Origin: Sulfoacidibacillus thermotolerans
GTDB lineage: Bacteria > Bacillota > Bacilli > Alicyclobacillales > SLC66
Reading direction: 5' to 3'
Assembly (NCBI RefSeq): GCF_003144315.1
Contig: NZ_MPDK01000012.1
Span: forward strand, 1 to 64,000
DNA length: 64,000 bases
Shown: positions 1 through 64,000 of the stretch, one piece after another
Layout of the letters: every line of letters begins with the position of its first letter
Numbering within the stretch: the stretch's first letter is position 1
Position numbers and translations under genes: made by a program
The notes under the pieces: model-generated
Told to the model about the DNA's origin: nothing
Database searches by the model: none
What the model saw: only the letters and a program-made list of their open reading frames with translations

Positions 1-182
1 GTCACCTCGCCCATGCGCGTAAAACCCATCGTCATGGCCATGCCTTTAATCGTATGTGCCGCGCGAAAAATCGTCGCGATCGTCTCTGCGTCCGCGTGTT
101 TCTCAAGTGTCAGCATGCCATCTGACCACGCTTGCAGATGCTCCCGCGTTTCGTCGATAAACATCGACAAATATTCATTCAT
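1..182 (-). CDS. cheA: Chemotaxis histidine kinase CheA, N-terminal fragment (cut by window edge)
   Basis: Read on the minus strand from an ATG at 182, the frame begins MNEYLSMFIDETREHLQAW and reaches AAHTIKGMAMTMGF about residue 47. This is the histidine phosphotransfer (Hpt) domain of CheA, and the His in HTIKG is the autophosphorylation site. Only about 60 residues are present; the dimerisation, ATPase and CheW-like domains lie beyond the left edge. A GAGGG box precedes the ATG. CheA would receive signals from chemoreceptors such as the permease-receptor fusion at 32-35 kb and phosphorylate CheY-type proteins. The family call is firm for so short a piece because the Hpt motif is complete. 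Confidence 0.9.
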   Translation of the reverse strand, partial: MNEYLSMFIDETREHLQAWSDGMLTLEKHADAETIATIFRAAHTIKGMAMTMGFTRMGEV

Positions 183-453
183 TCCACTGTCCCTCACTTC
201 AAGAGGCTATCCGAATACCAAATCTCACTATTTTTATTCGACTCTTTTCGCCAAAATCCTTCCTTTCACACCAACTCTTTTTTCCCTGAAGGTTATTAGT
301 CAGAGGGTTAGAAATACTACAGTAAGTCAGCTAACTTATATGCGTCATATAGGCATGGAACGTGGCGAATCAGTAAGGAAGGCAATTGAGGTAGTCACAA
401 CAATCGGAGAAATTGCTATTGCGGAAAAAACGCAGATAACTTCTTTGTCAAAC

Positions 454-492
454 AAGAAGTCATCACGCTTTCCATGACGCGGATGACTTCTT
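454..492 (-). terminator. Hairpin, probable terminator of the pirin gene
   Basis: Two 11-base arms (AAGAAGTCATC and GATGACTTCTT) enclose a 17-base loop, about 45 bases beyond the pirin stop codon. The run after the stem on the minus strand is only moderately T-rich. The rest of the gap between cheA and pirin (183-453) shows no convincing gene or RNA. Confidence 0.6.
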
Positions 493-535
493 ATATATTG
501 GGTAATACCATGTGCTACACGACGAAAAATACAAA

Positions 536-1300
536 CTAATCCACATAACTACCGCGAAATAGCGGTCTCTCCCCAATCGGCAAGCCCGCAACATAAATAA
601 AGCGCAATGGCAAATCTGCCCTTTCTGCTTGTACATCAATAAACCCTTGTGATGGAGGTGGATCAAAACTTACAATCTCTCCAGCTTCAGCTCTGGTCAT
701 CGTCCCCCCAAATTTTCCAACTCCATCGAGTACATACAAAAAAGCGCGAAACAAAGCAGGTACGGGTACCTGCATGCCTACCTCGACTGACTGAGCAAAG
801 AGCGTCACATCTTCATAGCGCATCGGTCGTGATACTCGCACAGGAGACCCCTCTCCAACAAGGATCTTGCGGCGAACTCCCTGTCGCTCAACAACAGGTA
901 AATCTGCTGCTGCAACATCCTGATAGCTAGGCTCCATTCCCTTGTCCGATCGAGGCAAATTAATCCACAGTTGCAACCCACGATTCACGCCATTGCTGCC
1001 TGGCATTTCCGAATGGACGATACCACTGCCTGAAGTAATACGCTGTAATCCACCAGCAAGAATCATTTTTTGGTTCCCGCGATTATCCGCATGTAAAAAA
1101 GCGCCTTCTAACATATATGTGATAATTTCAAAGCCGCGATGCGGATGACTGGGAAATCCGGCTGGTTTTTGTACGGTAAAATGATCAAAGAGCAAAAAGG
1201 GGTCAAGATATCCTAGATGATAAGATGGGAGTATGCGCTTTACATGCGCACCATCACCATCTATCGCATCAAGACCTTTCGCTGTTTGCGCGACGTTCAT
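536..1300 (-). CDS. Pirin family protein (bicupin)
   Basis: 254 residues. The N-terminal cupin carries the pirin signature: DPFLLFDHF near residue 35, then FPSHPHRGFEIITYMLEG (metal ligands in HPHRGFE), then SGSGIVHSEMPG, giving the His/His/His/Glu metal site. The second cupin is more divergent, as is usual for pirins. Bacterial pirins bind Fe(II) or another metal; some have quercetin 2,3-dioxygenase activity and others act as redox-sensitive regulators. The substrate here cannot be told. It is a single gene between cheA and glnS, followed by its own hairpin. The start at ATG 1300 has only a weak GAGGGG box about 11 bases upstream. Confidence 0.9.
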   Translation of the reverse strand: MNVAQTAKGLDAIDGDGAHVKRILPSYHLGYLDPFLLFDHFTVQKPAGFPSHPHRGFEIITYMLEGAFLHADNRGNQKMILAGGLQRITSGSGIVHSEMPGSNGVNRGLQLWINLPRSDKGMEPSYQDVAAADLPVVERQGVRRKILVGEGSPVRVSRPMRYEDVTLFAQSVEVGMQVPVPALFRAFLYVLDGVGKFGGTMTRAEAGEIVSFDPPPSQGFIDVQAERADLPLRFIYVAGLPIGERPLFRGSYVD

Positions 1301-1415
1301 CCCTATACAAGCCCCTCAATGAGATTATTTGGCAAGCCCATCCTAACAGATCGACAAATCACAAGCAACTAAATTGATTTACAGTTATGTGTCGCCAGTC
1401 CCCATTGGATACTCA

Positions 1416-1460
1416 TAGAAAACCGCCCTGCAACAGAAATCGACTCTGTGCATGAGCGGT
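1416..1460 (-). terminator. Rho-independent terminator of glnS
   Basis: Downstream of the glnS stop the minus strand forms a stem from ACCGC plus TGCACAGA pairing with TCTGTTGCA plus GCGGT, followed directly by TTTTC. Confidence 0.75.
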
Positions 1461-1475
1461 CTTAGAAAGGCCAAA

Positions 1476-3158
1476 CTACGAGAGAGAAAACGAACTTTTT
1501 AACGAAACAACGCGGTTAAATACGGCAAGATCAGATTCACTCCGCTTTGGATCGACACTGAAATACCCGTGACGAAAGAATTGAAATTTATCATAAGGTT
1601 GTGCTGTCCGTAAATTTTCTTCCACATACCCTTGTAAGATTTCCAGTGAATGAGGATTGATCCGACTCAAGAACGATTCTTCCGATTCGTTCTCCGTTTC
1701 ATTCACCAAAGGCTCAAACAAGCGAAATTCTGCCTTTAGCGCATGCGCTGCGTCGACCCAATGAATCGTTCCCTTCACCTTGCGCTCCGTAAATCCCGAC
1801 CCACTTTTGGTCTTTGGATCATACGTACAGTGAAGTTCGATAATAGAACCATCAGCATCTTTGATCACCTCTTCACAGCGAATAAAGTAAGCATGCTTTA
1901 GGCGAACTTCATTTCCCAAAAATAGACGGAAATACTTGGGCGGTGGATCTTCTAAAAAGTCATCCTGTTCAATGTACAATTCGCGCGAAAAAGGAATCGA
2001 GCGGTTCCCCATTTCTGGATTCTCAGGATTATTCTCAGCTTCCAGCCACTCGGTTTGATTTTCCGGATAATTGGTGATCACGACCTTTAGCGGCCGCAGA
2101 ATCGCCATGGTACGGGGCGCCTTTAATTTGAGGTCTTCGCGCACAAAATGTTCCAACATCCGCTCGTCGACCGTGCTGTTACTTTTGGCAACGCCAATTT
2201 CACGTGCGAATGTGCGAATCGCTTCAGGTGTGTATCCCTTTCTGCGCAATCCTGAAATCGTCGGCATGCGCGGGTCATCCCATCCATCCACAATGCGCTC
2301 ATCGACGAGTTGTTTTAATTTGCGTTTACTCATCACTGTATTTGTCATGTTTAACCGCGCAAACTCATACTGACGAGGTGTATTCTCCATCTCACATTCG
2401 CGGACCACCCAATCGTAAAGAGGGCGATGATCTTCAAATTCAAGCGTGCAAATCGAGTGTGTAACTCCCTCAATCGCATCCTCCAAAGGATGTGCAAAAT
2501 CATACATTGGATAAATACACCACGCATCCCCGGTACGATGATGCTCTGCATGGGCAATTCGATACAACACCGGATCACGAAGATTTAAATTGGGTGAGGC
2601 CATATCGATTTTCGCGCGCAACACTTTTGCTCCATCTGCAAACTCGCCTTTTCGCATCCGCTCAAACAAATCGAGATTTTCTTCTACACTGCGATTGCGA
2701 TAAGGACTCTCCTGTCCAGGTTGTGTTAACGTGCCGCGCATTTCACGTATGCGCTCGGCTGATAAATCACAAACGTACGCCTTCCCCTTCGTGATGAGAA
2801 GCCGGGCACGCTGATACATCTCCTCAAAATAATCCGATGCAAAACATAGCCTGTCCCAATCAAAACCAAGCCACTTCACATCTTCCTTGATTGCCTGCAC
2901 ATACTCTGCATCTTCTTTCAATGGATTCGTATCATCAAATCGCAAATTAGTTTTTCCATTAAATTCATCCGCCAACTCAAAATTCAGACAAATCGATTTT
3001 GCATGACCAATATGCAAATATCCATTTGGTTCTGGCGGAAAACGCGTCACTACGGCCGCGACTTTTCCTGTCCGCACATCTTCAGCCACAATATTTTTTA
3101 TAAAATTTGAAGCAACTGACCCTTGCACCAATTCACTCATCCTTTTGTTATCAATCAA
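1476..3158 (-). CDS. glnS: Glutaminyl-tRNA synthetase
   Basis: Class I aminoacyl-tRNA synthetase that charges tRNA-Gln with glutamine. The catalytic core shows [16 protein letters not shown] (HIGH motif, about residue 40), the acceptor-binding region with CRDS-like ILRPLKVVI further on, and [10 protein letters not shown] as the KMSKS loop near residue 275. Length (about 555) matches bacterial GlnRS, and the two-beta-barrel anticodon-binding half is present (from about 350). The longest frame opens at TTG 3158, while ATG 3140 (MSELVQGS) gives a more usual N-terminus; neither has a strong ribosome site. Many Bacilli lack GlnRS and make Gln-tRNA through GatCAB, so its presence is worth noting. 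Confidence 0.96.
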
Positions 3159-3327
3159 CTGCGATTCACCACGCTATAAAAGGCAAGACTGATGTCTGCC
3201 CCGGATTTCAATATACTCTCCATTGTAACATATTCCATTCCTTCATGTCGCGGTACAAGCCATTTTCAAGTGATAAAAACGACTCGTAAATAAGAAGATG
3301 ATTCAAAAGAACATGATCAATAGCAAA

Positions 3328-3540
3328 TTATTCTTCAAGACGTTGCTTTTCACGGTTCTTACCGCTTTTTTACGGTTCGGACAATTTACGTTGCTCTTTT
3401 GTGAGTTTAGCTTCTTCTTGACGATAGAATTTGGAATAGTTAGCTTGAGTTCCTTCGCTATCAACATATAACGACTTCGATGAATAATCCAAAAAAAGCA
3501 CCGCCCCAGACGTAAAATTCTCTGCGACGGTGACGCTCAT
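3328..3540 (-). pseudogene. TnpB (IS200/IS605 family) remnant
   Basis: Not an intact gene. On the minus strand the frame reads LDYSSKSLYVDSEGTQANYS followed by KFYRQEEAKLTKEQRKLS, then an in-frame TAA, then KSGKNREKQRLEE and a second TAA. The LDYSSKSLYVDSEG and KFYR...KLxKxQRKLSxxKxGSKNREKQR pattern is typical of the TnpB RNA-guided nuclease of IS200/IS605 elements. Residues before LDYSSK (SVTVAENFTSGAV) look like a TnpB N-terminal segment joined after an internal deletion. It sits directly after bioY and no TnpA or element ends were recognised. This is a decayed insertion scar. Confidence 0.8.
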
Positions 3541-3551
3541 GCGAGGTGAAT

Positions 3552-4160
3552 TTAAAGAAATGAATCATGGTCCAATTTTGCCACTGTTACATTTGAAGTT
3601 CCTGTCAGTTTCCACGAAGGATATACTTGTCGAATCGGCAATATAATCAAGGTCGTCACAAGCGCCTTTACAGCATCCCCTGGAAGATAGGGATAAAACC
3701 CTAGTAATAAAGCTTTGCTAAAAGACACATGCAAAACATGAGCTAACCAAGGAACCCCTGTCACATAACATAAGAGAGATCCAAAAACTTCAATGGAAAG
3801 AAAGATTTTAAGAAATGATGCCCAATTATTCCCTTTTATGCGACTCACAAAATATCCGACGAACAACGCATCAAAAGGATACATCCAGACATACCCTCCC
3901 GATGGACCGAGCATGACACTGAGGCCACCTTGTCCATCAAACAGCGGCAATCCTAACGCTCCCAAGAAAACAAGTAAAAAGGAACTAAAAAAGCCATATC
4001 TGGCTCCTAAAAATGCTCCAGTTAACATAATGCCCATATTGCCAAGTGTAATGGGCACCGGAGAAAATCCTAAGTTAACTTGCAAGAAACTTAGGACAAC
4101 AGAAATGGCTGCAAAAATGGCGCTAAATACTACCCCGCGAACTGTGAGACGAGAACTCAT
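3552..4160 (-). CDS. bioY: Biotin transporter substrate-binding component BioY
   Basis: 202 residues, six predicted membrane segments. BioY signatures are PVPITLGNMGIMLTGAFLG, LGPSGGYVWMYPFDA and FYPYLPGDAVKA. BioY is the S component that binds biotin and docks on the ECF energy-coupling module. It is transcribed away from ecfA1 and ecfA2-ecfT (gap 95 bases), which supply the ATPases and the T subunit. The C-terminal tail after IRQVYPSW is longer than usual and ends close to a TnpB remnant, so it may have been altered by insertion. The ATG at 4160 follows GGGGGAG at good spacing. I saw no clear BirA operator in the divergent gap. Confidence 0.93.
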   Translation of the reverse strand: MSSRLTVRGVVFSAIFAAISVVLSFLQVNLGFSPVPITLGNMGIMLTGAFLGARYGFFSSFLLVFLGALGLPLFDGQGGLSVMLGPSGGYVWMYPFDALFVGYFVSRIKGNNWASFLKIFLSIEVFGSLLCYVTGVPWLAHVLHVSFSKALLLGFYPYLPGDAVKALVTTLIILPIRQVYPSWKLTGTSNVTVAKLDHDSFL

Positions 4161-4255
4161 CTCGAATACTCCCCCGCTTCATGACTGAGATGTGATACGA
4201 TAATAACGGATCGATTGTAACATGATCGTTTTCAGAGAGGAAAGGACCACATAAC

Positions 4256-5083
4256 ATGCAAGAATTGCTAGTCTTACATCACGTTACAGTAGCTTATACA
4301 ACAATGGATGGCATCAAACCTGTAATCCGTGATCTAAGTCTCAAAATAAAAGAGGGAGAAGCAATTGCTCTGATCGGCCAAAATGGGTGTGGAAAAAGCA
4401 CGCTTGCACACATTCTATCAGGATTGACACCTATTTCACGCGGCACCCTCAAAATAAATCCATCTATTCAAAACAATATACAAATTGTATTTCAAAACCC
4501 TGATGCACAAATTATCGGTGATACCGTTTATGAGGATGTCTGTTTTGGTTTAGAAAACTACTGTGTAGATCCAAAAGACATCCCTATTCGCGCCTTGCGC
4601 GCGCTTTCTGCGGTGGGTCTTAGATCCGCTGCAAATCGCCCTGTAGAATTTTTGTCAGGGGGACAAAAACAGTTGCTATGCATTGCAGATGCGCTCGCTT
4701 TAGATGCACAAGTCATCATATTTGACGAAGTGACTGCCATGCTTGACCCGTTATCGCGAAAAGCGATTTTACAAATGGTAAACCATCTATTAAATAGAGG
4801 GAAAACTGTACTATGGATCACACAACTCCTTGAGGAAGTAGGTCATTTCGCACGAGTTCTTGCCTTACAATCAGGAGAACTCGTATTTGATGGGACACCA
4901 GAAGACTTCTTCTTTAGTGATCACATCCCAGAAAACACACCTTGTTCAAAACTAGGATTCGTACCTCCATTTTCTGTACAACTTGCACATCAGCTTCTAC
5001 AACTCGGAGTACTCTCCGACGAGCGACCTATTTTAATGACCGCGTTAAAGGATGCTGTGGAGAAACAATGCCAATCCATATAA
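4256..5083 (+). CDS. ecfA1: ECF transporter ATPase EcfA1
   Basis: 275 residues, ABC ATPase of a group II or biotin-dedicated ECF transporter. Walker A is GQNGCGKST (about residue 40), the Q-loop is VFQNPDAQI, the signature is LSGGQKQ and Walker B is VIIFDEVTAMLD. The C-terminal extension past residue 230 is typical of EcfA proteins. It forms a heterodimer with the ATPase half of the next gene, which it overlaps by 16 bases, so the two are translationally coupled. With divergent bioY it most likely powers biotin uptake, though the module may be shared with other S components elsewhere. Confidence 0.93.
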   Translation: MQELLVLHHVTVAYTTMDGIKPVIRDLSLKIKEGEAIALIGQNGCGKSTLAHILSGLTPISRGTLKINPSIQNNIQIVFQNPDAQIIGDTVYEDVCFGLENYCVDPKDIPIRALRALSAVGLRSAANRPVEFLSGGQKQLLCIADALALDAQVIIFDEVTAMLDPLSRKAILQMVNHLLNRGKTVLWITQLLEEVGHFARVLALQSGELVFDGTPEDFFFSDHIPENTPCSKLGFVPPFSVQLAHQLLQLGVLSDERPILMTALKDAVEKQCQSI

Positions 5084-6768
5084 ATCATGTGAGTGTTTAT
5101 CAATCAGAAGAGAAAAAGAAAATACTCGACGACTTAACTTGTAGAATTGAAGATCAAAAAATAACCTTAGTTGTAGGAAAAACCGGATCAGGAAAATCTA
5201 CATTTATTGATGTATTATCAGGGCTTATTTCACTTGACGAAGGATCTGTTTACTATGACGATGAACCCTTATGGATCAAACAGCGTGTAAACACAAAGGT
5301 GTTACGCAGACTCGGGAACGTCTTTCAATTTCCGGAACAACAACTGTTTGCACGTACAGTAGTCGATGAGTTTACCTATTCGTTGCGACCTTTTGGTATC
5401 TCAAATGAAGAAGTACAGCATAGAACACAGTATTATTTAGAACAACTGGGTTTAGCTCCTGCGCTAGCGTATGAATCCCCTTTTCTTTTAAGTGAAGGAC
5501 AAAAACGTCGTGTGGCATTAGCAACGACTTTTTCCACAGAACCTCAGTGGCTGTTTCTCGATGAACCTACAGCAGGACTTGATCCAAGTGGTACAGTAAA
5601 GGTCATCGAATATTTACTTGACTGGAAAAAACGTTCCGCAGGTGGTATGGTCATCACAACGCATGATCTCGACAATTTTTTGCCTATAGCCGACCATATT
5701 CTGGTGCTACAAGCTGGAAAACTTGTTGCTAACCTGACACCGCGTGCGCTTTTTACAGACCCTACTATTCTTTTACAAGCAGAAGTTGGTATCCCCGCAC
5801 AGCTTGATCTACTGATACATCTGCGTGAATTGGGTTTTCATGTCCCTGCACACTTTTTGTCTGCAAAAACATTGGCCGAACTTATTCAAACGCAACTTGC
5901 ACAAGGCAACTGTAGAAAGAAGACGGAAAAAATTCATGTTCCAATTTTAATAGACGCTACGATTTCTGAATCTGCACAAAGCAAAATCGCTGCAAGCCAA
6001 CAGACCCACGTCAACAGTCTCATATACGACCTTGATCCACGTGTAAAATGGGGGGTTTATCTCCTTTTTGCAATCGGCATCTTTGCGCAAACACACTTCG
6101 CAGGACTTGTTTTGGCTGGATTCATTACAATCGGACTCATCTACTATTCAAGAGTACCTTTTTATAAAATTGCAGTGATCAGCAAACCTTTTTTCATTTT
6201 GATGACTTTCTCCTTTCTTTTATCAGGTATTCGATTTGGCAACGTCGCTTTACTTTGGCACATCGCACACGTCGGATTTTCCTTTCGAGCGGCGCTATAC
6301 ACGTTCTTTCAACTTACAAAAATAGGGATTCTAATGGGGTTAGGCACGTTACTCTCGTCCACTATGAGCCAATTAAAAATGAAAGCAAGCCTCGAACATT
6401 CACTATCTTTTTTACGTTATATGAAAATTCCCGTTGAAGCCTTATCGCTCGCAACCATGCTCACATTGCGCTTTATCCCTGTCATCATGCGCGAGACCGG
6501 ACGTTTTTCGCGCATTATACGAGCACGCAAGAAAAAATGGACTAAGCATGGCACTCTTCACTTGCGCGATCTTCCTGCACTACTCATCCCCTTACTCCTC
6601 TCCGTCTTACAACTTGGTTCTCATTTTGTAATCGCCATGGAGGCAAGGGGATATCGCAAAATCGGTCAATTGCGCACAACACATGTGACGTTAAGTCTGT
6701 GCAAGCGAGATCTTTTGGCGATGCTGTTTGGCATTGTGGTTCTATCCTTATTACTCGCATTACGATAA
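5068..6768 (+). CDS. EcfA2-EcfT fusion (ECF ATPase fused to transmembrane coupling subunit)
   Basis: 566 residues from ATG 5068 (MPIHINHVSVYQSEE); the longest frame opens 42 codons earlier inside ecfA1, out of register with any domain. Residues 1-280 are an EcfA2-type ATPase: Walker A VGKTGSGKST, Q-loop QFPEQQLF, signature LSEGQKRR, Walker B WLFLDEPTAGLDP. After a linker of about 50 residues, LDPRVKWGVYLLFAIGIFAQ opens an EcfT domain with about five to six membrane spans. It includes the cytoplasmic coupling helices around RARKKKW and MEARGYRK, the two Ala-Arg-x coupling motifs that touch the ATPases. Usually EcfA2 and EcfT are separate genes. The frame is continuous, so the fusion looks real. 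Confidence 0.92.
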   Translation: MPIHINHVSVYQSEEKKKILDDLTCRIEDQKITLVVGKTGSGKSTFIDVLSGLISLDEGSVYYDDEPLWIKQRVNTKVLRRLGNVFQFPEQQLFARTVVDEFTYSLRPFGISNEEVQHRTQYYLEQLGLAPALAYESPFLLSEGQKRRVALATTFSTEPQWLFLDEPTAGLDPSGTVKVIEYLLDWKKRSAGGMVITTHDLDNFLPIADHILVLQAGKLVANLTPRALFTDPTILLQAEVGIPAQLDLLIHLRELGFHVPAHFLSAKTLAELIQTQLAQGNCRKKTEKIHVPILIDATISESAQSKIAASQQTHVNSLIYDLDPRVKWGVYLLFAIGIFAQTHFAGLVLAGFITIGLIYYSRVPFYKIAVISKPFFILMTFSFLLSGIRFGNVALLWHIAHVGFSFRAALYTFFQLTKIGILMGLGTLLSSTMSQLKMKASLEHSLSFLRYMKIPVEALSLATMLTLRFIPVIMRETGRFSRIIRARKKKWTKHGTLHLRDLPALLIPLLLSVLQLGSHFVIAMEARGYRKIGQLRTTHVTLSLCKRDLLAMLFGIVVLSLLLALR

Positions 6769-6770
6769 CA

Positions 6771-6799
6771 TAAAAAGGCTGGTGTGCAATCACCAGCCT
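6771..6799 (-). terminator. Intrinsic terminator of the acetoin dehydrogenase operon
   Basis: A 9-bp stem (AGGCTGGTG / CACCAGCCT) with a 6-base loop is followed on the minus strand by TTTTTATG. It lies between the ends of the convergent ecfA2-ecfT and E2 genes and probably acts for both. Confidence 0.85.
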
Positions 6800-6821
6800 G
6801 CATGCATTCAACCTGTTCGAT

Positions 6822-7925
6822 TCATAGAAGATGATCAGGGTTATCCAACACGTGACTCATCGTCTGCAAAAAACGAGCTGCTGGCCCACCATCAATCACT
6901 CGATGATCAAAAGTTAAACTGAGTGGAAGCCGTTTTCTAAACCTTAATTCTTGACGATCTCGCGTGATATATTCTTCAATCTGCCCCACGCCTAAAATTC
7001 CCGATTCCGGTGGATTCAAGATCGGCGTGAAAAAGGTAATCCCATACGTTCCTAAATTAGTAACTGTAAATGTACTTCCACTCAATTCAAATGGTGATAA
7101 CGTGTGGGAATGTGCACCTTTAACTAAACGTTGCACTTCAAGATGAATTTCCTTTAAAGATAATTCATGCGCATTGCGTAGGACTGGCACTAGCAATCCT
7201 TCTTCCGTATCCGTCGCAATCCCTAAATGAATCACCTGTTTTGTTCCAGAATTCTCCTTTGTAGAGCCATTCAAATCAGGGTGATCACTCAATGCGATCG
7301 CGACCGCACGTAAAATCCAATCATTAAAACTCGCATCAGGATCTAGTTCTTTCCTCCGTTGTGCAAGTTCTGTCACATCTATAAAGCGATGCAATGTGAC
7401 TTGAGCCGTCTGTTGCAAACTTTTACTCATACGTTCTGCAATCGCAACTCGCGTAGCCTGCATACGAGAAGGATGAGGTGTAGAATCAGGCGCCGCTTGG
7501 TTACGAATATCTTCCTCTGTTATTCGCCCATGGGGTCCCGTTCCTACAACTGTTTGAGGATCAACGCCAAGCTGCTTTGCCAAGCGGCGAAGACGCGGTG
7601 ACATCGAAATAAACTGTTCTTGCTCTATTGATGATACCGTTTCACTCGCTTGCTCTTTTTCCCCTTCAGATTCCTTTTCCTTTTCTTCATCGTGCAAATC
7701 GAAGAGTGCGAGAACATCACCAACTTTTGCCGATTCCGCACGATTTACGACAATCTTATGCAATCTACCCGTGACCGGAGACTCGAGTTCAAACGTCGCT
7801 TTCTCCGTTTGTACCTCAACCACAACATCACCGGCACGAACCTTCTCACCTTCTGATTTATACCATATCACGATGACACTCTCAAAAATGTCATCAGAAG
7901 TCTGAGGTAGCGTAAATTCAAACAA
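6822..7925 (-). CDS. acoC: 2-oxo acid/acetoin dehydrogenase E2 component (dihydrolipoamide acyltransferase)
   Basis: Domain order is lipoyl domain (residues about 1-75, lipoyl lysine in VQTEKATFE), a linker rich in Glu, peripheral-subunit-binding domain (SPRLRRLAKQLGVD...GPHGRITEEDI) and the catalytic acyltransferase domain ending in LTFDHRVIDGGPAARFL with the catalytic His and Asp. It transfers the acyl group made by E1 to CoA. The frame opens at GTG 7940, but that GTG is inside the ribosome site (GTGGAGG); TTG 7925 lies 8 bases after GGAGG and starts the lipoyl domain naturally (LFEFTLPQ). It is the last gene of the sigma-54-controlled operon. No E3 gene is seen in the window. The acetoin assignment rests on the AcoR-type regulator. 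Confidence 0.88.
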   Translation of the reverse strand: MFEFTLPQTSDDIFESVIVIWYKSEGEKVRAGDVVVEVQTEKATFELESPVTGRLHKIVVNRAESAKVGDVLALFDLHDEEKEKESEGEKEQASETVSSIEQEQFISMSPRLRRLAKQLGVDPQTVVGTGPHGRITEEDIRNQAAPDSTPHPSRMQATRVAIAERMSKSLQQTAQVTLHRFIDVTELAQRRKELDPDASFNDWILRAVAIALSDHPDLNGSTKENSGTKQVIHLGIATDTEEGLLVPVLRNAHELSLKEIHLEVQRLVKGAHSHTLSPFELSGSTFTVTNLGTYGITFFTPILNPPESGILGVGQIEEYITRDRQELRFRKRLPLSLTFDHRVIDGGPAARFLQTMSHVLDNPDHLL

Positions 7926-7969
7926 GGATATGACCTCCACTAAGTTCTTCGAACATCACATGCTCCACT

Positions 7970-8992
7970 CTACATCTGAACAAGTTGTCGAGCTGCTGTA
8001 AAAATTGCCTCAACACTTGGAATAATCGCTTGTTCAAGTGGCCGGCTATAAGGGATCGGCACATCAGGAACAGCTAAACGAGCGATTGGCACTTCGAGAT
8101 CATAAAGAGCCTCTTGTGCGACGACAGCCGCAATTTCTGCCGTCATCCCATAAGACAGATAATCTTCATCCACAACCAATAGTCGATGTGTCTTACGTAC
8201 AGAATCTAATATTGTCTCCTTGTCTAGCGGAACGAGCGAACGCAAATCGATCACTTCTGCCTGAATTCCTTCCGCTTCTAACTGTTTTGCTGCCTCTACC
8301 GCGCGATGCATCATCATCTGAATCCCGACAATTGTGACATCTGTCCCTTCACGAACCACTTTTGCCTGACCGAGTGGAACCGTGTAGGAACCTTCAGGAA
8401 CAACACCGATAGAATAATCTAGTTGATCCATCCAACCGAGTCCTTGTAATGTCTTATGAAACATAAAAATGACAGGGTTATCATCGCGAATCGCTGCAAT
8501 CATCATTCCTTTCAGATCATAGGGTGTTGCTGGGGCAACTACCTTTAATCCTGGCATGTGCGCAAAAGTCGCATAAAGAGTTTGAGAGTGTTGGGCAGCA
8601 TCACTGTATCCCCCGCCTACGGCTGTCATTAATACCATGGGGAGTTTTACATGTCCTCCAGACATGTAGTGAATTTTAGCCATATGATTGTAGATCTGAT
8701 CCATACATACACCAAAGAAATCAACAAACATTAACTCCACAATCGGTCTCATGCCCTCCGCTGCCGCACCAATCGCGGCTCCAATAAATCCAGTCTCCGA
8801 AATCGGCGTATCTCTTACTCGCTCTGCCCCGAATTTTGCAAACAATCCTTCTGTCGCTCCAAATATTCCACCATATACTCCAACGTCCTCCCCCATAACA
8901 AAGACATGATCGTCCCGTTCCATCTCAAGTGCGATCGCTTCAGCCAATGCTTTGTTTCCAGTGAGTAAACGCTTTCCAATCGATGTACTCAT
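7970..8992 (-). CDS. acoB: Acetoin/2-oxo acid dehydrogenase E1 component, beta subunit
   Basis: 340 residues; transketolase pyrimidine-binding and C-terminal domains. Landmarks are VFVMGEDVGVYGGIFGATEG, RVRDTPISETGFIGAAIGAA (ThDP-activating Glu in the SE pair), GGHVKLPMVLMTAVGGG and the C-terminal LLVVDEDYLSYGMTAEI. Together with the alpha subunit it decarboxylates or cleaves the substrate with thiamine diphosphate and passes the acyl group to E2 lipoate. ATG 8992 follows GGAGGAG at good spacing. The gene sits 47 bases after the alpha gene and 44 bases before E2, in one operon. Confidence 0.92.
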   Translation of the reverse strand: MSTSIGKRLLTGNKALAEAIALEMERDDHVFVMGEDVGVYGGIFGATEGLFAKFGAERVRDTPISETGFIGAAIGAAAEGMRPIVELMFVDFFGVCMDQIYNHMAKIHYMSGGHVKLPMVLMTAVGGGYSDAAQHSQTLYATFAHMPGLKVVAPATPYDLKGMMIAAIRDDNPVIFMFHKTLQGLGWMDQLDYSIGVVPEGSYTVPLGQAKVVREGTDVTIVGIQMMMHRAVEAAKQLEAEGIQAEVIDLRSLVPLDKETILDSVRKTHRLLVVDEDYLSYGMTAEIAAVVAQEALYDLEVPIARLAVPDVPIPYSRPLEQAIIPSVEAIFTAARQLVQM

Positions 8993-9039
8993 CCCGCTCT
9001 CCTCCTATTTCAACACATAACTTTCCCTAGCTTTCAAAA

Positions 9040-10023
9040 TCATTCAAAGACATCAAGAAGAGCCTCTTCAATCGTTGGGTATTCACTTTTCCGAGCAAAG
9101 TCATACGCTTCATCAACCTCTTTACGTACCTGCGCTTCAAGTTGCGCTATGTCACTTGCCACTACACCTTCACTCTCTAATAAAGATTTCAGTCGAATAA
9201 CCGGATCTTTTTCATGAAGCTTATTCAGTTCATTTTTTTCTCGATAAAGTTCCGGGTCTCCTTGAAAATGCCCCAAGTAACGATACGTCTCAATTTCAAT
9301 CAGTACGGGACCTTCTCCATTACGGGCATGACGTACCGCTTGCTCAGAAATCTGATACATCTCTCTCGGGTCGTTATCTCGTACAGAAAAACCTGGAATG
9401 CCGTATCCCTTCGCACGCTCTACATTCGAAGCAACTGCAGTGGAGACTTTCTTTGGAACCGAAATTCCATAAGCATTATCTTCAATAACGACGATCAGAG
9501 GTAATTTCCATACAGCAGCCAAATTAAGAGATTCATGAAAAGCACCTGAGTTAGCTGCTCCTTCCCCAACAAAGGCCACAGCCACCCAATCTTTTTTCTT
9601 CATCTTCGCCGCCAGTGCAGCTCCTACCGCATGAGGTATGCCAGCAGCTACAATCCCTCCGCAAGAAAATTTAACCTCCGGATCAAAGAGGTGCATATGC
9701 CCGCCTTTCCCTTTGCCAAGTCCCGATTGTTTGCCAAAGATCTCAGCGGTCATACGTTTTAGATCTACTCCCTTTGCAATGGCATGGTGATGTGGACGAT
9801 GCGGTGCTGTCACCGTATCTTCTTTTCGCAAATGTGCACAAATTCCAACAGCAGCCGGTTCTTGCCCTGCAGCCAAATGCATCTCACCCGGCACAGGACC
9901 AGCACCAATATTAAACACCGGGCTCTTTCCCTCTGCATAGGCAGTGACCATTGTCTCTTCGTAATAACGAATCTTAACCATAGTTGCATACATCCACTTC
10001 ATCTGCTCAAGAGAAATAGACAA
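9040..10023 (-). CDS. acoA: Acetoin/2-oxo acid dehydrogenase E1 component, alpha subunit
   Basis: About 327 residues from TTG 10023. The ThDP-binding motif runs from FVGEGAANSGAFHESLNLAA to IEDNAYGISVP (GDG...N type), preceded by GKGKGGHMHLFD, which is typical of acetoin dehydrogenase and related E1 alpha chains. The longest frame starts at TTG 10074, but that codon is part of the -12 element of the sigma-54 promoter at 10070-10085 and so lies upstream of transcription. TTG 10023 follows AAAGGAGG by 8 bases and is the credible start (LSISLEQMKWMY). First gene of the operon E1alpha-E1beta-E2. Confidence 0.9.
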   Translation of the reverse strand: MSISLEQMKWMYATMVKIRYYEETMVTAYAEGKSPVFNIGAGPVPGEMHLAAGQEPAAVGICAHLRKEDTVTAPHRPHHHAIAKGVDLKRMTAEIFGKQSGLGKGKGGHMHLFDPEVKFSCGGIVAAGIPHAVGAALAAKMKKKDWVAVAFVGEGAANSGAFHESLNLAAVWKLPLIVVIEDNAYGISVPKKVSTAVASNVERAKGYGIPGFSVRDNDPREMYQISEQAVRHARNGEGPVLIEIETYRYLGHFQGDPELYREKNELNKLHEKDPVIRLKSLLESEGVVASDIAQLEAQVRKEVDEAYDFARKSEYPTIEEALLDVFE

Positions 10024-10069
10024 TAAGCTCTCCTCCTTTACTCTACTTCTTCGTTCCACATACTTTTTA

Positions 10070-10085
10070 AGCAATACTCATGCCA
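10070..10085 (-). promoter_or_regulatory. Sigma-54 promoter of the aco operon
   Basis: The minus strand reads TGGCATGAGTATTGCT, matching the sigma-54 consensus TGGCAYR-N4-TTGCW with GG and GC separated by exactly 10 bases. It lies about 50 bases before the TTG start of E1 alpha and just downstream of the gene for a sigma-54 activator. About 75 bases upstream, TGTCCCGTTATGAGACA (10151-10167) is a TGTC-N9-GACA dyad that could be the activator site, but it also lies in the terminator hairpin. Confidence 0.9.
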
Positions 10086-10140
10086 TATCGCTTAGCACAT
10101 AAAATCTAATCAACACACACCATTAGGCGAGCGAAAGCAC

Positions 10141-10183
10141 AAAAGGGAAATGTCCCGTTATGAGACATAACAGGACATTTCCC
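10141..10183 (-). terminator. Terminator of the acoR-like gene
   Basis: An 18-bp stem with one G-U pair (GGGAAATGTCC-TGTTATG arm) and a 3-base loop, followed on the minus strand by TTTTG. It lies 25 bases beyond the regulator stop codon and separates the regulator from the aco promoter. Confidence 0.88.
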
Positions 10184-10208
10184 TCTCTAAGTGAAACAAA
10201 ATGAAACA

Positions 10209-12230
10209 CTATTCAAATCCTCTACCCTCAGCTCGCAATCCGTATTTATCTAACTGTCGATAAAGTGTGCTACGCGAAATTCCTAAATACTTTGCTGCTT
10301 CTTTGAAATTCCCTCGACACTGCCGAATTGAGCGAATCAATGCGTCTTTTTTAATCTCTTCTTTAATCGGCAAGTTGAGGGCTCGGGGATACGCCTCTAC
10401 TTGTTCCTTCAACAAAAGGTCTTTAGGAAGATGTTCAAGAGAAAGTACTCCTCCGTTTGCTCGTAATACAGCACGCTCTAAAACATTTTGTAACTCACGA
10501 ACATTGCCAGCCCATGGCGCATGCATCAGATGCAACAGTGCATCAGGAGCCATTGAATGCACATTTCTTCCCAATTGTTCGCTAAATTGTTTGATAAAAT
10601 GTTCTACGAACAATGGAATATCCTGCTTACGCTCGCGCAATGCGGGTAGATGAATCGGAATTACATGCAATCGATAAAAGAGATCTTCACGAAAGTGACC
10701 ACGCAACACTTCTTCATGCAAATCCTTGTTTGTCGCGGCAATCATGCGCACGTCAACAGGGAGCACTTCCTGTCCTCCGATGCGGATGATCTCTTTCGAT
10801 TGCAACACGCGCAGCAATAACACTTGCATCTCTAGCGACATTTCTCCTATTTCATCGAGAAATAATGTGCCTCCATCTGCCAATTCAAACTTTCCTGCAC
10901 TCCCGCCTTTACGCGCCCCGGTAAAAGCCCCTTCCACGTACCCAAACAGCTCACTTCCAAGTAGATCCCGCGGAATAGCACCACAGTTAATCGCTATAAA
11001 CGGTTTGTTCCGACGCAAACTTTCATGATGGATCGCTTGAGCGAATAAGTCCTTTCCTGTTCCACTTTCCCCCATTAAGAGAACCGTTGCATCTGAACGA
11101 GCCGCCAATTTTGCCTCAGTCAAGCAATCCACAAAAACGTCGGTTTGACCAATAATATCTGAAAAAGTCACTTTCGCTCGACTATCGGTAATGTGATTAA
11201 CTAATTGTCGAACCTTTTTTACTTCTTTAAAGAGAACGAGAGAGCCCATCTTTTCAGAATGTTTCCCGAAAATAGGTTGTATATCTATGAACACACGCAC
11301 TTCACGGCTACTACTTGGTACGAAAACTTTTAATTCCTTATGCGTAATCGCACGACTCCCACTCAATAAATGAGAATCCCCCTGAAACTGAAGAACCCGC
11401 TCCAGAAAAACACCTTGAAGATCTGCCTCGGAAAGTCCGAAAATCTTTAAAAATAGGGCATTCACTTTCAATATGCGCAATGCATCATCTACAATTGCAA
11501 CGCCATCGTTTAACGCTTGAACTGTTGCCTCTAAATAACGCTGCATCATTTCATCATTGCGGTTTTTCTCAATCAAACGAATTTGATTTTCGATCGCCCA
11601 AACTGCCGACACAACCATTCCTAACGTATGTGCGTGAACTTTGGCGGACGGTCCGGACATATTAAGTACCCCAATTCTCTCACCTGTAAAACGGTGAATA
11701 GGAGCTGCCGAGCAAGTCCACCATTGACAGGCTAGTGAATAGTGTTCAGCGGCAAAGACTTGTAAGGGGCTATCCAGGTAAAGACAGGTTCCGATCGCAT
11801 TCGTTCCCATCGCCTGTTCACTCCAATCAGCCCCTTCCACAAATTGAATCTCCTGAGCGTGTTGCAATGTCTGTTCATCGCCAATCACTTTTATGAGGAT
11901 TCCATTTTGGTCACACAACGTGACCATAAACCCAGACCCTTTTACCAAATCGTAAAGTTGCTCCATTAAGGGGATAGAAATTTCGATGAGTTCACGATAC
12001 GCGTGTTTTTTGTGTTGAATCTCCTCTGGAGATAAACAGCGAGCCCCCTGTATTTGCCAAGGGTCTACGCCATAAGCACGTGATCTTTGCCAAGATGAAA
12101 AAATCGCTGCATCCACAGTCCGCTCCCAAGGGCCATTGACTTCTTCACTACGTACAAAACGATCCCACGCTTTTTTTAGGATAGACTCATCTTTCACATC
12201 CGTCACCCACCATATGGAATCCGCAATCAA
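10209..12230 (-). CDS. acoR: Sigma-54-dependent transcriptional activator, AcoR type
   Basis: About 673 residues. The N-terminal GAF region contains the AcoR-family patterns IFSSWQRSRAYGVDP, EGADWSEQAMGTNAIGT and ACQWWTCSAAPIH. A PAS domain follows (about 235-300), then the AAA+ domain with Walker A GESGTGKDLF, the sigma-54 contact loop GAFTGA, and FLDEIGEMSLEMQ. The C-terminus is a Fis-type HTH (FKEAAKYLGISRSTLYRQL). It would sense an effector such as acetoin and open the sigma-54 promoter just downstream. The start is ambiguous: TTG 12230 overlaps the upstream stop (TTGA), while GTG 12197 has a GGTGGG site 8 bases before it. Confidence 0.93.
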   Translation of the reverse strand: MIADSIWWVTDVKDESILKKAWDRFVRSEEVNGPWERTVDAAIFSSWQRSRAYGVDPWQIQGARCLSPEEIQHKKHAYRELIEISIPLMEQLYDLVKGSGFMVTLCDQNGILIKVIGDEQTLQHAQEIQFVEGADWSEQAMGTNAIGTCLYLDSPLQVFAAEHYSLACQWWTCSAAPIHRFTGERIGVLNMSGPSAKVHAHTLGMVVSAVWAIENQIRLIEKNRNDEMMQRYLEATVQALNDGVAIVDDALRILKVNALFLKIFGLSEADLQGVFLERVLQFQGDSHLLSGSRAITHKELKVFVPSSSREVRVFIDIQPIFGKHSEKMGSLVLFKEVKKVRQLVNHITDSRAKVTFSDIIGQTDVFVDCLTEAKLAARSDATVLLMGESGTGKDLFAQAIHHESLRRNKPFIAINCGAIPRDLLGSELFGYVEGAFTGARKGGSAGKFELADGGTLFLDEIGEMSLEMQVLLLRVLQSKEIIRIGGQEVLPVDVRMIAATNKDLHEEVLRGHFREDLFYRLHVIPIHLPALRERKQDIPLFVEHFIKQFSEQLGRNVHSMAPDALLHLMHAPWAGNVRELQNVLERAVLRANGGVLSLEHLPKDLLLKEQVEAYPRALNLPIKEEIKKDALIRSIRQCRGNFKEAAKYLGISRSTLYRQLDKYGLRAEGRGFE

Positions 12231-13543
12231 TGCTTATATTGTTCTGTTGTAATTTCTAAAATTCCAGCCTCTTTCAGATTGGATAATGGGGCCAGGAAGG
12301 TCACCGTCACCACACCTGGATGTCGTCCAATTTGAATTGCCCCTGTAATAGTGGCGCGATTTTTAACCTCAGGAACCGTCATTTTGAGCAAATTCGCCGC
12401 TCGTTCCAATCCATTTTCAGTTGCTATGTTTAAATTCTCCCCCGTACCAATCACTGCAATCGGTAGCGTATCTTCAATCGTATCGAATCCCCATTTTTTA
12501 GCTTCTGCCAAGGCTACTTCTCGTTCTAAGGACGATAAGGGCTTTGCCAAATAGGGCAAATCCTCTTCATTTGGCAAAAGAATCGGTCCATCGAGATGAA
12601 TTCCCTTTAACACATGTACCTGTAAAGTTACTAAACCAGCTACATCACATGTATGACCAGCTATCTCTCCATCTCCTTGCAACGCATGCATATCCCCTAA
12701 ATAAACCCCTCCACCAGGCACCTTCACTGGACAAATCACAATTGCTCCTTCGCGTACTTTGTTGATGTCCATATGACCATCCGTTTTTGCCTCTTGGAGT
12801 TGTTCTTTTGTCATAGCATACTGATGTGGCGCCCCAATTAAAAAAGAACCAAAATCACCTGCATTATGTGAATCAGGCAACGGTGCTGCGGGCGTTGTCC
12901 CAAGTTGTCCGAGAAATGGGCGCATCCTTGCCACTGCCCCCACGATATCATGCGGAGCGAAAGTGACAATTGGATTTTGGATCGAGTGTTCAGGGGTACA
13001 CATAAACGAGCGACCTTCTTTAGCAATTTGTTCCGCTGCCCCTTTAGGCAAAGTCACTCCGAGCTTGCGATGCGGGTCAAAAGCGATTGTATAACCGTTT
13101 GTAAACTTAAACGGACTTGCATCTGCCCCACAGTGGACGCAACGAACCGAACCTTCTCCGATTCCCTCAAGACGTGTTTCTGGATACATCGTCCCACAGT
13201 TGGGGCATTTACCCGCACAATATGGATCCCCTAAGAAACTGCCTTCAACAGTCTGATCATTCCCTGATGACGTTGCGATTGAAGTTACTTGAATAGATTT
13301 AATTCGAATCACAATCGCATCACCAACTTCAGCCCCATCAACAAAGACAGGTTGTGTGACCTCATGACCCCCCCGCAATGCTGGAGTAATCATCGGCCCC
13401 CAACAACCAGGCGCCGTATTCGCAACAATATAACCACCACTGCGCACGGGACCTAGCATAGGACGCGAGGGATCAAGAATGCCATCTGTAAAACGATCAA
13501 CAAAAACAGTATCTTTAGCCGCTTGTTTCATCATCGAGAACAT
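12227..13543 (-). CDS. Acetamidase/formamidase family protein
   Basis: About 438 residues from ATG 13543 (MFSMMKQAAKDTVFVDRF). Family landmarks are GCWGPMITPALRGGHEVTQPVF, CTPEHSIQNPI, GDMHALQGDGEIAGHTCDVAG and the C-terminal FLAPLSNLKEAG. The enzyme hydrolyses short aliphatic amides to acid and ammonia. A zinc-ribbon-like insert (CPNC about residue 125 and CVHC about 20 residues later) interrupts the core. The frame opens at ATG 13570, but the promoter at 13582-13610 predicts transcription from about 13575, so the start is at 13543 or 13534. Its stop overlaps the TTG of the acoR-like gene by 4 bases, so amidase and regulator are co-transcribed. Confidence 0.87.
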   Translation of the reverse strand: MFSMMKQAAKDTVFVDRFTDGILDPSRPMLGPVRSGGYIVANTAPGCWGPMITPALRGGHEVTQPVFVDGAEVGDAIVIRIKSIQVTSIATSSGNDQTVEGSFLGDPYCAGKCPNCGTMYPETRLEGIGEGSVRCVHCGADASPFKFTNGYTIAFDPHRKLGVTLPKGAAEQIAKEGRSFMCTPEHSIQNPIVTFAPHDIVGAVARMRPFLGQLGTTPAAPLPDSHNAGDFGSFLIGAPHQYAMTKEQLQEAKTDGHMDINKVREGAIVICPVKVPGGGVYLGDMHALQGDGEIAGHTCDVAGLVTLQVHVLKGIHLDGPILLPNEEDLPYLAKPLSSLEREVALAEAKKWGFDTIEDTLPIAVIGTGENLNIATENGLERAANLLKMTVPEVKNRATITGAIQIGRHPGVVTVTFLAPLSNLKEAGILEITTEQYKH

Positions 13544-13581
13544 CCCATTCTTTCTGTTTTTATAGTACATTATGTATATTT

Positions 13582-13610
13582 AGAATATAGATTTTGAATG
13601 TGAGTGTCAA
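13582..13610 (-). promoter_or_regulatory. Sigma-A promoter of the amidase-acoR transcript
   Basis: Minus strand TTGACA, 17-base spacer, TATTCT. Predicted start about 13575. This argues against the ATG at 13570 as the amidase start. Confidence 0.8.
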
Positions 13611-13718
13611 ATTTGTGTTTTTACAAGGCCCCTAACCGCTTCTTGCTCTATTTGAACCTACTCTTGTGATAAAATCATAGATACATGAAAGTCCATATTG
13701 CCCCATGGAGGTCTCGCG

Positions 13719-14657
13719 ATGTCACTTGATCCAGAACTCGTCGATTTATTAGCCAAAACTCCGCCAGTCGCACTCCCACCACAAAACGACATCCCGATTA
13801 CACAAGCGCGTATCGCCTATACGATGGCGCGTAAAAGTTCCTTCGCACCAATTCCTTTACACCGTGTAGTCGATGAGCGGTGGCAAGCACTAGACCGTGA
13901 GATCTCTGTGCGTATATACGTTCCTGAAGCGCGCCTTCTACTTCCTGTGCTCCTCTATTATCACGGCGGAGGATGGGTTTTTGGCAATGTAGACACCCAT
14001 GATCAACTTTGTCGCATCCTTTCAAAAGAAGTTGGCTGCATCGTGGTTTCTGTTGACTATCGCTTAGCACCTGAACACCCATTCCCGGCTGCAGTCAACG
14101 ATGCCTATGATGCCTTGCAATTAGCGGCTCGTGAAATCGTGCGCTTCCATGGAGATCCCTCGCGCATCGCAGTTGCAGGCGATAGCTCTGGTGGGAATTT
14201 AGCGGCAGCCGTATGCTTGATGGCACGAGAAGATCAATCTCGAACCGTTTCGCCTATTTTTCAAGCACTCATCTACCCTGTCACAGATCTCTCAACAGAC
14301 TTCCCTTCCTACACCGCGTATGGTCAAGGCTATGGCCTTACCAAAGAATCGATGGAGTGGTACATCAAACAGTATGTCAATCACACAAACGAACGTCAAA
14401 ATCCATTCGCAGCACCCCTTCAAGCAGAGGATCTTTCTGAATTACCTGCAGCTCTTGTACTTACCGCAGAGTTTGACCCATTGCGTGATGAAGCGGAAGC
14501 TTACGCCACAAAACTCGCAACAGCCGGTATCCCCGTGACAGTCAGTCGCTATCCAGGTATGATTCATGGATTTGTGAATATGCTGTCACTTACACAGTCT
14601 AAAAACGCGATCTCTCAAATCTCCGAGTCTTTGCGAAAAGCATTTGCACCGAAATAA
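13719..14657 (+). CDS. Alpha/beta-hydrolase esterase, hormone-sensitive-lipase (family IV) type
   Basis: 312 residues from ATG 13719 (MSLDPELVDLLAK), which follows GGAGG; the longer frame adds seven residues overlapping the ribosome site. Oxyanion-hole motif YYHGGGWVFGN, nucleophile GDSSGGN, catalytic Asp in EFDPLRDEA and His in GMIHGF define a family IV carboxylesterase. The sequence resembles Est2 of Alicyclobacillus acidocaldarius through most of its length (SVDYRLAPEHPFPAAVNDAYDAL). Cytoplasmic, acting on short acyl esters. It stands alone between divergent and convergent neighbours. Confidence 0.93.
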   Translation: MSLDPELVDLLAKTPPVALPPQNDIPITQARIAYTMARKSSFAPIPLHRVVDERWQALDREISVRIYVPEARLLLPVLLYYHGGGWVFGNVDTHDQLCRILSKEVGCIVVSVDYRLAPEHPFPAAVNDAYDALQLAAREIVRFHGDPSRIAVAGDSSGGNLAAAVCLMAREDQSRTVSPIFQALIYPVTDLSTDFPSYTAYGQGYGLTKESMEWYIKQYVNHTNERQNPFAAPLQAEDLSELPAALVLTAEFDPLRDEAEAYATKLATAGIPVTVSRYPGMIHGFVNMLSLTQSKNAISQISESLRKAFAPK

Positions 14658-14700
14658 CGTCTCTCTCTCGTATCCATTGCATAGTTGAAGACAGGTCAAT

Positions 14701-14755
14701 AAAAAACTCGCGAGTGACGGCAAGCGCGTATCATACACACCTGCCCACTCGCGAG
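14701..14755 (-). terminator. Terminator of the sedolisin gene
   Basis: Perfect 10-bp arms CTCGCGAGTG / CACTCGCGAG plus an inner GGCA/TGCC pairing, followed on the minus strand by TTTTTTATTG. It lies between convergent esterase and protease genes. Confidence 0.88.
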
Positions 14756-14774
14756 ATGAAATGCGAAAAATAGA

Positions 14775-16412
14775 TCAACCTAGATCGCTTACAAAATTGG
14801 CTGCGTTAATAGAGCCCCAACCCGTTACATTATTATAGCCTGGCCCACAAGAATAGTACCCGTTGTTGCCAGAGGTAATCTCGTGAAAATCTGTACTATA
14901 ATTATTCGCTGCATCCTGATAGATGCTCGGATCTGCTTGACCGATCGCTGAGTAACCTTGAGACGCTAGATCCTGATCGATCAACGCAAAGGTCGCTGTC
15001 ATTTGTGGCGCCACAAAACTTGTTCCACCAGCAACATTCCAAGCTCCATTGTAATAAAAGGAGTATCCTGTATTAGGATCAGCGTTTAATGCGATGTCAG
15101 GAGTCTGCCGTTGCCCATCTTCAGGGACATTGTAACCCGTCTGCCAACTGGGTTCTGACCATACAACACTTTGCCCACCCCCAGAGCCACTCCATCCTGT
15201 CTCACTCTGAATCGTATTATTACTGTTTAAAACCAATTCTGTTCCACCGCATGCCGTGACATAAGGATCTGACGAAGGATAATCCACCGCGAGACTACTT
15301 GTCCCATCTGTTGCACCATTATCTCCAGAAGCTGCAAAGACACTTTGTCCTTGGGAAGCCATCTGCGAGAAGATGTTGTCATCTGCATTCAACTCGGATT
15401 GTGACATGTTGGTTTCAGCAGTTCCCCAACTTGTAGAGAGAACTTGTGCTGCATCTGCTGAAGCCGCCGCATTATAAACATCTGTAAACGTACTTAGGCT
15501 GGAATTTGCCCCTTCATACATAATGACACTCGCCCCGGGAGCTGTCGCACTTGACCACTCAAGATCGAGAGTCGTCTCTGGATTGATTTGCGAAGGCGTT
15601 CCGTCGACATTGACTTGTGTGACAGAAGGCGACGGCAAGCCGTATGCTTGGTCAAATGCGGCAATATCGCTCGCATTATACGTATAGGCCGTCAGGATAC
15701 CGATGGTCTCACCAGAACCGTTCAATCCTTGCCCGTATAGGGGATTATAATTGTACGCAGTCTCAATTTGACTGGGTGTATAGCCCGATGTAGCTGTCAA
15801 TTGGTGGGATACCGCACCCGGTTTCACGAGTAGATGCGTATGCATCTGATGATAATTACTCAATCCAATGACTGCGGTGATGAGGGGACTGATTGCTGCT
15901 GGCACGTGAACAGCCGTCCGCGGTGCATAAAATTGCTTGCTACCCAGTTGAAAATCCCCAATTTCAACACCGAAGGCATGTTCAATGGTTTTCGTGTTGC
16001 CAACAACATCGATCAACAAGCGATTGGCGTACGTCTTTTGAACTTTTAATCCCGAACTTTGCAAAAATTCTACTACCTGAAGATACTGCTGTTCACTTGG
16101 GCTAAATTCGGCTGCAAACTGTCCCGGCTTCAACCATTGATGATATTCAGATGATCCTTTAGTGTATAGGTTATGCAACAGCGTCTGTAAATCACCCGTG
16201 TGTTGCAATTGTAAAGCTACCGCAAATTGAATCGTTCCTTCAGGATTATGGGCGCCTAAAAAGGTTGCATGCGTTAAAAACGGTTCTATACTCCCCTTTA
16301 ACGCGACCATCGATGGTGTACTCATCGAGTTCCCACTTGCCGCATAGGCAGGTAAAGCTGCTGCGCATAAAATCCCCGCAGCAATCATGCTCATTCTGGT
16401 TTTCCAATGCAT
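14775..16412 (-). CDS. Secreted serine-carboxyl (sedolisin, S53) protease, pro-kumamolisin type
   Basis: 545 residues. Signal peptide MHWKTRMSMIAAGILCAAALP ending at AYA-A. A pro-domain of about 160 residues follows (HLLHNLYTKGSSEYHQWLKPGQF type), then the S53 catalytic domain. Catalytic Glu and Asp lie in PETTLDLEW, the oxyanion Asp region in ASGDNGATDG, and the nucleophile Ser in GGTSFVAPQ. The C-terminal Ca2+ site is in DFHEITSGNNGYYSCGPGYN. Kumamolisins are acid-active, thermostable secreted endopeptidases, which fits life at low pH. ATG 16412 follows GAGGAGGG. It has its own terminator and an upstream palindrome. Confidence 0.95.
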   Translation of the reverse strand: MHWKTRMSMIAAGILCAAALPAYAASGNSMSTPSMVALKGSIEPFLTHATFLGAHNPEGTIQFAVALQLQHTGDLQTLLHNLYTKGSSEYHQWLKPGQFAAEFSPSEQQYLQVVEFLQSSGLKVQKTYANRLLIDVVGNTKTIEHAFGVEIGDFQLGSKQFYAPRTAVHVPAAISPLITAVIGLSNYHQMHTHLLVKPGAVSHQLTATSGYTPSQIETAYNYNPLYGQGLNGSGETIGILTAYTYNASDIAAFDQAYGLPSPSVTQVNVDGTPSQINPETTLDLEWSSATAPGASVIMYEGANSSLSTFTDVYNAAASADAAQVLSTSWGTAETNMSQSELNADDNIFSQMASQGQSVFAASGDNGATDGTSSLAVDYPSSDPYVTACGGTELVLNSNNTIQSETGWSGSGGGQSVVWSEPSWQTGYNVPEDGQRQTPDIALNADPNTGYSFYYNGAWNVAGGTSFVAPQMTATFALIDQDLASQGYSAIGQADPSIYQDAANNYSTDFHEITSGNNGYYSCGPGYNNVTGWGSINAANFVSDLG

Positions 16413-16488
16413 GAAAATCCCTCCTCATCTTTTTGATTTTTCGTAATAAAACGATTTGAAGCTATATTTACCGTAGCATAGTGGGTTC

Positions 16489-16504
16489 GCTAACGGTCGT
16501 TAGC
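16489..16504. promoter_or_regulatory. Palindrome upstream of the sedolisin gene, candidate operator
   Basis: GCTAACGGTCGTTAGC is a perfect dyad (7-base arms, 2-base centre) about 80 bases before the protease start. On the minus strand a TATGCT -10-like box follows, so the dyad would cover the -35 and spacer. No T-run follows, so it is unlikely to be the nhaC terminator. Confidence 0.4.
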
Positions 16505-16558
16505 CGTTCTAACACCTGTTACCCAGATTCGTATGATATAATAGAAAATTACAATGCA

Positions 16559-17971
16559 TCACTGCACCTTTCCGTCTTCACTTCCAAGTTCAGTAAACTT
16601 CTGCTGATCCCCTAGAAATGGAGTTTTCAACTGTTGTGCAAGATATCGCCAAGTAGAGATTGCTGAGAACGTCAATGCACTATAGATAAACCAAGCATAC
16701 GGAATCAAGTGAAGAGTAGATACTTTTAAAATGACCGCTGCTTGGAAACCCAATAGATTCCAAGGTACGATTGCAGAAACTAATTCGGCTGAGTCACTAA
16801 TAATTCGTAATACCACTTCTCGCCGTAATTTTCGCTGTGTAAATTGAGGTAAAAGCGTATTGCCGCTCATTAGAAGACTTAGTGATTGACTTCCAAGCAG
16901 TGTAGTATAGGCAATACTTAACCCATAAGAAACCGCCACGAATCCTGTTCTCGTTGTAATGCGTGCAAATAGACGCTCCGTAATCGCTTCCATTGCACCG
17001 CCAAGTGAAGTCACTCCTTGAAAAGCCCCTGCAGTGAAAATGAGCAAACTCGCTTGTAACATAGGTCGTACCCCACCAATTGCAAAATTCTTGCCATTAA
17101 GAGCAAGAGGGTAACCGTTCCAAATTTGATGTAACAAGTGATCTATCGACTCATGAGTTGCAAAGTGAGCAAATATCCCCCCGATGAACACTGCAACAAG
17201 CAAATTATAGAGGAGTGAAACACGCCAAAGTGCAAGTCCGATCACGAGTATGGCTGGCATGACATACAGCAAACTTTTCGGAGTAAATGCCACATCATGC
17301 ACAACCACTACGTGACCCCTTAGCGTTACCCCCTTACTCAATATCAGCAAAGCAAAAAAAGTAAAAATAATGGGCACTACTACCGTTCGCAATAACTGTG
17401 TCAGCGTAGTGGTAGGAGATAGACCTACCGCTTGACTCATTACAAGCACACTTGTCGACATCGGTGATGAGCGATCTCCGACCATACCTCCAGATACGAG
17501 TGCTCCAGCCACCACAGGATAAAGTTGAGGAGGAGTAAGTGCTAAAATGGGCGGTCCAAGAATTCCCCATGTTGCAAGCGAACTACCGATCACCATCGAT
17601 AGTCCACTTGCAAGAAGAAATGCAATCCAAATCACATTGCTATTGTGAATAAATACAGCCCCAAATTCCGTAAGTGTAGGAATTGTCCCTCCTGCCATCC
17701 ACAGCGCGATGACCACTCCGATCAACAAAAGCACTACAGATACACGCCACATATTGACAACGCCACTCCAAGTTGCACGCAGCACTTGATGTATTGAACA
17801 GCCAACAGATCGCGCGTAAAGTACAGCTCCTCCATAGCCCAGCAAAATCCCAATGTCAATCGATTCATGCAAGATCAATGCACTTATCATCCCTAAAAAC
17901 AACACAAACGGCACAGTCCAAGCATATTTTTCTGCATGACTCGCTTGCTGCCTTTCCTTGTTGCCCACCAA
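16559..17971 (-). CDS. nhaC: Na+/H+ antiporter, NhaC family
   Basis: About 470 residues with 11-12 membrane spans. NhaC-family traits include SGLSMVIGSSLATWGILGPPI, GALVSGGMVGDRSSPMSTSVL and a second inverted repeat with GAFQGVTSLGGAMEAI and NTLLPQF. It exchanges Na+ for H+ (or organic acids, as in MleN-type members) at the cytoplasmic membrane. The frame opens at GTG 17986, but TTG 17971 is 8 bases after GGAGG and is preferred. It lies just after the diiron-protein gene on the same strand (31-base gap), probably co-transcribed with it. Confidence 0.88.
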   Translation of the reverse strand: MVGNKERQQASHAEKYAWTVPFVLFLGMISALILHESIDIGILLGYGGAVLYARSVGCSIHQVLRATWSGVVNMWRVSVVLLLIGVVIALWMAGGTIPTLTEFGAVFIHNSNVIWIAFLLASGLSMVIGSSLATWGILGPPILALTPPQLYPVVAGALVSGGMVGDRSSPMSTSVLVMSQAVGLSPTTTLTQLLRTVVVPIIFTFFALLILSKGVTLRGHVVVVHDVAFTPKSLLYVMPAILVIGLALWRVSLLYNLLVAVFIGGIFAHFATHESIDHLLHQIWNGYPLALNGKNFAIGGVRPMLQASLLIFTAGAFQGVTSLGGAMEAITERLFARITTRTGFVAVSYGLSIAYTTLLGSQSLSLLMSGNTLLPQFTQRKLRREVVLRIISDSAELVSAIVPWNLLGFQAAVILKVSTLHLIPYAWFIYSALTFSAISTWRYLAQQLKTPFLGDQQKFTELGSEDGKVQ

Positions 17972-18002
17972 ACTTTCAGCCTCCACACTTCCCCAGAAAA
18001 AT

Positions 18003-18737
18003 TTAGAGTCTCATCATCTCATCGTGTAATTGTGCATACATCGTTGCTTCAGAGATGGCAATTTCCCTTCCTGTCTCATACATGATTTGCAAACTTTCCG
18101 GATCGTGAAAGTCGACTAAAACCTCTTTACACAGTTGATAATGACGAGGCTCATGCTCATCAGAATGTACGCGCCAAAAAGTAATATCGAGGGGGTGCAA
18201 CTGATTATACCTCGCATGTTGCAATCCCTTTGCGATAACCCCCATCACATCTCCCGCAAAAAACTCTGAACCGAATCCGACTGCAGCCATTGCTTGCAGT
18301 GGTGTTGCCTGATAGAAAAAAGTAATAAACGTTTGAATGGCTCGCTCCACTGCCGCAGACATAGGTACCCATGGCATGCCTCGCTCATCAAGCGCAAGTG
18401 TTTCATCTACAGAATGTAAAAAAGTGCGATAAAGTGTTTCATGAGCATGCCCAGGTATTCCCCGCCCCGCTTCATCCCAAAGATTATCCGCCAAGGGGAT
18501 CCACCAAGAACTTTGCGGTGCCATAGCAGAAATTGCAGCTCCTAATACGCGGGGAAAATGGCGACTATAGTAACTATATTGAATCGCAAAATAACGTATC
18601 TGTTCCATCGAATAGCCCCCGCAAAGTAATGTTTTAAAAAAATCCCCTTTATAGAAATATTTTTCTACCACTTCTTTCATTCCCTGTTCAACTGCTTCAA
18701 GACTGTCAAACCCATGATCCGATATAGTAAATCCCAT
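18003..18737 (-). CDS. TenA/haem-oxygenase-like diiron protein (iron-containing redox enzyme family)
   Basis: 244 residues from ATG 18737 (MGFTISDHGF); an in-frame ATG three codons earlier abuts the AAGGAG site. All-helical fold with FYKGDFFKTLLCGGYSMEQIRYFAIQYSYYSRHFPRVL, then candidate metal ligands Glu in LWDEAGRG with a following His (GHAHETLY), Glu in GSEFFAGD, and the His cluster in HSDEHEPRH. This Glu-His-Glu-His-x-Asp/Glu-His spacing is that of haem-oxygenase-like diiron oxidases such as CADD (p-aminobenzoate synthesis) and UndA. The reaction cannot be told from sequence. It is cotranscribed with NhaC, which offers no metabolic clue. Confidence 0.75.
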   Translation of the reverse strand: MGFTISDHGFDSLEAVEQGMKEVVEKYFYKGDFFKTLLCGGYSMEQIRYFAIQYSYYSRHFPRVLGAAISAMAPQSSWWIPLADNLWDEAGRGIPGHAHETLYRTFLHSVDETLALDERGMPWVPMSAAVERAIQTFITFFYQATPLQAMAAVGFGSEFFAGDVMGVIAKGLQHARYNQLHPLDITFWRVHSDEHEPRHYQLCKEVLVDFHDPESLQIMYETGREIAISEATMYAQLHDEMMRL

Positions 18738-18875
18738 TTTATACATCTCCTTACTATCTGCGATAAATGTTAATCACCTTAACTATCATACCATGTCAAG
18801 CAGTCCATACCTACTTCTCTCCTCCTCCATAGGATAGAGAAGATACGTCAGGATCATACGAAAGGAGGAAAATGC

Positions 18876-19934
18876 GTGAAGGGGCTCATACTTTCAGGCG
18901 GTACAGGAACTCGTTTACGCCCACTCACCTTCACTCAAGCTAAACAATTGCTGCCTATTGCGAATCAGCCGATTCTATTTCTTTCAATCAATACCATGCG
19001 AGATGCAGGAATTCATGAGATTGGCATCATCTTGGGCAATACTGCAGCAGAAGTTCGAGCGGCAGTAGGAAATGGCGAGAAATTTGGAGTTGCCATCACT
19101 TATATCGAACAATCTGAACCGCTTGGTCTCGCACATGCAGTCAAGACAGCAGCGCCTTTCTTAGGAGATCAATCGTTTCTCATGATGCTCGGGGACAACG
19201 TGATTCACGGGGGGATCACTCATGCTGTCGAGCAGTTTATACGTCAGTCTAGTGATGCACTAGTACTCGCGGGGCCTGTCGCAAATCCCGAACAATTTGG
19301 AGTTATCAAAGTAAGTGACGAGCGCGTAGTTCAATTAGTAGAAAAACCGCAAACCTTCGTGAGTCATCTCGCCCTATGCGGTGTCTATCTTTTTCAACCC
19401 ATCATTCATGAAGCAATCCGTGCGATCACACCTTCTTTGCGCGGTGAACTCGAAATTACGGACGCCATACAATGGCTCGTCGATAACGGGTATTCCGTTA
19501 CACACTGCTTGACCACAAGTTGGTGGAAAGATACAGGGAGACCCAGTGATCTCCTTGACGCAAACCGTCTCCTTTTACAGGACATCACACATGCAATCGA
19601 AGGATCCATCGATGCACAATCAGAAATCATTGGACCTGTTCGAATCGCGCAAGGGGCAGTCATAAAAAACTCCACACTGCGCGGTCCGATTGCAATTGGT
19701 AAGAATGCACACATTGAGGACTCCTATATCGGCCCCTATACTTCCATTGGCGATGAAGTACAGATTCGTAAGACAGAAGTAGAATACAGTGTCATTTTAG
19801 AACACAGTGTCATTGACCAAGCACCGCGTTTAGATCAGTGTATATTAGGACGATCCGTCCGGATTGGCCGAACATCGCGCAAACCACGTACGATGCGCAT
19901 GGTACTTGGTGATTCCTCAATCTATGAATGGTGA
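18876..19934 (+). CDS. Glucose-1-phosphate thymidylyltransferase (long, left-handed beta-helix type)
   Basis: 352 residues. The nucleotidyltransferase domain begins MKGLILSGGTGTRLRPLTFT, contains KQLLPIANQPI, and MMLGDNVIHGG with the catalytic Asp. The C-terminal 110 residues form hexapeptide repeats (IGPVRIAQGAVIKNSTLRGP...), as in StrD-like and archaeal-type dTDP-glucose synthases rather than short RmlA. It would make dTDP-glucose for sugar biosynthesis. GTG 18876 follows GGAGG. First gene of a likely operon with three glycosyltransferases and two small proteins. No rmlBCD genes are in the window. Confidence 0.9.
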   Translation: MKGLILSGGTGTRLRPLTFTQAKQLLPIANQPILFLSINTMRDAGIHEIGIILGNTAAEVRAAVGNGEKFGVAITYIEQSEPLGLAHAVKTAAPFLGDQSFLMMLGDNVIHGGITHAVEQFIRQSSDALVLAGPVANPEQFGVIKVSDERVVQLVEKPQTFVSHLALCGVYLFQPIIHEAIRAITPSLRGELEITDAIQWLVDNGYSVTHCLTTSWWKDTGRPSDLLDANRLLLQDITHAIEGSIDAQSEIIGPVRIAQGAVIKNSTLRGPIAIGKNAHIEDSYIGPYTSIGDEVQIRKTEVEYSVILEHSVIDQAPRLDQCILGRSVRIGRTSRKPRTMRMVLGDSSIYEW

Positions 19935-19964
19935 ACAATGACATTTGCAAAGGAGGAGTCGCAC

Positions 19965-20717
19965 TTGAATCCCCTCGTTGATCTTGTGATTGTCAATTAC
20001 AACACGAAATCTCTACTGCTTCAATGTCTAGGCAGTATCGCCCACCATACTCCAATTGCACATCAAGTGATTGTCGTCGATAACGGCAGTCAAGATGGAT
20101 CGGTAGAAGCACTCCGTAAATTGTCTAGGGAAAACCTACTCATTCTAGTGAACAAGGAGAATAGAGGATACGCAAAAGCTTGCAATCAAGGGATAAAAGC
20201 AGGTACAAGTCCCTACATTATGCTTTTAAACAGCGATATTCAGGTTACCCCAAACTGGCTTCCACCGTTGCTCAATTGTATGGAGAGCGATCGAAAAATT
20301 GCTGTTGTCGGCCCTAAAATGATCGATCAATTGGGAAGAATCACTGCAGCTGGTGTCGTAGGAACAGATGCAGCGCATGCACCGCGCGGCTTATTAGAAC
20401 CGGATGCGCCTTTTAAATACAACCAACAAGAAGATTGTATCAGCGTATGTGGAGCAGCGTACCTCATTCGACGCGATCTGATCGACGAACTTGGATTATT
20501 CGATGAAAACTATTTTTTTTACTTCGAGGAAACCGATTATTCATTCACTGCGCGAAACCACGGGTATCGCGTCGTATACTGCCCACAAAGTAAGATTTAT
20601 CACCTCATGGGGCAAAGTTGTCACGACCACGCGAAACTGCGTGCCCTTTTTGAGGAAAGCGAACGTTACTTTCGACAAAAATGGGCTCATGTGCTAAATG
20701 AATCGCAATCGCCCTGA
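19965..20717 (+). CDS. Glycosyltransferase family 2 (WbbL/rhamnosyltransferase-like)
   Basis: About 250 residues from TTG 19965 (LNPLVDLVIVNYNTKS), which follows AAGGAGG; the frame opens at ATG 19938. GT-A fold: VDNGSQDGSVEAL for nucleotide binding, LLNSDIQVTPNWL as the DxD-like metal site, and DENYFFYFEETDYSFTARNHGYR as the acceptor-site acidic motif typical of WbbL-type rhamnosyltransferases. It begins 30 bases after the nucleotidyltransferase gene, consistent with use of a dTDP sugar. Confidence 0.88.
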   Translation: MNPLVDLVIVNYNTKSLLLQCLGSIAHHTPIAHQVIVVDNGSQDGSVEALRKLSRENLLILVNKENRGYAKACNQGIKAGTSPYIMLLNSDIQVTPNWLPPLLNCMESDRKIAVVGPKMIDQLGRITAAGVVGTDAAHAPRGLLEPDAPFKYNQQEDCISVCGAAYLIRRDLIDELGLFDENYFFYFEETDYSFTARNHGYRVVYCPQSKIYHLMGQSCHDHAKLRALFEESERYFRQKWAHVLNESQSP

Positions 20718-20732
20718 AAGAAGGCTGTACAA

Positions 20733-21470
20733 ATGACATTGATGCGCAAATCATCCGGAAATAAGTTGACAGCAATGATGCAAGTACGTAACGAATCCAA
20801 TCGCTATTTGCGCCTTGTCCTTGACGATTTATCAAGTTATGTAGACGAAATCGTAATCCTTGACGATGGTTCTACAGACGATACCGTAGCGATTTGTGCG
20901 TCCTATCCAAAAGTTGTGTCGCTTGGACGATCGCGCACTTCTCTTTATGGAGTCAATGAAAGAGCGCTAAAACAGCGACTTTTTCGGCGTACTGCTGCCA
21001 CTTTTCCCGACTGGATCTTAGCAATAGATGCAGACGAAATCTTTGAATCACGATTTAAAAGAGAAGTGCGTGGGATGATCAATCAAACAGAGATTGATTG
21101 GTATGCCTTTCGTTTCTATCACTTTTGGCACAGTTCGACACACTATCGGATCGACAAATTATGGGCGCCTATTCAATATGGGCCGCGACTTTTCCGCTAC
21201 TTCCCAAATGCAGTCTATCATTGGAACCATCAAGCACTACATGGAGGAAGCGTTCCGCAAAATGTAGTCACTGATTTTCCTGGAATCCCGTCCGATCTCC
21301 GAATCAAGCATTTCGGCTATGCAGGATCTCCTGAAGAGACATTGCAAAAGTACAAATTTTACATCTCGCGGGATCCCAATTCTGACTTTTGCCCGCGTAG
21401 TCACTATGATTCCATGCTTGATCCAGATCCCGTGCTGGAACTTTGGCGTGAAGAGGATGAAGAAGGATGA
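20733..21470 (+). CDS. Glycosyltransferase family 2
   Basis: 245 residues. Begins KLTAMMQVRNESNRYL, with ILDDGSTDDTV and ILAIDADEIFE as the nucleotide and metal (DxD) motifs. A C-terminal region, RIDKLWAPIQYGPRLFRYFP and later KHFGYAGSPEETLQKYKFY, resembles short GT2 proteins that add sugars to proteins or cell-surface chains. It overlaps the next gene by 4 bases (ATGA), so it is translationally coupled. Acceptor unknown. Confidence 0.86.
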   Translation: MTLMRKSSGNKLTAMMQVRNESNRYLRLVLDDLSSYVDEIVILDDGSTDDTVAICASYPKVVSLGRSRTSLYGVNERALKQRLFRRTAATFPDWILAIDADEIFESRFKREVRGMINQTEIDWYAFRFYHFWHSSTHYRIDKLWAPIQYGPRLFRYFPNAVYHWNHQALHGGSVPQNVVTDFPGIPSDLRIKHFGYAGSPEETLQKYKFYISRDPNSDFCPRSHYDSMLDPDPVLELWREEDEEG

Positions 21471-22324
21471 ATGATTTTGTAAACCTCATTGTGGTTAGTT
21501 ACAACACGCAAAAACAAACGCGTCAATGTCTAGAAAATCTCCTGCGTTTCACAGAAGTACCCCACCATATTTGGGTGATTGATAATGGATCAACAGATGG
21601 ATCAAAAGAAATGCTCCATACACTACAACAACAAACCAACGCGCACTTCACATTGCTTGAAAACGAAGTCAACAAAGGGTATTCCCGGGCTGTCAATCAA
21701 GTTTATGGAAATCTCGATAGGCATGGTGATATTTGCTACGTAAACTCAGATGTCTACGTGGGCCCCGAATGGGCTGTGCGCTTTCAGTACCATTTAGCCC
21801 ACGACGAACAAATCGCCGCCGTCGCACCGATAGGCCGAGGCATCGGAGGGAAGCAAGATGCCGCAAACTACGGTGCATTCGCGTGTACAAATGCATATGA
21901 CGAGCAGTCATTGCTTGCATTTAACCGCAGGCGAAGTGCAGCTGTTCCAAGCGCAGTGACCACAAAAAGTTTGCAGGGAACACTTCTCTATATCCGCAGA
22001 GCTGCACACGAACAAATTGGTGGACTTGATCCCGGGTGTGAATGCGGTGCTGACGATGCAGATTGGTGCTTACGCGCACGACTTTTGGGATGGAAACTCA
22101 TCGTAGCATTAGACACCTGGGTATGGCATGACGATCATCGTTCTTTTTTGCAGTTGCCTGATCGTGGAATACGCGTTGTCGATCGCAGTTGGAGGTATTT
22201 CAACCAGAAATGGTCAGGTAAATTCAACAACCTCAGTTGGGCGGACTTAATGGAAAACTCTTTGCCAAGCGACTACCCCTTTTATCAATACGAAGAATTT
22301 TACACATCTAAATCAGCCCCGTAG
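21467..22324 (+). CDS. Glycosyltransferase family 2
   Basis: 285 residues. Begins NLIVVSYNTQKQTRQCL, with VIDNGSTDGSKEML, CYVNSDVYVGPEW (metal site) and GADDADWCLRARLLGW (acidic acceptor motif). It is similar in plan to the first GT2 gene of this cluster (19965-20717) but clearly diverged. Start ATG 21467 overlaps the preceding stop. The next gene starts 80 bases on and encodes a basic coiled-coil protein that could be a substrate or partner. Confidence 0.87.
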   Translation: MNDFVNLIVVSYNTQKQTRQCLENLLRFTEVPHHIWVIDNGSTDGSKEMLHTLQQQTNAHFTLLENEVNKGYSRAVNQVYGNLDRHGDICYVNSDVYVGPEWAVRFQYHLAHDEQIAAVAPIGRGIGGKQDAANYGAFACTNAYDEQSLLAFNRRRSAAVPSAVTTKSLQGTLLYIRRAAHEQIGGLDPGCECGADDADWCLRARLLGWKLIVALDTWVWHDDHRSFLQLPDRGIRVVDRSWRYFNQKWSGKFNNLSWADLMENSLPSDYPFYQYEEFYTSKSAP

Positions 22325-22403
22325 TTACACGCCGCGCCACGAGAATCTCCAGATGCATAGACTGCATTGAAAGCCATGACATTTTAAGAGAGGGGTTACT
22401 TGC

Positions 22404-22889
22404 ATGATCCGTCCTGCAACCGCCGATTCACGCCGCAAAACACTGCGCGTGCAAAACGTCGAAACAAAGACGCTAGAGGCAAAGACACTGTATGTCAGCC
22501 GGATTCAAACCACTGGCCGCAGTGTGCTCGTACGCGGTAAGCTGTTGCGGCGCATACACGCACTTCGAGAGGAATTGCGGGAGTTGCGCAGCGAACTTCA
22601 TCATTTGCAAAAAGAGATCCGCCGTGATCAACACCATCTGGAGGAGCAAATCCACTCGATCCAAAGGGAACTCAGACGTCTGCGAACATCTCTCGAAAGT
22701 GGATTGCCAGCAAATCCAGCACTTGAAACCTATTTTTCAAGTCGCCAAGGTCAAATCGTCACAGTGACAACAAGTGGTGGCACAATCACAGGAACCGTTA
22801 CTGAAGTAGGAACGAATGCCGTCCTACTCACTGAAAGCAACGGCGATCTCGTGCTCATCCCTTACGTGAAGATCACGGCTGTTCAGTAA
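22404..22889 (+). CDS. Coiled-coil protein with C-terminal small beta-barrel (DUF2642-like), possible spore-surface protein
   Basis: 161 residues. A basic, Thr-rich N-terminus has heptad-like repeats (TLRVQNVETKTLEAKTLYVS), then a strong charged coiled coil about residues 45-100 (REELRELRSELHHLQKEI), then a C-terminal 50-residue beta domain, GQIVTVTTSGGTITGTVTEV...NGDLVLIPYVKITAVQ. That last domain resembles the DUF2642 domain of Bacillales coat-associated proteins and the whole of the next gene product. No signal peptide. Family placement is by pattern only. Its position after glycosyltransferases suggests a glycosylated structural protein. Confidence 0.6.
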   Translation: MIRPATADSRRKTLRVQNVETKTLEAKTLYVSRIQTTGRSVLVRGKLLRRIHALREELRELRSELHHLQKEIRRDQHHLEEQIHSIQRELRRLRTSLESGLPANPALETYFSSRQGQIVTVTTSGGTITGTVTEVGTNAVLLTESNGDLVLIPYVKITAVQ

Positions 22890-22909
22890 ATAAAGAAGGA
22901 GGAAACTAT

Positions 22910-23104
22910 ATGACGTTTCAGTCCATTCTCACTTCATTTGTAGGGCGTACGGTGGAAGTAGTGGTCCCAGGATCAATGTATGAAGGTACTCTTATTTCTG
23001 TGCAAAATTCTGTCATTCAAGTCGAAGAACCACCCGTCGTATATGGACAATTTGTCACTGTAACGATTCCGACTACCAGCATTGATTATGTTCGCATTTT
23101 GTAG
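22910..23104 (+). CDS. Small DUF2642-like beta-barrel protein
   Basis: 64 residues, nearly all one beta domain: FVGRTVEVVVPGSMYEGTLI then VQVEEPPVVYGQFVTVTIPTTSIDYVRIL. The layout (GR/GQ-V-V...G-L/V...V...I-P...I..V) parallels the C-terminal domain of the preceding gene product. ATG 22910 follows AAGAAGGAGG. Last gene of the cluster, followed by a hairpin. A role in the spore coat or exosporium is inference from the family and context. Confidence 0.6.
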   Translation: MTFQSILTSFVGRTVEVVVPGSMYEGTLISVQNSVIQVEEPPVVYGQFVTVTIPTTSIDYVRIL

Positions 23105-23108
23105 CACA

Positions 23109-23154
23109 AAGAGGCATAGCAGAGTAGATCTTCTTCTACTTTGATATGCCTCTT
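23109..23154. terminator. Bidirectional hairpin between convergent genes
   Basis: Arms AAGAGGCATA / TATGCCTCTT with an inner AGTAGA/TTCTACT pairing, placed 5 bases after the small protein gene and 40 bases after the cyclase gene end on the other strand. Confidence 0.65.
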
Positions 23155-23193
23155 CCTTCTCTTCCACGCACACCGCAGGCAAAAATTTACCTC

Positions 23194-24246
23194 TTACTCA
23201 CTGTCCTGATGCGCTTTTTTAAACCCCACACGGTTTTTCCCTTCTCGCTTGACCTGCAATAACACTTGATCAGCCATTTGGAACAATTCTGAACCAATCT
23301 CTCCTTCTGCAACCCCTATACTGGCTCGCAATACAATTTCGCGATCCAGTTCTGGCAATGTCACTTTTTGCTGAACAAGCTCACGATGAAGCCGCAGAAT
23401 GAATTCGTAAGCTTGGTCCAAATTGGAATTGGGAAGAACTAAGACAAATTCATCTCCACCAAAGCGAACGATGACATCATCCATGCGACTTGAATTGCAC
23501 AAGCGTCTCCCTACTTCTGTTAGGATGTAATCTCCAGCCAGATGCCCGTAAGTATCATTAATCAACTTAAAATCATCGAGATCAATCACAGCCAAAGTCC
23601 CAAACTGCCTTTCATTTTTCCGACTCGCCAACCAATCACGAAATCCACGGCGATTCATTAATCCCGTAAGGACATCGTGATCACGCTCATGCGCGATGCG
23701 CGCGCGTACATTGCGTTCAAAGGAATATAGAAAAAGGAGTGCACCCAGTAAACTCGTTTGGTATAAATCAACAAGAGCATCATTTGACTGGAACAGAATC
23801 CACAGGAGCAATAATCCATCCATCCATAAAACGCATTTTTTTACAAGAAAGAAGGCTACAGCAATTCCAGCAACAAGAAGAACCACTACTAGATTCACAA
23901 GTTCTAGTGAAGATAAGGTCACTAAAATAAGAAAAGAACCGAAAAACAGGTAGGATAAAAAGATCGTGAGACGCGGAAGTAATTCCTTACGATGTACATG
24001 CAAAATACCTATATAAATCATAACGTATGCATATAAGCTAACGGGAACAAGAAAACGGTTCCAAAGATAGAGCCCTAAAGCAGGAAAGACTACCTGGAAC
24101 ATAAACCACATTCCCTTGGGACAACGCCAGAATCGAAATTCCTCTTTCACACTCGCGATCATTTCCCAAAATCCAGTGATCCAGGCAGCAATAAAAAGCA
24201 CATACAAGGTCATCTGTAGCCATGGAACGGTCAACTTAGATTCCAA
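23194..24246 (-). CDS. Membrane-bound diguanylate cyclase (GGDEF)
   Basis: About 350 residues. Residues 1-175 hold about six membrane helices with no recognised sensor domain. The GGDEF domain follows: DHDVLTGLMNRRGF, VIDLDDFKLINDTYGHLAGD and the active site VRFGGDEFVLV. RMDD lies five residues before GGDEF, which is the canonical inhibitory I-site (RxxD), so product inhibition is expected. It makes c-di-GMP from two GTP. It lies 49 bases after the EAL gene on the same strand, pairing synthesis and degradation. TTG 24246 is very close to the GGGGG site, so a start a few codons later is possible. Confidence 0.92.
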   Translation of the reverse strand: MESKLTVPWLQMTLYVLFIAAWITGFWEMIASVKEEFRFWRCPKGMWFMFQVVFPALGLYLWNRFLVPVSLYAYVMIYIGILHVHRKELLPRLTIFLSYLFFGSFLILVTLSSLELVNLVVVLLVAGIAVAFFLVKKCVLWMDGLLLLWILFQSNDALVDLYQTSLLGALLFLYSFERNVRARIAHERDHDVLTGLMNRRGFRDWLASRKNERQFGTLAVIDLDDFKLINDTYGHLAGDYILTEVGRRLCNSSRMDDVIVRFGGDEFVLVLPNSNLDQAYEFILRLHRELVQQKVTLPELDREIVLRASIGVAEGEIGSELFQMADQVLLQVKREGKNRVGFKKAHQDSE

Positions 24247-24295
24247 ACCCCCAAATCAATCTGATCGCAAAACAGTCAGTGTGTATTTAGAACAA

Positions 24296-25257
24296 CTAAA
24301 GGTCCCCATTAAAAGCATGAAACGCCAAAAGATTCAAGTCTAGCATCTGACTTTTTTTTAAAATCTCCTCTTTCTTTGTGCTCCTTTGTCGAGAGAGCAA
24401 AAATAATTCGTGACGCTGCAATGCAATCGTACTTTGCAGCCACGGCATCTGCCGCAACGTCATCGGGAGACCAAAATAAAACCCTTGACTATACCGAATG
24501 CCTAGTTGTTCAATATAGTGCAGGTCTTCCTCATGTTCAATGCCCTCCACAATGACGCGATCTTGCCAAGGAAGTTGTTGCAAAGCCTCATCAAGCATAC
24601 GTTGTTTGTGTTGAGAAACCGAAATCCCCTGGATCATTTTGCGATCTAGTTTTACATAAGCGGGCGTAAAGGCATTCCACTCGTCCATCCCCATTTCTTG
24701 TAGATTGACATCGTCCAGTGCAACCCGAATCCCATGCGCCTCAAGTTCTCGCAAAATCGGGGCTAAAACGCGCAAATCGTAAGAAATATACTCAATAATT
24801 TCAATGACAATTTGTTGTGCAGCACATCCGTATTCTTTCAAAAGTTGGAGTAAGGAAGGTATAAATTTTTTCTCTAAAAGAGTGGGCGGCATCACATTTA
24901 TAAACAGGGTTGCGCGTGCTAACGGAGATTCTTGAATTGTCCCCACTGCAGTGCGTAAAGCGAGCAAATCGACCTCCAGATGACGATGTTGCATACCCGC
25001 AGATTGAAAAAACCGTTCTGGAGCAAGCACGTGCCCCCCAAGATGAGGCCTGCTTAACGCCTCATACCCTATGACAGTAAGACGCTGATGGTCAACAATC
25101 GGTTGATACATCGTAAATAAACTTCGTTCATTTAATACCCAGGATAAAGAGGGGTCTGCTTCTATGTAATTTAATGGGGTTATTGGTATTATTACCCCCC
25201 CCCCCCCTGGTTGGGGTTTAATTCCTTATATGTTTTTTTATCCCTTTTTGTTTTCAT
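24296..25257 (-). CDS. EAL c-di-GMP phosphodiesterase with poly-G tract in the coding region (out of frame as sequenced)
   Basis: The EAL domain is complete and its catalytic residues are intact: YEALSRP, FINV, VIEIIEY, ALDDVN, YVKLDRK, VEGIE, SQGFYFG. The obvious open frame begins at ATG 25111 inside the domain's first strand (MYQPIVDH). The true start appears to be ATG 25257, 7-8 bases after GAGGAGA, encoding MKTKRDKKTYKELNPNQ and then Gly codons of a G13 tract (25195-25207). With 13 G the frame hits TAA right after the tract; with 14 (or 11) G it continues as VIIPITPLNYIEADPSLSWV into the EAL domain. A paralogue at 42457-43420 has the same architecture. In the sequenced state only internal initiation would give protein. 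Confidence 0.85.
25195..25207 (-). repeat. Homopolymeric G13 tract inside the EAL gene
   Basis: Thirteen consecutive C on the plus strand (G on the coding strand), 17 codons after the predicted start. Tracts of this length are prone to slippage in replication. The gene is in frame only with 3k+2 G residues (11 or 14). Confidence 0.9.
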
Positions 25258-25323
25258 TTTGAGATCTCCTCTTCCCATCAGCCTTTCTAGATTACACAAA
25301 ATCGCAAGCACCTTTAAGAGCTT

Positions 25324-25352
25324 ATTATCTCTAACTTTTTCGCGTCTTTCAA
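25324..25352 (-). promoter_or_regulatory. Sigma-A-like promoter of the first EAL gene
   Basis: Minus strand TTGAAA, 17-base spacer, GATAAT. Predicted start about 25317, giving a leader of about 60 bases before ATG 25257. It overlaps the gap after the glycosyltransferase gene. No riboswitch was recognised in this leader. Confidence 0.6.
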
Positions 25353-25372
25353 GTAAACAGAACATTACTTAA

Positions 25373-26557
25373 TCATTCCTCAAGATTGTCCTGCGCCCAC
25401 TTTTGATACGCTCTTGCATATACCTGACTCACGCTTGCCCTGCGAATAACCCGATGATAAAGGGGCTGCTGCAAACGCTCAATTCTGCTCTTGTGAATTA
25501 TTTTTATTGTCATGGCAACATCTTCATAGAGGCGTCCAAAAGAAGAATCTGCAAGAGAGAATCCACCTAACTTTTGAATGACACTTGTCCGATAACACCG
25601 TGGAATTGGCACTCTGGCCCAATCTTTGGATATCATAATCGCTTCTTTCCCCGCAATTCCGCGATATACAAGCTCACCACGAACCGTTTCGCGCCACTCA
25701 TGATATTGTGAAGACAAGAGACCCACATCATGCGGCAGTCGTTCCATTTCTGCAGAGAAGACAGCGACTGCTTGAGGATCAAGCCAATCATCTGCATCCA
25801 ATTCCAAAAAACACTTCCCCCTTGCTTTGGCTAGTGCCACATTTAAGGCATGCGCTTTCCCTTGATTTACAGGCAAAACTTCTATGCGCAGCCGCGGATC
25901 GCAAAATTCTCGCACGCTGACAAGAGTATGATCTGTCGACCCATCATCGACTACAATACATTCCCAGTTTTCATTGGTTTGTGCAAGAACCGATCGCAGT
26001 GCTATTCCTACTCGCCGTTCCTCATTGTATGTACAGATCACAATCGTTACTAAAGGATGAGCAGAAGGAGTAAATGGACAGGAATGAGATCGATCATGTA
26101 ACAAGGGGAGAATGGACGACAACTCGATTTGGGGTCTAAACGTCTTTTGCAACATGGATATATATTGAAATCGCGTCCCTTCTTGCATGACTCTCAAACG
26201 GTCAGGCGCAAGACGCAAAGCATATTCATACAAGCGATATTTTTCAAGCGGTCGCGCGATCCGCTCCCCTAATACAAGACGTTTAAGCTCACAAGTGCGC
26301 CACAGAATCGGAATTCCTAACTGCGCGATGAAATAATCAATCCACTCCATATGAGAAGGTTTTTCTTCTCCTATTACCATGCAATCCACAAAATCCGGAA
26401 CTTCGGAAAGTAGTTCTACATCAAGAAATTTGTCTACATCTCTATACAATCCACTCCACATCACAAACGGTTCTGCAATTGATTGTAATGCATCAGTGAG
26501 TTCCTTGGCACGATTGCAAAATCCACGATCTCCAATCACAGCAAAGCAAAGATCCAT
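25373..26557 (-). CDS. Glycosyltransferase family 2 with an unrecognised N-terminal domain
   Basis: 394 residues. Residues 1-165 match no family I know; they contain MDLCFAVIGDRGFCNRAKEL and a Trp/Glu-rich stretch and may be a second nucleotide-binding domain. From about 168, VTIVICTYNEERRVGIALRSV opens a GT2 domain with VDDGSTDHT, FLELDADDWLD (metal site) and LYEDVAMTIKI. The domain order suggests a protein-modifying or surface glycosyltransferase. It is on the same strand as the EAL and cyclase genes, but a promoter lies between, so it may be a separate transcript. Confidence 0.78.
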   Translation of the reverse strand: MDLCFAVIGDRGFCNRAKELTDALQSIAEPFVMWSGLYRDVDKFLDVELLSEVPDFVDCMVIGEEKPSHMEWIDYFIAQLGIPILWRTCELKRLVLGERIARPLEKYRLYEYALRLAPDRLRVMQEGTRFQYISMLQKTFRPQIELSSILPLLHDRSHSCPFTPSAHPLVTIVICTYNEERRVGIALRSVLAQTNENWECIVVDDGSTDHTLVSVREFCDPRLRIEVLPVNQGKAHALNVALAKARGKCFLELDADDWLDPQAVAVFSAEMERLPHDVGLLSSQYHEWRETVRGELVYRGIAGKEAIMISKDWARVPIPRCYRTSVIQKLGGFSLADSSFGRLYEDVAMTIKIIHKSRIERLQQPLYHRVIRRASVSQVYARAYQKWAQDNLEE

Positions 26558-26750
26558 ACCTTCACCCCTGTTTATTCTATTCGAGATTGCTTCAAAAGGT
26601 TCAATGAACTCATCGATTCACTGAGAATTACTCGAACATGCGATTAAATTTTTGAAAACGCTTGAATGATCCTTATATACTGATAGAATAAGAGCCATAA
26701 AGTTTCTGTATGCTACACGATATCTTGTACTATATAAAGGAGGTACGCGC

Positions 26751-28319
26751 GTGATTACTCCACTGACACCACTTGATTGGAAACGCCGGGCCACGAAATT
26801 ATATCCGAAAAAAATCGCCATCATTGATGGTCCTTTACGTTTTACCTACCAGGAGTTCAACGATCGGACTTGGAAATTGACAAATGCGTTGCATAAATTA
26901 GGATTGGGTACGAATGACCATATTGCTGTTATGTTGCCAAATATCCACCAAATGCTTGAGTGTTTTTACGGGATTGCGCAACTCGGTGCCGTCATGGTAC
27001 CTATTAATACGCGCTTAAATGCTGAAGAAATCGCATACATCCTCGAACACAGCGATGCAAAGGCGATGATTGCCGATCGTGAATATATGGATCTCATGAG
27101 TTCGATGAAGGACTCTGTACAAAACTTACAAATCATGATTGAAGTCGTGCACCATAGCTCACCAAATGTGACAGCCACGTCTGTAGATTACGAGTATGAA
27201 CAATTACTAGAAACTGCGACTGCTACCCCATTTTCTATCGAAATCGATGAAAACCAAGCACTCTCCATTAATTATACGAGCGGAACCACGTCTCGTCCCA
27301 AAGGAGTTATCTTGACGCATCGCAATAACTATATGAATGCCGCTGACGTCTTATTTCACATGCGTATCGTCCACGAAGATCAATATCTCCATATTTTACC
27401 TATGTTCCATGCAAATGGATGGGGGAGTGTTTGGGCATTCACCGCTGTAGGCGCAACGCATGTGTGTCTCCGCAAAGTGGATCCTGAACTCATCTTGCAA
27501 CTCTTTATGAACGAAGAGATCACGGTTGCCTTTGGCGCGCCAACAGTCATTAACATGCTCTTGCACGCGCCACAAATGAAAAATTATAAACCAAAACGAG
27601 CCATCCGTTTTGCCACTGCCGGCTCACCTCCACCTGCCGCAGTCATCGAAAAATCTCAACAACTGTTAAATATGGAGATTACGCATGTATATGGACTAAC
27701 GGAAGTCTCTCCGCTCATCAGTTATTGCGAATGGAAATCTTCATTTAATGATCTATCCCCAACTCAAATCGCTGAAATCAAGGCGCGACAAGGCGTGGAA
27801 ATGGTTCATAACGGAGAAACAAAGGTCGTGCTCCCAGATGGACAAGAGGTCTTATGGAACGGGAAACAAATTGGAGAAATTGTAACGCGAGGCAATGTTG
27901 TAATGGCTGGATATTACAAGCAACCAGAAGAAACTGCAAAAGCGATTCGTGATGGTTGGTTCTATACAGGAGATCTCGCCGTTGTTCACCCCGACGGATA
28001 TATTCAAATTGTCGATCGCGCAAAAGATGTGATTATTTCTGGTGGCGAAAACATTTCTTCTATTGAAGTAGAGGATATCCTGTATCAACACCCTGCAGTC
28101 ATGGAAGCAGGTGTCGTAGCCATTCCACACGAAAAGTGGGGAGAAGTTCCCAAAGCGTTTATCATTGTCAAGCCAGGTGAAACTGTAACTGCTGACGAAT
28201 TGAATGAATGGTGTCGCGAGCGCTTAGCACATTTTAAAACTCCTAAAGAGTATGAGTTCGTCACTTCTCTCCCGCGAACATCTACTGGAAAACTACAGAA
28301 ATTCAGATTGCGCGGCTAA
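26751..28319 (+). CDS. Acyl-CoA synthetase (AMP-forming), medium/long-chain AlkK-like
   Basis: 522 residues of the ANL superfamily. P-loop-like motif SINYTSGTTSRPKGV, then HVYGLTEVSP, TGDLAVVHPDGYIQIVDRAKD (A7/A8) and C-terminal PRTSTGKLQKF with the catalytic Lys. It adenylates a fatty acid and transfers it to CoA. The full length and the lack of fused domains fit AlkK-type or long-chain FadD-like enzymes; exact chain length cannot be told. GTG 26751 follows GGAGG. It is a single gene, divergent from the glycosyltransferase. Confidence 0.9.
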   Translation: MITPLTPLDWKRRATKLYPKKIAIIDGPLRFTYQEFNDRTWKLTNALHKLGLGTNDHIAVMLPNIHQMLECFYGIAQLGAVMVPINTRLNAEEIAYILEHSDAKAMIADREYMDLMSSMKDSVQNLQIMIEVVHHSSPNVTATSVDYEYEQLLETATATPFSIEIDENQALSINYTSGTTSRPKGVILTHRNNYMNAADVLFHMRIVHEDQYLHILPMFHANGWGSVWAFTAVGATHVCLRKVDPELILQLFMNEEITVAFGAPTVINMLLHAPQMKNYKPKRAIRFATAGSPPPAAVIEKSQQLLNMEITHVYGLTEVSPLISYCEWKSSFNDLSPTQIAEIKARQGVEMVHNGETKVVLPDGQEVLWNGKQIGEIVTRGNVVMAGYYKQPEETAKAIRDGWFYTGDLAVVHPDGYIQIVDRAKDVIISGGENISSIEVEDILYQHPAVMEAGVVAIPHEKWGEVPKAFIIVKPGETVTADELNEWCRERLAHFKTPKEYEFVTSLPRTSTGKLQKFRLRG

Positions 28320-28334
28320 TTTTTCCCTTATCGC

Positions 28335-28383
28335 CCTCTCACCGTGACCAGCAGCTAGTTTCTGCAGATTCACTGGTGAGAGG
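28335..28383. terminator. Hairpin after the acyl-CoA synthetase gene
   Basis: Perfect 9-bp arms CCTCTCACC / GGTGAGAGG with an additional GTGA/TCAC inner pairing. No long T-run on either strand, so function as a terminator is likely from position only. The convergent small membrane protein gene ends 34 bases away. Confidence 0.5.
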
Positions 28384-28416
28384 CGCGATTGAGAGGGATA
28401 AACTGAGACAAGGCAG

Positions 28417-28566
28417 TCATCTTCTTTCTTTGGTCGGCCACACGACCTCGTTTTCAGTTTCTTTTAAGTGTTGTCGCCAGTAATGAATCTCTGTCGACTT
28501 CGCATATAGACCAATTCCGTAAGCTAACGCAACCAACCCAACAATTCCCACCCATGAAAACATCAT
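28417..28566 (-). CDS. Small single-span membrane protein (49 aa), unrecognised
   Basis: A short gene: MMFSWVGIVGLVALAYGIGL forms one hydrophobic helix, followed by a polar tail YAKSTEIHYWRQHLKETENE and ending VVWPTKERR. ATG 28566 is preceded by AAGGGGGTG at suitable spacing and by a TTGACA-type promoter about 100 bases upstream. I do not recognise the family. The helix plus short charged cytoplasmic tail is common for small regulatory or assembly membrane proteins. Confidence 0.6.
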   Translation of the reverse strand: MMFSWVGIVGLVALAYGIGLYAKSTEIHYWRQHLKETENEVVWPTKERR

Positions 28567-28639
28567 GTACACACCCCCTTTTTTAATTTATTTAAATAAT
28601 CTGTAAAATTAGCTTGACGTAGATCTGGTTCTTGAGAAT

Positions 28640-28668
28640 AGTTAAACATAAAATTCGCTTATTGTCAA
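28640..28668 (-). promoter_or_regulatory. Sigma-A-like promoter for the 49-aa membrane protein
   Basis: Minus strand TTGACA, 17-base spacer, TTAACT. Leader of about 65 bases to ATG 28566. Apart from this and the plus-strand promoter below, the gap 28567-28929 holds only a short dyad, ATACTCTCTGCAGAGTAT at 28805-28822. Confidence 0.55.
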
Positions 28669-28856
28669 CTCTTTATGTAATGTAATCTAACATAAGGGCG
28701 AACACTTTCATGAATCCCTTGCGACAAACCATGAATTTAACAAGAATTACTCTTTACCAACCCGATTGTGTTAGGTATTATTACAAAAGGACGAGTGTTG
28801 TACGATACTCTCTGCAGAGTATTTCGCACTTTCTTCGTCCCCCATCTAATGAATTC

Positions 28857-28885
28857 TTGTTAGAAAGCCATCAATATGTTGTAAT
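28857..28885 (+). promoter_or_regulatory. Sigma-A-like promoter for the zinc-ribbon protein
   Basis: TTGTTA, 17-base spacer, TGTAAT, about 38 bases before ATG 28930. The dyad at 28805-28822 lies about 35 bases upstream and could bind a regulator. Confidence 0.5.
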
Positions 28886-28929
28886 AAAGAAGCATCCTCC
28901 ACTCTTATCCAAAGAAAGAAGGCGGCATC

Positions 28930-29112
28930 ATGTTGTGTCCACATTGCGGAGCTAAGGGCCATCTCGAACAAACCGCTTTTACCCCTGAATACGAGCTTTT
29001 TTACTGCACAGTCTGCAAGATTGAGTATATTGCATACGCATCTGGAAATGGTGAGTTTAACGAACCCGTACCCTTATCTAAACCTAAAACCACCGATGCC
29101 AAAGCCGAATAA
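28930..29112 (+). CDS. Small zinc-ribbon protein (60 aa)
   Basis: MLCPHCGAKGHLEQ with a second pair CTVCKIEY 20 residues later gives a CxxC...CxxC zinc ribbon in the first 35 residues, followed by a low-complexity acidic/proline tail (NGEFNEPVPLSKPKTTDAKAE). AAGAAGG precedes the ATG. No known partner domain, so function is unknown; it may bind a protein or nucleic acid. Confidence 0.6.
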   Translation: MLCPHCGAKGHLEQTAFTPEYELFYCTVCKIEYIAYASGNGEFNEPVPLSKPKTTDAKAE

Positions 29113-29164
29113 GATTCGCGTAAGGAGCAAGGCACACGGAGTGATTCGCATTTATTCTTCGCAT

Positions 29165-29193
29165 ATGGGCAGATCAATACCTGATCTGCCCAT
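29165..29193. terminator. Hairpin between convergent genes
   Basis: TGGGCAGATCA / TGATCTGCCCA, 11-bp arms with a short loop, between the zinc-ribbon gene and the cyclase-family gene. No strong T-run; probably bidirectional. Confidence 0.55.
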
Positions 29194-29196
29194 TCT

Positions 29197-29952
29197 CTAT
29201 GGAAAGATGGCAACTGGCCGTACCCATGCGCCAGAAGCATTTTCAATCAAGATAGGAAAAGCAGCCACTTTAAAACCGAACGGCTGTGGCAATAAATCGA
29301 GATTGGCCAATTTTTCGATTTGTAGATATTCTATTTCTGTGCCTAAAAAATGCGCCTCCCACAATACGCTTGCATCCCCTGTTGCACGATATTGCTCCAC
29401 TTGCAGATTGAGCGGAATATCCCAGCCCCATCCGTCTGTCCCTGTAACACGGATGCCCCGTTCCAAAAGATAGCGAGTTGCAGATGCACTCATTCCAGCA
29501 TGTGCAGTAAAGTAACTGGGATCATAAAATTTTTTGTCTGCATCTGTCCGAATTAAAACGATATCCAATGGTTTTAACGTATAATCAATGCGCTTGAGAG
29601 CTGCTTCGACATCCTCGATCTCGATGCTAGTCCCAGGTTTTTTCTCGCTAAAATCAAGCAAAACACCGTCCCCATAGCACCATTCGAGGGGAATCTGATC
29701 GATCGTGCGAGCCGGTTTGCCTTCGGAAATGGGTCCATAATGATAGGGCGCATCCATGTGCGTGCCGTTGTGTGTACTAAGTGTGACCGTTTCGACAGCC
29801 CATGCTCTTCCATTAGGAAATGCGTCGATTGGAACACCGAGCGATTCAGCCGCCTGACGAGCTCCTTCTTCGTGTGCATGATATACAATGCGTGGTGGAA
29901 AAGGTTCAGCCGCACGATTGCTAATCGGAACACTTAAATCAAACATTCTCAT
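29197..29952 (-). CDS. Cyclase family hydrolase (kynurenine formamidase-like)
   Basis: 251 residues. The metal-binding motif STHNGTHMDAPYHY (HxGTHxDxPxH) near residue 60 defines the cyclase/KynB family, with a further conserved TDGWGWDIP and a His at EAHF. Members are metal-dependent hydrolases of amides, isatin or related rings. No tryptophan-degradation neighbours occur, so KynB itself is not supported. ATG 29952 lies just after the stop of the GAF-GGDEF gene (TAA 29957-29955), so the two are probably co-transcribed. Confidence 0.82.
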   Translation of the reverse strand: MRMFDLSVPISNRAAEPFPPRIVYHAHEEGARQAAESLGVPIDAFPNGRAWAVETVTLSTHNGTHMDAPYHYGPISEGKPARTIDQIPLEWCYGDGVLLDFSEKKPGTSIEIEDVEAALKRIDYTLKPLDIVLIRTDADKKFYDPSYFTAHAGMSASATRYLLERGIRVTGTDGWGWDIPLNLQVEQYRATGDASVLWEAHFLGTEIEYLQIEKLANLDLLPQPFGFKVAAFPILIENASGAWVRPVAIFP

Positions 29953-29954
29953 CT

Positions 29955-30941
29955 TTAGGACCGCCCCTCTTTATCCAGCTTCCCCATTCGCTTTTGTCTA
30001 TACATCCGTTTATCTGCAATAGAAATCAGCTGATCGAGATTCCAATTTGACTCTTGCGCGCTCGCATAGCCAAGAGAAAATCCCGCGCGAAATGACATCT
30101 CCCCTAAACTGCTCAAATCCAGTTGAGAAATCAAACGTTGCAACACATTTTCTACTTCTGTCAATTGGTCAGATGCATAGTAAATTGCAAATTCATCGCC
30201 GCCGAGTCGGTAAACTTTATGTTCGATTCCAAGCAAACGCTGCAGTTCGTTTGATACCTTTTGCAATACAAAATCACCTGCTAAATGGCCATAGTTATCA
30301 TTAATTGATTTAAAATCATCAAAATCGAATATGGCGAGGCAAAACGGATCTTTCGCAGATAAATGAGTTTCCATATCTAACATGAACGCGCGTCGATTGC
30401 CTACACCAGTAAGTTCATCGGTATATAGCAAGCGCTGATGTTCTTCAAGATAATAAAGACGTTGTATCCCCATAAAAATCAATTGCGCTACAGCCACAAG
30501 AATTCTTTCAATTGTTTCATCCCACGGTTGTGTTTGGGCATTGCGATGCATTGTAATCAGTCCAAGCTCACTCTTCGTTCGTCCTACAAACGGAATCAAA
30601 GCAACAGAAACTGAACCTGTTTCGACAAACGCCTTAAGCGCACCTTCGTGATGTATATAGTCATGAATAAATAATGGTTGTGTAAGTTTTAATAAATGGT
30701 GCAACTCTTCCTTCTTGCTAAGAAAATAATCTTCGATCCACTCTGCTGTAAAATCTTCGTCTCCTGCATAGGCGATGATTCGCGGAGAACCCGTATACGT
30801 GTCAACGAAGATGACCCGATGCAATCCTAATATCTCTCTTAACTTTGCCGCGGTCGCAGTCGCAGCTTCTTTCACTGTCTCCGCCTCAAAGAGTAAACGG
30901 GCAATTTGCTCAAATAAAAAACCGTCGCTAAAGTTTGTCAT
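29955..30941 (-). CDS. GAF-GGDEF diguanylate cyclase
   Basis: About 328 residues from ATG 30941 (MTNFSDGFLFEQIARLL), which follows AAGGGG; the longest frame begins nine codons earlier without a ribosome site. Residues 10-160 form a GAF domain (LREILGLHRVIFVDTYTGSP, ALIPFVGRTKSELGLITMH). The GGDEF domain follows: TDELTGVGNRRAF, IFDFDDFKSINDNYGHLAGD, YRLGGDEFAIY. No RxxD I-site precedes GGDEF, unlike the membrane cyclase at 23-24 kb, so it is probably not feedback-inhibited. Cytoplasmic. Confidence 0.9.
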   Translation of the reverse strand: MTNFSDGFLFEQIARLLFEAETVKEAATATAAKLREILGLHRVIFVDTYTGSPRIIAYAGDEDFTAEWIEDYFLSKKEELHHLLKLTQPLFIHDYIHHEGALKAFVETGSVSVALIPFVGRTKSELGLITMHRNAQTQPWDETIERILVAVAQLIFMGIQRLYYLEEHQRLLYTDELTGVGNRRAFMLDMETHLSAKDPFCLAIFDFDDFKSINDNYGHLAGDFVLQKVSNELQRLLGIEHKVYRLGGDEFAIYYASDQLTEVENVLQRLISQLDLSSLGEMSFRAGFSLGYASAQESNWNLDQLISIADKRMYRQKRMGKLDKEGRS

Positions 30942-30979
30942 GTATTGACCCCTTGTCAAATCACTCATTCTCGAAGCAA

Positions 30980-31393
30980 CTAGATGTAATACATATAATT
31001 CCCACTGCCTCTTTCATGCATTTCTACAAGATCTTGAAGGGTCATCACATTCATGACAGACAGTAAACTGTCCTCCATGCGGCGCCAAAGTTGAGCCAGG
31101 CCATCGTCTATCTCATCATCTACTAAAGAGAGGGGACCTTCTAATGTTAAAATGATGTCTGCAACCGTAATTTCAGCTGGGGATCGACCCAACATATAGC
31201 CACCATAAGCCCCACGTATACTGCGGACAAGACCAGCATTACGTAACGCTGCGATCAATTGTTCCAGATAGTGATCGGATAATCCCTGTCGCTCAGCAAT
31301 CGATTTTAGAGCGATCGGGGTTCCAGATGATGCATGAAGTGCCAAATCGATCATCAACATCAGCCCATAGCGACCTTTGGTCGATATTTTCAT
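30980..31393 (-). CDS. cymR: Rrf2 family repressor CymR (cysteine metabolism)
   Basis: 137 residues from ATG 31393, which follows GGGGAG; the longest frame adds 30 residues with no homology. MKISTKGRYGLMLMIDLALH, LSDHYLEQLIAALRNAGLVRSIRGAYGGYMLG and the terminal NYMYYI match Bacillus CymR closely. No cysteines occur in the region where IscR-type proteins bind an Fe-S cluster, which supports CymR rather than IscR. CymR with CysK represses cysteine and sulfur uptake genes. In Bacillus it neighbours iscS and trmU; here it stands alone. Confidence 0.9.
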   Translation of the reverse strand: MKISTKGRYGLMLMIDLALHASSGTPIALKSIAERQGLSDHYLEQLIAALRNAGLVRSIRGAYGGYMLGRSPAEITVADIILTLEGPLSLVDDEIDDGLAQLWRRMEDSLLSVMNVMTLQDLVEMHERGSGNYMYYI

Positions 31394-31516
31394 TACAGCG
31401 TCTCCCCATATCTTGATGTCCAATGTGATTGAGCTTTCACAGATTGCTACATCAAGTATACGGTTCATAAGCACACGCCTCAAGTAGAGACTGCGAATTC
31501 AACCTCTGTTTTTCGA

Positions 31517-31560
31517 AAGAGTCCGTACGACGTGTAAAATCACTGATCATACGGACTCTT
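31517..31560 (-). terminator. Terminator of the secreted-protein gene
   Basis: Perfect 11-bp arms AAGAGTCCGTA / TACGGACTCTT around a 22-base loop, 23 bases after the stop codon at 31584. Confidence 0.7.
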
Positions 31561-31583
31561 ACTAGAATTCCAGCAGAATAACC

Positions 31584-32249
31584 TTAAGAAACTATTGTAG
31601 TTTCTGGTAGAGTAGTCCCGCTGTTTTCAAGCGTAATCATTTCTCGCGTATAATGAATGGCTGATTGCTGCAAGCGTAAAATGTCATTTTGTAGACCACC
31701 ATAACCTGAATCATAGGGATGCGTAACCCAATATTGAACCCCATGATCTTTCTTCGGTGCGGCAATCTGTCGATCAATGCGTTCAAGTTGCCCCGAAAGT
31801 CGTGCGTGATCCTCAAGCGCTGTGTGCAATAAACCTTTTCTATGAGGATGATGGTCATAAGAAATGACCAGTTTCCATACAGCATTTAGCTTTTGTAAAA
31901 TCTCTATGCGCTCAGACGTTAATTGTTTCATTTGCAAACTGGCTTCACTAGAAGTCTCTGGTGCGTGTGGGATCGATGAAATCCCGCTTTGTAAGGCTTG
32001 CCAAGAAGCATAAAGAGCAGTCACCTGTGTATTAATGAGAGTAACCGTCGAAAATAATGCTTCAATTGTTGCATTTGTCACCGAGGAAGCCTGCGCTTTT
32101 TGCAACAAAGACTGCTCCATAGTTGCTTTTTCTTGGTACTGACTAACAAATGAATTTGTTGCAGCAAAAGCTGGCACTCCGCCTGCCAATGGAATGGCTA
32201 AGATTGCGACTGTCACTGTACTTGTCTTAAAGAATGAAATTCTGTTCAA
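31584..32249 (-). CDS. Secreted helical protein, unrecognised
   Basis: 221 residues starting at TTG 32249 behind AAGGGGG. Signal peptide MNRISFFKTSTVTVAILAIP ending at AFA-A. The mature part is almost entirely helical and Gln/Leu/Ser-rich (EKATMEQSLLQKAQASSVTN; HALEDHARLSGQLERIDRQI), suggesting coiled-coil or helical-bundle packing. No cysteines, no catalytic motif, no anchor. Likely exported and possibly cell-wall or matrix associated; function unknown. Confidence 0.7.
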   Translation of the reverse strand: MNRISFFKTSTVTVAILAIPLAGGVPAFAATNSFVSQYQEKATMEQSLLQKAQASSVTNATIEALFSTVTLINTQVTALYASWQALQSGISSIPHAPETSSEASLQMKQLTSERIEILQKLNAVWKLVISYDHHPHRKGLLHTALEDHARLSGQLERIDRQIAAPKKDHGVQYWVTHPYDSGYGGLQNDILRLQQSAIHYTREMITLENSGTTLPETTIVS

Positions 32250-32346
32250 GGTCAGTCCCCCTTATCTCTGAATGACCTTGATTCTATCTTGTATTTATTT
32301 AATTTCGCTTTAATTCTTCTACTATTTTCCTTGTAGTTTAAAAATT

Positions 32347-35286
32347 TCATTCGGCAAAAGAGCCTTCTACTTGAAATTGTGACATCAGTTCGTTCAAGTG
32401 GAGTGCCTGCTGACTTGATTGCTGTGTATTAGAAGAGATGATTTCCATCGCGGCATTCATTTCAGTCGTCAACGCAGCCACACTTTGCGCGCTATTCGCT
32501 GTCTTCTCAACCATTTCAGCAACGGTCGCCATCAAGTTTACAATGTCATTTGAGTTTTTCACTTCTTCCTGTGTGATTTGATCCATCCCTTCGACTTCTT
32601 CGTTTGTCTGTTCTACAGCAGACAAAATATTTTCAAGTGCTTGTCCAGATTGAACGGCCATATCGACTCCCATTGTGACAGCCGTTTGACTCTCTTTAGT
32701 CGCAATGACACTGGCATTTGAAATCGTAAGAATGTGCGAAAGAATATTCCCTACACGTGCCGATTCAACACGCGTCTGCTCTGCCAATTTTCTCACTTCA
32801 GCAGCAACAACTGCAAAACCCTTCCCTTGCTCACCTGCTCGCGCAGCTTCAATCGATGCATTTAACGCCAGTAAATTGGTTTGCTCCGCGATATCACTAA
32901 TCGTGCTAGCAATTTGGTCAATTTGTTTTGAGTACTCTTGTAATTCCATCATGCTTTTTTCCGTTTGCGTCGTTTTCTGTTGAATCTCTCGTATATTCGC
33001 AATGGTTTGATCGACCTTATCTTTTCCTAAAAGCGCAACGTCACGAGTGCGATTAGAAATGGATCTTGCAGAGTCTGCTTTTTCTTGCGCCTTTTCAATC
33101 AGAGCAGATAATTGCAAAAGCGCTTGTGAAATCTGGTGCACGGTTTGAATACCCTGTGCAGAGATGTTTGTAAGCCCATGCGTTTGCTGTGCAATATCCG
33201 CAATTGACGCTGCTGTCTCTTCCGTAGATGCAGCTGTCTCCTGTGATGCAGCTGTTAACTGATGCGAACTTTTATGAAGTCCAAGCAACAACAATCGTAG
33301 ATTCTCAACCATCAAATTGGTTGAGGTCATGAGCAGCCCGATCTCATCACCTGTTTTAGAGGGGAGAGCGTTTATGCGTAGATCTCCCTGTGCAATTTGC
33401 GTCAAATGGTTGGCAATCAGGCGAATGGGCCGTAAAACACGCCGCAAATAGTAAATTAACCCTATACTAAATAGAATAATACTCGAATAAGTAACAACAC
33501 TAACAGTTCTTAGTTGGAGAATAAGTCCCAACGCATTTTGCCTCGAAAAATGAGAGTTTGTTGCAAGGTAGTGCATCAAGGAACTCGTTTGCATGAAAAC
33601 AATCGCAGCCAGCAGAATAACAATTGCGATGAGTACAACAAATACACTTGTCAGCTTAGAGGATAACGTATTGTCCAATTGTCTAGATTCATGTTCATAG
33701 GCACTTTGCTCAAGCGCCGTAATTGCTTCCCCCACCTCGTGTGTACGATACCCACTCGCTACACCCCAATAGTAAAAACCGAGTGAGACTACCGTCACTA
33801 CCACGAGATCCCAAGGATAGGGAATATAATTTTTAAATTCCCCCAATTTTGTCGACCCAACATACGTGAGGAGAAGCATAGTAAATAGATACATAATGAG
33901 CCAAACACCGCTTTTAAACGCTTGACGATCTGGACGTTTTATCTGTTGTGGAAGGACAACTGAAAAGAGCAAATACAACATCACACCGACAAGAATAGAG
34001 ACCATAAGTTTCCAATCTGTATTCCAACCAGTCCAATAAATAATCATCGAACCAATGACAAATGCAATAGGTGCAATGACCGAATACCCCTTTAAAGAAA
34101 AAGGTCGTTTCGCTTCTGATGCTGTTCTCCTTAAGACCGCCAACGAAACCGGTCCGATGATATAGGTAAAGACAGTAGCCGAAGAAACCAAGCCAACTAA
34201 ATTCTGCCAAGAAGGAAAAGGCAACAGAAAAATAAGTCCTAGGAGAAAGGCCACAAAAAGCGAAAAATTAGGTATTCCAGTTTTGGGGCTCACTCTTGCT
34301 AACACCGGAGGAAAATACCCATTTTTAGTAAGCGCATACAGAACGCGAGAGGTCGATGCAATATATACATTTCCAGTTCCTGCAGGAGATAGTACCGCGT
34401 CAGCATATAAAAGCATAGACAGCCACCCGAGATTTAGACTCGCCGCTAGTTCAGCAAAAGGCGCATTATAAGATACGTTTGCCCAACCGTGCGAGAGCGA
34501 AGAAGGCTCAATTCCTGCAACAAATACGACTTCTAAGAGTACGTAGAGAAAAATCCCAACGAGAATCGATAAGAACAAGGCAATGGGGATATCTCGCTGT
34601 GGATTACGGGCTTCTCCCGAAAAATCAACAGCCTGACGAAATCCTAAATACGCAAAAATGACACCAGAAGTTGCGACAGCTACCAAGATACCAGAAGATC
34701 CATTGGGAGCAAATCCCCCTGCTTGCGTCATATTGCTCCAATGCAAACCAGAGAATACAAATGCAAGAATCGTTATCACTGGCATAACGAGTTTAATGAT
34801 TGTGACCATTGTGTTTACTCGCGCAAAATAACGAACACCAAAGTAATTAATTAAGAAAAAAATTAACATTAACCCCGCTGCAGCAAGGAGACCAAATCCT
34901 GTGAGTAAATTCGTCTTTGCATTCCAAAGACCGTGAATCCAGAAAGACGCATATTGCATAACCCCCTCAGCTTCAACTGCTGGGACCGCTGCATAAGCAA
35001 TCCACGCAGCCCACCCCATAATAAATCCAGTAATATGACCATGACTATAATGAGGATAGCGCGCGATGGACCCTGATTCAGGCAACATGCCTCCTAATTC
35101 AGCAAATACAAAGCCAATTAAGAGAACGGCAATTCCGCCTATAATCCAAGATATAATCGATGCCGGACCTGCATCCTGCGCTGCATATAAGGAACCAAAG
35201 AGCCAACCTGATCCGATTATGCCTCCCACAGAAGCCATCGTAAGGTCTAATAAAGATAAATCTTTTTTAAAACTCGATTGCTTCAT
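32347..35286 (-). CDS. Amino acid permease fused to a methyl-accepting chemotaxis receptor
   Basis: 979 residues in one open frame. Residues 1-500 are a complete APC-superfamily transporter with about 12 spans ([55 protein letters not shown]). By eye this is very like Bacillus YveA, an aspartate-proton symporter, through its last helix ([11 protein letters not shown]). A linker leads to two more spans (about 545-563, 594-613) with only about 30 residues between them, then HAMP (613-669) and a full chemoreceptor signalling domain. That domain includes methylation-type [13 protein letters not shown] and the CheA/CheW tip [20 protein letters not shown] at about 798-817. No separate ligand-binding domain is present, so the transporter itself is presumably the sensor. 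ATG 35286 follows GGAGG. Confidence 0.93.
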
Positions 35287-35600
35287 AGAAATTCCTCCAA
35301 CTTATCTAAAAATATGGAACGCATTTATGAATGCCATTAAGTATTACGAGGAGTTTATGTACATAGACAACGTTCCTATTTCCACCCCCATCTATATGTA
35401 AAAGAAAAGTCACCTACCTTTCAATAATAAACTAAGCAATTTCTGAATATTGATAATTAGATTACATTATATCATAAGTTTAACTTTTATAACATCAGGA
35501 ATACTTTTAAAACAACTGTAAATCAGAATCTCGCAGCAAGTGTAGCTAGCTATCATCCGCAAAATAAAAATCGAGAAAAGGATGAGACCCTTCGTTCCCT

Positions 35601-35629
35601 TTGCCTGTCTTTAGTGAACGTTGTATGCT
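35601..35629 (+). promoter_or_regulatory. Sigma-A-like promoter of cgoX
   Basis: TTGCCT, 17-base spacer, TATGCT, about 115 bases before ATG 35748. The rest of the 460-base gap (35287-35747) is A/T-rich and shows no gene, repeat or riboswitch I could identify. Confidence 0.55.
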
Positions 35630-35747
35630 AATAGGACAATTCCCTTAGCACCGCCGATCGACAACTATGAAAGCACCCGCCCTTTTCATAAAACAACGGG
35701 TACCAGCACGCGTTTTGTACTCGAGCAAACGAAATGAGGTAAAAACC

Positions 35748-37172
35748 ATGAGCGAACACCATGTAGTTATTATTGGAGGAGGGATTACTGGACTTGTCGC
35801 CGCCTATCAATTGCGTAAATTACACGATGCAGGAATCCTCCCCATTCACTGCACAGTGATTGAGCAAGACCATCGTTTGGGTGGAAAGATTCATACGAGA
35901 AAAACGGAACAGTACCTACTTGAACTCGGCCCAGACTCAATTTATACACGCAAACCAGCTGGAATTGAATTCTTACATGAACTTGGCTTAACAGATGAGA
36001 TTGTACCAGCAAATCCCAGTGGAGGCACTTTTGTATGGCATCATCATCGCCTGCAGCCACTCCCCCCAGGTGTTAATACGGGAGTACCCACCGATTTAGG
36101 AGCCTTTGCTAAAACGCAGTTGTTGAGCATGAAAGGTAAACTGCGCGCTCTAGCTGACTTAGTGTTACCTTTTGAACCTTATCCAGCCGATATAGCATTA
36201 GGTAAATTGTTGCGCAAGCGCCTTGGCGATGAGGTCGTGGACCTCATCGCATCTCCACTGCTTGCTGGAATTCACGCCGGAGACATCGACCGTTTGAGTC
36301 TTGATGCCACAATGCCTATGTGGAGAACTTTATACGAAAAACACCGCAGTTTAATCATTGGGGCTTTATCACAAAAGAAAAAAGTGGTGAAAAGGCCGAC
36401 TATTCCTGCTCAACCCATGTTTATCAATCTTAAGGGCGGGCTAGAGCAACTGATTGAACGCACAGTTACGCAAATTCGCGATTTTGCCGATCTGCGCACA
36501 GAAACACGAGCCATGGAAATTATAAAATCCAACTTAAACTATACAATAAAAATCATGGAAAAGGGGGCGACTTCGTACCTTCAGGCGGATGCCGTCATTC
36601 TCGCTACACCCGCCTTCGCGGCAGCAGAAATCCTTTCTCCACTTGGTGTATCGGTAGAGCATTTACAATCCATTCGCTATGCTTCGACAGCCACCATCTC
36701 TCTTGGCTACAATCGCGCTTTTGCTCTTCCAATATCGGGTTCAGGATATCTTGTACCGCGTACGGAAGGCAGCAACCTAACAGCCTGTACGATCATATCC
36801 AACAAGTGGAGTCACGCTTCCAAGCAAGGAAATCTTTTAATTCGCTGCTATGTCGGACGTGACGGTCAAGAAGAAGCATTGAAATGGGACGATGAACACT
36901 TACTCAAAGCAACCTTAGAGGAATTAAAGGAAAGCATGGGCATACCAGAGAGCCCTGATTTTGTCGAAATCAAACGCTGGATGTCATCCATGCCACAGTA
37001 CGATGTCGGACATTTAGATCGCCTGCGCCAAATTGATCAGGATCTCGTGTCCTTTCCAGGGATCTATCTTGCCGGAGCGGCCTATCGCGGGCTAGGCATT
37101 CCAGATTGCATTAAAGACGCCAAGCGCGTCGTGGAACAATTGGAACATGATTTACTTAACAGTGTAAAATAG
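35748..37172 (+). CDS. hemY: Protoporphyrinogen/coproporphyrinogen III oxidase (HemY/CgoX)
   Basis: 474 residues from ATG 35748 behind GAGGT; the longer frame adds 27 unlikely residues. FAD-binding HVVIIGGGITGLVAAYQL, then EQDHRLGGKI, SPLLAGIHAGDIDRLS and the C-terminal FAD motif LAGAAYRGLGIPDCI. In Gram-positive bacteria this flavoenzyme oxidises coproporphyrinogen III to coproporphyrin III in the haem pathway. HemE and HemH are not adjacent here. Convergent with nadA. Confidence 0.93.
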   Translation: MSEHHVVIIGGGITGLVAAYQLRKLHDAGILPIHCTVIEQDHRLGGKIHTRKTEQYLLELGPDSIYTRKPAGIEFLHELGLTDEIVPANPSGGTFVWHHHRLQPLPPGVNTGVPTDLGAFAKTQLLSMKGKLRALADLVLPFEPYPADIALGKLLRKRLGDEVVDLIASPLLAGIHAGDIDRLSLDATMPMWRTLYEKHRSLIIGALSQKKKVVKRPTIPAQPMFINLKGGLEQLIERTVTQIRDFADLRTETRAMEIIKSNLNYTIKIMEKGATSYLQADAVILATPAFAAAEILSPLGVSVEHLQSIRYASTATISLGYNRAFALPISGSGYLVPRTEGSNLTACTIISNKWSHASKQGNLLIRCYVGRDGQEEALKWDDEHLLKATLEELKESMGIPESPDFVEIKRWMSSMPQYDVGHLDRLRQIDQDLVSFPGIYLAGAAYRGLGIPDCIKDAKRVVEQLEHDLLNSVK

Positions 37173-37185
37173 CTAAATCCTCATA

Positions 37186-37225
37186 AAACGGCGAACGAAC
37201 ACAATAGGTGTTTAGTTCGCCGTTT
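37186..37225. terminator. Bidirectional terminator between hemY and nadA
   Basis: Arms AAACGGCGAAC / GTTCGCCGTTT around an 18-base loop, 14 bases after hemY and 21 bases after the nadA stop on the other strand. The A/T ends give short T-tracts on both strands. Confidence 0.75.
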
Positions 37226-37245
37226 CCCAATGCTCCTTGAGGCGA

Positions 37246-38346
37246 TCAAGACTGAGCCAACATGCGGTCGATAGCTACTCTTGCCATCTCTTGAACACTC
37301 GAAGGTACTGAGATAATATTTTGTGGGTTGCCTTCGATCAAATGTTCTAAAGATGCAAGTAAATGAGGTCGATCAATTCGATTCATCGTCAGACACGGAC
37401 AAACCATTTCATTCAATGAAATGATAAACTGTTCCGGATGTTCCTTCGCCAGCCGATTCACTAAATTATGTTCTGTTCCAATTGCCCATTTGGATCCAGG
37501 CGCGGCACTTTGTACGGCTTTGATAATATAATCTGTAGAGCCATTCGCATCCGATAATTGGACCGTTTCATACATGCACTCGGGATGTACCAAAACGCGA
37601 ATATCTGGATACTTTTTGCGAACTTCGCGCACGTGATTCGGTGTGAATTTTTGATGCACTGAGCAGTGCCCTTTCCACAATATGAGCAACGATTCCCCTT
37701 CACCATGAGGGAATTCCAACTCCATCTCCTGTGGATTATATACGCTCATATCTCGCAAAGAAATTCCAAGCTTCACCCCTGTATTGCGACCCAAATGCTG
37801 ATCCGGCAAAAATAACACGCGCGCCCGCTCCTTCAACGCATAAGCAAGTATGCGCTCGGCGTTTGATGAGGTGACTGTAAGTCCGCCATGTCGTCCAACA
37901 AACGCCTTGACCTCAGCCGTTGAGTTCACATACGTCACTGGAAGAATGGACGCCCCAAACCGATCAGTAAGATATTCCCAACTCTCTTCCACTTCTCGAA
38001 TATCTGCCATATCTGCCATCGAACAGCCTGCGCGTAAATCTGGAAGAATAACTCGCTGCCGGTCAGACGTCAAAATATCTGTGGTTTCCGCCATAAAATG
38101 TACACCACAAAAGACGATATAAGATGCTTCTGTAAGTGTCGCTGCGATGCGCGCCAATTGTAAGGAGTCACCTTTGTAATCTGCATACTGCAGGACATCG
38201 TCGCGCTGATAATGGTGCCCCACAATGACCACATCACGACCAAGTGTCGCTTTTGCTGTCGCAATGCGATCATCCAATTCCATGGACTCCATGGGTGCTC
38301 TCGTTGTCTCCAAGATCGGATCAAGCGAAACAGAATGAAAAACCAT
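37246..38346 (-). CDS. nadA: Quinolinate synthase A
   Basis: 366 residues. Condenses iminoaspartate with dihydroxyacetone phosphate to quinolinate for NAD synthesis, using a [4Fe-4S] cluster. Landmarks are VGHHYQRDDVLQYADYKGDS, FCGVHFMAETTDIL, the cluster Cys in LRAGCSMAD, WKGHCSVHQKF, VHPECMYETV and MVCPCLTMNRI. The set of three cluster Cys and the length fit the long Bacillus-type NadA. nadB and nadC are not next to it. The divergent nifS gene would supply sulfur for the cluster. Confidence 0.95.
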   Translation of the reverse strand: MVFHSVSLDPILETTRAPMESMELDDRIATAKATLGRDVVIVGHHYQRDDVLQYADYKGDSLQLARIAATLTEASYIVFCGVHFMAETTDILTSDRQRVILPDLRAGCSMADMADIREVEESWEYLTDRFGASILPVTYVNSTAEVKAFVGRHGGLTVTSSNAERILAYALKERARVLFLPDQHLGRNTGVKLGISLRDMSVYNPQEMELEFPHGEGESLLILWKGHCSVHQKFTPNHVREVRKKYPDIRVLVHPECMYETVQLSDANGSTDYIIKAVQSAAPGSKWAIGTEHNLVNRLAKEHPEQFIISLNEMVCPCLTMNRIDRPHLLASLEHLIEGNPQNIISVPSSVQEMARVAIDRMLAQS

Positions 38347-38426
38347 ACGACCCTACTCCCTTTCAATGGACATGAGCGAATCATCCCGTATGAGTTTCCT
38401 GCTATGAATCTTAAAATCCTTGCTTA

Positions 38427-38454
38427 TTGTCAATACTGATATATAGTCTATAGT
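38427..38454 (+). promoter_or_regulatory. Promoter of the nifS-like gene
   Basis: TTGTCA, 16-base spacer, TATAGT, about 38 bases before ATG 38492, in an A/T-rich stretch of TATA repeats. A second TATAGT at 38442-38447 lies too close to the -35. I saw no clear NadR/NiaR box. Confidence 0.55.
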
Positions 38455-38491
38455 ATATACAAAACGATAAAAAAGAGGGAAGACTTCTTTT

Positions 38492-39679
38492 ATGCTAGAC
38501 ATTCGCAAATATTTTGATCATGCTGCAACCACTCCGCTACGTATGGAGGCTTTGGATATTCTTCAACGCTACCTAGTCGAAGACTTTGGTAATCCTAATA
38601 GCCTGCATCAGTTTGGTTATGCAGCAAAAGAAGCACTCGAAACGGCGCGACAGGTGATTGCTGACTCGATCGGCGCAATGAGTTCTGAAATCATTTTTAC
38701 AGGTAGTGGGACAGAATCGAACAACCTTGCGCTTCTTGGTGCCGCGAGGCACCTGCGCAAACTCAAAAAAGGCAACCACATCATTACAAGCTGCATAGAA
38801 CATCCCTCTGTGCTAAAAACGTGTGACGCACTTGAAAGGGAAGGATTTCGCGTCACGCGCATCCCTGTAGACCAGAATGGACAGGTCAACCCAGAAGATG
38901 TGCGAGCAGAAATGCGCTCTGATACAATACTTGTCAGCATCATGCATGCAAACAATGTTGTGGGCACGATCCAAAAAATTGCTGAAATTGGCGAACTTAC
39001 GCGCGAACGTGGCATTTGGTTGCATTCTGACGCTGTACAAACCTATGGCAAAGTTCCGATTTGCGTCTCTGATCTCGCAGTGGATCTCTTAACACTAAAT
39101 GCACATAAGATTGGGGGGCCTAAAGGAGTCGCTGCACTCTATATGCGTAAGGGGATTCGCCTTTTGCCCGTGCTTTTTGGCGGAAGTCAAGAGCGAGGTT
39201 TGCGCCCTGCCACGCAAAACGTGGCACTCATCGCAGCATTTGCAGAAGCTGCAAAACTTGCCGTCCGTGAACAAGAACAAGAAACGCAACGCCTACAGAC
39301 GTTGCGTAAATATCTGATCGAGCAACTGACCACACAAATTGCTGGTTGTCGACTGAATGGTCATCCACAAGATGCACTCGCTACACATGTGAACATCAGC
39401 ATCGCACAGATCGAAGGGCAAGCTCTGATGTTAGAACTTGATCGACTTGGCTTTGCCACTTCGAGCGGTTCAGCCTGTAGTTCGACCGATCATGAACCTT
39501 CTTATGTTCTTCTTGCCATGGGCAAAAGTAGCAAAACAGCTCTAGAAAGCCTGCGCATCACAATGGGACGTACAACGACTCGTGAGAGTGTTGATTTACT
39601 GGTCGCAGCACTGCAGGAAATAGTAACCACATGGCGGAGCGCTAGAAACATTCCTGAGTTTACAGCTAAGATCCATTAG
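38492..39679 (+). CDS. nifS: Cysteine desulfurase (NifS/IscS family)
   Basis: 395 residues, class V aminotransferase fold. FDHAATTPLRMEAL, GNPNSLHQFG, TGSGTESNNLAL, the PLP lysine in NAHKIGGPKGVAAL, and the active-site Cys in SSGSACSSTDHEPS of the group I loop. It removes sulfur from cysteine for Fe-S clusters or selenium from selenocysteine. It is divergent from nadA, as NifS-type enzymes serving NadA often are, and its stop overlaps the end of convergent selD, so a part in selenium supply is also possible. Confidence 0.92.
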   Translation: MLDIRKYFDHAATTPLRMEALDILQRYLVEDFGNPNSLHQFGYAAKEALETARQVIADSIGAMSSEIIFTGSGTESNNLALLGAARHLRKLKKGNHIITSCIEHPSVLKTCDALEREGFRVTRIPVDQNGQVNPEDVRAEMRSDTILVSIMHANNVVGTIQKIAEIGELTRERGIWLHSDAVQTYGKVPICVSDLAVDLLTLNAHKIGGPKGVAALYMRKGIRLLPVLFGGSQERGLRPATQNVALIAAFAEAAKLAVREQEQETQRLQTLRKYLIEQLTTQIAGCRLNGHPQDALATHVNISIAQIEGQALMLELDRLGFATSSGSACSSTDHEPSYVLLAMGKSSKTALESLRITMGRTTTRESVDLLVAALQEIVTTWRSARNIPEFTAKIH

Positions 39680-40794
39680 TTTCTGATGACACGGATTCTC
39701 CCGCTCGCAGACGCAGTAAATTCACCAATCAAAGCACTTTGTTCCATTCCCTTTGCCTGCAGATCTCGCAAAAGCAGATCTGCATTGGCCTGAGGAAGCG
39801 CAATCAATAGTCCTCCAGATGTCACTGCGTCAGCGAGGATCGCATACAAAATGTCATCAAATGGCCCCACTACATCGAGTGCAGCTTTCACATACGCAAG
39901 GTTGCGCTTACTACCAGACGGAATGAGACCTTTTTCTGCATAATTGCGAACCCCTGCTAACATCGGTATATTTTTCGCAAATAAATTGAGACTAAGACCC
40001 GATCCTTGAATCATTTCAAACGCATGGCCTAAGAGCCCAAACCCTGTTACATCCGTAACAGCATGAACTGGATAATTATGCGCGATTTCAGCTGCGTACT
40101 TGTTTAGCATCGACATCCAGTGTACTGCTTCTGAAATATCGTCCGCACTCGCAAGTCCTTCTTTAATCGCCTTTGAAGTAATTCCCATCCCGATTGGCTT
40201 TGTCAGAATAAGTGCATCGCCATCTTTTGCACCTGCGTTTGTCCAAATCTGATCGGGGTGAATAATTCCTGTCACAGCCATGCCAAATTTAGGATCTCCA
40301 TCATCGATCGAATGACCTCCGACGAGTGTTGCCCCAGCTTCCCGGACTTTATCAGCCCCACCACGCAAGATTTGCGCCAAAATTGCTTTGTCCAACTTAC
40401 TAATTGGGAATCCAACTAAATTTAACACCGTGATCGGTGTACCACCCATCGCGTAAATATCACTTAGGGCATTGGTCGCCGCAATTTGTCCAAAATGATA
40501 GGGATTGTCTACAATAGGGGTAAAATAATCCACGGTTTGGACAATTGCAAGATCTTTCGTCAGGCGATAGACGCCCGCATCATCTGAAGTATCTAGTCCA
40601 ACCAGAAGATCAGGATTCGGTTCAGCCGGTGGTATAAACGACAAAACTTCATGCAGGTCGCCCGGACCTATTTTACATCCTCACCCAGATTTCTCCGTAA
40701 GCGTAGTGAGTCTCACTTCATTTCTGCGGTCAAAAAGCGGCTCTCCATGTTGCAAATAAAAAGAGTGGGCATCCCCTGCTTCATTGTGCGACAA
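39676..40794 (-). CDS. selD: Selenide, water dikinase SelD, selenocysteine-containing
   Basis: 372 residues if UGA at 40683-40681 is read as selenocysteine. Makes selenophosphate from selenide and ATP. TTG 40794 lies 8 bases after GGGAGG. The N-terminus then reads RNEVRLTTLTEKSG-Sec-GCKIGPGDLHEVLSF, where SelD proteins have Cys or Sec in the catalytic loop. The rest is standard: LLVGLDTSDDAGVYRL, TVDYFTPIVDNPYHFGQIAA, TNALSDIYAMGGTPI, VGGHSIDDGDPKFG. An ordinary gene caller stops at the UGA and begins at TTG 40644, losing 50 residues with the Lys and Sec of the active site. The last bases overlap the convergent nifS end by 4. Confidence 0.92.
40655..40669 (-). promoter_or_regulatory. Bacterial SECIS-like hairpin in selD
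   Basis: Beginning 11 bases after the UGA, AGGTC-CGGGC-GACCT forms a perfect 5-bp stem with a 5-base loop containing GG; CAT/ATG can extend it. The position and guanines fit a SelB-binding SECIS element. Confidence 0.65.
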
Positions 40795-40864
40795 TCACAT
40801 CGCCTCCCTGTGCAGCGTCCGCCAAATTCCTGCGAAGCGCTTGTATTATATAAATTCATTGATA

Positions 40865-40893
40865 TTTATAATACTTTTTTATAACTAGCGCAA
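40865..40893 (-). promoter_or_regulatory. Sigma-A-like promoter of selD
   Basis: Minus strand TTGCGC, 17-base spacer, TATAAA, about 70 bases before TTG 40794. A second TATAAT-like hexamer follows in the leader. Confidence 0.5.
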
Positions 40894-40948
40894 GCGAACA
40901 CACCCTTTCTACTTTCCTAATCAGGTGCATAAGAGCTCTTTGCATGCG

Positions 40949-41545
40949 TCAGAGCCCTGTATGCACTGGATCTTCTGCCGATACAATCGCCCAGTATCCA
41001 ACCGTTTGTTTTCCTATTCGAATCATCGTAATAATCGAATGTGCATACCATATTTTCCCGTTTGGTCGCCGGTTGATGAATCTTCCTTCCCAAAACCCTT
41101 GCTGGTCAAGCATTTGATGCATAAGCGGATACTGCATTTCGTTTAGATGATCTAACGAGGCAAGCATTTTAGGTTTGTGGCCGATTAATTGTCCACGTGT
41201 ATATCCGCACATCTTTACAAAGACCTGATTGACATCTACAATCTCATGATTTTCGTCTGTTAAAACAAATCCTTTAGGAGAATACTTCATAAGATATTGT
41301 AAATTTTCTGCGACTACTTTCAGATGCGGACGAGGAATCGGCCTGTATTCAACCGGCGGCACAGAAGTAATCCGATGTGCATTTTTTTGTTCGTAGCGTT
41401 CTATTTCCGCTTCCTCTATCACATATTCCTGTCCATAATTGCCTTCTCTAATCTTTGCAATCAGTTTTCCAGATTTAACCCAGCGTCTCACACTATTAAT
41501 CGAAACGCCCCAACGTTCTGCAGCTTCACGCAGAGTAACCCCCAT
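40949..41545 (-). CDS. HTH (excisionase/MerR-like) plus PAS domain protein
   Basis: 198 residues from ATG 41545 (MGVTLREAAERWGVSINSVR), which follows AAGAAGG. Residues 1-60 form an HTH_17/MerR-like winged helix (VRRWVKSGKLIA...YVIEEAEIERYE). Residues about 85-190 form a PAS domain (NLQYLMKYSPKGFVLTDENH, VDVNQVFVKMCGYTRGQLIG, RRPNGKIWYAHSIITMIR). No output enzyme. It probably couples a ligand- or redox-sensing PAS to DNA binding; targets unknown. It is near the CheY-like/EAL operon but has its own transcription unit. Confidence 0.75.
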   Translation of the reverse strand: MGVTLREAAERWGVSINSVRRWVKSGKLIAKIREGNYGQEYVIEEAEIERYEQKNAHRITSVPPVEYRPIPRPHLKVVAENLQYLMKYSPKGFVLTDENHEIVDVNQVFVKMCGYTRGQLIGHKPKMLASLDHLNEMQYPLMHQMLDQQGFWEGRFINRRPNGKIWYAHSIITMIRIGKQTVGYWAIVSAEDPVHTGL

Positions 41546-41746
41546 TTGTACACCTTCTTCCTGTCGCAAGGAACTCTCGCAGAACCCATTTCATTCGCTT
41601 CTGCATCAACAAGGAAATCAGGGATAAGTGAAGGCTTTTATAGAGCAACCACTTATGCTAGATAAATAGTAGCACATGAGAGATCTATAACGTTTTGCAG
41701 ACTATAGAAAGAACATTTAAGAATCTGTGATCTTTTCCAGATAAAA

Positions 41747-41776
41747 CCCCCAAAAAACGAACATTATGTGCGTTTG
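41747..41776 (-). terminator. Possible terminator after the YvyF-like gene
   Basis: Imperfect stem AACG-x-ACA / TGT-x-CGTT followed on the minus strand by TTTTTTGG, 40-70 bases after the stop at 41817. One mismatch and a short loop keep confidence low. Confidence 0.4.
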
Positions 41777-41816
41777 TAGGGAAGGATAACGACGCAAACC
41801 AACTGCCGGTTGTTCT

Positions 41817-42053
41817 TTAGTCTTTGTGCGAAGGCCCCTGTTTTGGCATAGCATAGATACTTCCATTAGCGAGTATGCGATTTACCACTGCAAGCGATAG
41901 TCCAGTATCCCTCACAAGGGATAAGACATTAGCCCCTCGATGAACCTCTAAATATTGTTTCACAGTATGTTGTGCTTCCTCTAAACATAACGGACAAAGA
42001 TGGGGATCGGAACTCGAAAATAGTCCCCCGCATTTTCTACAATGTTTTAACAC
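41817..42053 (-). CDS. yvyF: YvyF-like flagellar-operon zinc-ribbon protein
   Basis: 78 residues from GTG 42053, 7 bases after GGAGG; the longer frame (95 aa) overlaps the cheY-like gene. Begins VLKHCRKCGGLFSSSDPHLC then PLCLEEAQHTVKQYLE, a CxxC...CxxC ribbon, then a helix-turn-helix-like VLSLVRDTGLSLAVVNRILA. This matches the plan of YvyF (TIGR03826), encoded near flgM in Bacillus flagellar operons. Here it follows a CheY-like gene and an EAL gene, supporting a motility role. Confidence 0.72.
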   Translation of the reverse strand: MLKHCRKCGGLFSSSDPHLCPLCLEEAQHTVKQYLEVHRGANVLSLVRDTGLSLAVVNRILANGSIYAMPKQGPSHKD

Positions 42054-42057
42054 ACGC

Positions 42058-42438
42058 TCACCTCCAGTAGCGCATAATACTTTTAATTTCTTGACATAGT
42101 TCATAAGCTTGAAAAGGCTTAGTCACAAAACCTGCAGCTCCAGCTTGAATGGCCTCCATCACCAAATCCTTTTGTCCAATTGCTGAAATCATGACCACAA
42201 GTGCCTCTTGATGCTGAGTTTTTAACTCTTTTAGCGCTGAAACTCCGTCCTGCTTAGGCATTGTAATATCCATTGTTACTAGATCCGGACCACAAGTTTC
42301 ATACAGTTGAAGCACTTGTGTCCCATCTGATGCCTCTCCTACCACTTCCCAACCACAAGAAGTTACGACCTGCCGTATGACACCTCGCATAAAAAGGGAA
42401 TCGTCGACAATCATGATCCGCAAGGGCCATCCCCCCAT
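42058..42438 (-). CDS. CheY-like single-domain response regulator
   Basis: 126 residues, a receiver domain with no output. Acidic pair in IMIVDDSLFMR, phospho-acceptor Asp in VTMDITMPKQDG, Thr/Ser in VVMISAIGQ, and Lys in FVTKPFQ. The DITMPxxDGV and KPF features are those of CheY/Spo0F-type proteins. It would be phosphorylated by CheA and interact with the flagellar switch or a partner. ATG 42438 is 8 bases after AGGGGAG. It lies 18 bases after the EAL gene, thus in an operon under the c-di-GMP riboswitch. Confidence 0.9.
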   Translation of the reverse strand: MGGWPLRIMIVDDSLFMRGVIRQVVTSCGWEVVGEASDGTQVLQLYETCGPDLVTMDITMPKQDGVSALKELKTQHQEALVVMISAIGQKDLVMEAIQAGAAGFVTKPFQAYELCQEIKSIMRYWR

Positions 42439-42456
42439 TTGTGTAACTCCCCTGTT

Positions 42457-43420
42457 TTAAAGATCACCTTTAAATACATGGTATGAAAGTAAAAGGAGAT
42501 CAAGCGACTTCCCCATCGCAACGACCTGTGCATCAGAAAACGGTCTGTCCCTATGCATAACCATGCTGTGCAACCCCTCTTTTTGCAATTCAATTTGAGC
42601 TAATAACCATGGCGTTTCAGACATTTTCAAAGGTTTACTCCAATAAAATCCCTGACTTAAATGCACTCCAAGCTCGCGAAGAAGATGTAAGTCTTCCCAT
42701 TCTTCAACTCCTTCGGCGACAATTTTCGTTGATTCTGGGATGACTTTAAGTAACCTCTCTACTTGTTTCTGTTGTTGAATCGAACGTGCAAGTCCCTGTA
42801 TCATCGATTTATCGATCTTCACATACTCTGGATGTATCCTGCCCACTTTATCGAGCAGATCTGGTAAATCAGCATCTTCCTGAAGATCGTCGAGAGCAAA
42901 ATACACACCTTGTGACCGCAGCCTGTCGATGGCAGATACTATTTCTTTTGTACAATAAGGAATATACTCAACGAGCTCAATGACAAGTTCCATAGATAGC
43001 TGACGAAAGCGCCCAGCAATCCGTTCTAAAAAGTGGACAAAGCGCGCATCCAATAAATTAGTTGGGATGACATTAATAAATAACGTTTTACAAGACAAAG
43101 AATCATATTGAAAATGGGCAATTGCTTGTTCAAATGCCAAACGATCCGCTGCAGCTTGCTGATTGCAACGAGCTGCACTTTTAAAAAAAATATCAGGGGG
43201 GAAAAACCGCTGATTGAGATAGGGTCGACTTAAGGCTTCATGTGCAATCACTTGCCCGCGGCGATGATCGACAATCGGTTGGTATAATGTATAGAGGGAC
43301 TTCTTTTTTAATACTTCTGAAACCCACCGCTTTTGCAATATTACATTATTTGGTTTTATAGGGTGATTATACCCCCCCCCCCCCCGAGTTGGGATAATTT
43401 AACATATAATGCGTCTGCAT
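42457..43420 (-). CDS. EAL c-di-GMP phosphodiesterase with poly-G tract in the coding region (out of frame as sequenced)
   Basis: Paralogue of the EAL gene at 24296-25257, with intact catalytic motifs: HEALSRP, LFINVIP, VIELVEY, ALDDLQED, YVKIDKS, AEGVE, SQGFYWS. The plain open frame begins at TTG 43338. The better start is ATG 43420, 7 bases after AGAGGG, encoding MQTHYMLNYPNS and then Gly codons of a G14 tract (43372-43385). With 14 G the frame ends at GTA-TAA just after the tract; with 13 (or 16) G it reads YNHPIKPNNVILQKRWVSEV into the EAL domain. The translated flanks on both sides of the tract align with those of the first EAL gene. A c-di-GMP riboswitch precedes it. Confidence 0.85.
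43372..43385 (-). repeat. Homopolymeric G14 tract inside the second EAL gene
   Basis: Fourteen consecutive C on the plus strand. The tract follows an Asn-Ser pair, as the other tract follows Asn-Gln, and the downstream PIKP aligns with PITP. Frame is restored with 3k+1 G residues (13 or 16). Confidence 0.9.
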
Positions 43421-43442
43421 ACACATTCCCTCTCCCTGAATA

Positions 43443-43478
43443 GAATAGAAAAGCAACCTTAATTTCGCTAAGGTTGCC
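43443..43478 (-). terminator. Riboswitch-linked intrinsic terminator
   Basis: GGCAACCTTA-GCGAAAT-TAAGGTTGC followed by TTTTCTATTCT on the minus strand, between the aptamer and ATG 43420. Its 5' arm GGCAACC is complementary to GGGTTGCC of the aptamer's closing stem, so aptamer and terminator arms can compete. Confidence 0.88.
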
Positions 43479-43490
43479 AAAAGTAAATAC

Positions 43491-43572
43491 AAGCGGCAAC
43501 CCGGCTGTCATAGGCTTCGCTGCCCTTAGACCCGTGGCTTTGCGCCCTAACGTTTCCGTTAGTTTGCCTTGA
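43491..43572 (-). ncRNA. Cyclic-di-GMP-I (GEMM) riboswitch aptamer
   Basis: Minus strand begins AAGGCAAAC, then CTAACG-GAAA-CGTTAG (stem capped by a GNRA tetraloop), GGGCGCAAAGCC (the conserved GCAAAGCC core), GGGTCTAAGG with later CCTATGAC (tetraloop receptor, CUAAG/UAUG) and closes with GCCGGGTTGCCG. Every conserved block of the GEMM-I consensus is present in order. It controls the EAL gene and the downstream cheY-like and yvyF-like genes. Confidence 0.94.
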
Positions 43573-43679
43573 AACACTCGATATATGTCGCTGCTTAAGA
43601 AGAATACTTTTATTTTCCGTCAATCTTCGACATTTTTCAAGTTATTTTTTGCTTTATTCATGTAAAATCAAGCTAAGTG

Positions 43680-44126
43680 CTAGTTCCGTTCTTTCATACT
43701 GTGACGTATGAGACGCAACTGCATGCCATAAACAACAATCGCTAAAATAAAACCGAGCGCCATCAAAAAAGACGTAATATTTTGCTGCCCATTTGTCAAA
43801 AATGCCATTCCACTGCCCCATGAAAAAAGAATAAAGAAGAATCCTAAGACAGAAAGCAAAATGGCTGACTTTCCCTGAGAAGAAATGGTGAGAAACATCA
43901 CAATCATTGATAAAAAGACGATAAGGGTCCCAATAAAAATGTGAGCCATCGTCACCGGACTATGTTGCATCACCCACGTCATCGCATTTCCGCCCGGAGT
44001 AGAGCCTGGGAATTGTACATAGAGATTTACGATCATCCCAAAAATAAATTGCGCTGCTAACACATAAAGTACGAACACGATACTTTTACGCAACAAGGTC
44101 AACGAACGTGCTTGTTTTTCATCCAT
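43680..44126 (-). CDS. Four-helix membrane protein, unrecognised
   Basis: 148 residues from ATG 44126 (MDEKQARSLTLLRKSIVFVL), which follows GGAGG. Four predicted spans (about 14-35, 58-80, 86-107, 115-138), with a conserved-looking loop NLYVQFPGSTPGGNAMTWVM and a His in SPVTMAHIFIG. No family recognised; the size and loop resemble small membrane proteins seen near cytochrome or haem A functions, but that is a guess. It lies between a terminator and the riboswitch region. Confidence 0.65.
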   Translation of the reverse strand: MDEKQARSLTLLRKSIVFVLYVLAAQFIFGMIVNLYVQFPGSTPGGNAMTWVMQHSPVTMAHIFIGTLIVFLSMIVMFLTISSQGKSAILLSVLGFFFILFSWGSGMAFLTNGQQNITSFLMALGFILAIVVYGMQLRLIRHSMKERN

Positions 44127-44187
44127 CAGCAACCCCTCCACGCTCACGAGCAATTTTGCTATTTAGTATAATCTAACTTAAAAAAGA

Positions 44188-44216
44188 ACACAAAAGGCCC
44201 TTGCTTCCGCAAGGGC
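44188..44216 (-). terminator. Terminator of the gabD-like gene
   Basis: GCCCTTGC-TTCC-GCAAGGGC hairpin followed on the minus strand by CTTTTG, 22 bases after the stop codon. Confidence 0.85.
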
Positions 44217-44237
44217 ACATTGTTTTTCAGTGATAAT

Positions 44238-45695
44238 TTACCGGAGAACACCGCCAATGGAAATATACTTAATATCTAGATACTCTTCGAGTCCATATTT
44301 ACTGCCTTCACGACCTATCCCAGATTGTTTTACCCCACCAAAAGGGGCTTGAGCTGTTGACGGCAAACCATCATTTGCTCCGATAATTCCATATTCCAGG
44401 CGCTCAGCCAAACGAAACAAACGACCGATGTCACGTGTGAAAAAGTAGGCGGCTAGCCCGAACGGCGTATGGTTCGCACGCTCAATCACTTCTTCTTCCG
44501 TACGAAATGGAGTGATTGCAGCTACAGGGCCAAATGTCTCTTCATGCATCACAAGCATAGCTTCAGTGACCCCGGCTAGTACCGTCGGCTCATAAAAATA
44601 TCCAGGTTGGTCTCGATAACGCCTCCCACCGCTAACGACTTTTGCACCTTTAGCAATTGCATCTTGCACATGCCGTTCTACTTTATCAACCGCAGCTGGT
44701 TCAATCAGAGGTCCAACGGCAATCCCTGACTCTAAACCGTTCCCCACACGCAATTTACTCATACGCGCTGCCAATTTCTCTGTAAAGACATCGACAATGC
44801 CCTCTTGTACATAGATGCGATTGGCAGAAACACACGTTTCCCCCATGCCTCGCATCTTACAAATCACTGCGTTTTCCACCGCGTCCTCTAAATCTGCATC
44901 GTCAAAAACAATAAACGGTGCATGTCCACCTAGTTCTAAAGAAACACGTTTCATCGTATCGGCCGCTTGACGCATGAGCATTTTGCCAACTTCAGTTGAA
45001 CCAGTAAAGGAAATCTTGCGCACACGCATGTCATCCATGAGAACCTTTGCAAGGCTAGGTGCATCCGTCCCCGTAACAACTGACAATACACCTTGCGGAA
45101 GCCCCGCTTCCTCAAAAATTTTTGCGATCTCAAGCGCTGAAAGTGGCGTCAGCTCGGAAGGTTTTACAATCATTGTACAACCAGCTGCTAAAGCTGGACC
45201 CAGTTTGCGCGTGATCATCGCAGAAGGAAAGTTCCACGGTGTAATCGCTGCTGTCACACCCACTGGCCGCTTAATCACAAGAATGCGCTTGTCTGGAGAA
45301 TTCGAAGGAATCGTATCTCCATAGATACGCTTTGCCTCTCCAGCAAACCAATCAAGGAAAGAAGCTGCATAAAGAATCTCCCCCCGTGCATCTGCAAGCG
45401 GCTTTCCTTCCTCAAGGGTCATGATTTCTGCAAGATGATCAACTCGTTCACGCATTAGACGCGCTGCTTGTTCAAGTATTTGGGCGCGATAAGCAGCCAC
45501 GCTATTGCCCCATTCTACTTGAGCGGCAACAGCTGCCTCTATTGCCCTGTGCATGTCTTGCGGTCCCGCATTGGGTACTGATGCAATAACCGTCTCCGTT
45601 GCTGGATTCATCACATCAAACCGCGTTTGCGACACTCCCTCACTCCAATTCCCTCCTATAAATAAAGAATATTCTCCAAGTGAAAGAGTCAACAC
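44238..45695 (-). CDS. gabD: Succinate-semialdehyde dehydrogenase-like aldehyde dehydrogenase
   Basis: 485 residues. NAD(P)-binding TPWNFPSAMITRKLGPALAAG, FTGSTEVGK, catalytic Glu in LELGGHAPF, catalytic Cys in MGETCVSANR, and C-terminal PFGGVKQSGIGREGSKYG as in GabD proteins. Succinic semialdehyde is the expected product of the last hpa aldol cleavage, and this gene follows the aldolase-like gene on the same strand, so it most likely oxidises that product to succinate. The start is GTG 45695 or the next codon TTG, behind AAGAAGG. Confidence 0.88.
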   Translation of the reverse strand: MLTLSLGEYSLFIGGNWSEGVSQTRFDVMNPATETVIASVPNAGPQDMHRAIEAAVAAQVEWGNSVAAYRAQILEQAARLMRERVDHLAEIMTLEEGKPLADARGEILYAASFLDWFAGEAKRIYGDTIPSNSPDKRILVIKRPVGVTAAITPWNFPSAMITRKLGPALAAGCTMIVKPSELTPLSALEIAKIFEEAGLPQGVLSVVTGTDAPSLAKVLMDDMRVRKISFTGSTEVGKMLMRQAADTMKRVSLELGGHAPFIVFDDADLEDAVENAVICKMRGMGETCVSANRIYVQEGIVDVFTEKLAARMSKLRVGNGLESGIAVGPLIEPAAVDKVERHVQDAIAKGAKVVSGGRRYRDQPGYFYEPTVLAGVTEAMLVMHEETFGPVAAITPFRTEEEVIERANHTPFGLAAYFFTRDIGRLFRLAERLEYGIIGANDGLPSTAQAPFGGVKQSGIGREGSKYGLEEYLDIKYISIGGVLR

Positions 45696-45767
45696 GATCG
45701 CCTTCTTTCTCGATTAAGATTAGATAATCGTAATATAATTCCTGATACAAAGCACCCTAGGAGACAC

Positions 45768-45801
45768 ATCGGCGATCCAAGAGGTTGTCTGGACCGCCGA
45801 T
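45768..45801 (-). terminator. Hairpin after the aldolase-like gene
   Basis: Arms ATCGGCGATCC / GGACCGCCGAT, 11 pairs with one mismatch-equivalent, between the aldolase-like gene and gabD. No T-run, so it may only attenuate or stabilise RNA. Confidence 0.45.
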
Positions 45802-45819
45802 CACGGATTGTCATCGAGC

Positions 45820-46716
45820 TTATAGCAAATTATATTTTTCGAGTACCGTTTTCAACTTTGCTTGCACCTCATCAGATGGCAATGCCAATGGACTGCGAAT
45901 CACAGGTCGTATTTTCCCCATCATCGCCATACATGCTTTTAATGGCCCTGGATTTGTCTCCCAAAATAAAGCTTGATTTAACTCTAGTAACTCAAAATGT
46001 AGATCACGCGCTTTGTCCCATTGCCCCTTCTCTGTTAAATTATACAACTCTGCAATTTCCCGGGGCATCAAATTCGCCGTGGCACTCACATGTCCTGCAC
46101 CGCCAAGAGCAAGCATTGGGTAGCATAGTTCCTCAATCCCAGAATACACATGGAAATCTCGTCCACACTGTGCGAGCACATGACTAATTTGTTCAAAATT
46201 TTTATTGGATTCTTTTACTCCAATGATATTGGAACAATCTCTACGCAATCGCGCCATCGTCGTCGGCTCCATATTGACACTTGTGCGACCAGGGATGTTA
46301 TAAATGACGATGGGAATTTGCACAGAATCTGCAACTTCACGAAAATGCCGATATAATCCTTCTTGCGAAGGTTTATTATAGTATGGAACGATCACAAGGG
46401 CTGCATCTGCACCAATCTTCTCTGCAAATTTTGTTAGGCGCATCGTTTCTTCATGATTGGTAGACCCTGTCCCAAGAACGGTGGGCACGCGCCCGCGTAC
46501 AGCGTTTACCGTTACTTCAAGCAAATACTCACGCTCTTCGATTGATAACGAGCTGGGTTCACCGGTCGTACCTGCACAAGAAATTCCGTGACTGCCACTG
46601 TCAATCTGCCACTCAATGAGTTCGCGAAACGTTCCTTCATCGAAAGATCCATTCTCTTTAAAGGGTGTCACCATCGGTACAATTGAGCCACGCAAGCGTT
46701 CAACTGCTACTCCCAT
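45820..46716 (-). CDS. Dihydrodipicolinate synthase family aldolase (probable 4-hydroxyphenylacetate pathway aldolase)
   Basis: 298 residues, class I aldolase barrel of the DapA/NanA family. GTTGEPSSLSIEERE, the catalytic Tyr in YNIPGRTSVNM, Schiff-base Lys in IIGVKESNKN, and SGIEELCYPMLALGGAGHVS. The context argues against lysine synthesis: it lies directly after hpaE and before a succinate-semialdehyde dehydrogenase. It most likely performs the HpaI step, cleaving 2-oxo-4-hydroxyheptanedioate to pyruvate and succinic semialdehyde, although classical HpaI belongs to a different, metal-dependent family. ATG 46716 follows TAGGAGG. Confidence 0.8.
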   Translation of the reverse strand: MGVAVERLRGSIVPMVTPFKENGSFDEGTFRELIEWQIDSGSHGISCAGTTGEPSSLSIEEREYLLEVTVNAVRGRVPTVLGTGSTNHEETMRLTKFAEKIGADAALVIVPYYNKPSQEGLYRHFREVADSVQIPIVIYNIPGRTSVNMEPTTMARLRRDCSNIIGVKESNKNFEQISHVLAQCGRDFHVYSGIEELCYPMLALGGAGHVSATANLMPREIAELYNLTEKGQWDKARDLHFELLELNQALFWETNPGPLKACMAMMGKIRPVIRSPLALPSDEVQAKLKTVLEKYNLL

Positions 46717-46776
46717 TTTCTATCATCCTCCTATATGCAATGCAATTTTCCATCTGAATTCGAGATTTGCTTTCAT

Positions 46777-48252
46777 TCAGTTTCCGAATTTTGGTATATG
46801 ATGATCTCCTAAGGCTACATGAACCGTCTTTAACTCAGTGTAAAATTCAAAACTGTAGTGTCCACCTTCGCGGCCGATTCCACTCATTTTGGAACCACCA
46901 AACGGTGTTCGCAAATCACGGACATTTTGTGAATTAATCCAAACCATGCCAGACTCCACTGCGTGTGAAATGCGATGTGCACGCTGTAAATCACGTGTCC
47001 AAACGTAGGCAGCCAACCCATAACGGATTTGATTGGCAAGTCGAACTGCTTCCTCTTCTGTATCAAAAGGAATACTAACAAGAACAGGGCCAAAAATCTC
47101 TTCCTGTGCAATTCGCATGTCGTTTTTCGTATCAACAAAGAGGGTTGGTTGTACAAAATTCCCTTGCTGATCAGTAGGTGATAATCCGCCGACAACCGCC
47201 TTTGCACCTTCTTCTTCACCCATTCGAATATACTCTTGCACTCGCAAATAGTGATTGCGATGGATCAATGGACCTACCTCTGTCGCCTCATCAAACGGGT
47301 CCCCTACTCGAATCTTTTGCACTCTTTGCGCTAGTTTGCTCTCGAACTGTTCACGAATCGAGCGCTCGACAAAAAGTCGCGAGCCGGCTGTACAGCGTTC
47401 CCCATTTAACGAAAAAACACCAAAAATAACCGCATCTACCGCTCGATCAAGATCTGCATCCGCAAATACGATGACTGGTGATTTTCCGCCTAACTCCATG
47501 GAAAACCGCTTTAACGTCGTAGCCCCATTGCGAATAATTTCTTGTCCTGTCGTCGTTTCGCCCGTAAAAGAGATCAATTGTACGAGTGGATGAGCAACAA
47601 GCGCCGCTCCTGCTGTTTCGCCAAAGCCATGTACAACATTGAAAACACCCTTAGGAACACCCGCCTCAGCAATGATCTCGGCTAACTTTGTCGCTGTAAG
47701 CGGCGACCATTCCGCTGGTTTTAACACAGCCGTGTTCCCTGTCGCTAAACAAGGCGCAATTTTCCATGTGGCTAGCATAAGCGGAGTGTTCCAAGGCGTA
47801 ATCAATCCAGCCACCCCTACTGGACGACGAATCGTATAATTTAAAAAAGATTCATCGACCGGATAGGTTTCCCCAGTCATACGCGTCGTCATCTCTGCGA
47901 AAAAGCGAAAGTTATCAGCTGCGCGCGCAGTTTGTCCACGCGTTTGCTTGATCGGCAAGCCCGTGTCAAGTGTCTCGCGATACGCGAGCTCTTCTCCGTG
48001 CCGCTCGATAAGATCCGCAATGCGCAAGAGGATCTGCGCACGTTCCTTCGCTTTCATATCATGCCAAGGACCTTCGTGAAACGCGCGATGAGCAGCTTTT
48101 ACAGCCGCATCAATATCTTCAGCAAATCCCTCTGCCACTTGTGTGATTTCTTCATTTGTTACTGGATTTAAGGTTGGAAAGCTTTTTCCAGCGATCCCTT
48201 CGCGAAATTCACCATCAATAAAATGCAGTGCACGACCTATTGTCTCTTTCAC
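46777..48252 (-). CDS. hpaE: 5-carboxymethyl-2-hydroxymuconic-semialdehyde dehydrogenase
   Basis: 491 residues. Aldehyde dehydrogenase with LITPWNTPLMLATWKIAPCLA, FTGETTTGQE, MELGGKSPVIVF, catalytic Cys in NGERCTAGSR, and the C-terminal NVRDLRTPFGGSKMSGIGREGGHYSFEFYTELK that is characteristic of HpaE. It oxidises the ring-cleavage product of homoprotocatechuate with NAD. GTG 48252 is behind GAGGAG. Third structural gene of the minus-strand operon hpaC-gntR-hpaG-hpaE. Confidence 0.93.
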   Translation of the reverse strand: MKETIGRALHFIDGEFREGIAGKSFPTLNPVTNEEITQVAEGFAEDIDAAVKAAHRAFHEGPWHDMKAKERAQILLRIADLIERHGEELAYRETLDTGLPIKQTRGQTARAADNFRFFAEMTTRMTGETYPVDESFLNYTIRRPVGVAGLITPWNTPLMLATWKIAPCLATGNTAVLKPAEWSPLTATKLAEIIAEAGVPKGVFNVVHGFGETAGAALVAHPLVQLISFTGETTTGQEIIRNGATTLKRFSMELGGKSPVIVFADADLDRAVDAVIFGVFSLNGERCTAGSRLFVERSIREQFESKLAQRVQKIRVGDPFDEATEVGPLIHRNHYLRVQEYIRMGEEEGAKAVVGGLSPTDQQGNFVQPTLFVDTKNDMRIAQEEIFGPVLVSIPFDTEEEAVRLANQIRYGLAAYVWTRDLQRAHRISHAVESGMVWINSQNVRDLRTPFGGSKMSGIGREGGHYSFEFYTELKTVHVALGDHHIPKFGN

Positions 48253-48265
48253 CTTTTTCCACTCC

Positions 48266-49009
48266 TCACTCCGCGATAATCCGATTTTCTAGCTGTCCAA
48301 TCCCTTCAATTGAAAGCGTCATTACATCCCCCGGATAAACGTGTGATACTCCCTTGGGTGTTCCCGTCCAAATCATGTCATTTTCGTGTAACGTCATAAA
48401 TGAAGTGATAAATTCAATCAATTCATCAATTCGAAAAATAAGATCGCGAGTATTGCCTTCTTGCCTCAATTCTCCATTCACGAAAGTTTGAAGTTTCAAA
48501 TTATTTACATCAGATAGATCATCGCGATCAACGAGATATGGCCCCATCGGGCCAAAAGAATCAAACCCTTTTGCTCGAATCGGTGGACGGTATAAATTCC
48601 CCACATAGTCGCGTACGGTGACATCATTTGCAATTGTGTACCCTTTGATAAATTCCATTGCCTGCTCACGCTTCACATGGCGACAGGAACGTCCAATCAC
48701 TACAGCTAACTCACATTCGTAATGCATATAGTCGATCCCTTTGGGATAGACGACAGGAGATTGATGCCCAATGAAAGTATTTGGCGACTTTAAAAATAAT
48801 ACCGGTTCTTTCGGTTGCTCTAACCCGAGTTCTTGAGCATGATCTGCGTAATTCAGTGCAAGACCAATCACATTTCCCGGAACCACGGGAGGTAAAAAAG
48901 TGATTTGGGAAACGTCAACAGGCTGAGACGACTCGTCAAGTAAAAGGTCATTTTCTACAACAGTCCCGTGATGAACTCTCCCCGCATAGAGATAGCGAAC
49001 ATGCTTCAT
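48266..49009 (-). CDS. hpaG: HpaG-type fumarylacetoacetate hydrolase family protein (decarboxylase/isomerase)
   Basis: 247 residues from ATG 49009, behind AGGAGG and overlapping the gntR stop as ATGA. FAH fold: VIGLALNYADHAQELGLEQP, PVLFLKSPNTFIGH, YECELAVVIGRSC, GYTIANDVTVRDY, then SFGPMGPYLV and IWTGTPKGVS. It is one FAH unit long, so it carries one of the activities that in E. coli HpaG are held in two tandem units (decarboxylation and isomerisation of the 5-oxopent-3-ene tricarboxylate intermediate). Whether it does both cannot be told. Confidence 0.88.
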   Translation of the reverse strand: MKHVRYLYAGRVHHGTVVENDLLLDESSQPVDVSQITFLPPVVPGNVIGLALNYADHAQELGLEQPKEPVLFLKSPNTFIGHQSPVVYPKGIDYMHYECELAVVIGRSCRHVKREQAMEFIKGYTIANDVTVRDYVGNLYRPPIRAKGFDSFGPMGPYLVDRDDLSDVNNLKLQTFVNGELRQEGNTRDLIFRIDELIEFITSFMTLHENDMIWTGTPKGVSHVYPGDVMTLSIEGIGQLENRIIAE

Positions 49010-49689
49010 GTGGCTCCTCCTCGTTGTTTCCATTTTTCAAACGCTTGCAAAGTGGCAAGTTTATGTGTTCTCGCATAGAGTTCAATTTCTTGTTCATCCG
49101 CTTTTTTTTCAATCAGCGACAGCAGATGCAAATGTTCCTCAATCGAATCTGTAGCACGGTGTGGAATCAGCATAAATACACTCGTACGCAATGCATTGAG
49201 ACGTTCTTGAACAGTCTTCCACTCTAAAAACAAATAATTGTTTGCACATTTCTCACAAATCATTTGGTGAAATTGTTGATTCAAATGGCCATAGGTCGCC
49301 AAATCAAAATCGGCTCGCGAAACCGCCATTTTCTTGGTGATGTCATGCAGATCTTGTAAATTCTCTGCAGTCAAATGTCGACTTGCCAACCTTGTCGCAT
49401 ACCCTTCTAGAACAGCAAGAACCTGCAGCGATTGTGCATAGGTCACCTCATCAATGCGAATGACTCGAACACCGCTAAACCGTTCATACTCAACAAACCC
49501 TTCCGCTTCTAAACGTCTGACCGCTTCGCGCACAGGTATAGCGCTGACCCCCAGTTCTCGTGCAATGCGATCGACGACGATGCGATAACCAGCCCCGTAG
49601 GTACCATTTAAAATGTTGGATTTAATTTGTTCATACGCTTGTTGTTGTTTGTTTGGTGTGCTCTCGTACGTTTCCATATTTAATATCAT
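49006..49689 (-). CDS. GntR/FadR family transcriptional regulator of the hpa operon
   Basis: 227 residues. N-terminal winged helix (AYEQIKSNILNGTYGAGYRI, ARELGVSAIPVREAVRRLEAEGFV) and a C-terminal all-helical FCD effector domain with metal-site candidates (NQQFHQMICEKC, and H in SIEEHLHLL). An internal ATG 49677 (METYESTP) is an alternative start; neither has a ribosome site. It lies inside the operon between hpaC and hpaG and probably autoregulates by binding the palindrome over the operon promoter. Confidence 0.85.
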   Translation of the reverse strand: MILNMETYESTPNKQQQAYEQIKSNILNGTYGAGYRIVVDRIARELGVSAIPVREAVRRLEAEGFVEYERFSGVRVIRIDEVTYAQSLQVLAVLEGYATRLASRHLTAENLQDLHDITKKMAVSRADFDLATYGHLNQQFHQMICEKCANNYLFLEWKTVQERLNALRTSVFMLIPHRATDSIEEHLHLLSLIEKKADEQEIELYARTHKLATLQAFEKWKQRGGAT

Positions 49690-49716
49690 ATACGCTTATC
49701 AACCTGACTACAAGGT

Positions 49717-50208
49717 TCACTCCCGCATAGCCAATTGTTGATAACGTCCTTTCCAAAACAAAAGCGGAGCCTGTTCAGAGACTTTTTCATAGATTGACTG
49801 AACGCGACTTAAAAAAATCACGTGATCTCCTGCACTAAAAACATGTTCCACCTGACATGAAAGCGAACAGAGGCACTCAGCAAGGCGACTGCCTTCGCAC
49901 CAGGGAATAAGTTCAAAATCAGGGGTATCCCCCATTTTTTTATTTCCTGAAAAATAACGCGAAATCTGTTCCTGATCTTGCGCAAGAAAATTTACCGTAA
50001 AATGGGATCCAGTCTCGAGTAACCCCGCCATTTTATTGGCGTGCTGAACACAAATTAAGATTAGTGGTGGATCAAGTGAAACAGACGTAAATGAATTCGC
50101 TGTCATCGCATGCGCACGCTCTGCGCTTCCCGCTACAATCACAGTGACACCTGTCGCAAATAACCCAAGTACACGTCTTAACGTGGTTGAATCAAGAGCT
50201 GTCGTCAC
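49717..50208 (-). CDS. hpaC: Flavin reductase of the 4-hydroxyphenylacetate 3-monooxygenase
   Basis: 163 residues from GTG 50208, 8 bases after GGAGG; the longer frame overlaps that site. Flavin-reductase-like domain: LRRVLGLFATGVTVIVAG, MTANSFTSVSLDPPLILICV, FTVNFLAQDQEQIS, and the GDH motif in FSAGDHVIFLSRV. It supplies reduced FAD to HpaB, which is encoded on the opposite strand 1.2 kb away. First gene of the operon downstream of the palindromic promoter. Confidence 0.9.
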   Translation of the reverse strand: MTTALDSTTLRRVLGLFATGVTVIVAGSAERAHAMTANSFTSVSLDPPLILICVQHANKMAGLLETGSHFTVNFLAQDQEQISRYFSGNKKMGDTPDFELIPWCEGSRLAECLCSLSCQVEHVFSAGDHVIFLSRVQSIYEKVSEQAPLLFWKGRYQQLAMRE

Positions 50209-50260
50209 TTTATTCACCTCCATCTCTAGCAAAATAGCAACGCCGGGCAACTCCTCTGCT

Positions 50261-50300
50261 ATTTCACATCTGAAATCATATATGATTTCAGATGTGAAAT
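50261..50300 (-). promoter_or_regulatory. 40-bp perfect palindrome over the hpaC operon promoter
   Basis: The half-site ATTTCACATCTGAAATCATA is followed immediately by its exact reverse complement. Each half contains TTTCA-N4-TGAAA, giving two dyads 24 bp centre to centre. On the minus strand TTGATT (50303-50298), a 17-base spacer and TATGAT (50280-50275) form a sigma-A promoter within the same bases, so a bound regulator would cover both boxes. The GntR protein encoded in the operon is the likely binder. There is no T-run, so this is not a terminator for the upstream lysR gene. Confidence 0.8.
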
Positions 50301-50330
50301 CAACTGAGAAAGAGAACCCTCTCTAAATTC

Positions 50331-51212
50331 TTATTTTCCATCTGTTGCAAACATCTCGATAAAGCGTTCCGCAGGCTTTGACAAATACCGATCCTTTAAC
50401 CAAATGACTGCTGCCTCAGATTGTACAGAAAAATCTTCTAGATGAGTCATTCGAATATTTTGCAATGGAAAGAGTGAAACCGTAGACTTCGGGATAATTG
50501 TCGCACCAAGTCCAGCGGCGACAAGCGTAATCAATATCGTGGGATCAGCGCACTCTGTGATCGCGTGAGGTTCAAAGCCTGCTTTACGACATTCATTGAC
50601 GATGAGTTCAAATTGCCCTGACCCACTGATACGATGCAAGAGCAACATGGGCAATTCTGCTAATTCGCGTAATTTTACAGAGGATTCCGTAATTTTCCAA
50701 TCGACAGGAGATAATAAGACGTACGGTTCGTCTGGTAAGCGCAGCAGCGAAAATTCGTCTGAGGATAAAGGAAGTCGTACAATGGCCAACTCAATGCTGC
50801 GATTTTTCAAAAGCATCGACAAGGTAGACGTGTCACCCTCACGAATTTTGAAATACACAGAAGGATATTTCCCGCGAAATTCAACCAATCTTTGAGGCAA
50901 AACGGCAAGACAAGAAATAACGATCCCGATCGACAAAACGCCGCGGATCCCCTCTCCCGTCTCCTTAACCTCTAAAACGATATCTTCAAGATGATGTAAA
51001 AGCTGTTCTCCCTTGTGATAGAGGACCCTCCCTGCCTCAGTTAATTCTATACTTCTCCCTTTGCGCTCAATGAGTTCCGTTGCTAATTCCTGTTCCAATA
51101 GACGGAGTTGTTGGCTTAAAGGGGGTTGCGCCATATTAAGTTTTTGTGCCGCGCGAGTAATTTGCCCTTCTTTTGCTATAGTGACAAAATAACGCAGTTG
51201 TCTTATATCCAT
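50331..51212 (-). CDS. LysR family transcriptional regulator
   Basis: 293 residues. N-terminal HTH: MDIRQLRYFVTIAKEGQITR, AAQKLNMAQPPLSQQLRLLE. A type 2 periplasmic-binding effector domain follows from about 90. It is divergent from hpaB with a 173-base gap containing a CATATG-N5-CATATG dyad, the expected location for LysR control of hpaBD. The effector is probably 4-hydroxyphenylacetate or a pathway intermediate. Confidence 0.9.
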   Translation of the reverse strand: MDIRQLRYFVTIAKEGQITRAAQKLNMAQPPLSQQLRLLEQELATELIERKGRSIELTEAGRVLYHKGEQLLHHLEDIVLEVKETGEGIRGVLSIGIVISCLAVLPQRLVEFRGKYPSVYFKIREGDTSTLSMLLKNRSIELAIVRLPLSSDEFSLLRLPDEPYVLLSPVDWKITESSVKLRELAELPMLLLHRISGSGQFELIVNECRKAGFEPHAITECADPTILITLVAAGLGATIIPKSTVSLFPLQNIRMTHLEDFSVQSEAAVIWLKDRYLSKPAERFIEMFATDGK

Positions 51213-51235
51213 TTCACTTCCCCTTTCAGACGTCC

Positions 51236-51252
51236 CATATGATTCACATATG
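51236..51252. promoter_or_regulatory. Candidate LysR box
   Basis: CATATGATTCACATATG is a perfect dyad of the T-N11-A type, 24 bases upstream of the lysR start and 133 bases upstream of hpaB. This is the usual recognition-site position for autoregulation and activation of the divergent gene. Confidence 0.6.
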
Positions 51253-51385
51253 CAAAACGAATTTTATAAGTATTTTCAATGTTTTAAAAGGGGTGATAGA
51301 TTTTAATCATCTTATTACAATCGATCGGTCCATTTCACGATTCCGATCTTTTACAAACTAGACTCTATGAACAGGAGCGGTAAGA

Positions 51386-52837
51386 ATGCCAGCAAGAACA
51401 GGACAACAATATGTCGATGCGCTCAATCAAGCCCAAAATAACGTCTGGGTTAACGGCGAGAAGGTAGAAAAAGTTTCAGAACACCCTGCCTTTCGTAACA
51501 TCGTGCAAAGTATGCGTCATTTATATGACTTGCAGTATGAAAAATCAGAGAAAATGCTGTACACGTCCCCCTCGACAGGAGATCTCGTCGGATTGTCATT
51601 CATCGCCCCAAAGTCAAAAGAAGATCTTAGGCGCAGAAGAGAAATGATTTATGAGTGGGCCAGTTTTTCCGGTGGCATGATGGGGCGATCACCAGATTAT
51701 TTAAATACGAGTGTCATGTCATTTGGCACAGCCGCCTCCTTTTTTGCTCAAGACAATCCGATGTTTGGCGAAAATGTTCGCAACTATTACGAGTACTGTC
51801 GAGAGAACGATTTAAGTCTGACACATACGTTAATTCATCCCCAAGCAAATCGATCGAAAAATCAGTCAAACCAAAAGGATCCCTATCTATCTGCCCGTAT
51901 TGTCGAAAAAAATGCAGATGGCATTCTCGTACGTGGTGCCCGCCTGCTTGCAACACTTGGGGGCGTAACGGACGAAGTCATCGTTTTTCCTTCAACACTT
52001 AATAAGGCGACAGGTGAAGATGATCCCTATGCGCTCGCGTTTGCTATTCCAAACAATACCCCCGGACTCAAATTCATCTGCCGGGAACCTTTTGACTACG
52101 GGAAAAGTCACTGGGATCATCCCATGGGTTCACGATTTGATGAAAGCGATGCCATTATGGTGTTTGACGACGTTTTAGTGCCTTGGGATCGCGTATTTAT
52201 TGCTGGCAACCACGACTTATGCAATCGTACTTATTTTGAAACGAATGCTGTCATGCATATGACTCATCAAGTGGTCACAAAAAATATGGCAAAAACAGAA
52301 TTTGTGCTAGGCATCGTGCTTAGTATCATTGATGCCATCAACATTTCGCAATTTCAACATGTAAAAGAAAAAGCAACCGAAGTCATGCTTACCTTGGAAA
52401 TCATGAAAGCGCTTCTACATCAATCTGAAGCAAACGCAAAAATAGATCAATACGGAAACATGACACCAGACTTTGCTCCACTCAATACTGCGCGTAACTG
52501 GTATCCAAAAGTCTACCAGCGCTTGACGGAAATTATTCGCATTTTAGGTTCTAGCGGTTTGATGGCAATTCCCACAGAAGCAGATTTTGCTTCTTTAGAA
52601 ATCGGCGACTTGATGCGCAAATACAATCAAGGAGCAGCGATTGATGGATACGACCGCGTGCAATTATATCGACTTGCTTGGGATGTTTCCATGAGTGCCT
52701 TTGGGACGCGACAGATGCTATATGAGTATTACTTCTTTGGCGACCCGGTCCGAATGGCGAGTGCGTACTACGATTGGTACAACAAAGAGCCTTATAAGGT
52801 GAAAATTCAAAACTTCCTAAAACGCACAGATGCATAA
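51386..52837 (+). CDS. hpaB: 4-hydroxyphenylacetate 3-monooxygenase, oxygenase component
   Basis: 483 residues. FADH2-dependent phenol hydroxylase of the HpaB family. TGQQYVDALNQAQNNVWVNG, GLSFIAPKSKEDLRRRREMI, SPDYLNTSVMSFGTAAS, SHWDHPMGSRFDESDAIMVF, and a C-terminal segment with QLYRLAWDVSMSAFGTRQ. It hydroxylates 4-hydroxyphenylacetate to homoprotocatechuate using reduced flavin from HpaC. ATG 51386 follows AGGAG. First of two plus-strand hpa genes, divergent from lysR. Confidence 0.95.
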   Translation: MPARTGQQYVDALNQAQNNVWVNGEKVEKVSEHPAFRNIVQSMRHLYDLQYEKSEKMLYTSPSTGDLVGLSFIAPKSKEDLRRRREMIYEWASFSGGMMGRSPDYLNTSVMSFGTAASFFAQDNPMFGENVRNYYEYCRENDLSLTHTLIHPQANRSKNQSNQKDPYLSARIVEKNADGILVRGARLLATLGGVTDEVIVFPSTLNKATGEDDPYALAFAIPNNTPGLKFICREPFDYGKSHWDHPMGSRFDESDAIMVFDDVLVPWDRVFIAGNHDLCNRTYFETNAVMHMTHQVVTKNMAKTEFVLGIVLSIIDAINISQFQHVKEKATEVMLTLEIMKALLHQSEANAKIDQYGNMTPDFAPLNTARNWYPKVYQRLTEIIRILGSSGLMAIPTEADFASLEIGDLMRKYNQGAAIDGYDRVQLYRLAWDVSMSAFGTRQMLYEYYFFGDPVRMASAYYDWYNKEPYKVKIQNFLKRTDA

Positions 52838-52892
52838 AACCAAAAACACCAACATCGATTGTGTCAATCAGCAGAGTAAAGAGGGGGATCGC

Positions 52893-53855
52893 ATGAGTGA
52901 TTTTAATATCATCCGACTGCATCATGTAAGTTTAAATGTGACTGATTTAGAAAAGGCACGCCATTTTTACGTAGAAGGTTTAGGAATGATCGAAACCGCT
53001 TCCGATGATAAGCAACTCTTTTTACGCGCGATCGACGATGCCAATCATCATTGTCTCGTATTGCGACAAGCTGATCAACCAAGTTTGCACCACCTTGCTT
53101 ATCGCGTGTCTAGTGAAGCAGAACTCGCGCAACTCGAAGAGCTCTTTCTAGCTGAGAAACTGCCGCTGCGTTGGGTTGAGAAAGGGGAGGAACAAGGACA
53201 AGGTCGTGCCTTGCGCATACAAGATCCCCAGGGTTTCCCTGTCGAATTCTTCTGTGAAATGGATCGTGTAAAACCCCTGATGCAAAATTTTCATCTTCAT
53301 CGCGGAGCCAAAATCAAACGCATAGACCACGCAAATTGTCTTGTCCGAGACATCGACCAAGCATATCAGTGGTACACTGAAAAATTAGGATTCCGCTGTT
53401 CAGAATATACCGTTTCAGGGGAAGCCAAAGAGCGCTTATGGGCCGCGTGGTTACACCGGAAGCCTTCCGTTCACGACTTGGCAATGATCCGCGAAATTGG
53501 GCCACGCTACCATCACACTGGTTTTTGGATTGATGACGCAAAGACGATTCTAGACGCCTGTGACCATTTGGCAAGTATCGGCTATCACCAAAATATTGAA
53601 CGCGCTCCTGGTCGTCATGGGACGTCCAATGCATTTTTTGTCTATGTTCGTGATCCAGATGGTCACCGCACCGAACTGTATACAGGAGATTACTTTACGA
53701 ACGATCCGGACTGGGAACCCATTCGTTGGGAATTAAATCATCCTCAGCGTGCGACCTTTTGGGGAACTCTCCCTCCTGCTAGTTGGCGCGAAGAAGCAAT
53801 GCCTGTACAGCACATTTTATCTGGAGAATTACTTGATGTTCAGCCGCCCGTATAA
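52893..53855 (+). CDS. hpaD: Homoprotocatechuate 2,3-dioxygenase (extradiol, VOC superfamily)
   Basis: 320 residues from ATG 52893 behind AGGGGG; the frame begins 21 codons earlier inside the hpaB tail without a ribosome site. Two glyoxalase-like modules: N-terminal RLHHVSLNVTDLEKARHFYV and C-terminal catalytic RIDHANCLVRDIDQAYQWYT. The metal ligands are His in RIDHAN, His in RYHHTGFWI and Glu in HRTELYTGDYF. It opens the homoprotocatechuate ring between carbons 2 and 3, and HpaE takes the semialdehyde product. Confidence 0.93.
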   Translation: MSDFNIIRLHHVSLNVTDLEKARHFYVEGLGMIETASDDKQLFLRAIDDANHHCLVLRQADQPSLHHLAYRVSSEAELAQLEELFLAEKLPLRWVEKGEEQGQGRALRIQDPQGFPVEFFCEMDRVKPLMQNFHLHRGAKIKRIDHANCLVRDIDQAYQWYTEKLGFRCSEYTVSGEAKERLWAAWLHRKPSVHDLAMIREIGPRYHHTGFWIDDAKTILDACDHLASIGYHQNIERAPGRHGTSNAFFVYVRDPDGHRTELYTGDYFTNDPDWEPIRWELNHPQRATFWGTLPPASWREEAMPVQHILSGELLDVQPPV

Positions 53856-53992
53856 GTTTTCTGCCTGCTCAACCGTCGTTCTGTTTGCATAATAATGGAA
53901 AACAAGTGCAAACTAAGTGCATCCAGATCAAGTGTTGTTTCACAACATCGGACACAATGCACGCCGAATGCGACGGAAGGTGAGCAATTCGC

Positions 53993-55483
53993 ATGATTAT
54001 CCATCAGATCACAAATAATCTAACAGAAAACGTCCATCTGCTCCAAATGCGCTTTGCCACAAGTGCAGATATCAATATGCATCAGTTTGACCTCATTTTA
54101 ACAGATCACAGTCGTGTCACCGTCTTAAGTATTTCTGTGCAATCTTTGATTGACTTAAATCAGATTCACACAAATGTCATCGAACCCATGATCCAACAGC
54201 CATTCTCTTCTCGAGAAAATCTAATTCAAGAAATTCAACAACGCATTTTTATTAAAAATGGCACGTCCTACACACAACTTGAACCCTGTCTCGAACAAGT
54301 TGTGCAAGGGGGCGTCGCCTTCTTTTTTGACGGTCTCAGCCGCGCACTCGTCATTTCTGCGCCCGGCACACCTGCACGATCGATCGAAGAGCCAAGTACA
54401 GAAGCAACCATTCGCGGTTCCCACGAAGGCTTTGTCGAATCAATCAGCACCAATATGGCTCTCATCCGCAAGCGCATCAAAGACGCACGCTTGCGCTTTC
54501 AGTCTGTTACAATCGGCACACTCACTCACACACAAGTAGTCGTCGCATTTATTGATGGTCTCACAGCACCCGCGATGATTCACACCGCCTTACAAAAGTT
54601 ACAACAGATCAAAGTCGACAGCATCAACAGTTCTGGCGACATCGAACAAATGATCGAGGCAGATCCCTGGACGATCTTTACTACCGTTGGTAATACCGAA
54701 AAACCGGATCGCGCAGCAGCGCTACTGGCAGAAGGGCGTATCCTCATTCTCGTCGACGGTGATCCAACGATCCTCTATGGTCCCCACTTATTCATCGAAG
54801 CTTTTCAGAGTCCTGAAGACTATAGTTCTCGCCCATATTATGTATCTTTTATTCGTCTATTGCGCTTTATCAGCTTTTTTATCAGCATCTATACCCCTGC
54901 ACTCTTTATCGCAGCGCTTAATTTTCACAAGGAAATGATCCCCGTCGCCTTACTGCCTAACTTTCAAGGAGCAAACGAAAAAGCTCCTTTTCCCATCGTT
55001 TTTGAAATCGTCGTCATGCTCGTCATGTTCGAAGTGGTTCGTGAAGCGGGAGTGCGCTTGCCAAAAACCGTAGGCTCAGCAGTAAGCATCGTCGGCGCTT
55101 TGATTCTCGGCCAGGTCTCCGTGCAGGCAGGACTCGTGAGTGCCCCTTCTATCATTGTCGTCGCCGTATCCGTCATCGCCAGTTTTTTGCTGACGCCAAT
55201 AGCCGATGTGGTCTCTCTGCTGCGAATTTTCAATCTCATTGCTGTGAGTATTTTTGGCCTTTTTGGTCTCTTTATGGTGACAGTAGCGACGATTACACAC
55301 ATGGTCACACTACGATCTCTTGGCGTCCCTTATATGGCACCAATCGCTCCCCTGCATTTTCGGGACTGGAAAGATACCCTCGTGCGTGTCTCTGTTCGCC
55401 TGAACAAAATGCGGCCAGAAAGCATTCCCACATTACAACCAAAACGCATTGACCATCTGCCAAGAGATGAAAAGAATCCATGA
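53993..55483 (+). CDS. GerA-family spore germination protein, A subunit
   Basis: 496 residues. The N-terminal cytoplasmic domain (about 1-250) carries family motifs REN, EGRILILVDGDPTILYGPHLF and SPEDYSSRPYYVSFIRLLR. The C-terminal half has about five spans with SIYTPALFIAALNFHKEMIP, EVVREAGVRLPKTVGSAVSIVGALILGQ and LRSLGVPYMAPIAPL. It forms the germinant receptor complex with the B and C subunits encoded next, in the spore inner membrane. Which receptor (GerA, B or K) cannot be told. ATG 53993 follows AAGGTGAG. The leader has only a weak CATAATA box. Confidence 0.94.
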   Translation: MIIHQITNNLTENVHLLQMRFATSADINMHQFDLILTDHSRVTVLSISVQSLIDLNQIHTNVIEPMIQQPFSSRENLIQEIQQRIFIKNGTSYTQLEPCLEQVVQGGVAFFFDGLSRALVISAPGTPARSIEEPSTEATIRGSHEGFVESISTNMALIRKRIKDARLRFQSVTIGTLTHTQVVVAFIDGLTAPAMIHTALQKLQQIKVDSINSSGDIEQMIEADPWTIFTTVGNTEKPDRAAALLAEGRILILVDGDPTILYGPHLFIEAFQSPEDYSSRPYYVSFIRLLRFISFFISIYTPALFIAALNFHKEMIPVALLPNFQGANEKAPFPIVFEIVVMLVMFEVVREAGVRLPKTVGSAVSIVGALILGQVSVQAGLVSAPSIIVVAVSVIASFLLTPIADVVSLLRIFNLIAVSIFGLFGLFMVTVATITHMVTLRSLGVPYMAPIAPLHFRDWKDTLVRVSVRLNKMRPESIPTLQPKRIDHLPRDEKNP

Positions 55484-56667
55484 AAATCCACTCCCTGCTT
55501 CTGATCGCACTCTCTCTTCTCTTGTCTTTGCCGCTTACAGGGTGCTGGAGCAGTCTTGAGTTGCGCGACGCTGCGATCGTCTCAGGCCTTGGCATAGAAA
55601 AAGTAAAACGTCAAACGTATCGTTTGACAGTAGAAGTGATCAGTGGGAAAAACACGCAAGGCTCCGCTTCCGCAAATAAAAGCAACCGCATTTTATTTAC
55701 CAAATCAGGGCATACAGTACTGAGCATCGAGCGCAACATGATTCGCGACGTAAAGCGCCGTTTGATCTTCACCCATGCAAAATCGCTCGTAATCAGTGAC
55801 CAAGTAGCAAAAGAGGATCTATTTTGGCTTCTTGATACGTGGGTGCGCGATCAGCAGCCACGACTTATCGCCTATCTCTTTGTCACACCGGATTCCGTTG
55901 AAGAAGTGCTCGAACAATCGAGTGCCAATCAAACCAGCGCAAGTGCGGAATTTCCACTTTCCACAGGTGCTGAAAACATTAGATTTATCTCAAATTACAC
56001 TACGCCAACCATCTTAGAATTCTTAAAAAACCTTTTTGAGCCGACCAATACCGCTTATTTACCGATGTTGCGAATAAAAAGCGCTCAGTCAGGTCAAATC
56101 GTCGAATACTCTGGCACAGCGGTGATCAACCACGACCACATGGTTGGAGAACTGAACACAAAACAAACCCAAGGGCTCGTATGGCTAATCAATAAGGAGA
56201 TGGGCGGGGCAATTGACACGTTTTCTCCTGTCACACACAGGCGTCAGGCGCTAGAAGTAACAGGGGAAAAGACGGACATGCATACCCTGTTTGCCCATAA
56301 TCGATTACTTGTACACTTTGCCGTGCACTTAAAAGGAACCGTTGCAGAAGATGCGACAGGCCAAGATATGGATCAGCCTGCGGCGAACCGCGAGATGGAA
56401 CAGGCGATTGCCAAACAAGCACAAGATATTCTCTGTGATACAGTACGCACGTTGCAACACCAAAAAACAGATTTATTAGGCGTTGGACTTCACATTTACC
56501 GTACCCATCCAAAACTCTGGCACAAACTACAGTCGCACTGGGATGAGGCATTTGCACACGCCAAAATCACAACAAGGGTCGATGTCGTCATCCAACATCC
56601 TGGATTGATTCGTTCCATCTATCCGCATCTACCGCTGTCCGTCCCTTCTATTTCCTTACCGAAATGA
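55480..56667 (+). CDS. GerA-family spore germination lipoprotein, C subunit
   Basis: 395 residues. Lipoprotein signal LLLSLPLTGC with Cys 22 as the lipidated residue, then WSSLELRDAAIVSGLGIEKV, which is typical of Ger(x)C proteins, with later ENIRFISNYTTPTILEFLKN and the C-terminal domain around WHKLQSHWDEAFAHAKI. ATG 55480 overlaps the A-subunit stop (ATGA), so it is translationally coupled. It is attached to the outer face of the spore inner membrane. Gene order A-C-B matches many GerA operons. Confidence 0.94.
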   Translation: MKIHSLLLIALSLLLSLPLTGCWSSLELRDAAIVSGLGIEKVKRQTYRLTVEVISGKNTQGSASANKSNRILFTKSGHTVLSIERNMIRDVKRRLIFTHAKSLVISDQVAKEDLFWLLDTWVRDQQPRLIAYLFVTPDSVEEVLEQSSANQTSASAEFPLSTGAENIRFISNYTTPTILEFLKNLFEPTNTAYLPMLRIKSAQSGQIVEYSGTAVINHDHMVGELNTKQTQGLVWLINKEMGGAIDTFSPVTHRRQALEVTGEKTDMHTLFAHNRLLVHFAVHLKGTVAEDATGQDMDQPAANREMEQAIAKQAQDILCDTVRTLQHQKTDLLGVGLHIYRTHPKLWHKLQSHWDEAFAHAKITTRVDVVIQHPGLIRSIYPHLPLSVPSISLPK

Positions 56668-56710
56668 GAACAATCCGCGATATTCGCGATAAAAAGGAGG
56701 GTAACACCGT

Positions 56711-57823
56711 ATGCCACTTGAAAAGGCGAGTCGTTGGGAATCCTTTTTTGCCACCATGATAACCCTACCAATCATCGGCCACGCTGTACTTGTCTCCTTA
56801 CTCGTACGCACCGTGGGACGGGACGAGTGGCTAGCTGTGTTAATCACCACCCCTTTGGCAGCAGCCCTCGTTTATGCAATCTGGCGCGTGCGTAAAGAAG
56901 ATCCTCAAGCAACGTTTCCTGCACTTGCGAAAAAACTGCTAGGACGACCACTTGGATTTGTTCTCACACTCGTTCTCGCGTTATATTTGTTGTTTCTTTC
57001 TATGAGTTCCATCGCATTTCTCGTCGACTTTATCCAAATTTCCTTTTTCCCGGAGACTCCGACCTTCGCACTTGTGCTGTTCTTTGCCCTTTTCTGCCTT
57101 TACGCCATCTTCAAAGGAACAAAAGTGATCCTCCAAACTGCCATTGTACTGGGCATCTCCAGCTTATTTACAGGTTCAACAGTCACGATGATGAGCTCTC
57201 CGATGAAAGATTTTGGCGAGTGGCTGCCCTTTTTAGAGTTTGGACTCAAACCAGTGGGCTTAGGCGTTTGGGTTGTACTCAGCATGTGGGCAGAACTGTT
57301 ATTTTTACTTACCCTACCATTTGAAGACACAAATCCTCCTGTGTACTTAAAGCTCTGGATCATCAGTATCGCAATCAATGCATTCATGACGATCACACCG
57401 ACTATGGGCGTCATCTCACTTTTTGGCCTTGGCTTCGCCTCCATGCTTACCTATCCGACGGAAGAGACGACGCGCATCATTCATCTCTTTATCGTCGATC
57501 GCTTCGATATCTACGGACTCATGCTCATGACCTTTGGCACCTATATTCGCACAACCTTGTATTTTCGACTCGGCTTTGATCTGCTTTTTCCCCCAAAGCA
57601 AAAACAAGTGCGCTCGACCTTTTTAAGGATCGTTATGGCGCTATTGTTTGCCTTACTTGCAGGGATCGCTTATCTGATCGCAAAGCAACATGTGCGAGTC
57701 GAACAAATTCTACTGCTTTATACACTGTGCGGCGCACTGATCCTCCTTCCCTTTCTCCTCCTTGTCATACTGTGGATAAAAAACAAACTCGCAGCGCGAC
57801 AAATCGCGTTAAAAACAAGTTAA
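56711..57823 (+). CDS. GerA-family spore germination permease, B subunit
   Basis: 370 residues, about ten spans, APC-superfamily-like transporter fold of the spore germination permease family. SRWESFFATMITLPIIGHAV, then DEWLAVLITTPLAAALVYAI, FVLTLVLALYLLFLSMSSIA, FPETPTFALVLFFALFCLYAI. It binds the germinant and may open a channel. ATG 56711 follows AAAAGGAGG. Last gene of the operon; 44 bases separate it from the C subunit. Confidence 0.93.
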   Translation: MPLEKASRWESFFATMITLPIIGHAVLVSLLVRTVGRDEWLAVLITTPLAAALVYAIWRVRKEDPQATFPALAKKLLGRPLGFVLTLVLALYLLFLSMSSIAFLVDFIQISFFPETPTFALVLFFALFCLYAIFKGTKVILQTAIVLGISSLFTGSTVTMMSSPMKDFGEWLPFLEFGLKPVGLGVWVVLSMWAELLFLLTLPFEDTNPPVYLKLWIISIAINAFMTITPTMGVISLFGLGFASMLTYPTEETTRIIHLFIVDRFDIYGLMLMTFGTYIRTTLYFRLGFDLLFPPKQKQVRSTFLRIVMALLFALLAGIAYLIAKQHVRVEQILLLYTLCGALILLPFLLLVILWIKNKLAARQIALKTS

Positions 57824-57945
57824 TACAAAGCCACAGCCATACGTGAAAACCCTTCGATAGTTAATGAGCCAATTTGTTAACATGATCAGCGTTTGTGAGG
57901 AGTTATCTTTGATGGAGCGCATAGGTTACTTTAGAGGTGATAAAC

Positions 57946-58440
57946 TTGGCGAACGTAAAAATCAATCAACCGTATGCCGTTTATGGTTATGGAGAGATTG
58001 TATACGGGGAAAATGTTTTTATTGCAGAACATGCGTGGCTCTCTTTCCCAAGACCAGGCTCACGACTGACAATTGGTGACAATTCGCAAATCGGACGCTT
58101 TTTTGGTGTTTCCTGTGCTTCAAATATTACCATCGGTCATAGCTGCCTTATCGGTGAGCGTGTATTTATAGCAGATGTTGGACATTCATACGAAGATCCA
58201 TCTGTTCCTATCCTTATCTCTGGATTAACGGAGGCAAAACCCGTACACATCGGCGATGATGTCCTAATCGGTGTCGGATCTTTTATAGGGCCAGGTGTGA
58301 CAATTGGAAACCACGTAATGATAGGGGCCAATTCAGTCGTAGTAAAAGACGTACCCAGCTACAGTGTAATTGCTGGAAATCCCGCACGAATCATAAAATT
58401 TTATGACTTTACCTCAGAAAAATGGATGACTGTGCCGTGA
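57946..58440 (+). CDS. Left-handed beta-helix acyltransferase (CysE/LacA/LpxA type)
   Basis: 164 residues from TTG 57946 behind GAGGTGAT; GTG 57937 lies within the ribosome site. Hexapeptide repeats throughout (ITIGHSCLIGERVFIADVGH, HIGDDVLIGVGSFIGPGVTI, HVMIGANSVVVKDVPSYSVI) with the usual AGNPARIIKFYD end. The His in ADVGHSYED corresponds to the catalytic His of maltose/galactoside O-acetyltransferases. It probably acetylates a sugar or other hydroxyl; the substrate is unknown. Confidence 0.85.
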   Translation: MANVKINQPYAVYGYGEIVYGENVFIAEHAWLSFPRPGSRLTIGDNSQIGRFFGVSCASNITIGHSCLIGERVFIADVGHSYEDPSVPILISGLTEAKPVHIGDDVLIGVGSFIGPGVTIGNHVMIGANSVVVKDVPSYSVIAGNPARIIKFYDFTSEKWMTVP

Positions 58441-58670
58441 GTAACATGTCATTTACCTTTTGGCTTCTTTATCAAGACAGCACAGCGACTGTAGTTCCTT
58501 TCTATGAAAAAGTTGTCGCAAATACTGTGAGCGATGCAATCGCATCATTCGCCTCGCTGTATAGTCTACAAACCAATGATGTGCAGGAAGATCACCATAA
58601 AAACGTTTGGAGAATTTGGTTTCAAGCAAACTCCGGGGATTACGTCAAATATGAGGTACACGTTGTTTAA
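58437..58670 (+). CDS. Small hypothetical protein (77 aa)
   Basis: GTG 58437 overlaps the acyltransferase stop (GTGA); ATG 58446 is an alternative. The product, MSFTFWLLYQDSTATVVPFY with VANTVSDAIASFASLYSLQT and a closing DYVKYEVHVV, has no membrane span or recognised motif, and appears as an alpha/beta mix. Coupled to the acyltransferase gene, but no functional link is visible. Possibly a small soluble partner. Confidence 0.5.
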   Translation: MSNMSFTFWLLYQDSTATVVPFYEKVVANTVSDAIASFASLYSLQTNDVQEDHHKNVWRIWFQANSGDYVKYEVHVV

Positions 58671-58768
58671 AACGCTCAATCCATGACCTAATTCCCCGTC
58701 TGTCTGCCTAAAGTCAAATTCATCATGGGTCATACAAACCACACGGCCATATGATTGTATTTACTCCC

Positions 58769-59584
58769 CTATGAGAGCACTTGGTGGAAAAACTGCAACA
58801 TACGGAAATAGGCATCCCTTGCTGAAAGTACATGGTAGGAACTCCGTGTATCATTAAAAAAGGCGTGATTGGCTCCTTTATAAATGTGGAATTCAAAAGA
58901 CTTCCCAGCTGATTTCATTGCACTAGCAAATCCTTCAACCCCATCTGTGATCCGCTTATCCTCTTCACCGTAAAAACCAACGACAGGACACTGAATCTTA
59001 GAAATCAGATCCTCTTTAGGTGCACTACCATAAAAGATCCCCGCCCCGCGCAATTCAGGATCGTGACAGGCAAGCAATGCAGAGAGACTCCCCCCCATAC
59101 AAAAACCAACTGAAGCAACCCCTTTGCCTACCGTTTTCGAGTATTGATTGCGCAAAAACAACGAGGTCTGTACTAACTGTGGTAGGTATTGTTCTAGATG
59201 TAGCCCACCAAATAAAACTCTAAATGTTTCGCTAATATCCATTTTTTGATTGGATGGCAGGCGATTTAAGGCTGCTTCACGCTCTTCTGGATTATGCCAT
59301 ACTGTAGGTGGCAGAGAGTCAAGAAAACCCTTGATCTGTTCGATCCGTCCAGCAGCAAGGGAACTCGGTCGATCCCCATGCTTTGCATATAAATCAGGGG
59401 CGAACGCAACGTAACCCGCACTTGCAAACCTTCGCACCACATCCTGAATGTGTTCGTCCACACCCCAAATCTCCTGGATGACAATAATCGCTTCCAAAGG
59501 TTCTGACACATGGTCAGGCGAAGCCACATAACCCAAATACTCTTGATCCAATCCATATCGAATCCAATCACTTTGAATTCCCAT
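58769..59584 (-). CDS. Dienelactone hydrolase family protein
   Basis: 271 residues from ATG 59584 behind GGAGG. Catalytic Cys nucleophile in GFCMGGSLSALLA, the Glu in VIQEIWGVDEHIQDVVRR, Asp in GEEDKRITDG and His in GANHAFFND. Dienelactone hydrolases cut cyclic lactones from chlorocatechol pathways, but many related proteins act on other esters. It is not adjacent to hpa genes, so involvement in aromatic degradation is only possible. Single gene. Confidence 0.88.
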   Translation of the reverse strand: MGIQSDWIRYGLDQEYLGYVASPDHVSEPLEAIIVIQEIWGVDEHIQDVVRRFASAGYVAFAPDLYAKHGDRPSSLAAGRIEQIKGFLDSLPPTVWHNPEEREAALNRLPSNQKMDISETFRVLFGGLHLEQYLPQLVQTSLFLRNQYSKTVGKGVASVGFCMGGSLSALLACHDPELRGAGIFYGSAPKEDLISKIQCPVVGFYGEEDKRITDGVEGFASAMKSAGKSFEFHIYKGANHAFFNDTRSSYHVLSARDAYFRMLQFFHQVLS

Positions 59585-59784
59585 TGTTACTCCTCCGATC
59601 ATTAATACGCGTAACCCTCATCAAGGGGACGCATCGACATTATTCGAAAGCATGATTGATTCATCATAGCAAAGCACGTAAGCTTGCTGAAGATTGAACC
59701 CAGCGTAGTGAATACTTCCGCTTGTGCATTTTCAAGTGCTTATTGATCAAATGGTACACCATGTCAAACTGTTTCTATGCGTGT

Positions 59785-60369
59785 CTAAGGCAACTTTAAA
59801 TCATTCGAATGCAAATACACAAGCATGACGAGAAATTCACAAGGCAAGCCCCCTTTGTTCACATAGGTGTGACGAACATCAGCTTGGAAGTGAACTGAAT
59901 CTCCTTGCCCCAATACATACTCCTGCTGTTCTAGCAGAAGTGTTAATTGACCGTTCTTTACCCAAATCCCCTCGGTAACGTTGACCCCATGAGCGTCGGC
60001 TGAATGCGAGCATCCCGGTAAAAGTCGTGATTCATATAAGTCAGCAGGTTGCGGATTGCTTATGGCCAGAACGTTTCTCACCACATAATTACCATCATCG
60101 TCGAGCACAATGGGTTGATCCTGTTGAAGGATCACAGTAACCTGCGGTTGGTCAACATCCTGAAGGAACGATGAAAAAGGAATCTGCAATCCGTTTGCAA
60201 TTTTCCACAGGGTGACGACAGTAGGATTAGATTCCCCACGTTCAATTTGACCTAGCATCGGCTTACTGACTCCTGTCAATTTCGCCAGATCATCCAGCGT
60301 CAGGCTTCGCTCTCTACGAATTGTTCGCAACACCTTTCCAATGTGTTGCGTTAGATAATCCATATCCAT
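59785..60369 (-). CDS. XRE-family regulator with C-terminal cupin
   Basis: 194 residues from ATG 60369, behind AAGGAGG. Residues about 5-65 form an HTH_3 domain (IRRERSLTLDDLAKLTGVSK, PMLGQIERGESNPTVVTLWK). Residues about 100-190 form a cupin (EGIWVKNGQLTLLLEQQEYV, GDSVHFQADVRHTYVNKGG). This architecture often lies next to AzlCD exporters, as here (divergent, 108 bases). It likely represses azlDC and its own gene and responds to an amino acid-type ligand. The gap contains A/T-rich dyads (CATA-N6-TATG) over the likely promoter. Confidence 0.9.
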   Translation of the reverse strand: MDMDYLTQHIGKVLRTIRRERSLTLDDLAKLTGVSKPMLGQIERGESNPTVVTLWKIANGLQIPFSSFLQDVDQPQVTVILQQDQPIVLDDDGNYVVRNVLAISNPQPADLYESRLLPGCSHSADAHGVNVTEGIWVKNGQLTLLLEQQEYVLGQGDSVHFQADVRHTYVNKGGLPCEFLVMLVYLHSNDLKLP

Positions 60370-60470
60370 AAGCACCCTCCTTGAAATATATTATAGCATA
60401 CAAATATATGTTATGATACAATTCGCTTCATCGATAACGCTACACTTCCATACTACACGTAGAGAGGTCG

Positions 60471-60794
60471 ATGTTCATGAATTCTCTGTTCTTCGAAACG
60501 ATTCTCATTGGCGCAGGGACATATTTAATTCGAGCAGGGTCACTCAGCAGTGGCAGTCGAATCAAGTGGCCAGATTGGGTCCACAAATGGTTGTCATTCG
60601 TGACACCTGCCGTTTTAGGTGCTTTGCTCGGACCTCTACTTCTATCCCCAGAAAGTGATTGGAACTCACAACTACACAACCCGACTCTAATTGCCACTGT
60701 TCCAACTGCGGTTGTGGGTTGGTTCAGTCGAAACCTATTGTTAACAGTGGCCGTCGGAGTTGGATGTTTCGCTATACTTCGTTATTGGATCTGA
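60471..60794 (+). CDS. azlD: AzlD family branched-chain amino acid exporter subunit
   Basis: 107 residues, about four spans. TILIGAGTYLIRAGSLSSGS, WLSFVTPAVLGALLGPLLL and a C-terminal TAVVGWFSRNLLLTVAVGVG match AzlD. It is the small partner of AzlC in amino acid (leucine analogue) efflux. ATG 60471 has a close GAGAGGT; ATG 60477 is an alternative. The usual order is azlC-azlD; here azlD comes first. Confidence 0.88.
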   Translation: MFMNSLFFETILIGAGTYLIRAGSLSSGSRIKWPDWVHKWLSFVTPAVLGALLGPLLLSPESDWNSQLHNPTLIATVPTAVVGWFSRNLLLTVAVGVGCFAILRYWI

Positions 60795-60806
60795 GGTGAT
60801 AGATGC

Positions 60807-61508
60807 ATGGAGCGTTCACCATATGATAAAGGCATACGAGATGCAATTCCAATCGTTTCGGCATACTTCCCAATATCCATGACCTTTGGTGTTATTGCCA
60901 CTAGCGGTGGTATTCCTTGGGCAATCACTATTCTCATCTCAGCGTGGATTTACGCAGGAAGCGCCCAGTTTATGTTGGTAAGCCTAGCATTATCTGGTAC
61001 ATCACCAACATCGACAGTCATTACTGTCCTGTTAGTCAATCTAAGACACTTCCTCTACGGAACAACACTTGGCCCTTCCTTCATGAAATGGTCGGAACCA
61101 AAACGATGGCTGTCGGCGTTCGGGCTCACAGACGAGGTATTTGCTGTCACGAGCAGCCGCTTCATTACCGAAACTCCGCTACCAGCGTACCAGGTCACGT
61201 TTACTTATATTTGTTACATCTCATGGCTTCTCGGAACGATTATCGGCGCGAGCATTGGCAAGGTTGTACCCTCTGTTGTTTCGGATATTCTTAGTTTTGC
61301 CTTGCCAGCGCTATTTGTAGCTTTGTTGATGCTGGGAAATCGCTCTATCCCTTATTTTATCGCAGCGATTTTGGGTGCAGGGTTATCTGTACTCGCAGAT
61401 AGGTTGAGTATGGAGAGCTTCGGCATCGTCATGGGGGCACTAGTTGGTGCAACCTGCGGCATGTTCCTTCAAAGGGTTTCTATGAATCTACCTACACGAC
61501 GATCATAG
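60807..61508 (+). CDS. azlC: AzlC family branched-chain amino acid exporter
   Basis: 233 residues, about six or seven spans. IPIVSAYFPISMTFGVIATSG, SAWIYAGSAQFMLVSLAL, NLRHFLYGTTLGPSFMKW and FGLTDEVFAVTSSRF are family signatures. With AzlD it forms a LIV-E type exporter. Start ATG 60807 behind GAGGTGA, 12 bases after azlD. The segment between azlC and the insertion element (61509-61647) has a short open frame with no convincing gene. Confidence 0.92.
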   Translation: MERSPYDKGIRDAIPIVSAYFPISMTFGVIATSGGIPWAITILISAWIYAGSAQFMLVSLALSGTSPTSTVITVLLVNLRHFLYGTTLGPSFMKWSEPKRWLSAFGLTDEVFAVTSSRFITETPLPAYQVTFTYICYISWLLGTIIGASIGKVVPSVVSDILSFALPALFVALLMLGNRSIPYFIAAILGAGLSVLADRLSMESFGIVMGALVGATCGMFLQRVSMNLPTRRS

Positions 61509-61704
61509 GTATTTTTACACAATTTTTCCGGGTAAGTGACAATGATTATTCCGGGTGCTTTTACTCTACGTTCGAAGAAGTTGAGTCCGTATAATGGTGT
61601 AAATTCAGTAGACGCACTGGGTGACATCATGTTGCTAGACTTAATAGTGGACACAACGAATCGAGAATGTAAGAATAAGGTGATTTCAATTCGAGGTGTG
61701 CAGA

Positions 61705-61998
61705 ATGGCTCAACAGAAGCAATATGATAAAGAATTCAAATTAAATACCGTGCAGTTGATTTTGGAGTCGGGAAAGCCCATTACCCAAATCGCTCGTGAG
61801 TTGAGGATTTCTTCGAAAACATTATACGGGTGGGTTGCGCAGTATAAGGACGACCCGAAGAATGCTTTCATCGGCAGCGGAAACCTGAAACCGGACGACA
61901 AGGAATTGCGAGATATGCAAAAACGCATTCGTGATTTGGAGGAGGAGAATGCGATCTTAAAAAAAGCAATGCGCATCTTCACCAACGATCGGAAGTAA
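61705..61998 (+). CDS. IS3-family transposase OrfA
   Basis: 97 residues from ATG 61705 behind GAGGTG. HTH domain KQYDKEFKLNTVQLILESGK, ITQIARELRISSKTLYGWVA, then a leucine-zipper-like region (DMQKRIRDLEEENAILKKAM) as in IS3 OrfA proteins. An A7 run at 61959-61965 (TTAAAAAAAGC) is the standard slippery site for -1 frameshifting into orfB. Intact as an orfA, but the element as a whole is disrupted. Confidence 0.9.
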   Translation: MAQQKQYDKEFKLNTVQLILESGKPITQIARELRISSKTLYGWVAQYKDDPKNAFIGSGNLKPDDKELRDMQKRIRDLEEENAILKKAMRIFTNDRK

Positions 61999-62400
61999 GG
62001 TACCAGTTCATCCATGAACACCGCTTCGAGTTTTCGGTCCAGAAGATGTGCAAACTGCTCGACGTATCTCGAAGCGGTTATTATCAGTGGCTAAAGCGAC
62101 CGGAGAGCGAACGCTCCCGCCGTCGCAAGGAGCTCACAGGGCGAATCTATGAGATCTATGTGCAGTCGCGACGACTTTACGGGAGCCCCAAAATCACACA
62201 GGTGTGACGAAGAGAGGGAATCCGGGTTTCGCAAAAGACGGTCTCTCGTATAATGCGAGAGGAAGGGCTGAAATCCCGTGTGCGCAAGTATAAGGCAACG
62301 ACCAATTCAAAACATAATGATCCAGTTCAGGACAATGTGCTGAATCAGACATTTGTTGCTCAGAAGCCAGGACAAGTGTGGATGTCAGATATTACCTACA
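61959..62400 (+). pseudogene. IS3-family transposase OrfB, broken fragment
   Basis: In the -1 frame relative to orfA: RYQFIHEHRFEFSVQKMCKL, LDVSRSGYYQWLKRPESERS, then YGSPKITQV followed by an in-frame TGA (62205-62207), then REGIRVSQKTVSRIMREEGL and WMSDITY, where the DDE domain begins (first catalytic Asp). It stops at 62400 where the group II intron enters. The TGA probably replaces a CGA codon. Both changes destroy function, so transposition would need another copy. Confidence 0.87.
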
Positions 62401-64000
62401 GTACGCCCAGTTAACATCAGTCGCATCTTGGCGCTTATGTTACTTGAGCATGTTTTGGAATGCGAACTCGAAAAGAAGTAATTTCGAGCACTCGCCCTTC
62501 CTCTGCTACGAGGGGAAGTGAGCCGAAGCGGCGGTGACTTGCTGGACACTGGCAAAGTGACGAAGTCCGTGGGAAACGGGGTTTGCGGCGAAGCGGTTAC
62601 GCCAAGATGAATCTCTAGGCTAAGTATGGGACGGTTGAGGAACACGAACCTATTTATACGCATCTGTGGGTTGAAATGTCACCCCTGCCTACACCGCTTA
62701 CTAGGCAGGTCTCGAATTCCGTCTCAGACACAGGTAAGGGATGAGGCGGCGATTGTCAGTTGGAAATGTAAGCTAGCCGACATGGTACTACGGGGAGCGC
62801 GTAGCTAGACCGTGGTGTTCGAGACGACTTGCGGCAAGCAAGGATAAAGACTGCGATAGGCAACCTCGCCCATACGCTATAACGTCCAGCATGTGAACTG
62901 GGGAAGGTTTGTACAGATGCCAAGGGAGTGTGCCCCCGATGATGTACAAGCTGGCGGAGCCTCTATAGTAGTCCGAGGCCGTGAAAGACGGTTACATGGC
63001 GAAGAGAGGCAGTTTACGCGGTTTGCTTGGCTAATTAACTGACCATAGTGAGGTGAAGACCTTTGATAATCAGTGAAATGCAAAACAAACTGGCGACATG
63101 GTCAATGGAGAGCAAGGAGCGCAAATTCGACCGCCTCTTGAGACTAGTTGCTGACAGAACATGGCTAAGTGAAGCGGCTCGCATCACACTGTCATCCAGT
63201 GGAGCCCGCACACCAGGCGTAGACCGTGTCGATAAGCGGATGATGGAGGACAATCTCCAACAAGAGCTGGAAACCATACGGGACGAGCTGTTGGCGGGCA
63301 CTTATACTCCCCTTCCAGCGCGTCGAGTCTACATCCCGAAAAAGAACGGCAAGCTCAGACCACTCGGTATTCCCTCCCTACGAGACAGGATTGTACAACG
63401 AGCCATGTTCATGGTGATGGAACCCATTTGGGAAAGTGATTTTCACGCTTACTCTTACGGGTTCAGGCCTTCCCGAAGTGTTCATCATGCGATTCGTACC
63501 GTGAAAAGCCAATTGACAGCCTCAGATAGTCGAGGCAGCGCGGGGCGCTGGGTGATCGAAGGAGACCTAGCGAGCTACTTCGATACGGTTCATCATCGGC
63601 TATTAATGAGGGTCGTTAGCAAACGCATTGCTGATAAACGCTTCTTAACCCTGCTATGGAAATTTATCAAAGCAGGGCACGTTGACAAGGGTCTGTTTCG
63701 TGCATCAAGTGAAGGAGTTCCTCAAGGTGGTGTCATTTCACCTATATTATCCAACATTATGCTCCATGAGTTTGATGCATGGATGGAAGAGAGATATCTG
63801 ACCAAAAAGGTACGAAAAGACAGATGGGCATGGAACGATGGAATTCGTAAACAACGCCCCATCGTTACGAAAGAAAACCGACAGTGGAAGCCTGCGATAT
63901 CCTATTGTCGCTATGCTGATGATTTTCTGGTCATCGTAAAAGGTACCAAGGCTCATGCAGAAATCATGCGTGAAGCTTGCAGGCAGTTTCTTGAGGATAA
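62401..64000 (+). mobile_element. Group II intron, 5' part (continues beyond window)
   Basis: Begins GTACGCCCAGTTAACATCAG, close to the bacterial group II 5' consensus GUGCGCCCAG, immediately after the IS3 orfB codons for DITY. About 660 bases of structured RNA (domain I-III type sequence, with GGGAAACGGGG and GGCGAAGCGG blocks) precede the intron-encoded protein, which starts at 63063. The ribozyme 3' domains V and VI are beyond the right edge. Confidence 0.85.
63063..64000 (+). CDS. ltrA: Group II intron-encoded reverse transcriptase/maturase (partial)
   Basis: At least 312 residues and still open at the window end. TTG 63063 is 7 bases after GAGGTG; ATG 63078 is an alternative. RT motifs in order: TPGVDRVDKRMMEDNL, YTPLPARRVYIPKKNGKLRP, LGIPSLRDRIVQRAMFMVME, YGFRPSRSVHHAI, EGDLASYFDTVHHRLL (catalytic Asp), EGVPQGGVISPILSNIML, and YCRYADDFLVIVKG (YADD). 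The X and endonuclease domains would lie downstream. It assists intron splicing and retrohoming. Confidence 0.93.
   Translation, partial: MIISEMQNKLATWSMESKERKFDRLLRLVADRTWLSEAARITLSSSGARTPGVDRVDKRMMEDNLQQELETIRDELLAGTYTPLPARRVYIPKKNGKLRPLGIPSLRDRIVQRAMFMVMEPIWESDFHAYSYGFRPSRSVHHAIRTVKSQLTASDSRGSAGRWVIEGDLASYFDTVHHRLLMRVVSKRIADKRFLTLLWKFIKAGHVDKGLFRASSEGVPQGGVISPILSNIMLHEFDAWMEERYLTKKVRKDRWAWNDGIRKQRPIVTKENRQWKPAISYCRYADDFLVIVKGTKAHAEIMREACRQFLED

Follow-up and report, generated by a model that had tools for sequence, protein, structure and literature searches.

Can a complete amino acid transporter take the place of the sensor in a chemotaxis receptor? The question is raised by one gene in the window, by which we mean the whole 64,000-nucleotide stretch of Sulfoacidibacillus thermotolerans DNA analysed here. 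A single open reading frame of 979 codons, running on the minus strand from an ATG at 35286 to a stop codon at 32347, joins a permease to a methyl-accepting chemotaxis receptor (MCP). The same architecture is kept in two metagenome-assembled genomes (MAGs), G002 and G003. The elements of the locus, all on the minus strand, are as follows (window coordinates; residues of the fusion protein):

32347..35286, minus: complete fusion gene (979 codons and a stop codon); kept in G002 (L038:2739-5660) and G003 (L039:990-3911)
33751..35286, minus: APC-superfamily amino acid permease, residues 1-512, 14 predicted spans (Pfam and hydropathy)
33649..33750, minus: cytoplasmic linker, residues 513-546 (hydropathy and alignment)
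33592..33648, minus: receptor TM1, residues 547-565 (hydropathy; the only TM1 match is to the stand-alone MCP G003C43a)
33508..33591, minus: extracytoplasmic loop of 28 residues, at the position of the deleted periplasmic domain (hydropathy and MCP alignment)
33451..33507, minus: receptor TM2, residues 594-612 (hydropathy and MCP alignment)
33295..33447, minus: HAMP domain, residues 614-664 (Pfam)
32350..33294, minus: MCP cytoplasmic signalling domain, residues 665-979 (Pfam)
33205..33255, minus: two methylation-type motifs, residues 678-694 (consensus search)
32773..32886, minus: conserved hairpin tip, residues 801-838 (sequence; invariant residues across the fusions)
35294..35298, minus: Shine-Dalgarno GGAGG, seven bases 5' of the ATG (sequence)
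35422..35495, minus: upstream block with promoter-like TGATATAAT, conserved in G002

Three Pfam domains are found in the protein, all above their curated cut-offs: AA_permease_2 (residues 10-436, 4.7e-50), HAMP (614-664, 1.4e-9) and MCPsignal (746-923, 4.7e-34). These are the domains for which an earlier, sequence-only reading of the locus had proposed a joint search. The permease half scores 171 bits against PF13520 (cut-off 27) and covers profile positions 1-426 of 427, which places it in the APC superfamily. Hydropathy predicts 14 permease spans followed by two receptor spans; an extra, low-scoring segment at residues 253-271 of the window's protein is not seen in G003 and was left out of the count. 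The even number of permease spans makes the permease C-terminus, the linker and HAMP cytoplasmic, and the TM1-out/TM2-in course of the receptor fits this arrangement. AF2 modelling of the whole chain gave low confidence (mean pLDDT 59.5), and the model served solely to place helix boundaries.

The sequence-only reading had named a frameshift or assembly join at the fusion point as one observation that would undo it. Such an artefact is ruled out by the recurrence of the fusion, free of internal indels, in two separately assembled MAGs: G002 (WH4.bin32, JAKACV010000066), of the same genus, at 80% identity, and G003 (JA4.bin15, JAJZCW010000026), of another genus in the same family, at 60%. The fusion is thus known from three independently assembled genomes in two genera of Bacillota. 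The G003 copy has no ATG, GTG or TTG at the aligned start (L039:987-3911); translation would start either from an ATA preceded by a good Shine-Dalgarno sequence or from an ATG located nine codons further in.

Elsewhere the architecture is rare. It is absent from the congener G001, and no further fusion was found in about 800 other genomes sampled from the class and phylum. Among 84,980 species genomes scanned for the junction pattern, only the G002 and G003 MAGs matched; the short patterns used were drawn from this permease subfamily, so that fusions with other permeases could escape it. No plasmid record spans both halves. Long permease frames in G010, G018, G022 and G041 (765-898 codons) were considered as additional fusions and rejected, there being no MCP downstream; their surplus length is an upstream open frame in GC-rich DNA. 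In the open-access literature searched, a permease-MCP fusion is undescribed, and reports may exist beyond open access. This rare and patchy occurrence would suit a pseudogene in the making or an assembly chimera, a reading that we consider very improbable, since the frame is open, indel-free and constrained in all three genomes.

The receptor half has the two spans, the HAMP domain and the MCPsignal domain with conserved tip that characterize MCPs. In known MCPs the hairpin tip is the contact for CheA and CheW, and it is intact here, in agreement with what had been read from the sequence of this module. The genome in which the window lies carries eight MCP-domain genes, the fusion included, together with genes for CheA, CheW, CheR and flagellins, so a chemotaxis output is available to it. 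A classical MCP would have a periplasmic ligand-binding domain between TM1 and TM2, and the 28 residues found in the fusion leave it with no such sensor, as the sequence-only reading had recognized.

The origin of this gap can be seen by comparison with G003C43a, a stand-alone MCP of 570 residues in G003 (L040:6870-8579), whose HAMP-signalling part is 65% identical to that of the window's protein. In the alignment the fusion joins the MCP near residue 5 of the latter, retains TM1 and picks up again shortly before TM2; about 127 residues of the G003C43a periplasmic domain are missing as a clean deletion. The TM1 match is specific: the fusion scores 96 against G003C43a, whereas no other MCP tested exceeds 45 and the top score among 2000 shuffles is 46. 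TM1, TM2, HAMP and the signalling domain are thus shared with G003C43a and related sister-genus MCPs, whereas the periplasmic residues are particular to the stand-alone receptor, which lacks a permease. The next gene downstream of G003C43a, in the same orientation, codes for an MFS-type transporter (L040:5337-8579 for the pair).

With the receptor's own sensor gone, the permease might serve only as a tether, bringing a transporter into chemoreceptor arrays or an MCP into the membrane, while the receptor half is constitutive or driven by its neighbours. The linker would allow this, since its core (residues 520-541) is the least conserved stretch of the fusion (32% and 9% identity), and the receptor half is diverging in G003, where its branch length is 1.12 (0.09 and 0.24 for the other two). 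Against pure tethering, the permease, transmembrane and HAMP parts are all conserved without indels and the linker is variable yet fixed in length; we hold this explanation to be improbable. Some of the same observations also count against the permease acting as a sensor: the variable linker lacks conserved residues as well as any STAC-like domain, and the fast-evolving G003 receptor half has no canonical methylation motif (strict consensus finds two motifs in the window's protein, one in G002 and none in G003).

Several features argue against a vestigial permease. A set of 11 stand-alone permeases shares 278 invariant positions; no one of these is altered in every fusion, and only 26 differ in at least one of the three. 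The GSG motif of TM1 (G25-S26-G27) and Lys165 of TM5 are invariant in 13 relatives, and Lys165 aligns with Lys191 of GkApcT. The TM5 lysine has been tied to proton coupling in ApcT-type transporters, and the fusion permease contains both the unwound GxG motif of TM1 and the TM5 lysine of proton-coupled APC members. Between the window's protein and that of G002, non-synonymous change per site is 0.09 in the permease, 0.13 in the signalling part and 0.41 in the linker, with synonymous sites near saturation, which makes ratios rough. From these patterns we infer that the permease half may still bind or transport its substrate.

What that substrate might be is suggested by family relationships. 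The fusion permeases form their own clade within the AimA(YbeC)/YveA family, with distinctive TM6 residues R217 and D221. Its two closest relatives in a Bacillus-like genome, G208, are 43% and 41% identical to the fusion permease. The first lies beside glpQ/glpT-like genes, which is the ybeC (now aimA) position of the Bacillus subtilis map; the second, of 520 residues (L119), is presumed from its length and paralogy to be YveA. The fusion permease belongs to the clade of neither, and the earlier description of it as YveA-type is only partly right. The B. subtilis permeases resemble the fusion half in family and length and differ from it in standing alone. AimA, of which YveA is a paralogue, is a promiscuous importer that takes up glutamate, serine and asparagine (PMC10882977). 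This kinship makes small polar or acidic amino acids the candidate substrates; aspartate, which had been put forward as a stimulus, would be included in this class without being specifically supported. No riboswitch, T-box or conserved neighbour that would narrow the choice was found upstream of or around the fusion gene.

Close relatives of both halves also indicate how the fusion may have formed. Two stand-alone permeases in the window's genome (C48 and C49) are 75-76% identical to the permease half, and G003 and G015 each have one at 74%. In the permease tree the fusion halves adjoin the G003/G015 stand-alone protein (88/86). In the MCP tree the receptor halves of the three fusions group together (98/96), G003C43a being their sister, and an AU test rejects grouping G003C43a with two of the fusions to the exclusion of the third (p 0.017). 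Two independent fusions are therefore disfavoured by the MCP data; the permease tree is weak at this point (82/30). We favour a single fusion event accompanied by loss of the sensor domain as the most economical history. It probably took place in the lineage of genus g2, to which G003 belongs, because both parents occur there. The presence of the fusion in two species of genus g1 would then reflect either transfer or inheritance with loss.

The genes flanking the fusion differ among the three genomes. The upstream neighbour in the window is divergent, so the fusion gene seems to form a separate unit, and no convincing match to a sigma-D-type promoter was found upstream of it. Directly downstream (31584-32249, minus strand) lies a gene for a secreted-looking protein of 221 residues with no Pfam match. 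A FetAB-like ABC gene pair adjoins the G003 fusion (L039:4054-5609), and a similar pair lies within a few genes of the stand-alone permease on C49 of the window's genome (L045:8946-10523); the two sites possibly share an ancestral neighbourhood. Elsewhere in the window, a c-di-GMP-I riboswitch (43492-43578, minus strand, 83 bits) precedes an EAL-type gene (42457-43338, assigned by eye), which is followed by a CheY-like receiver (42058-42438).

We think it somewhat more probable than otherwise that the gene encodes a chemotaxis transceptor, in which a complete permease is fused to an MCP stripped of its periplasmic ligand-binding domain and provides the input. The fuller statement, to which we give an even chance, is that this is a chemoreceptor with a working secondary amino acid transporter as its only sensor, made by joining permease to MCP and discarding the MCP sensor, and that occupancy or turnover of the transporter directs swimming. 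We infer both the signalling and its coupling route as follows. The permease, of the amino acid:proton symporter type, would be the sensory input, and binding or transport of an amino acid would shift its LeuT-type core into another conformation. The movement could pass to HAMP through contact with receptor TM1 and TM2 and through the cytoplasmic linker, and HAMP would then bias CheA activity via the conserved tip. A linker that is variable and fixed in length makes an in-membrane contact or a helical spacer likelier than a dedicated linker domain. A permease of 14 spans per receptor is large for the usual array packing, and the fusion is therefore probably a minority member of mixed receptor arrays. 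The earlier proposal that transport or substrate binding is the likely input agrees with this reading.

A different input is also conceivable. Energy and pH taxis through the TM and HAMP regions of MCPs are established, and the permease might simply transport while the receptor senses the consequences (proton influx, proton-motive force, cytoplasmic pH or energy taxis) and not occupancy; the fusion would then serve to set the flux beside the HAMP/TM bundle. Retention of Lys165 is consistent with proton coupling. A bulk signal, however, would need no fused transporter, and Pfam finds no PAS or other cytoplasmic sensor module in the protein. We regard sensing of consequences as unlikely, though a shade less so than tethering.

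The transceptor reading has precedents in other combinations of transporter and output. CbrA is composed of an SLC5/SSS transporter, STAC, PAS and histidine kinase domains, with a full LeuT-type transporter N-terminal to the output (PMC7918813), and so resembles the fusion in carrying a LeuT-type transporter and a signalling output in one chain. It differs in its transporter family, in having STAC and PAS domains and in a histidine-kinase output that serves gene regulation; Pfam finds neither SSS nor STAC in the fusion, which separates it from the SLC5/STAC transporter-kinases. In KsAmt5, an Amt-histidine kinase, the transporter domain is a built-in sensor, and binding rather than efficient transport signals (PMC8534201); the fold (Amt) and the kinase output are different from those of the fusion. 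A membrane-embedded, transporter-related fold acts as MCP input in the 5TMR-MCPs, which are S-component-like (PMC11109136); these have five spans and form a receptor family, in contrast to the complete transporter seen here. In LysP/CadC and DctA/DcuS the transporter informs the sensor (PMC6978683), with separate proteins and a gene-regulation output. The fusion is a member of both the APC permease superfamily and the MCP signalling family, and falls outside the periplasmic-sensor MCPs and the SLC5/STAC kinases.

Judged by sequence comparison, a few related species of Bacillota thus have a chemotaxis receptor whose outside sensor has given way to a complete amino acid uptake protein, suggesting that swimming may be steered by what the cell's transporter binds. 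Transporter-fused signalling is already known for histidine kinases, where the sensor role of the transporter is disputed; publications on CbrA, the best-studied transporter-kinase fusion, differ over whether its transporter does the sensing (PMC8871633, PMC7918813), and this weighs against the transceptor reading. An MCP output would give this question a fast and quantitative read-out, as CheA activity or swimming. Both parents have close stand-alone relatives, namely a permease at about 74% identity and an MCP that retains its sensor domain, so comparison and chimeras can be used to study how a permease may have become a sensor.

Follow-up and report, generated by a model that had tools for sequence, protein, structure and literature searches.

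Two EAL genes with intragenic poly-G tracts

The window, a 64,000-nucleotide stretch of the Sulfoacidibacillus thermotolerans genome, carries two stand-alone EAL genes in which a short leader and the EAL body are joined by a long run of G; all of its features described here lie on the minus strand. In gene 1, the leader codons begin at ATG 25257 (MKTKRDKKTYKELNPN...; 25208–25257), the tract of 13 G occupies 25195–25207 and the body extends over 24296–25194 (Pfam EAL, E = 8.2e-41). In gene 2, the leader codons from ATG 43426 (MCMQTHYMLNYPNS; 43386–43426), which are preceded by the Shine-Dalgarno sequence AGGGAG, run into a tract of 14 G (43372–43385) and then into a body at 42457–43371 (Pfam EAL, E = 2e-39, with the domain at approximately 42631–43326; fold match to EAL phosphodiesterases), and the two proteins end in the same C-terminal tail. 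Directly 3′ of gene 1 is a GGDEF (diguanylate cyclase) gene (23194–24246; Pfam GGDEF, E = 5.4e-35), and directly 3′ of gene 2 is a gene for a CheY-like response regulator (42058–42438; Pfam Response_reg, E = 4.1e-28). A sigma-70-like promoter of gene 1, TTGAAA-17-GATAAT at 25324–25352, matches at 10 of 12 positions, with 0.4 such sites expected. The candidate for gene 2, TTGAAA-17-GAAAAT at 43612–43640, is weak and only suggestive, as 1.2 such sites are expected by chance. A sequence-only reading had drawn attention to the tracts; the neighbouring GGDEF and CheY-like genes were absent from it, as were the riboswitch, terminator and Spo0E-like tail described below.

Gene 2 reads ATG TGT ATG CAG ... 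AAC TCG, followed by the remainder of the G14 and TAT AAT CAC CCT. The earlier reading had placed 14 G after ATG 43420 and 12 codons, and re-reading of the sequence gave the same coordinates, counts and frames; a second in-frame ATG lies at 43426 (M-C-M...), two codons before ATG 43420. As assembled, the EAL body of gene 2 is offset by one base from the frame of the only start with good support, and the frame from either ATG ends at MCMQTHYMLNYPNSGGGGV. Translation of gene 2 at each tract length from 10 to 17 G gave an open frame of 321–323 amino acids at 10, 13 and 16 G, in agreement with the proposal that 13 G would restore the frame, and a stop within 18–23 codons at the remaining lengths. 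The body of gene 1 is likewise out of frame as assembled with 13 G; it is open at 11, 14 and 17 G, and other lengths in the same range lead to a stop within 20–43 codons. Gene 1 thus needs one base more (14 G) and gene 2 one fewer (13 G), as had been stated. Every OFF length truncates the product upstream of the EAL domain.

The ATGs of both genes have strong Shine-Dalgarno pairing (−9.8 kcal/mol for gene 1 and −9.6 to −11.1 kcal/mol for gene 2). The in-frame candidate starts 3′ of the tracts are without a Shine-Dalgarno sequence (+0.8 kcal/mol for TTG 43338 and −1.5 kcal/mol for ATG 25111), and for this reason OFF tract lengths should yield hardly any EAL protein, or none.

The two bodies are 38% identical in an alignment that spans from the tract to the C terminus, and the tracts stand at the same aligned position. 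Their flanks align without a gap, as claimed, and the distance to YQPIVDH is indeed equal in the two genes, at 29 residues rather than the 32 first counted. That the tract lies inside coding sequence is borne out by conservation on both sides, of the leader in the ATG frame (ELNPNQ / MLNYPNS / ENNPFS) and, in the shifted frame, of the EAL body.

The tracts exceed chance and recur in relatives

Apart from a contaminant contig, the tracts of gene 1 and gene 2 are the only G or C runs of at least nine bases in the 2.87 Mb genome, a draft of 135 contigs, so that G counts and ON/OFF states are those of a draft consensus. With independent bases, 0.017 runs of at least 13 would be expected genome-wide, yet both runs fall in the same alignment column of the two paralogues, and a chance origin is therefore excluded. 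Codon choice is an unlikely source, since GGG makes up 25% of glycine codons in the window and four GGG in both genes would arise from it with a probability of 1.5e-5. The other long run, 12 G at the end of contig C88 (L008:1-1511), was set aside as part of a contaminant Escherichia phage (Nonagvirus) and not of the host genome; this 3.5 kb contig shares up to 94% identity with Nonagvirus-group phages of Escherichia. The best-matching phage is without a 12-G run at the spot that matches the contig end, which may be a sequencing or assembly artefact.

In a second species of the genus (MAG WH4.bin32, JAKACV010000043; G002), we found an orthologue of gene 1 with 53–54% identity and the same GGDEF gene downstream. 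This orthologue starts at a contig end, where the sequence degenerates into a run of A and G-rich DNA that includes G14; its tract length is not countable as the contig breaks inside the tract, and the distance from the tract to QPI is 30 codons, as in the window genes. A candidate for its 5′ half on another contig was rejected, as the glycosyltransferase neighbour lies elsewhere and not at a contig end. A G10 run in contig C27 of the same genome (L108:1291-1300) lies inside a phage-like structural gene unrelated to the EAL tract genes and is possibly another variable tract.

A tblastn search of plasmids identified a full-length homologue on plasmid pAACI02 of Alicyclobacillus acidocaldarius DSM 446 (NC_013207). 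It reads MGKKPLENNPFS, then G21, then YKYPLNPND...YQPIVDH, with QPI 30 codons past the tract; G21 is out of frame and 19 or 22 G would be needed. The ATG before the tract has a Shine-Dalgarno pairing of −12.7 kcal/mol and the annotated GTG start has none, and G21 is the sole G or C run longer than 8 in the plasmid. Sanger and 454 reads were used to finish this genome, with a stated error rate of less than 1 in 100,000 (PMC3035248). The codon position of the tract is thus kept while its length differs (13, 14 and 21 G, read from one assembly per species). The tract exists in independently sequenced genomes, although in every one of these the exact counts are uncertain.

A third related EAL gene, present in all three genomes of the genus (C46, G001 C6 and G002 C19), has a short N-terminal extension and no tract. 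This tract-free paralogue shows that the tract glycines are dispensable for the fold; in the predicted structure of gene 2, residues 1–14, counted from GGGG, are disordered. No tract gene was found in the third species of the genus (G001), and no gene 2 orthologue in the sister genomes, among which relatives of its upstream neighbour occur only in G001. A family-wide search of 18 genomes at E ≤ 1e-30 gave matches only in the three genomes of the genus. Besides the second-species MAG, a scan of genome contigs with peptide patterns, which would miss the Alicyclobacillus gene, returned only distant EAL proteins, and a scan of viral contigs returned no relative of the tract genes.

Predicted products of the tract genes

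The bodies are under purifying selection: whichever two of the four tract genes are compared, the third codon position varies most, and approximately 300 codons are free of stops. The catalytic residues E, N, E, D, D, K, E and Q are kept in all four, and the predicted structure resembles the EAL phosphodiesterases YahA and BifA. Loop 6 departs from the canonical DDFGxGYS in the window genes (DDL-QEDAD and DDV-NLQEM) and is near-canonical in the A. acidocaldarius homologue (DDVGTGSSTL). Because of the degenerate loop 6 in the window genes, we grade the products as likely, rather than certain, c-di-GMP phosphodiesterases.

The last 45–50 residues are predicted to form a helical hairpin that resembles Spo0E-like phosphatases (in gene 2 at 42460–42606, with a sub-threshold profile match and two predicted helices). 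The window tails, for which direct controls are weak, score 14.2 and 15.0 bits against the Spo0E-like aspartyl phosphatase profile PF09388, which has a curated cut-off of 23 bits; the tail of the A. acidocaldarius homologue, with which the window proteins align through the tail, scores 28.0 bits, above the cut-off. The tail is a lead towards a possible link with sporulation. Elsewhere, Alicyclobacillus curvatus plasmid CP071185 (L141:2771-5929) carries a related EAL domain fused to FapA, with no poly-G tract, a c-di-GMP-I riboswitch before the gene and a response regulator after it, and pAACI02 has separate FapA genes 3′ of its tract gene.

A c-di-GMP riboswitch precedes gene 2

The leader of gene 2 contains a c-di-GMP-I riboswitch aptamer (RF01051) at 43492–43578, with an Rfam score of 83.4 bits (E = 6e-15; gathering score 35), and a scan detected an intrinsic terminator hairpin 3′ of it at 43452–43478. 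In folding calculations, the 5′ arm of the terminator, GGCAACC, can alternatively pair with GGUUGCC of the aptamer to form an antiterminator; the bases GGUU are common to the aptamer and the antiterminator, which makes the two folds mutually exclusive. Without ligand, the calculations favour the antiterminator by 5.0–6.6 kcal/mol as long as the terminator is incomplete. The riboswitch is predicted to be an OFF switch, because ligand would hold the aptamer together and leave the terminator free to form. The A. acidocaldarius tract gene has an RF01051 aptamer of its own (71.4 bits), likewise with a terminator, and folding of its leader gave the pairing GGCUGCC/GGCAGCU as the counterpart of GGUUGCC/GGCAACC in gene 2, a change that preserves complementarity and so supports the antiterminator. 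We found no RF01051 match upstream of gene 1, of the second-species orthologue (whose leader lies outside the contig) or of the third paralogue.

Other c-di-GMP-I riboswitches of the genus (L120:489-572, L122:604-688 and L123:1000-2400) precede Ser/Thr- or repeat-rich, apparently secreted proteins or long EAL proteins of approximately 750 amino acids. Contig C20 of G001 (L125:623-3752) has a riboswitch, a long EAL protein and a CheY-like regulator in the same order as around gene 2; its EAL gene is a different one and is tract-free. In contig C73 of G002 (L122:1570-2560), short tandem repeats adjoin a riboswitch-controlled gene for a repeat-rich protein.

Slipped-strand switching as the probable explanation

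The most probable interpretation, which we hold with good though not complete confidence, is slipped-strand phase variation of putative c-di-GMP phosphodiesterases, of which gene 2 would also be gated by a riboswitch. Slipped-strand mispairing at replication would alter the number of Gs, and a change of one base would bring a stand-alone EAL protein into the frame of its only good start or take it out again, so that clone-mates would differ heritably and reversibly in c-di-GMP breakdown. The features expected of repeat-type phase-variable genes are present: a long, pure repeat within coding sequence and beyond chance, at which a change of one unit toggles the full-length frame. Judged by these features, both tracts appear to work as contingency loci, with variation in length from cell to cell presumed. 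Switching is the best reading since a second species and pAACI02 have the tract at an identical codon distance, and it would explain the position, length, purity and conservation of the tract. The two genes are predicted to switch independently, as had been suggested, because their tracts are separate. MutS and MutL are present in the genome and may slow slippage, perhaps to a rate below that known from Campylobacter.

In gene 2, binding of c-di-GMP to the riboswitch would leave the terminator free and add a second gate. High c-di-GMP would turn gene 2 off and low c-di-GMP would leave it on, a positive feedback that could act as a latch, but only in cells in which the gene 2 tract is in frame. 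Effects on motility, biofilm or sporulation may follow. More tentatively, and with greater doubt than for switching itself, these genes may represent a conserved gene family in acidophilic spore-formers that combines c-di-GMP breakdown and a Spo0E-type phosphatase in one polypeptide. Copies of the gene 2 type would be doubly switched, by a heritable poly-G frame and by a positive-feedback riboswitch, and clones would split into lineages able and lineages unable to latch into a state of low c-di-GMP and delayed sporulation.

The earlier reading had itself raised assembly error as a rival. An error-made tract is strongly disfavoured because the tract recurs in the second species and in pAACI02, but wrong exact lengths may still apply, and the tracts could be real with true lengths of 14 G in gene 1 and 13 G in gene 2, in frame and stable. 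The genome is indeed a draft, sequencing and PCR length errors rise with repeat number (PMC4965091), and the 12-G end of the phage contig may be such an artefact. We nevertheless consider this improbable: a miscount leaves unexplained why a slippage-prone tract is kept across several genes and two genera when synonymous glycine codons could replace it, and the A. acidocaldarius tract, in a genome finished with Sanger and 454 reads, is likewise out of frame. Decay of both genes into pseudogenes, frameshifted at mutable runs, would fit their out-of-frame state as assembled, but is already contradicted by the 300 or so stop-free codons, the predominance of third-position substitutions, the kept catalytic residues and the presence of the same tract in an orthologue and a homologue, and we regard it as extremely improbable.

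Long homopolymers can make RNA polymerase slip, and recoding at the G run, by transcriptional slippage or by ribosomal frameshifting, could instead provide a fixed full-length fraction in every cell. Recoding would tolerate the out-of-frame state that the assemblies show for each of the three genes with a countable tract; however, as two-thirds of lengths are OFF by chance, three of three is unremarkable. The required shifts also differ (+1 in gene 1, −1 in gene 2 and 21 versus 19 or 22 G in A. acidocaldarius), and lengths from 13 to 21 better fit a drifting, mutable tract than a tuned site, which makes recoding quite improbable. What the tract switches is a separate matter. The product could be a c-di-GMP-binding effector that signals via partners or the Spo0E-like tail rather than an active phosphodiesterase, as the GxGYS part of loop 6 is missing from both window genes and from their relatives in the genus, and the tract-free paralogue in contig C19 of G002 has lost a catalytic Glu. 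Given that the four tract genes retain each of the eight catalytic positions examined and that the Alicyclobacillus member has a near-canonical loop, we think an effector unlikely but a serious alternative. Slipped-strand switching of a putative phosphodiesterase remains our preferred reading.

Relation to known systems

Known cases of simple-repeat phase variation mainly concern surface structures and restriction systems in pathogens, and c-di-GMP is a second messenger that decides whether a cell swims or adopts a sessile life. In the open-access literature, we found no example of a c-di-GMP enzyme switched by a repeat tract. If our interpretation is true, repeat switching acts on c-di-GMP in paired genes of environmental acidophiles and in more than one genus, and it raises the testable question of whether a single gene combines layers of genetic bet-hedging and second-messenger feedback. 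Genes of this kind can escape notice when automated annotation places the start after the tract, as with the annotated GTG in pAACI02.

By effect, the closest known case is that of Clostridioides difficile pdcB and pdcC, heritable ON/OFF phosphodiesterases that set c-di-GMP and diversify the population (PMC9286219, PMC11868660). They too are a phosphodiesterase gene pair in a Gram-positive spore-former, but they switch through an invertible DNA element upstream (promoter-bearing in pdcB), whereas the window genes have a homopolymer in the coding sequence. We looked for a switch of the pdcB type and found no inverted repeats of at least 12 bases flanking the window genes. A c-di-GMP phosphodiesterase gene of the Escherichia coli sfa operon undergoes phase variation, as is proposed here, but this variation is epigenetic and concerns a fimbrial operon with no repeat tract (reviewed in PMC11868660).

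By mechanism, the window genes resemble those of Campylobacter jejuni in which the length of an intragenic poly-G tract sets the reading frame (PMC4965091), with switching at about 2–3 × 10^-2 in cj1426 (PMC8437040). The C. jejuni genes mostly concern surface structures, belong to another phylum and have analysed tracts of mostly 8–12 G, in contrast to the 13, 14 and 21 G found here in second-messenger genes alongside MutS and MutL. Within the Bacillota, Bacillus subtilis swrA and Listeria inlA have 5′ poly-A tracts at which a reversible frameshift leads to a very short peptide (PMC2831843). The window genes share with them a homopolymer near the 5′ end, but the poly-A tracts are short, the functions differ and there is no riboswitch. 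Class I c-di-GMP riboswitches repress in C. difficile (PMC9286219), and repression is likewise predicted for the gene 2 leader, which has a clear c-di-GMP-I (GEMM-I) riboswitch with a terminator; compared with other riboswitches of this class, that of gene 2 has as its target a putative phosphodiesterase that would also be frame-switched.

Follow-up and report, generated by a model that had tools for sequence, protein, structure and literature searches.

An EAL-domain gene behind a c-di-GMP-I riboswitch and a poly-G tract in Sulfoacidibacillus thermotolerans: a probable double gate with counterparts across the order

The locus lies in a window of 64,000 nt (the whole stretch of DNA analysed here) from Sulfoacidibacillus thermotolerans and is read on the minus strand. 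In the direction of reading it consists of a c-di-GMP-I (GEMM-I) riboswitch aptamer (43492..43578), an intrinsic terminator hairpin (43452..43478), a likely start codon (43418..43420), a tract of exactly 14 G (43372..43385), an EAL-domain gene (42457..43371; 304 codons plus stop; PF00563, 135.9 bits), a gene for a cheY-like response regulator (42058..42438; PF00072, 98.2 bits) and a gene for a YvyF-like small protein (41817..42059). The sequence-only reading of this DNA had placed cheY- and yvyF-like genes behind the EAL gene; the first of these assignments stands, while the second is weak, the match to TIGR03826 reaching 30.7 bits for a cut-off of 124. In relatives, FapA, CheY, MCP or CheW is encoded downstream of the EAL gene, and such motility and chemotaxis genes are consistent with a motility role.

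The same reading had proposed a GEMM-I aptamer in front of the EAL gene and had named a covariance-model search with RF01051 as a check. This search, performed with cmscan, confirmed the proposal: the aptamer scored 83.4 bits (E 6e-15; gathering cut-off 35 bits) over all the 87 positions of the model (1-87), and RF01051 was the sole Rfam family matched in the window. Upstream of the aptamer no confident sigma-A promoter was found, the sigma-70 scan being at the level of the shuffles.

The terminator begins 13 bases past the aptamer end and has an 11-pair stem followed by TTTCTATTCT, and the U-rich tail extends to about 43442. The 5′ arm of the hairpin, GGCAACC, is complementary to the 3′ closing strand of the aptamer, GGGUUGCC (43495..43502, read from 43502 to 43495), hence this strand is common to the aptamer and to the antiterminator. 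Folding of the 70-nt expression platform gave z = -2.3. The duplex between the aptamer strand CGGGUUGCCGC and the platform had an energy of -14.9 kcal/mol; dinucleotide shuffles averaged -8.6, and none of the 500 equalled it. In stepwise folding, an antiterminator of 8-9 bp was the minimum free energy (MFE) structure while the transcript reached about 20 to 36 nt beyond the aptamer; with the 3′ arm of the terminator added, the MFE structure was terminator plus aptamer. The pairing between arm and closing strand that had been read from the letters was thus borne out by both folds and shuffles, and the terminator/antiterminator pairing, the shuffles and the relatives described below agree in making the expression platform mutually exclusive with the aptamer.

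RF01051 was found directly upstream at 12 loci with a tract of at least 12 G, namely the window and 11 relatives (L018, L019, L021, L022, L024, L027, L030, L036, L039, L147 and L148), and also upstream at L041, with 8 G, and at L138. It further precedes tract-less or decaying copies (L026, L029, L032, L033 and L043), and it was absent upstream of the EAL gene at L035. The pairing between aptamer and terminator arm was stronger than in shuffles at 12 of 18 loci (p < 0.05) and was weak or not significant in L019, L027, L029, L033, L036 and L039. L018, L022 and L024 have GGGCUGCC as aptamer strand and GGCAGC as arm, versus GGGUUGCC and GGCAACC: the U-to-C change in the aptamer is matched by an A-to-G change in the arm, and we considered this a compensatory change. 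The recurrence of terminator and pairing in relatives, together with this change, supports the OFF logic that had been suggested at the outset, and the riboswitch is best taken as an OFF switch, its response to the ligand being predicted from the pairing. It is unlikely that the riboswitch is instead an ON switch, or that it acts on translation rather than on termination. ON switches are known among the other GEMM-I riboswitches of Bacillota, and a clear U-run is absent after the hairpin in L018 and L039, but in the window the strand that holds the ligand is exactly the antiterminator strand, and both terminator and U-run are strong.

Two further arrangements of riboswitches were observed near these loci. 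At L019 a second c-di-GMP-I riboswitch (2854-2948, plus strand) lies on the opposite strand from the one controlling the EAL gene, about 220 bases farther upstream, so that the two form a divergent pair. In three genomes a cobalamin riboswitch on the minus strand is divergent from the c-di-GMP riboswitch-EAL locus (L032, 858-1030; L043, 446-618; L147, 927-1099).

The poly-G tract, the proposed phase switch, is inside the coding region, 5′ of the EAL domain. The likely ATG is preceded by the SD-like GGGAGAGGG, in a leader and start layout that is alike in relatives; an alternative in-frame ATG is at 43426. Precisely, the gene of the window runs from the ATG (43420) through 11 codons, TC and G14, after which the frame is open down to 42457 and encodes the EAL domain. 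With 14 G it is out of frame, with a stop at GTA TAA just past the tract; 13 or 16 G would bring it in frame. Since the length of long G runs is easily misread, each ON/OFF call for a single locus, the OFF of the window included, is uncertain by one base.

By chance, about 0.003 runs of 14 G or more are expected in the genome. In the 2.87-Mb genome only two runs of at least 9 G lie outside a phage-like contig, and both are at 5′ ends of EAL paralogues. The second one, of 13 G (25195..25207, minus strand; in frame with 11 or 14 G), belongs to a paralogue (24296..25186, minus strand; PF00563, 140.5 bits) that is 38% identical to the first and has no riboswitch, both the RF01051 matches of the genome lying elsewhere. 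A third run of at least 9 G, on contig C88, was set aside because it is at the contig end and the contig carries phage-like small ORFs; the run has 12 G, and the contig (L045, G000:C88) could be a contamination of the assembly.

In the order, EAL genes with 12 to 22 G at the homologous place were found in 19 genomes of two families. The tract is at the same codon position in the near-closed genomes G021, G025, G035, G037, G049 and G054; it is also present in drafts of A. sendaiensis, A. mali, A. macrosporangiidus, A. contaminans, A. kakegawensis, A. shizuokensis, A. tolerans and A. montanus, and in the genus of the window (G000 and G002). We took the tracts of at least 11 G from the tract listing of 59 genomes of the order and verified those at EAL genes with the EAL profile on the retrieved stretches: 21 of the 98 tracts belong to EAL leaders, and among these 98 tracts in the 59 genomes we saw no second site that recurs. 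When only near-closed genomes are counted the fraction is 8 of 17, with a chance of about 2e-25 on the assumption of a rough target of 100 nt per EAL gene. Outside the order, none of 62 EAL loci has the tract. At L138 (Alicyclobacillus sp. ALC3, G054:C1:2050178) a riboswitch, the same leader and G17 precede a different, EAL-PAS protein; since its architecture is another one, the cassette appears to be common to different EAL genes.

The tract could in principle be an assembly or sequencing artefact (a miscalled short stretch), or the gene a decaying pseudogene. Several draft contigs do break off exactly at the tract, and many of the long G tracts found elsewhere in the order are at contig ends, where several look artefactual; the run of A. 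fructus (G022), which lies at a contig end and is poly-C in the sense strand, was excluded as an artefact. We nevertheless considered this explanation hardly credible, because the tract recurs at one codon position in near-closed genomes and in the 19 genomes of two families, and because the ORF is under purifying selection (see below).

In a separate observation, L143 (G040:C1:789500-797500) has the same leader with G21 twice, at positions 1478 and 6016, hence 4.5 kb apart. The EAL frame behind the first copy ends after about 130 residues, and this looks like a duplication or an insertion through the cassette.

We compared tract lengths between species, with one genome per species. At the 16 readable loci with at least 12 G, the three frames were represented 7, 5 and 4 times, which does not differ from a uniform distribution (chi2 0.9). 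The EAL domain is in frame in seven of them (L021, L027, L030, L036, L039, L138 and L148) and out of frame in the other nine, five and four in the two off frames (both genes of the window, L018, L019, L022, L024, L035, L143 and L147). Frames were called from the SD-preceded ATG, or from GTG in L148 and GTG or TTG in L019; L147 is in frame from an upstream GTG, which makes its call ambiguous. In the off frames stops follow soon after the tract, and length variation that changes the frame was seen between species. A pair of leaders with 4 differences in 199 positions has G20 in one and G12 in the other. Where the tract is missing, as in L029 and L033, the gene reads through in frame; L032, whose DNA is otherwise near-identical to that of its sister L147, has GGGTGGGCGG in place of G18 and is in frame.

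In tract-bearing, moderately diverged pairs dN/dS was 0.20-0.23. For the two closest pairs (99% identical) it was 0.51 and 0.72, the differences being too few for a firm value. These ratios indicate that the EAL frame is under purifying selection despite the mixed frames, and the pattern looks like a translational contingency locus, neither a pseudogene nor a normal ORF. The phase variability that had been claimed for the EAL gene from the window only has gained strong comparative support, both from the conservation of the tract and from the mixed frames across relatives. Automatic annotation may label the gene as a pseudogene because many of the sequenced tracts are out of frame.

Slippage at the RNA level, of either the polymerase or the ribosome on the G run, would also permit all three genomic frames with the ORF under selection; in this case some in-frame protein would be made in every cell and there would be no heritable switching. 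We considered it quite unlikely. In fact, the length of the tract evolves quickly, differing between near-identical loci; loci with a broken or missing tract are in frame, as expected if the frame matters; and documented bacterial transcriptional slippage is mostly at A/T runs.

A still weaker case can be made for the tract being a structural roadblock (a G-quadruplex, or a C-run/G-run hairpin) or a promoter spacer and not a frame switch. Ahead of the tract lies a pyrimidine-rich, CCCC(TTC)-like stretch, and TATAA is frequent behind it (TATAAT in the window), but the hexamers after the tract (TATAAA, TATTAT, TTAAAC and TAATAT) are no conserved -10 box, for which reason the spacer was rejected; moreover, tracts of 12-21 would shift any -35 box into the G run, and tract-free relatives stay in frame across the site. 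We considered either role very unlikely.

The EAL protein of the window has the metal and catalytic residues E45, N100, E132, D161, D162, K185, E220 and E223, and its AlphaFold2 (AF2) model is an EAL barrel (pLDDT 86) with the EAL domain of YahA (4lj3) as best PDB match. Its loop 6 is DDLQEDAD, a degenerate form that departs from the intact DDFGTG-like loop usual in active enzymes, where most relatives have DDVGxG. The protein may therefore bind c-di-GMP rather than cleave it, and the catalytic activity of the window copy, though an EAL-domain protein, is doubtful as judged from these residues.

At the C-terminus there is a two-helix extension (42469..42618, minus strand; helices 252-272 and 280-301 in the AF2 model) that corresponds to the Spo0E-like domain of relatives. 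In the family, PF09388 was matched by 11 of 14 members at E ≤ 1, with a best E-value of 4.6e-10 and scores up to 39.7 bits, and the match is above the cut-off in L020, L021, L026 and L027; the family profile also matches 2c0s and 2bzb. The copy of the window had no PF09388 match at E ≤ 1 and is a diverged one, with a helix hairpin and a partial motif, so that we only infer a Spo0E-like domain there. No paper on an EAL-Spo0E fusion was found in the open-access literature.

Taken as a whole, the locus is probably a doubly gated gene for a predicted c-di-GMP phosphodiesterase, with the riboswitch as an OFF gate and slippage in the poly-G tract as the other gate. The first gate would be graded and transcriptional. 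With c-di-GMP bound, the closing strand would be kept in the aptamer and the terminator would form, so that transcription of the EAL-cheY-yvyF unit would stop at high c-di-GMP; with the ligand absent, the closing strand would invade the 5′ arm of the terminator and RNA polymerase would read through. Since the product should degrade the ligand of the riboswitch, a double-negative loop would result, which would favour two stable states, one with low c-di-GMP and motile, the other with high c-di-GMP and sessile.

The second gate would be stochastic and translational: slippage of the poly-G during replication, a few codons into the gene, would put the EAL domain into or out of the reading frame, and two of every three tract lengths would yield no more than a peptide of about 17-20 residues. 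In each lineage, the length of the tract would hence permit or preclude production of the enzyme. Given its own SD (AGGGGAG), cheY would plausibly still be expressed in off-frame cells. In view of the Spo0E-like domain in the product of most relatives, ON cells may also lose Spo0A~P, as far as domain content can suggest. As a tentative extension, to which we give somewhat less than even credence, the OFF riboswitch and the poly-G in series on a bifunctional EAL-Spo0E protein may serve an order-wide bet-hedging, in which one slip would set both c-di-GMP and Spo0A~P and would decide stochastically between motile growth and biofilm or sporulation.

Similar components are known from other systems. 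The flgB operon of C. difficile combines an OFF riboswitch for c-di-GMP, in series, with the invertible flagellar switch (PMC8844915) and is therefore like the locus of the window in having such a riboswitch and a phase switch before motility genes; unlike it, the switch is a site-specific DNA inversion upstream, not a homopolymer in the coding region, and it gates flagellar genes rather than a c-di-GMP-degrading enzyme. In the same species cmrRST also joins a c-di-GMP riboswitch to phase variation (the cmr invertible switch; PMC8844915), but the riboswitch is an ON switch of another class (class II), the mechanism is inversion and the products are two-component regulators. The phosphodiesterases PdcB and PdcC of C. 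difficile are stochastically ON or OFF and shift c-di-GMP, motility and biofilm (PMC9286219); they differ in being GGDEF-EAL proteins behind an invertible promoter region, with neither a homopolymer switch nor a riboswitch described in front of them in the passages on these genes.

Homopolymer switches are known as well. Poly-A frameshifts occur in swrA of B. subtilis at about 1e-4 to 1e-5 (PMC2831843); this is also a homopolymer near the 5′ end of an ORF in a spore-former, swrA being a motility regulator, but the run is A8/A9, the gene encodes a transcription regulator and there is no riboswitch. In the poly-G/C contingency loci of Campylobacter, Helicobacter and Neisseria, slippage of a G tract near the gene start leads to translational ON/OFF (PMC6321876, PMC5953494); these are mostly genes for surface structures in host-adapted Gram-negatives, whereas here a second-messenger enzyme of environmental spore-formers would be switched.

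Phase variation of c-di-GMP phosphodiesterases is a recent topic, and a 2025 review gives it only by inversion (C. difficile) or by an epigenetic switch (some E. coli) (PMC11868660). No c-di-GMP phosphodiesterase under a simple-repeat switch came up in the open-access literature, and nothing on the poly-G, riboswitch and EAL arrangement in the open-access works on Alicyclobacillus phase variation or c-di-GMP. Poly-G, c-di-GMP-I OFF riboswitch and EAL(-Spo0E) gene, conserved over the order, appear to be an undescribed combination of known kinds, of which a prior description elsewhere is possible. If the bet-hedging reading is true, the locus would give the first example of a c-di-GMP phosphodiesterase switched by a simple sequence repeat, and the second messenger would be tied to the sporulation phosphorelay in a new way. 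Environmental spore-formers appear to share the riboswitch-plus-phase-switch logic of C. difficile by means of a poly-G kept across two families, and the locus offers a testable model for stochastic motile/sessile, perhaps also sporulation, decisions.

Some other G runs and riboswitches were recorded in these genomes as single cases. Runs of 11 to 12 G were seen at or inside the start of a nucleotidyltransferase-like gene (L151, G041:C82), of a nuclease-like gene (L150, G033:C5) and of a membrane protein gene (L133, G025:C1:1531320), each of which is possibly a further phase-variable gene. The only other c-di-GMP-I riboswitch in the genome of the window (L047, G000:C79, 489-572; 70.7 bits) precedes a gene for a secreted, Ser/Thr-rich, low-complexity protein, followed by one for an exported protein that looks transglutaminase-like, and this could be a case of adhesion controlled by c-di-GMP.
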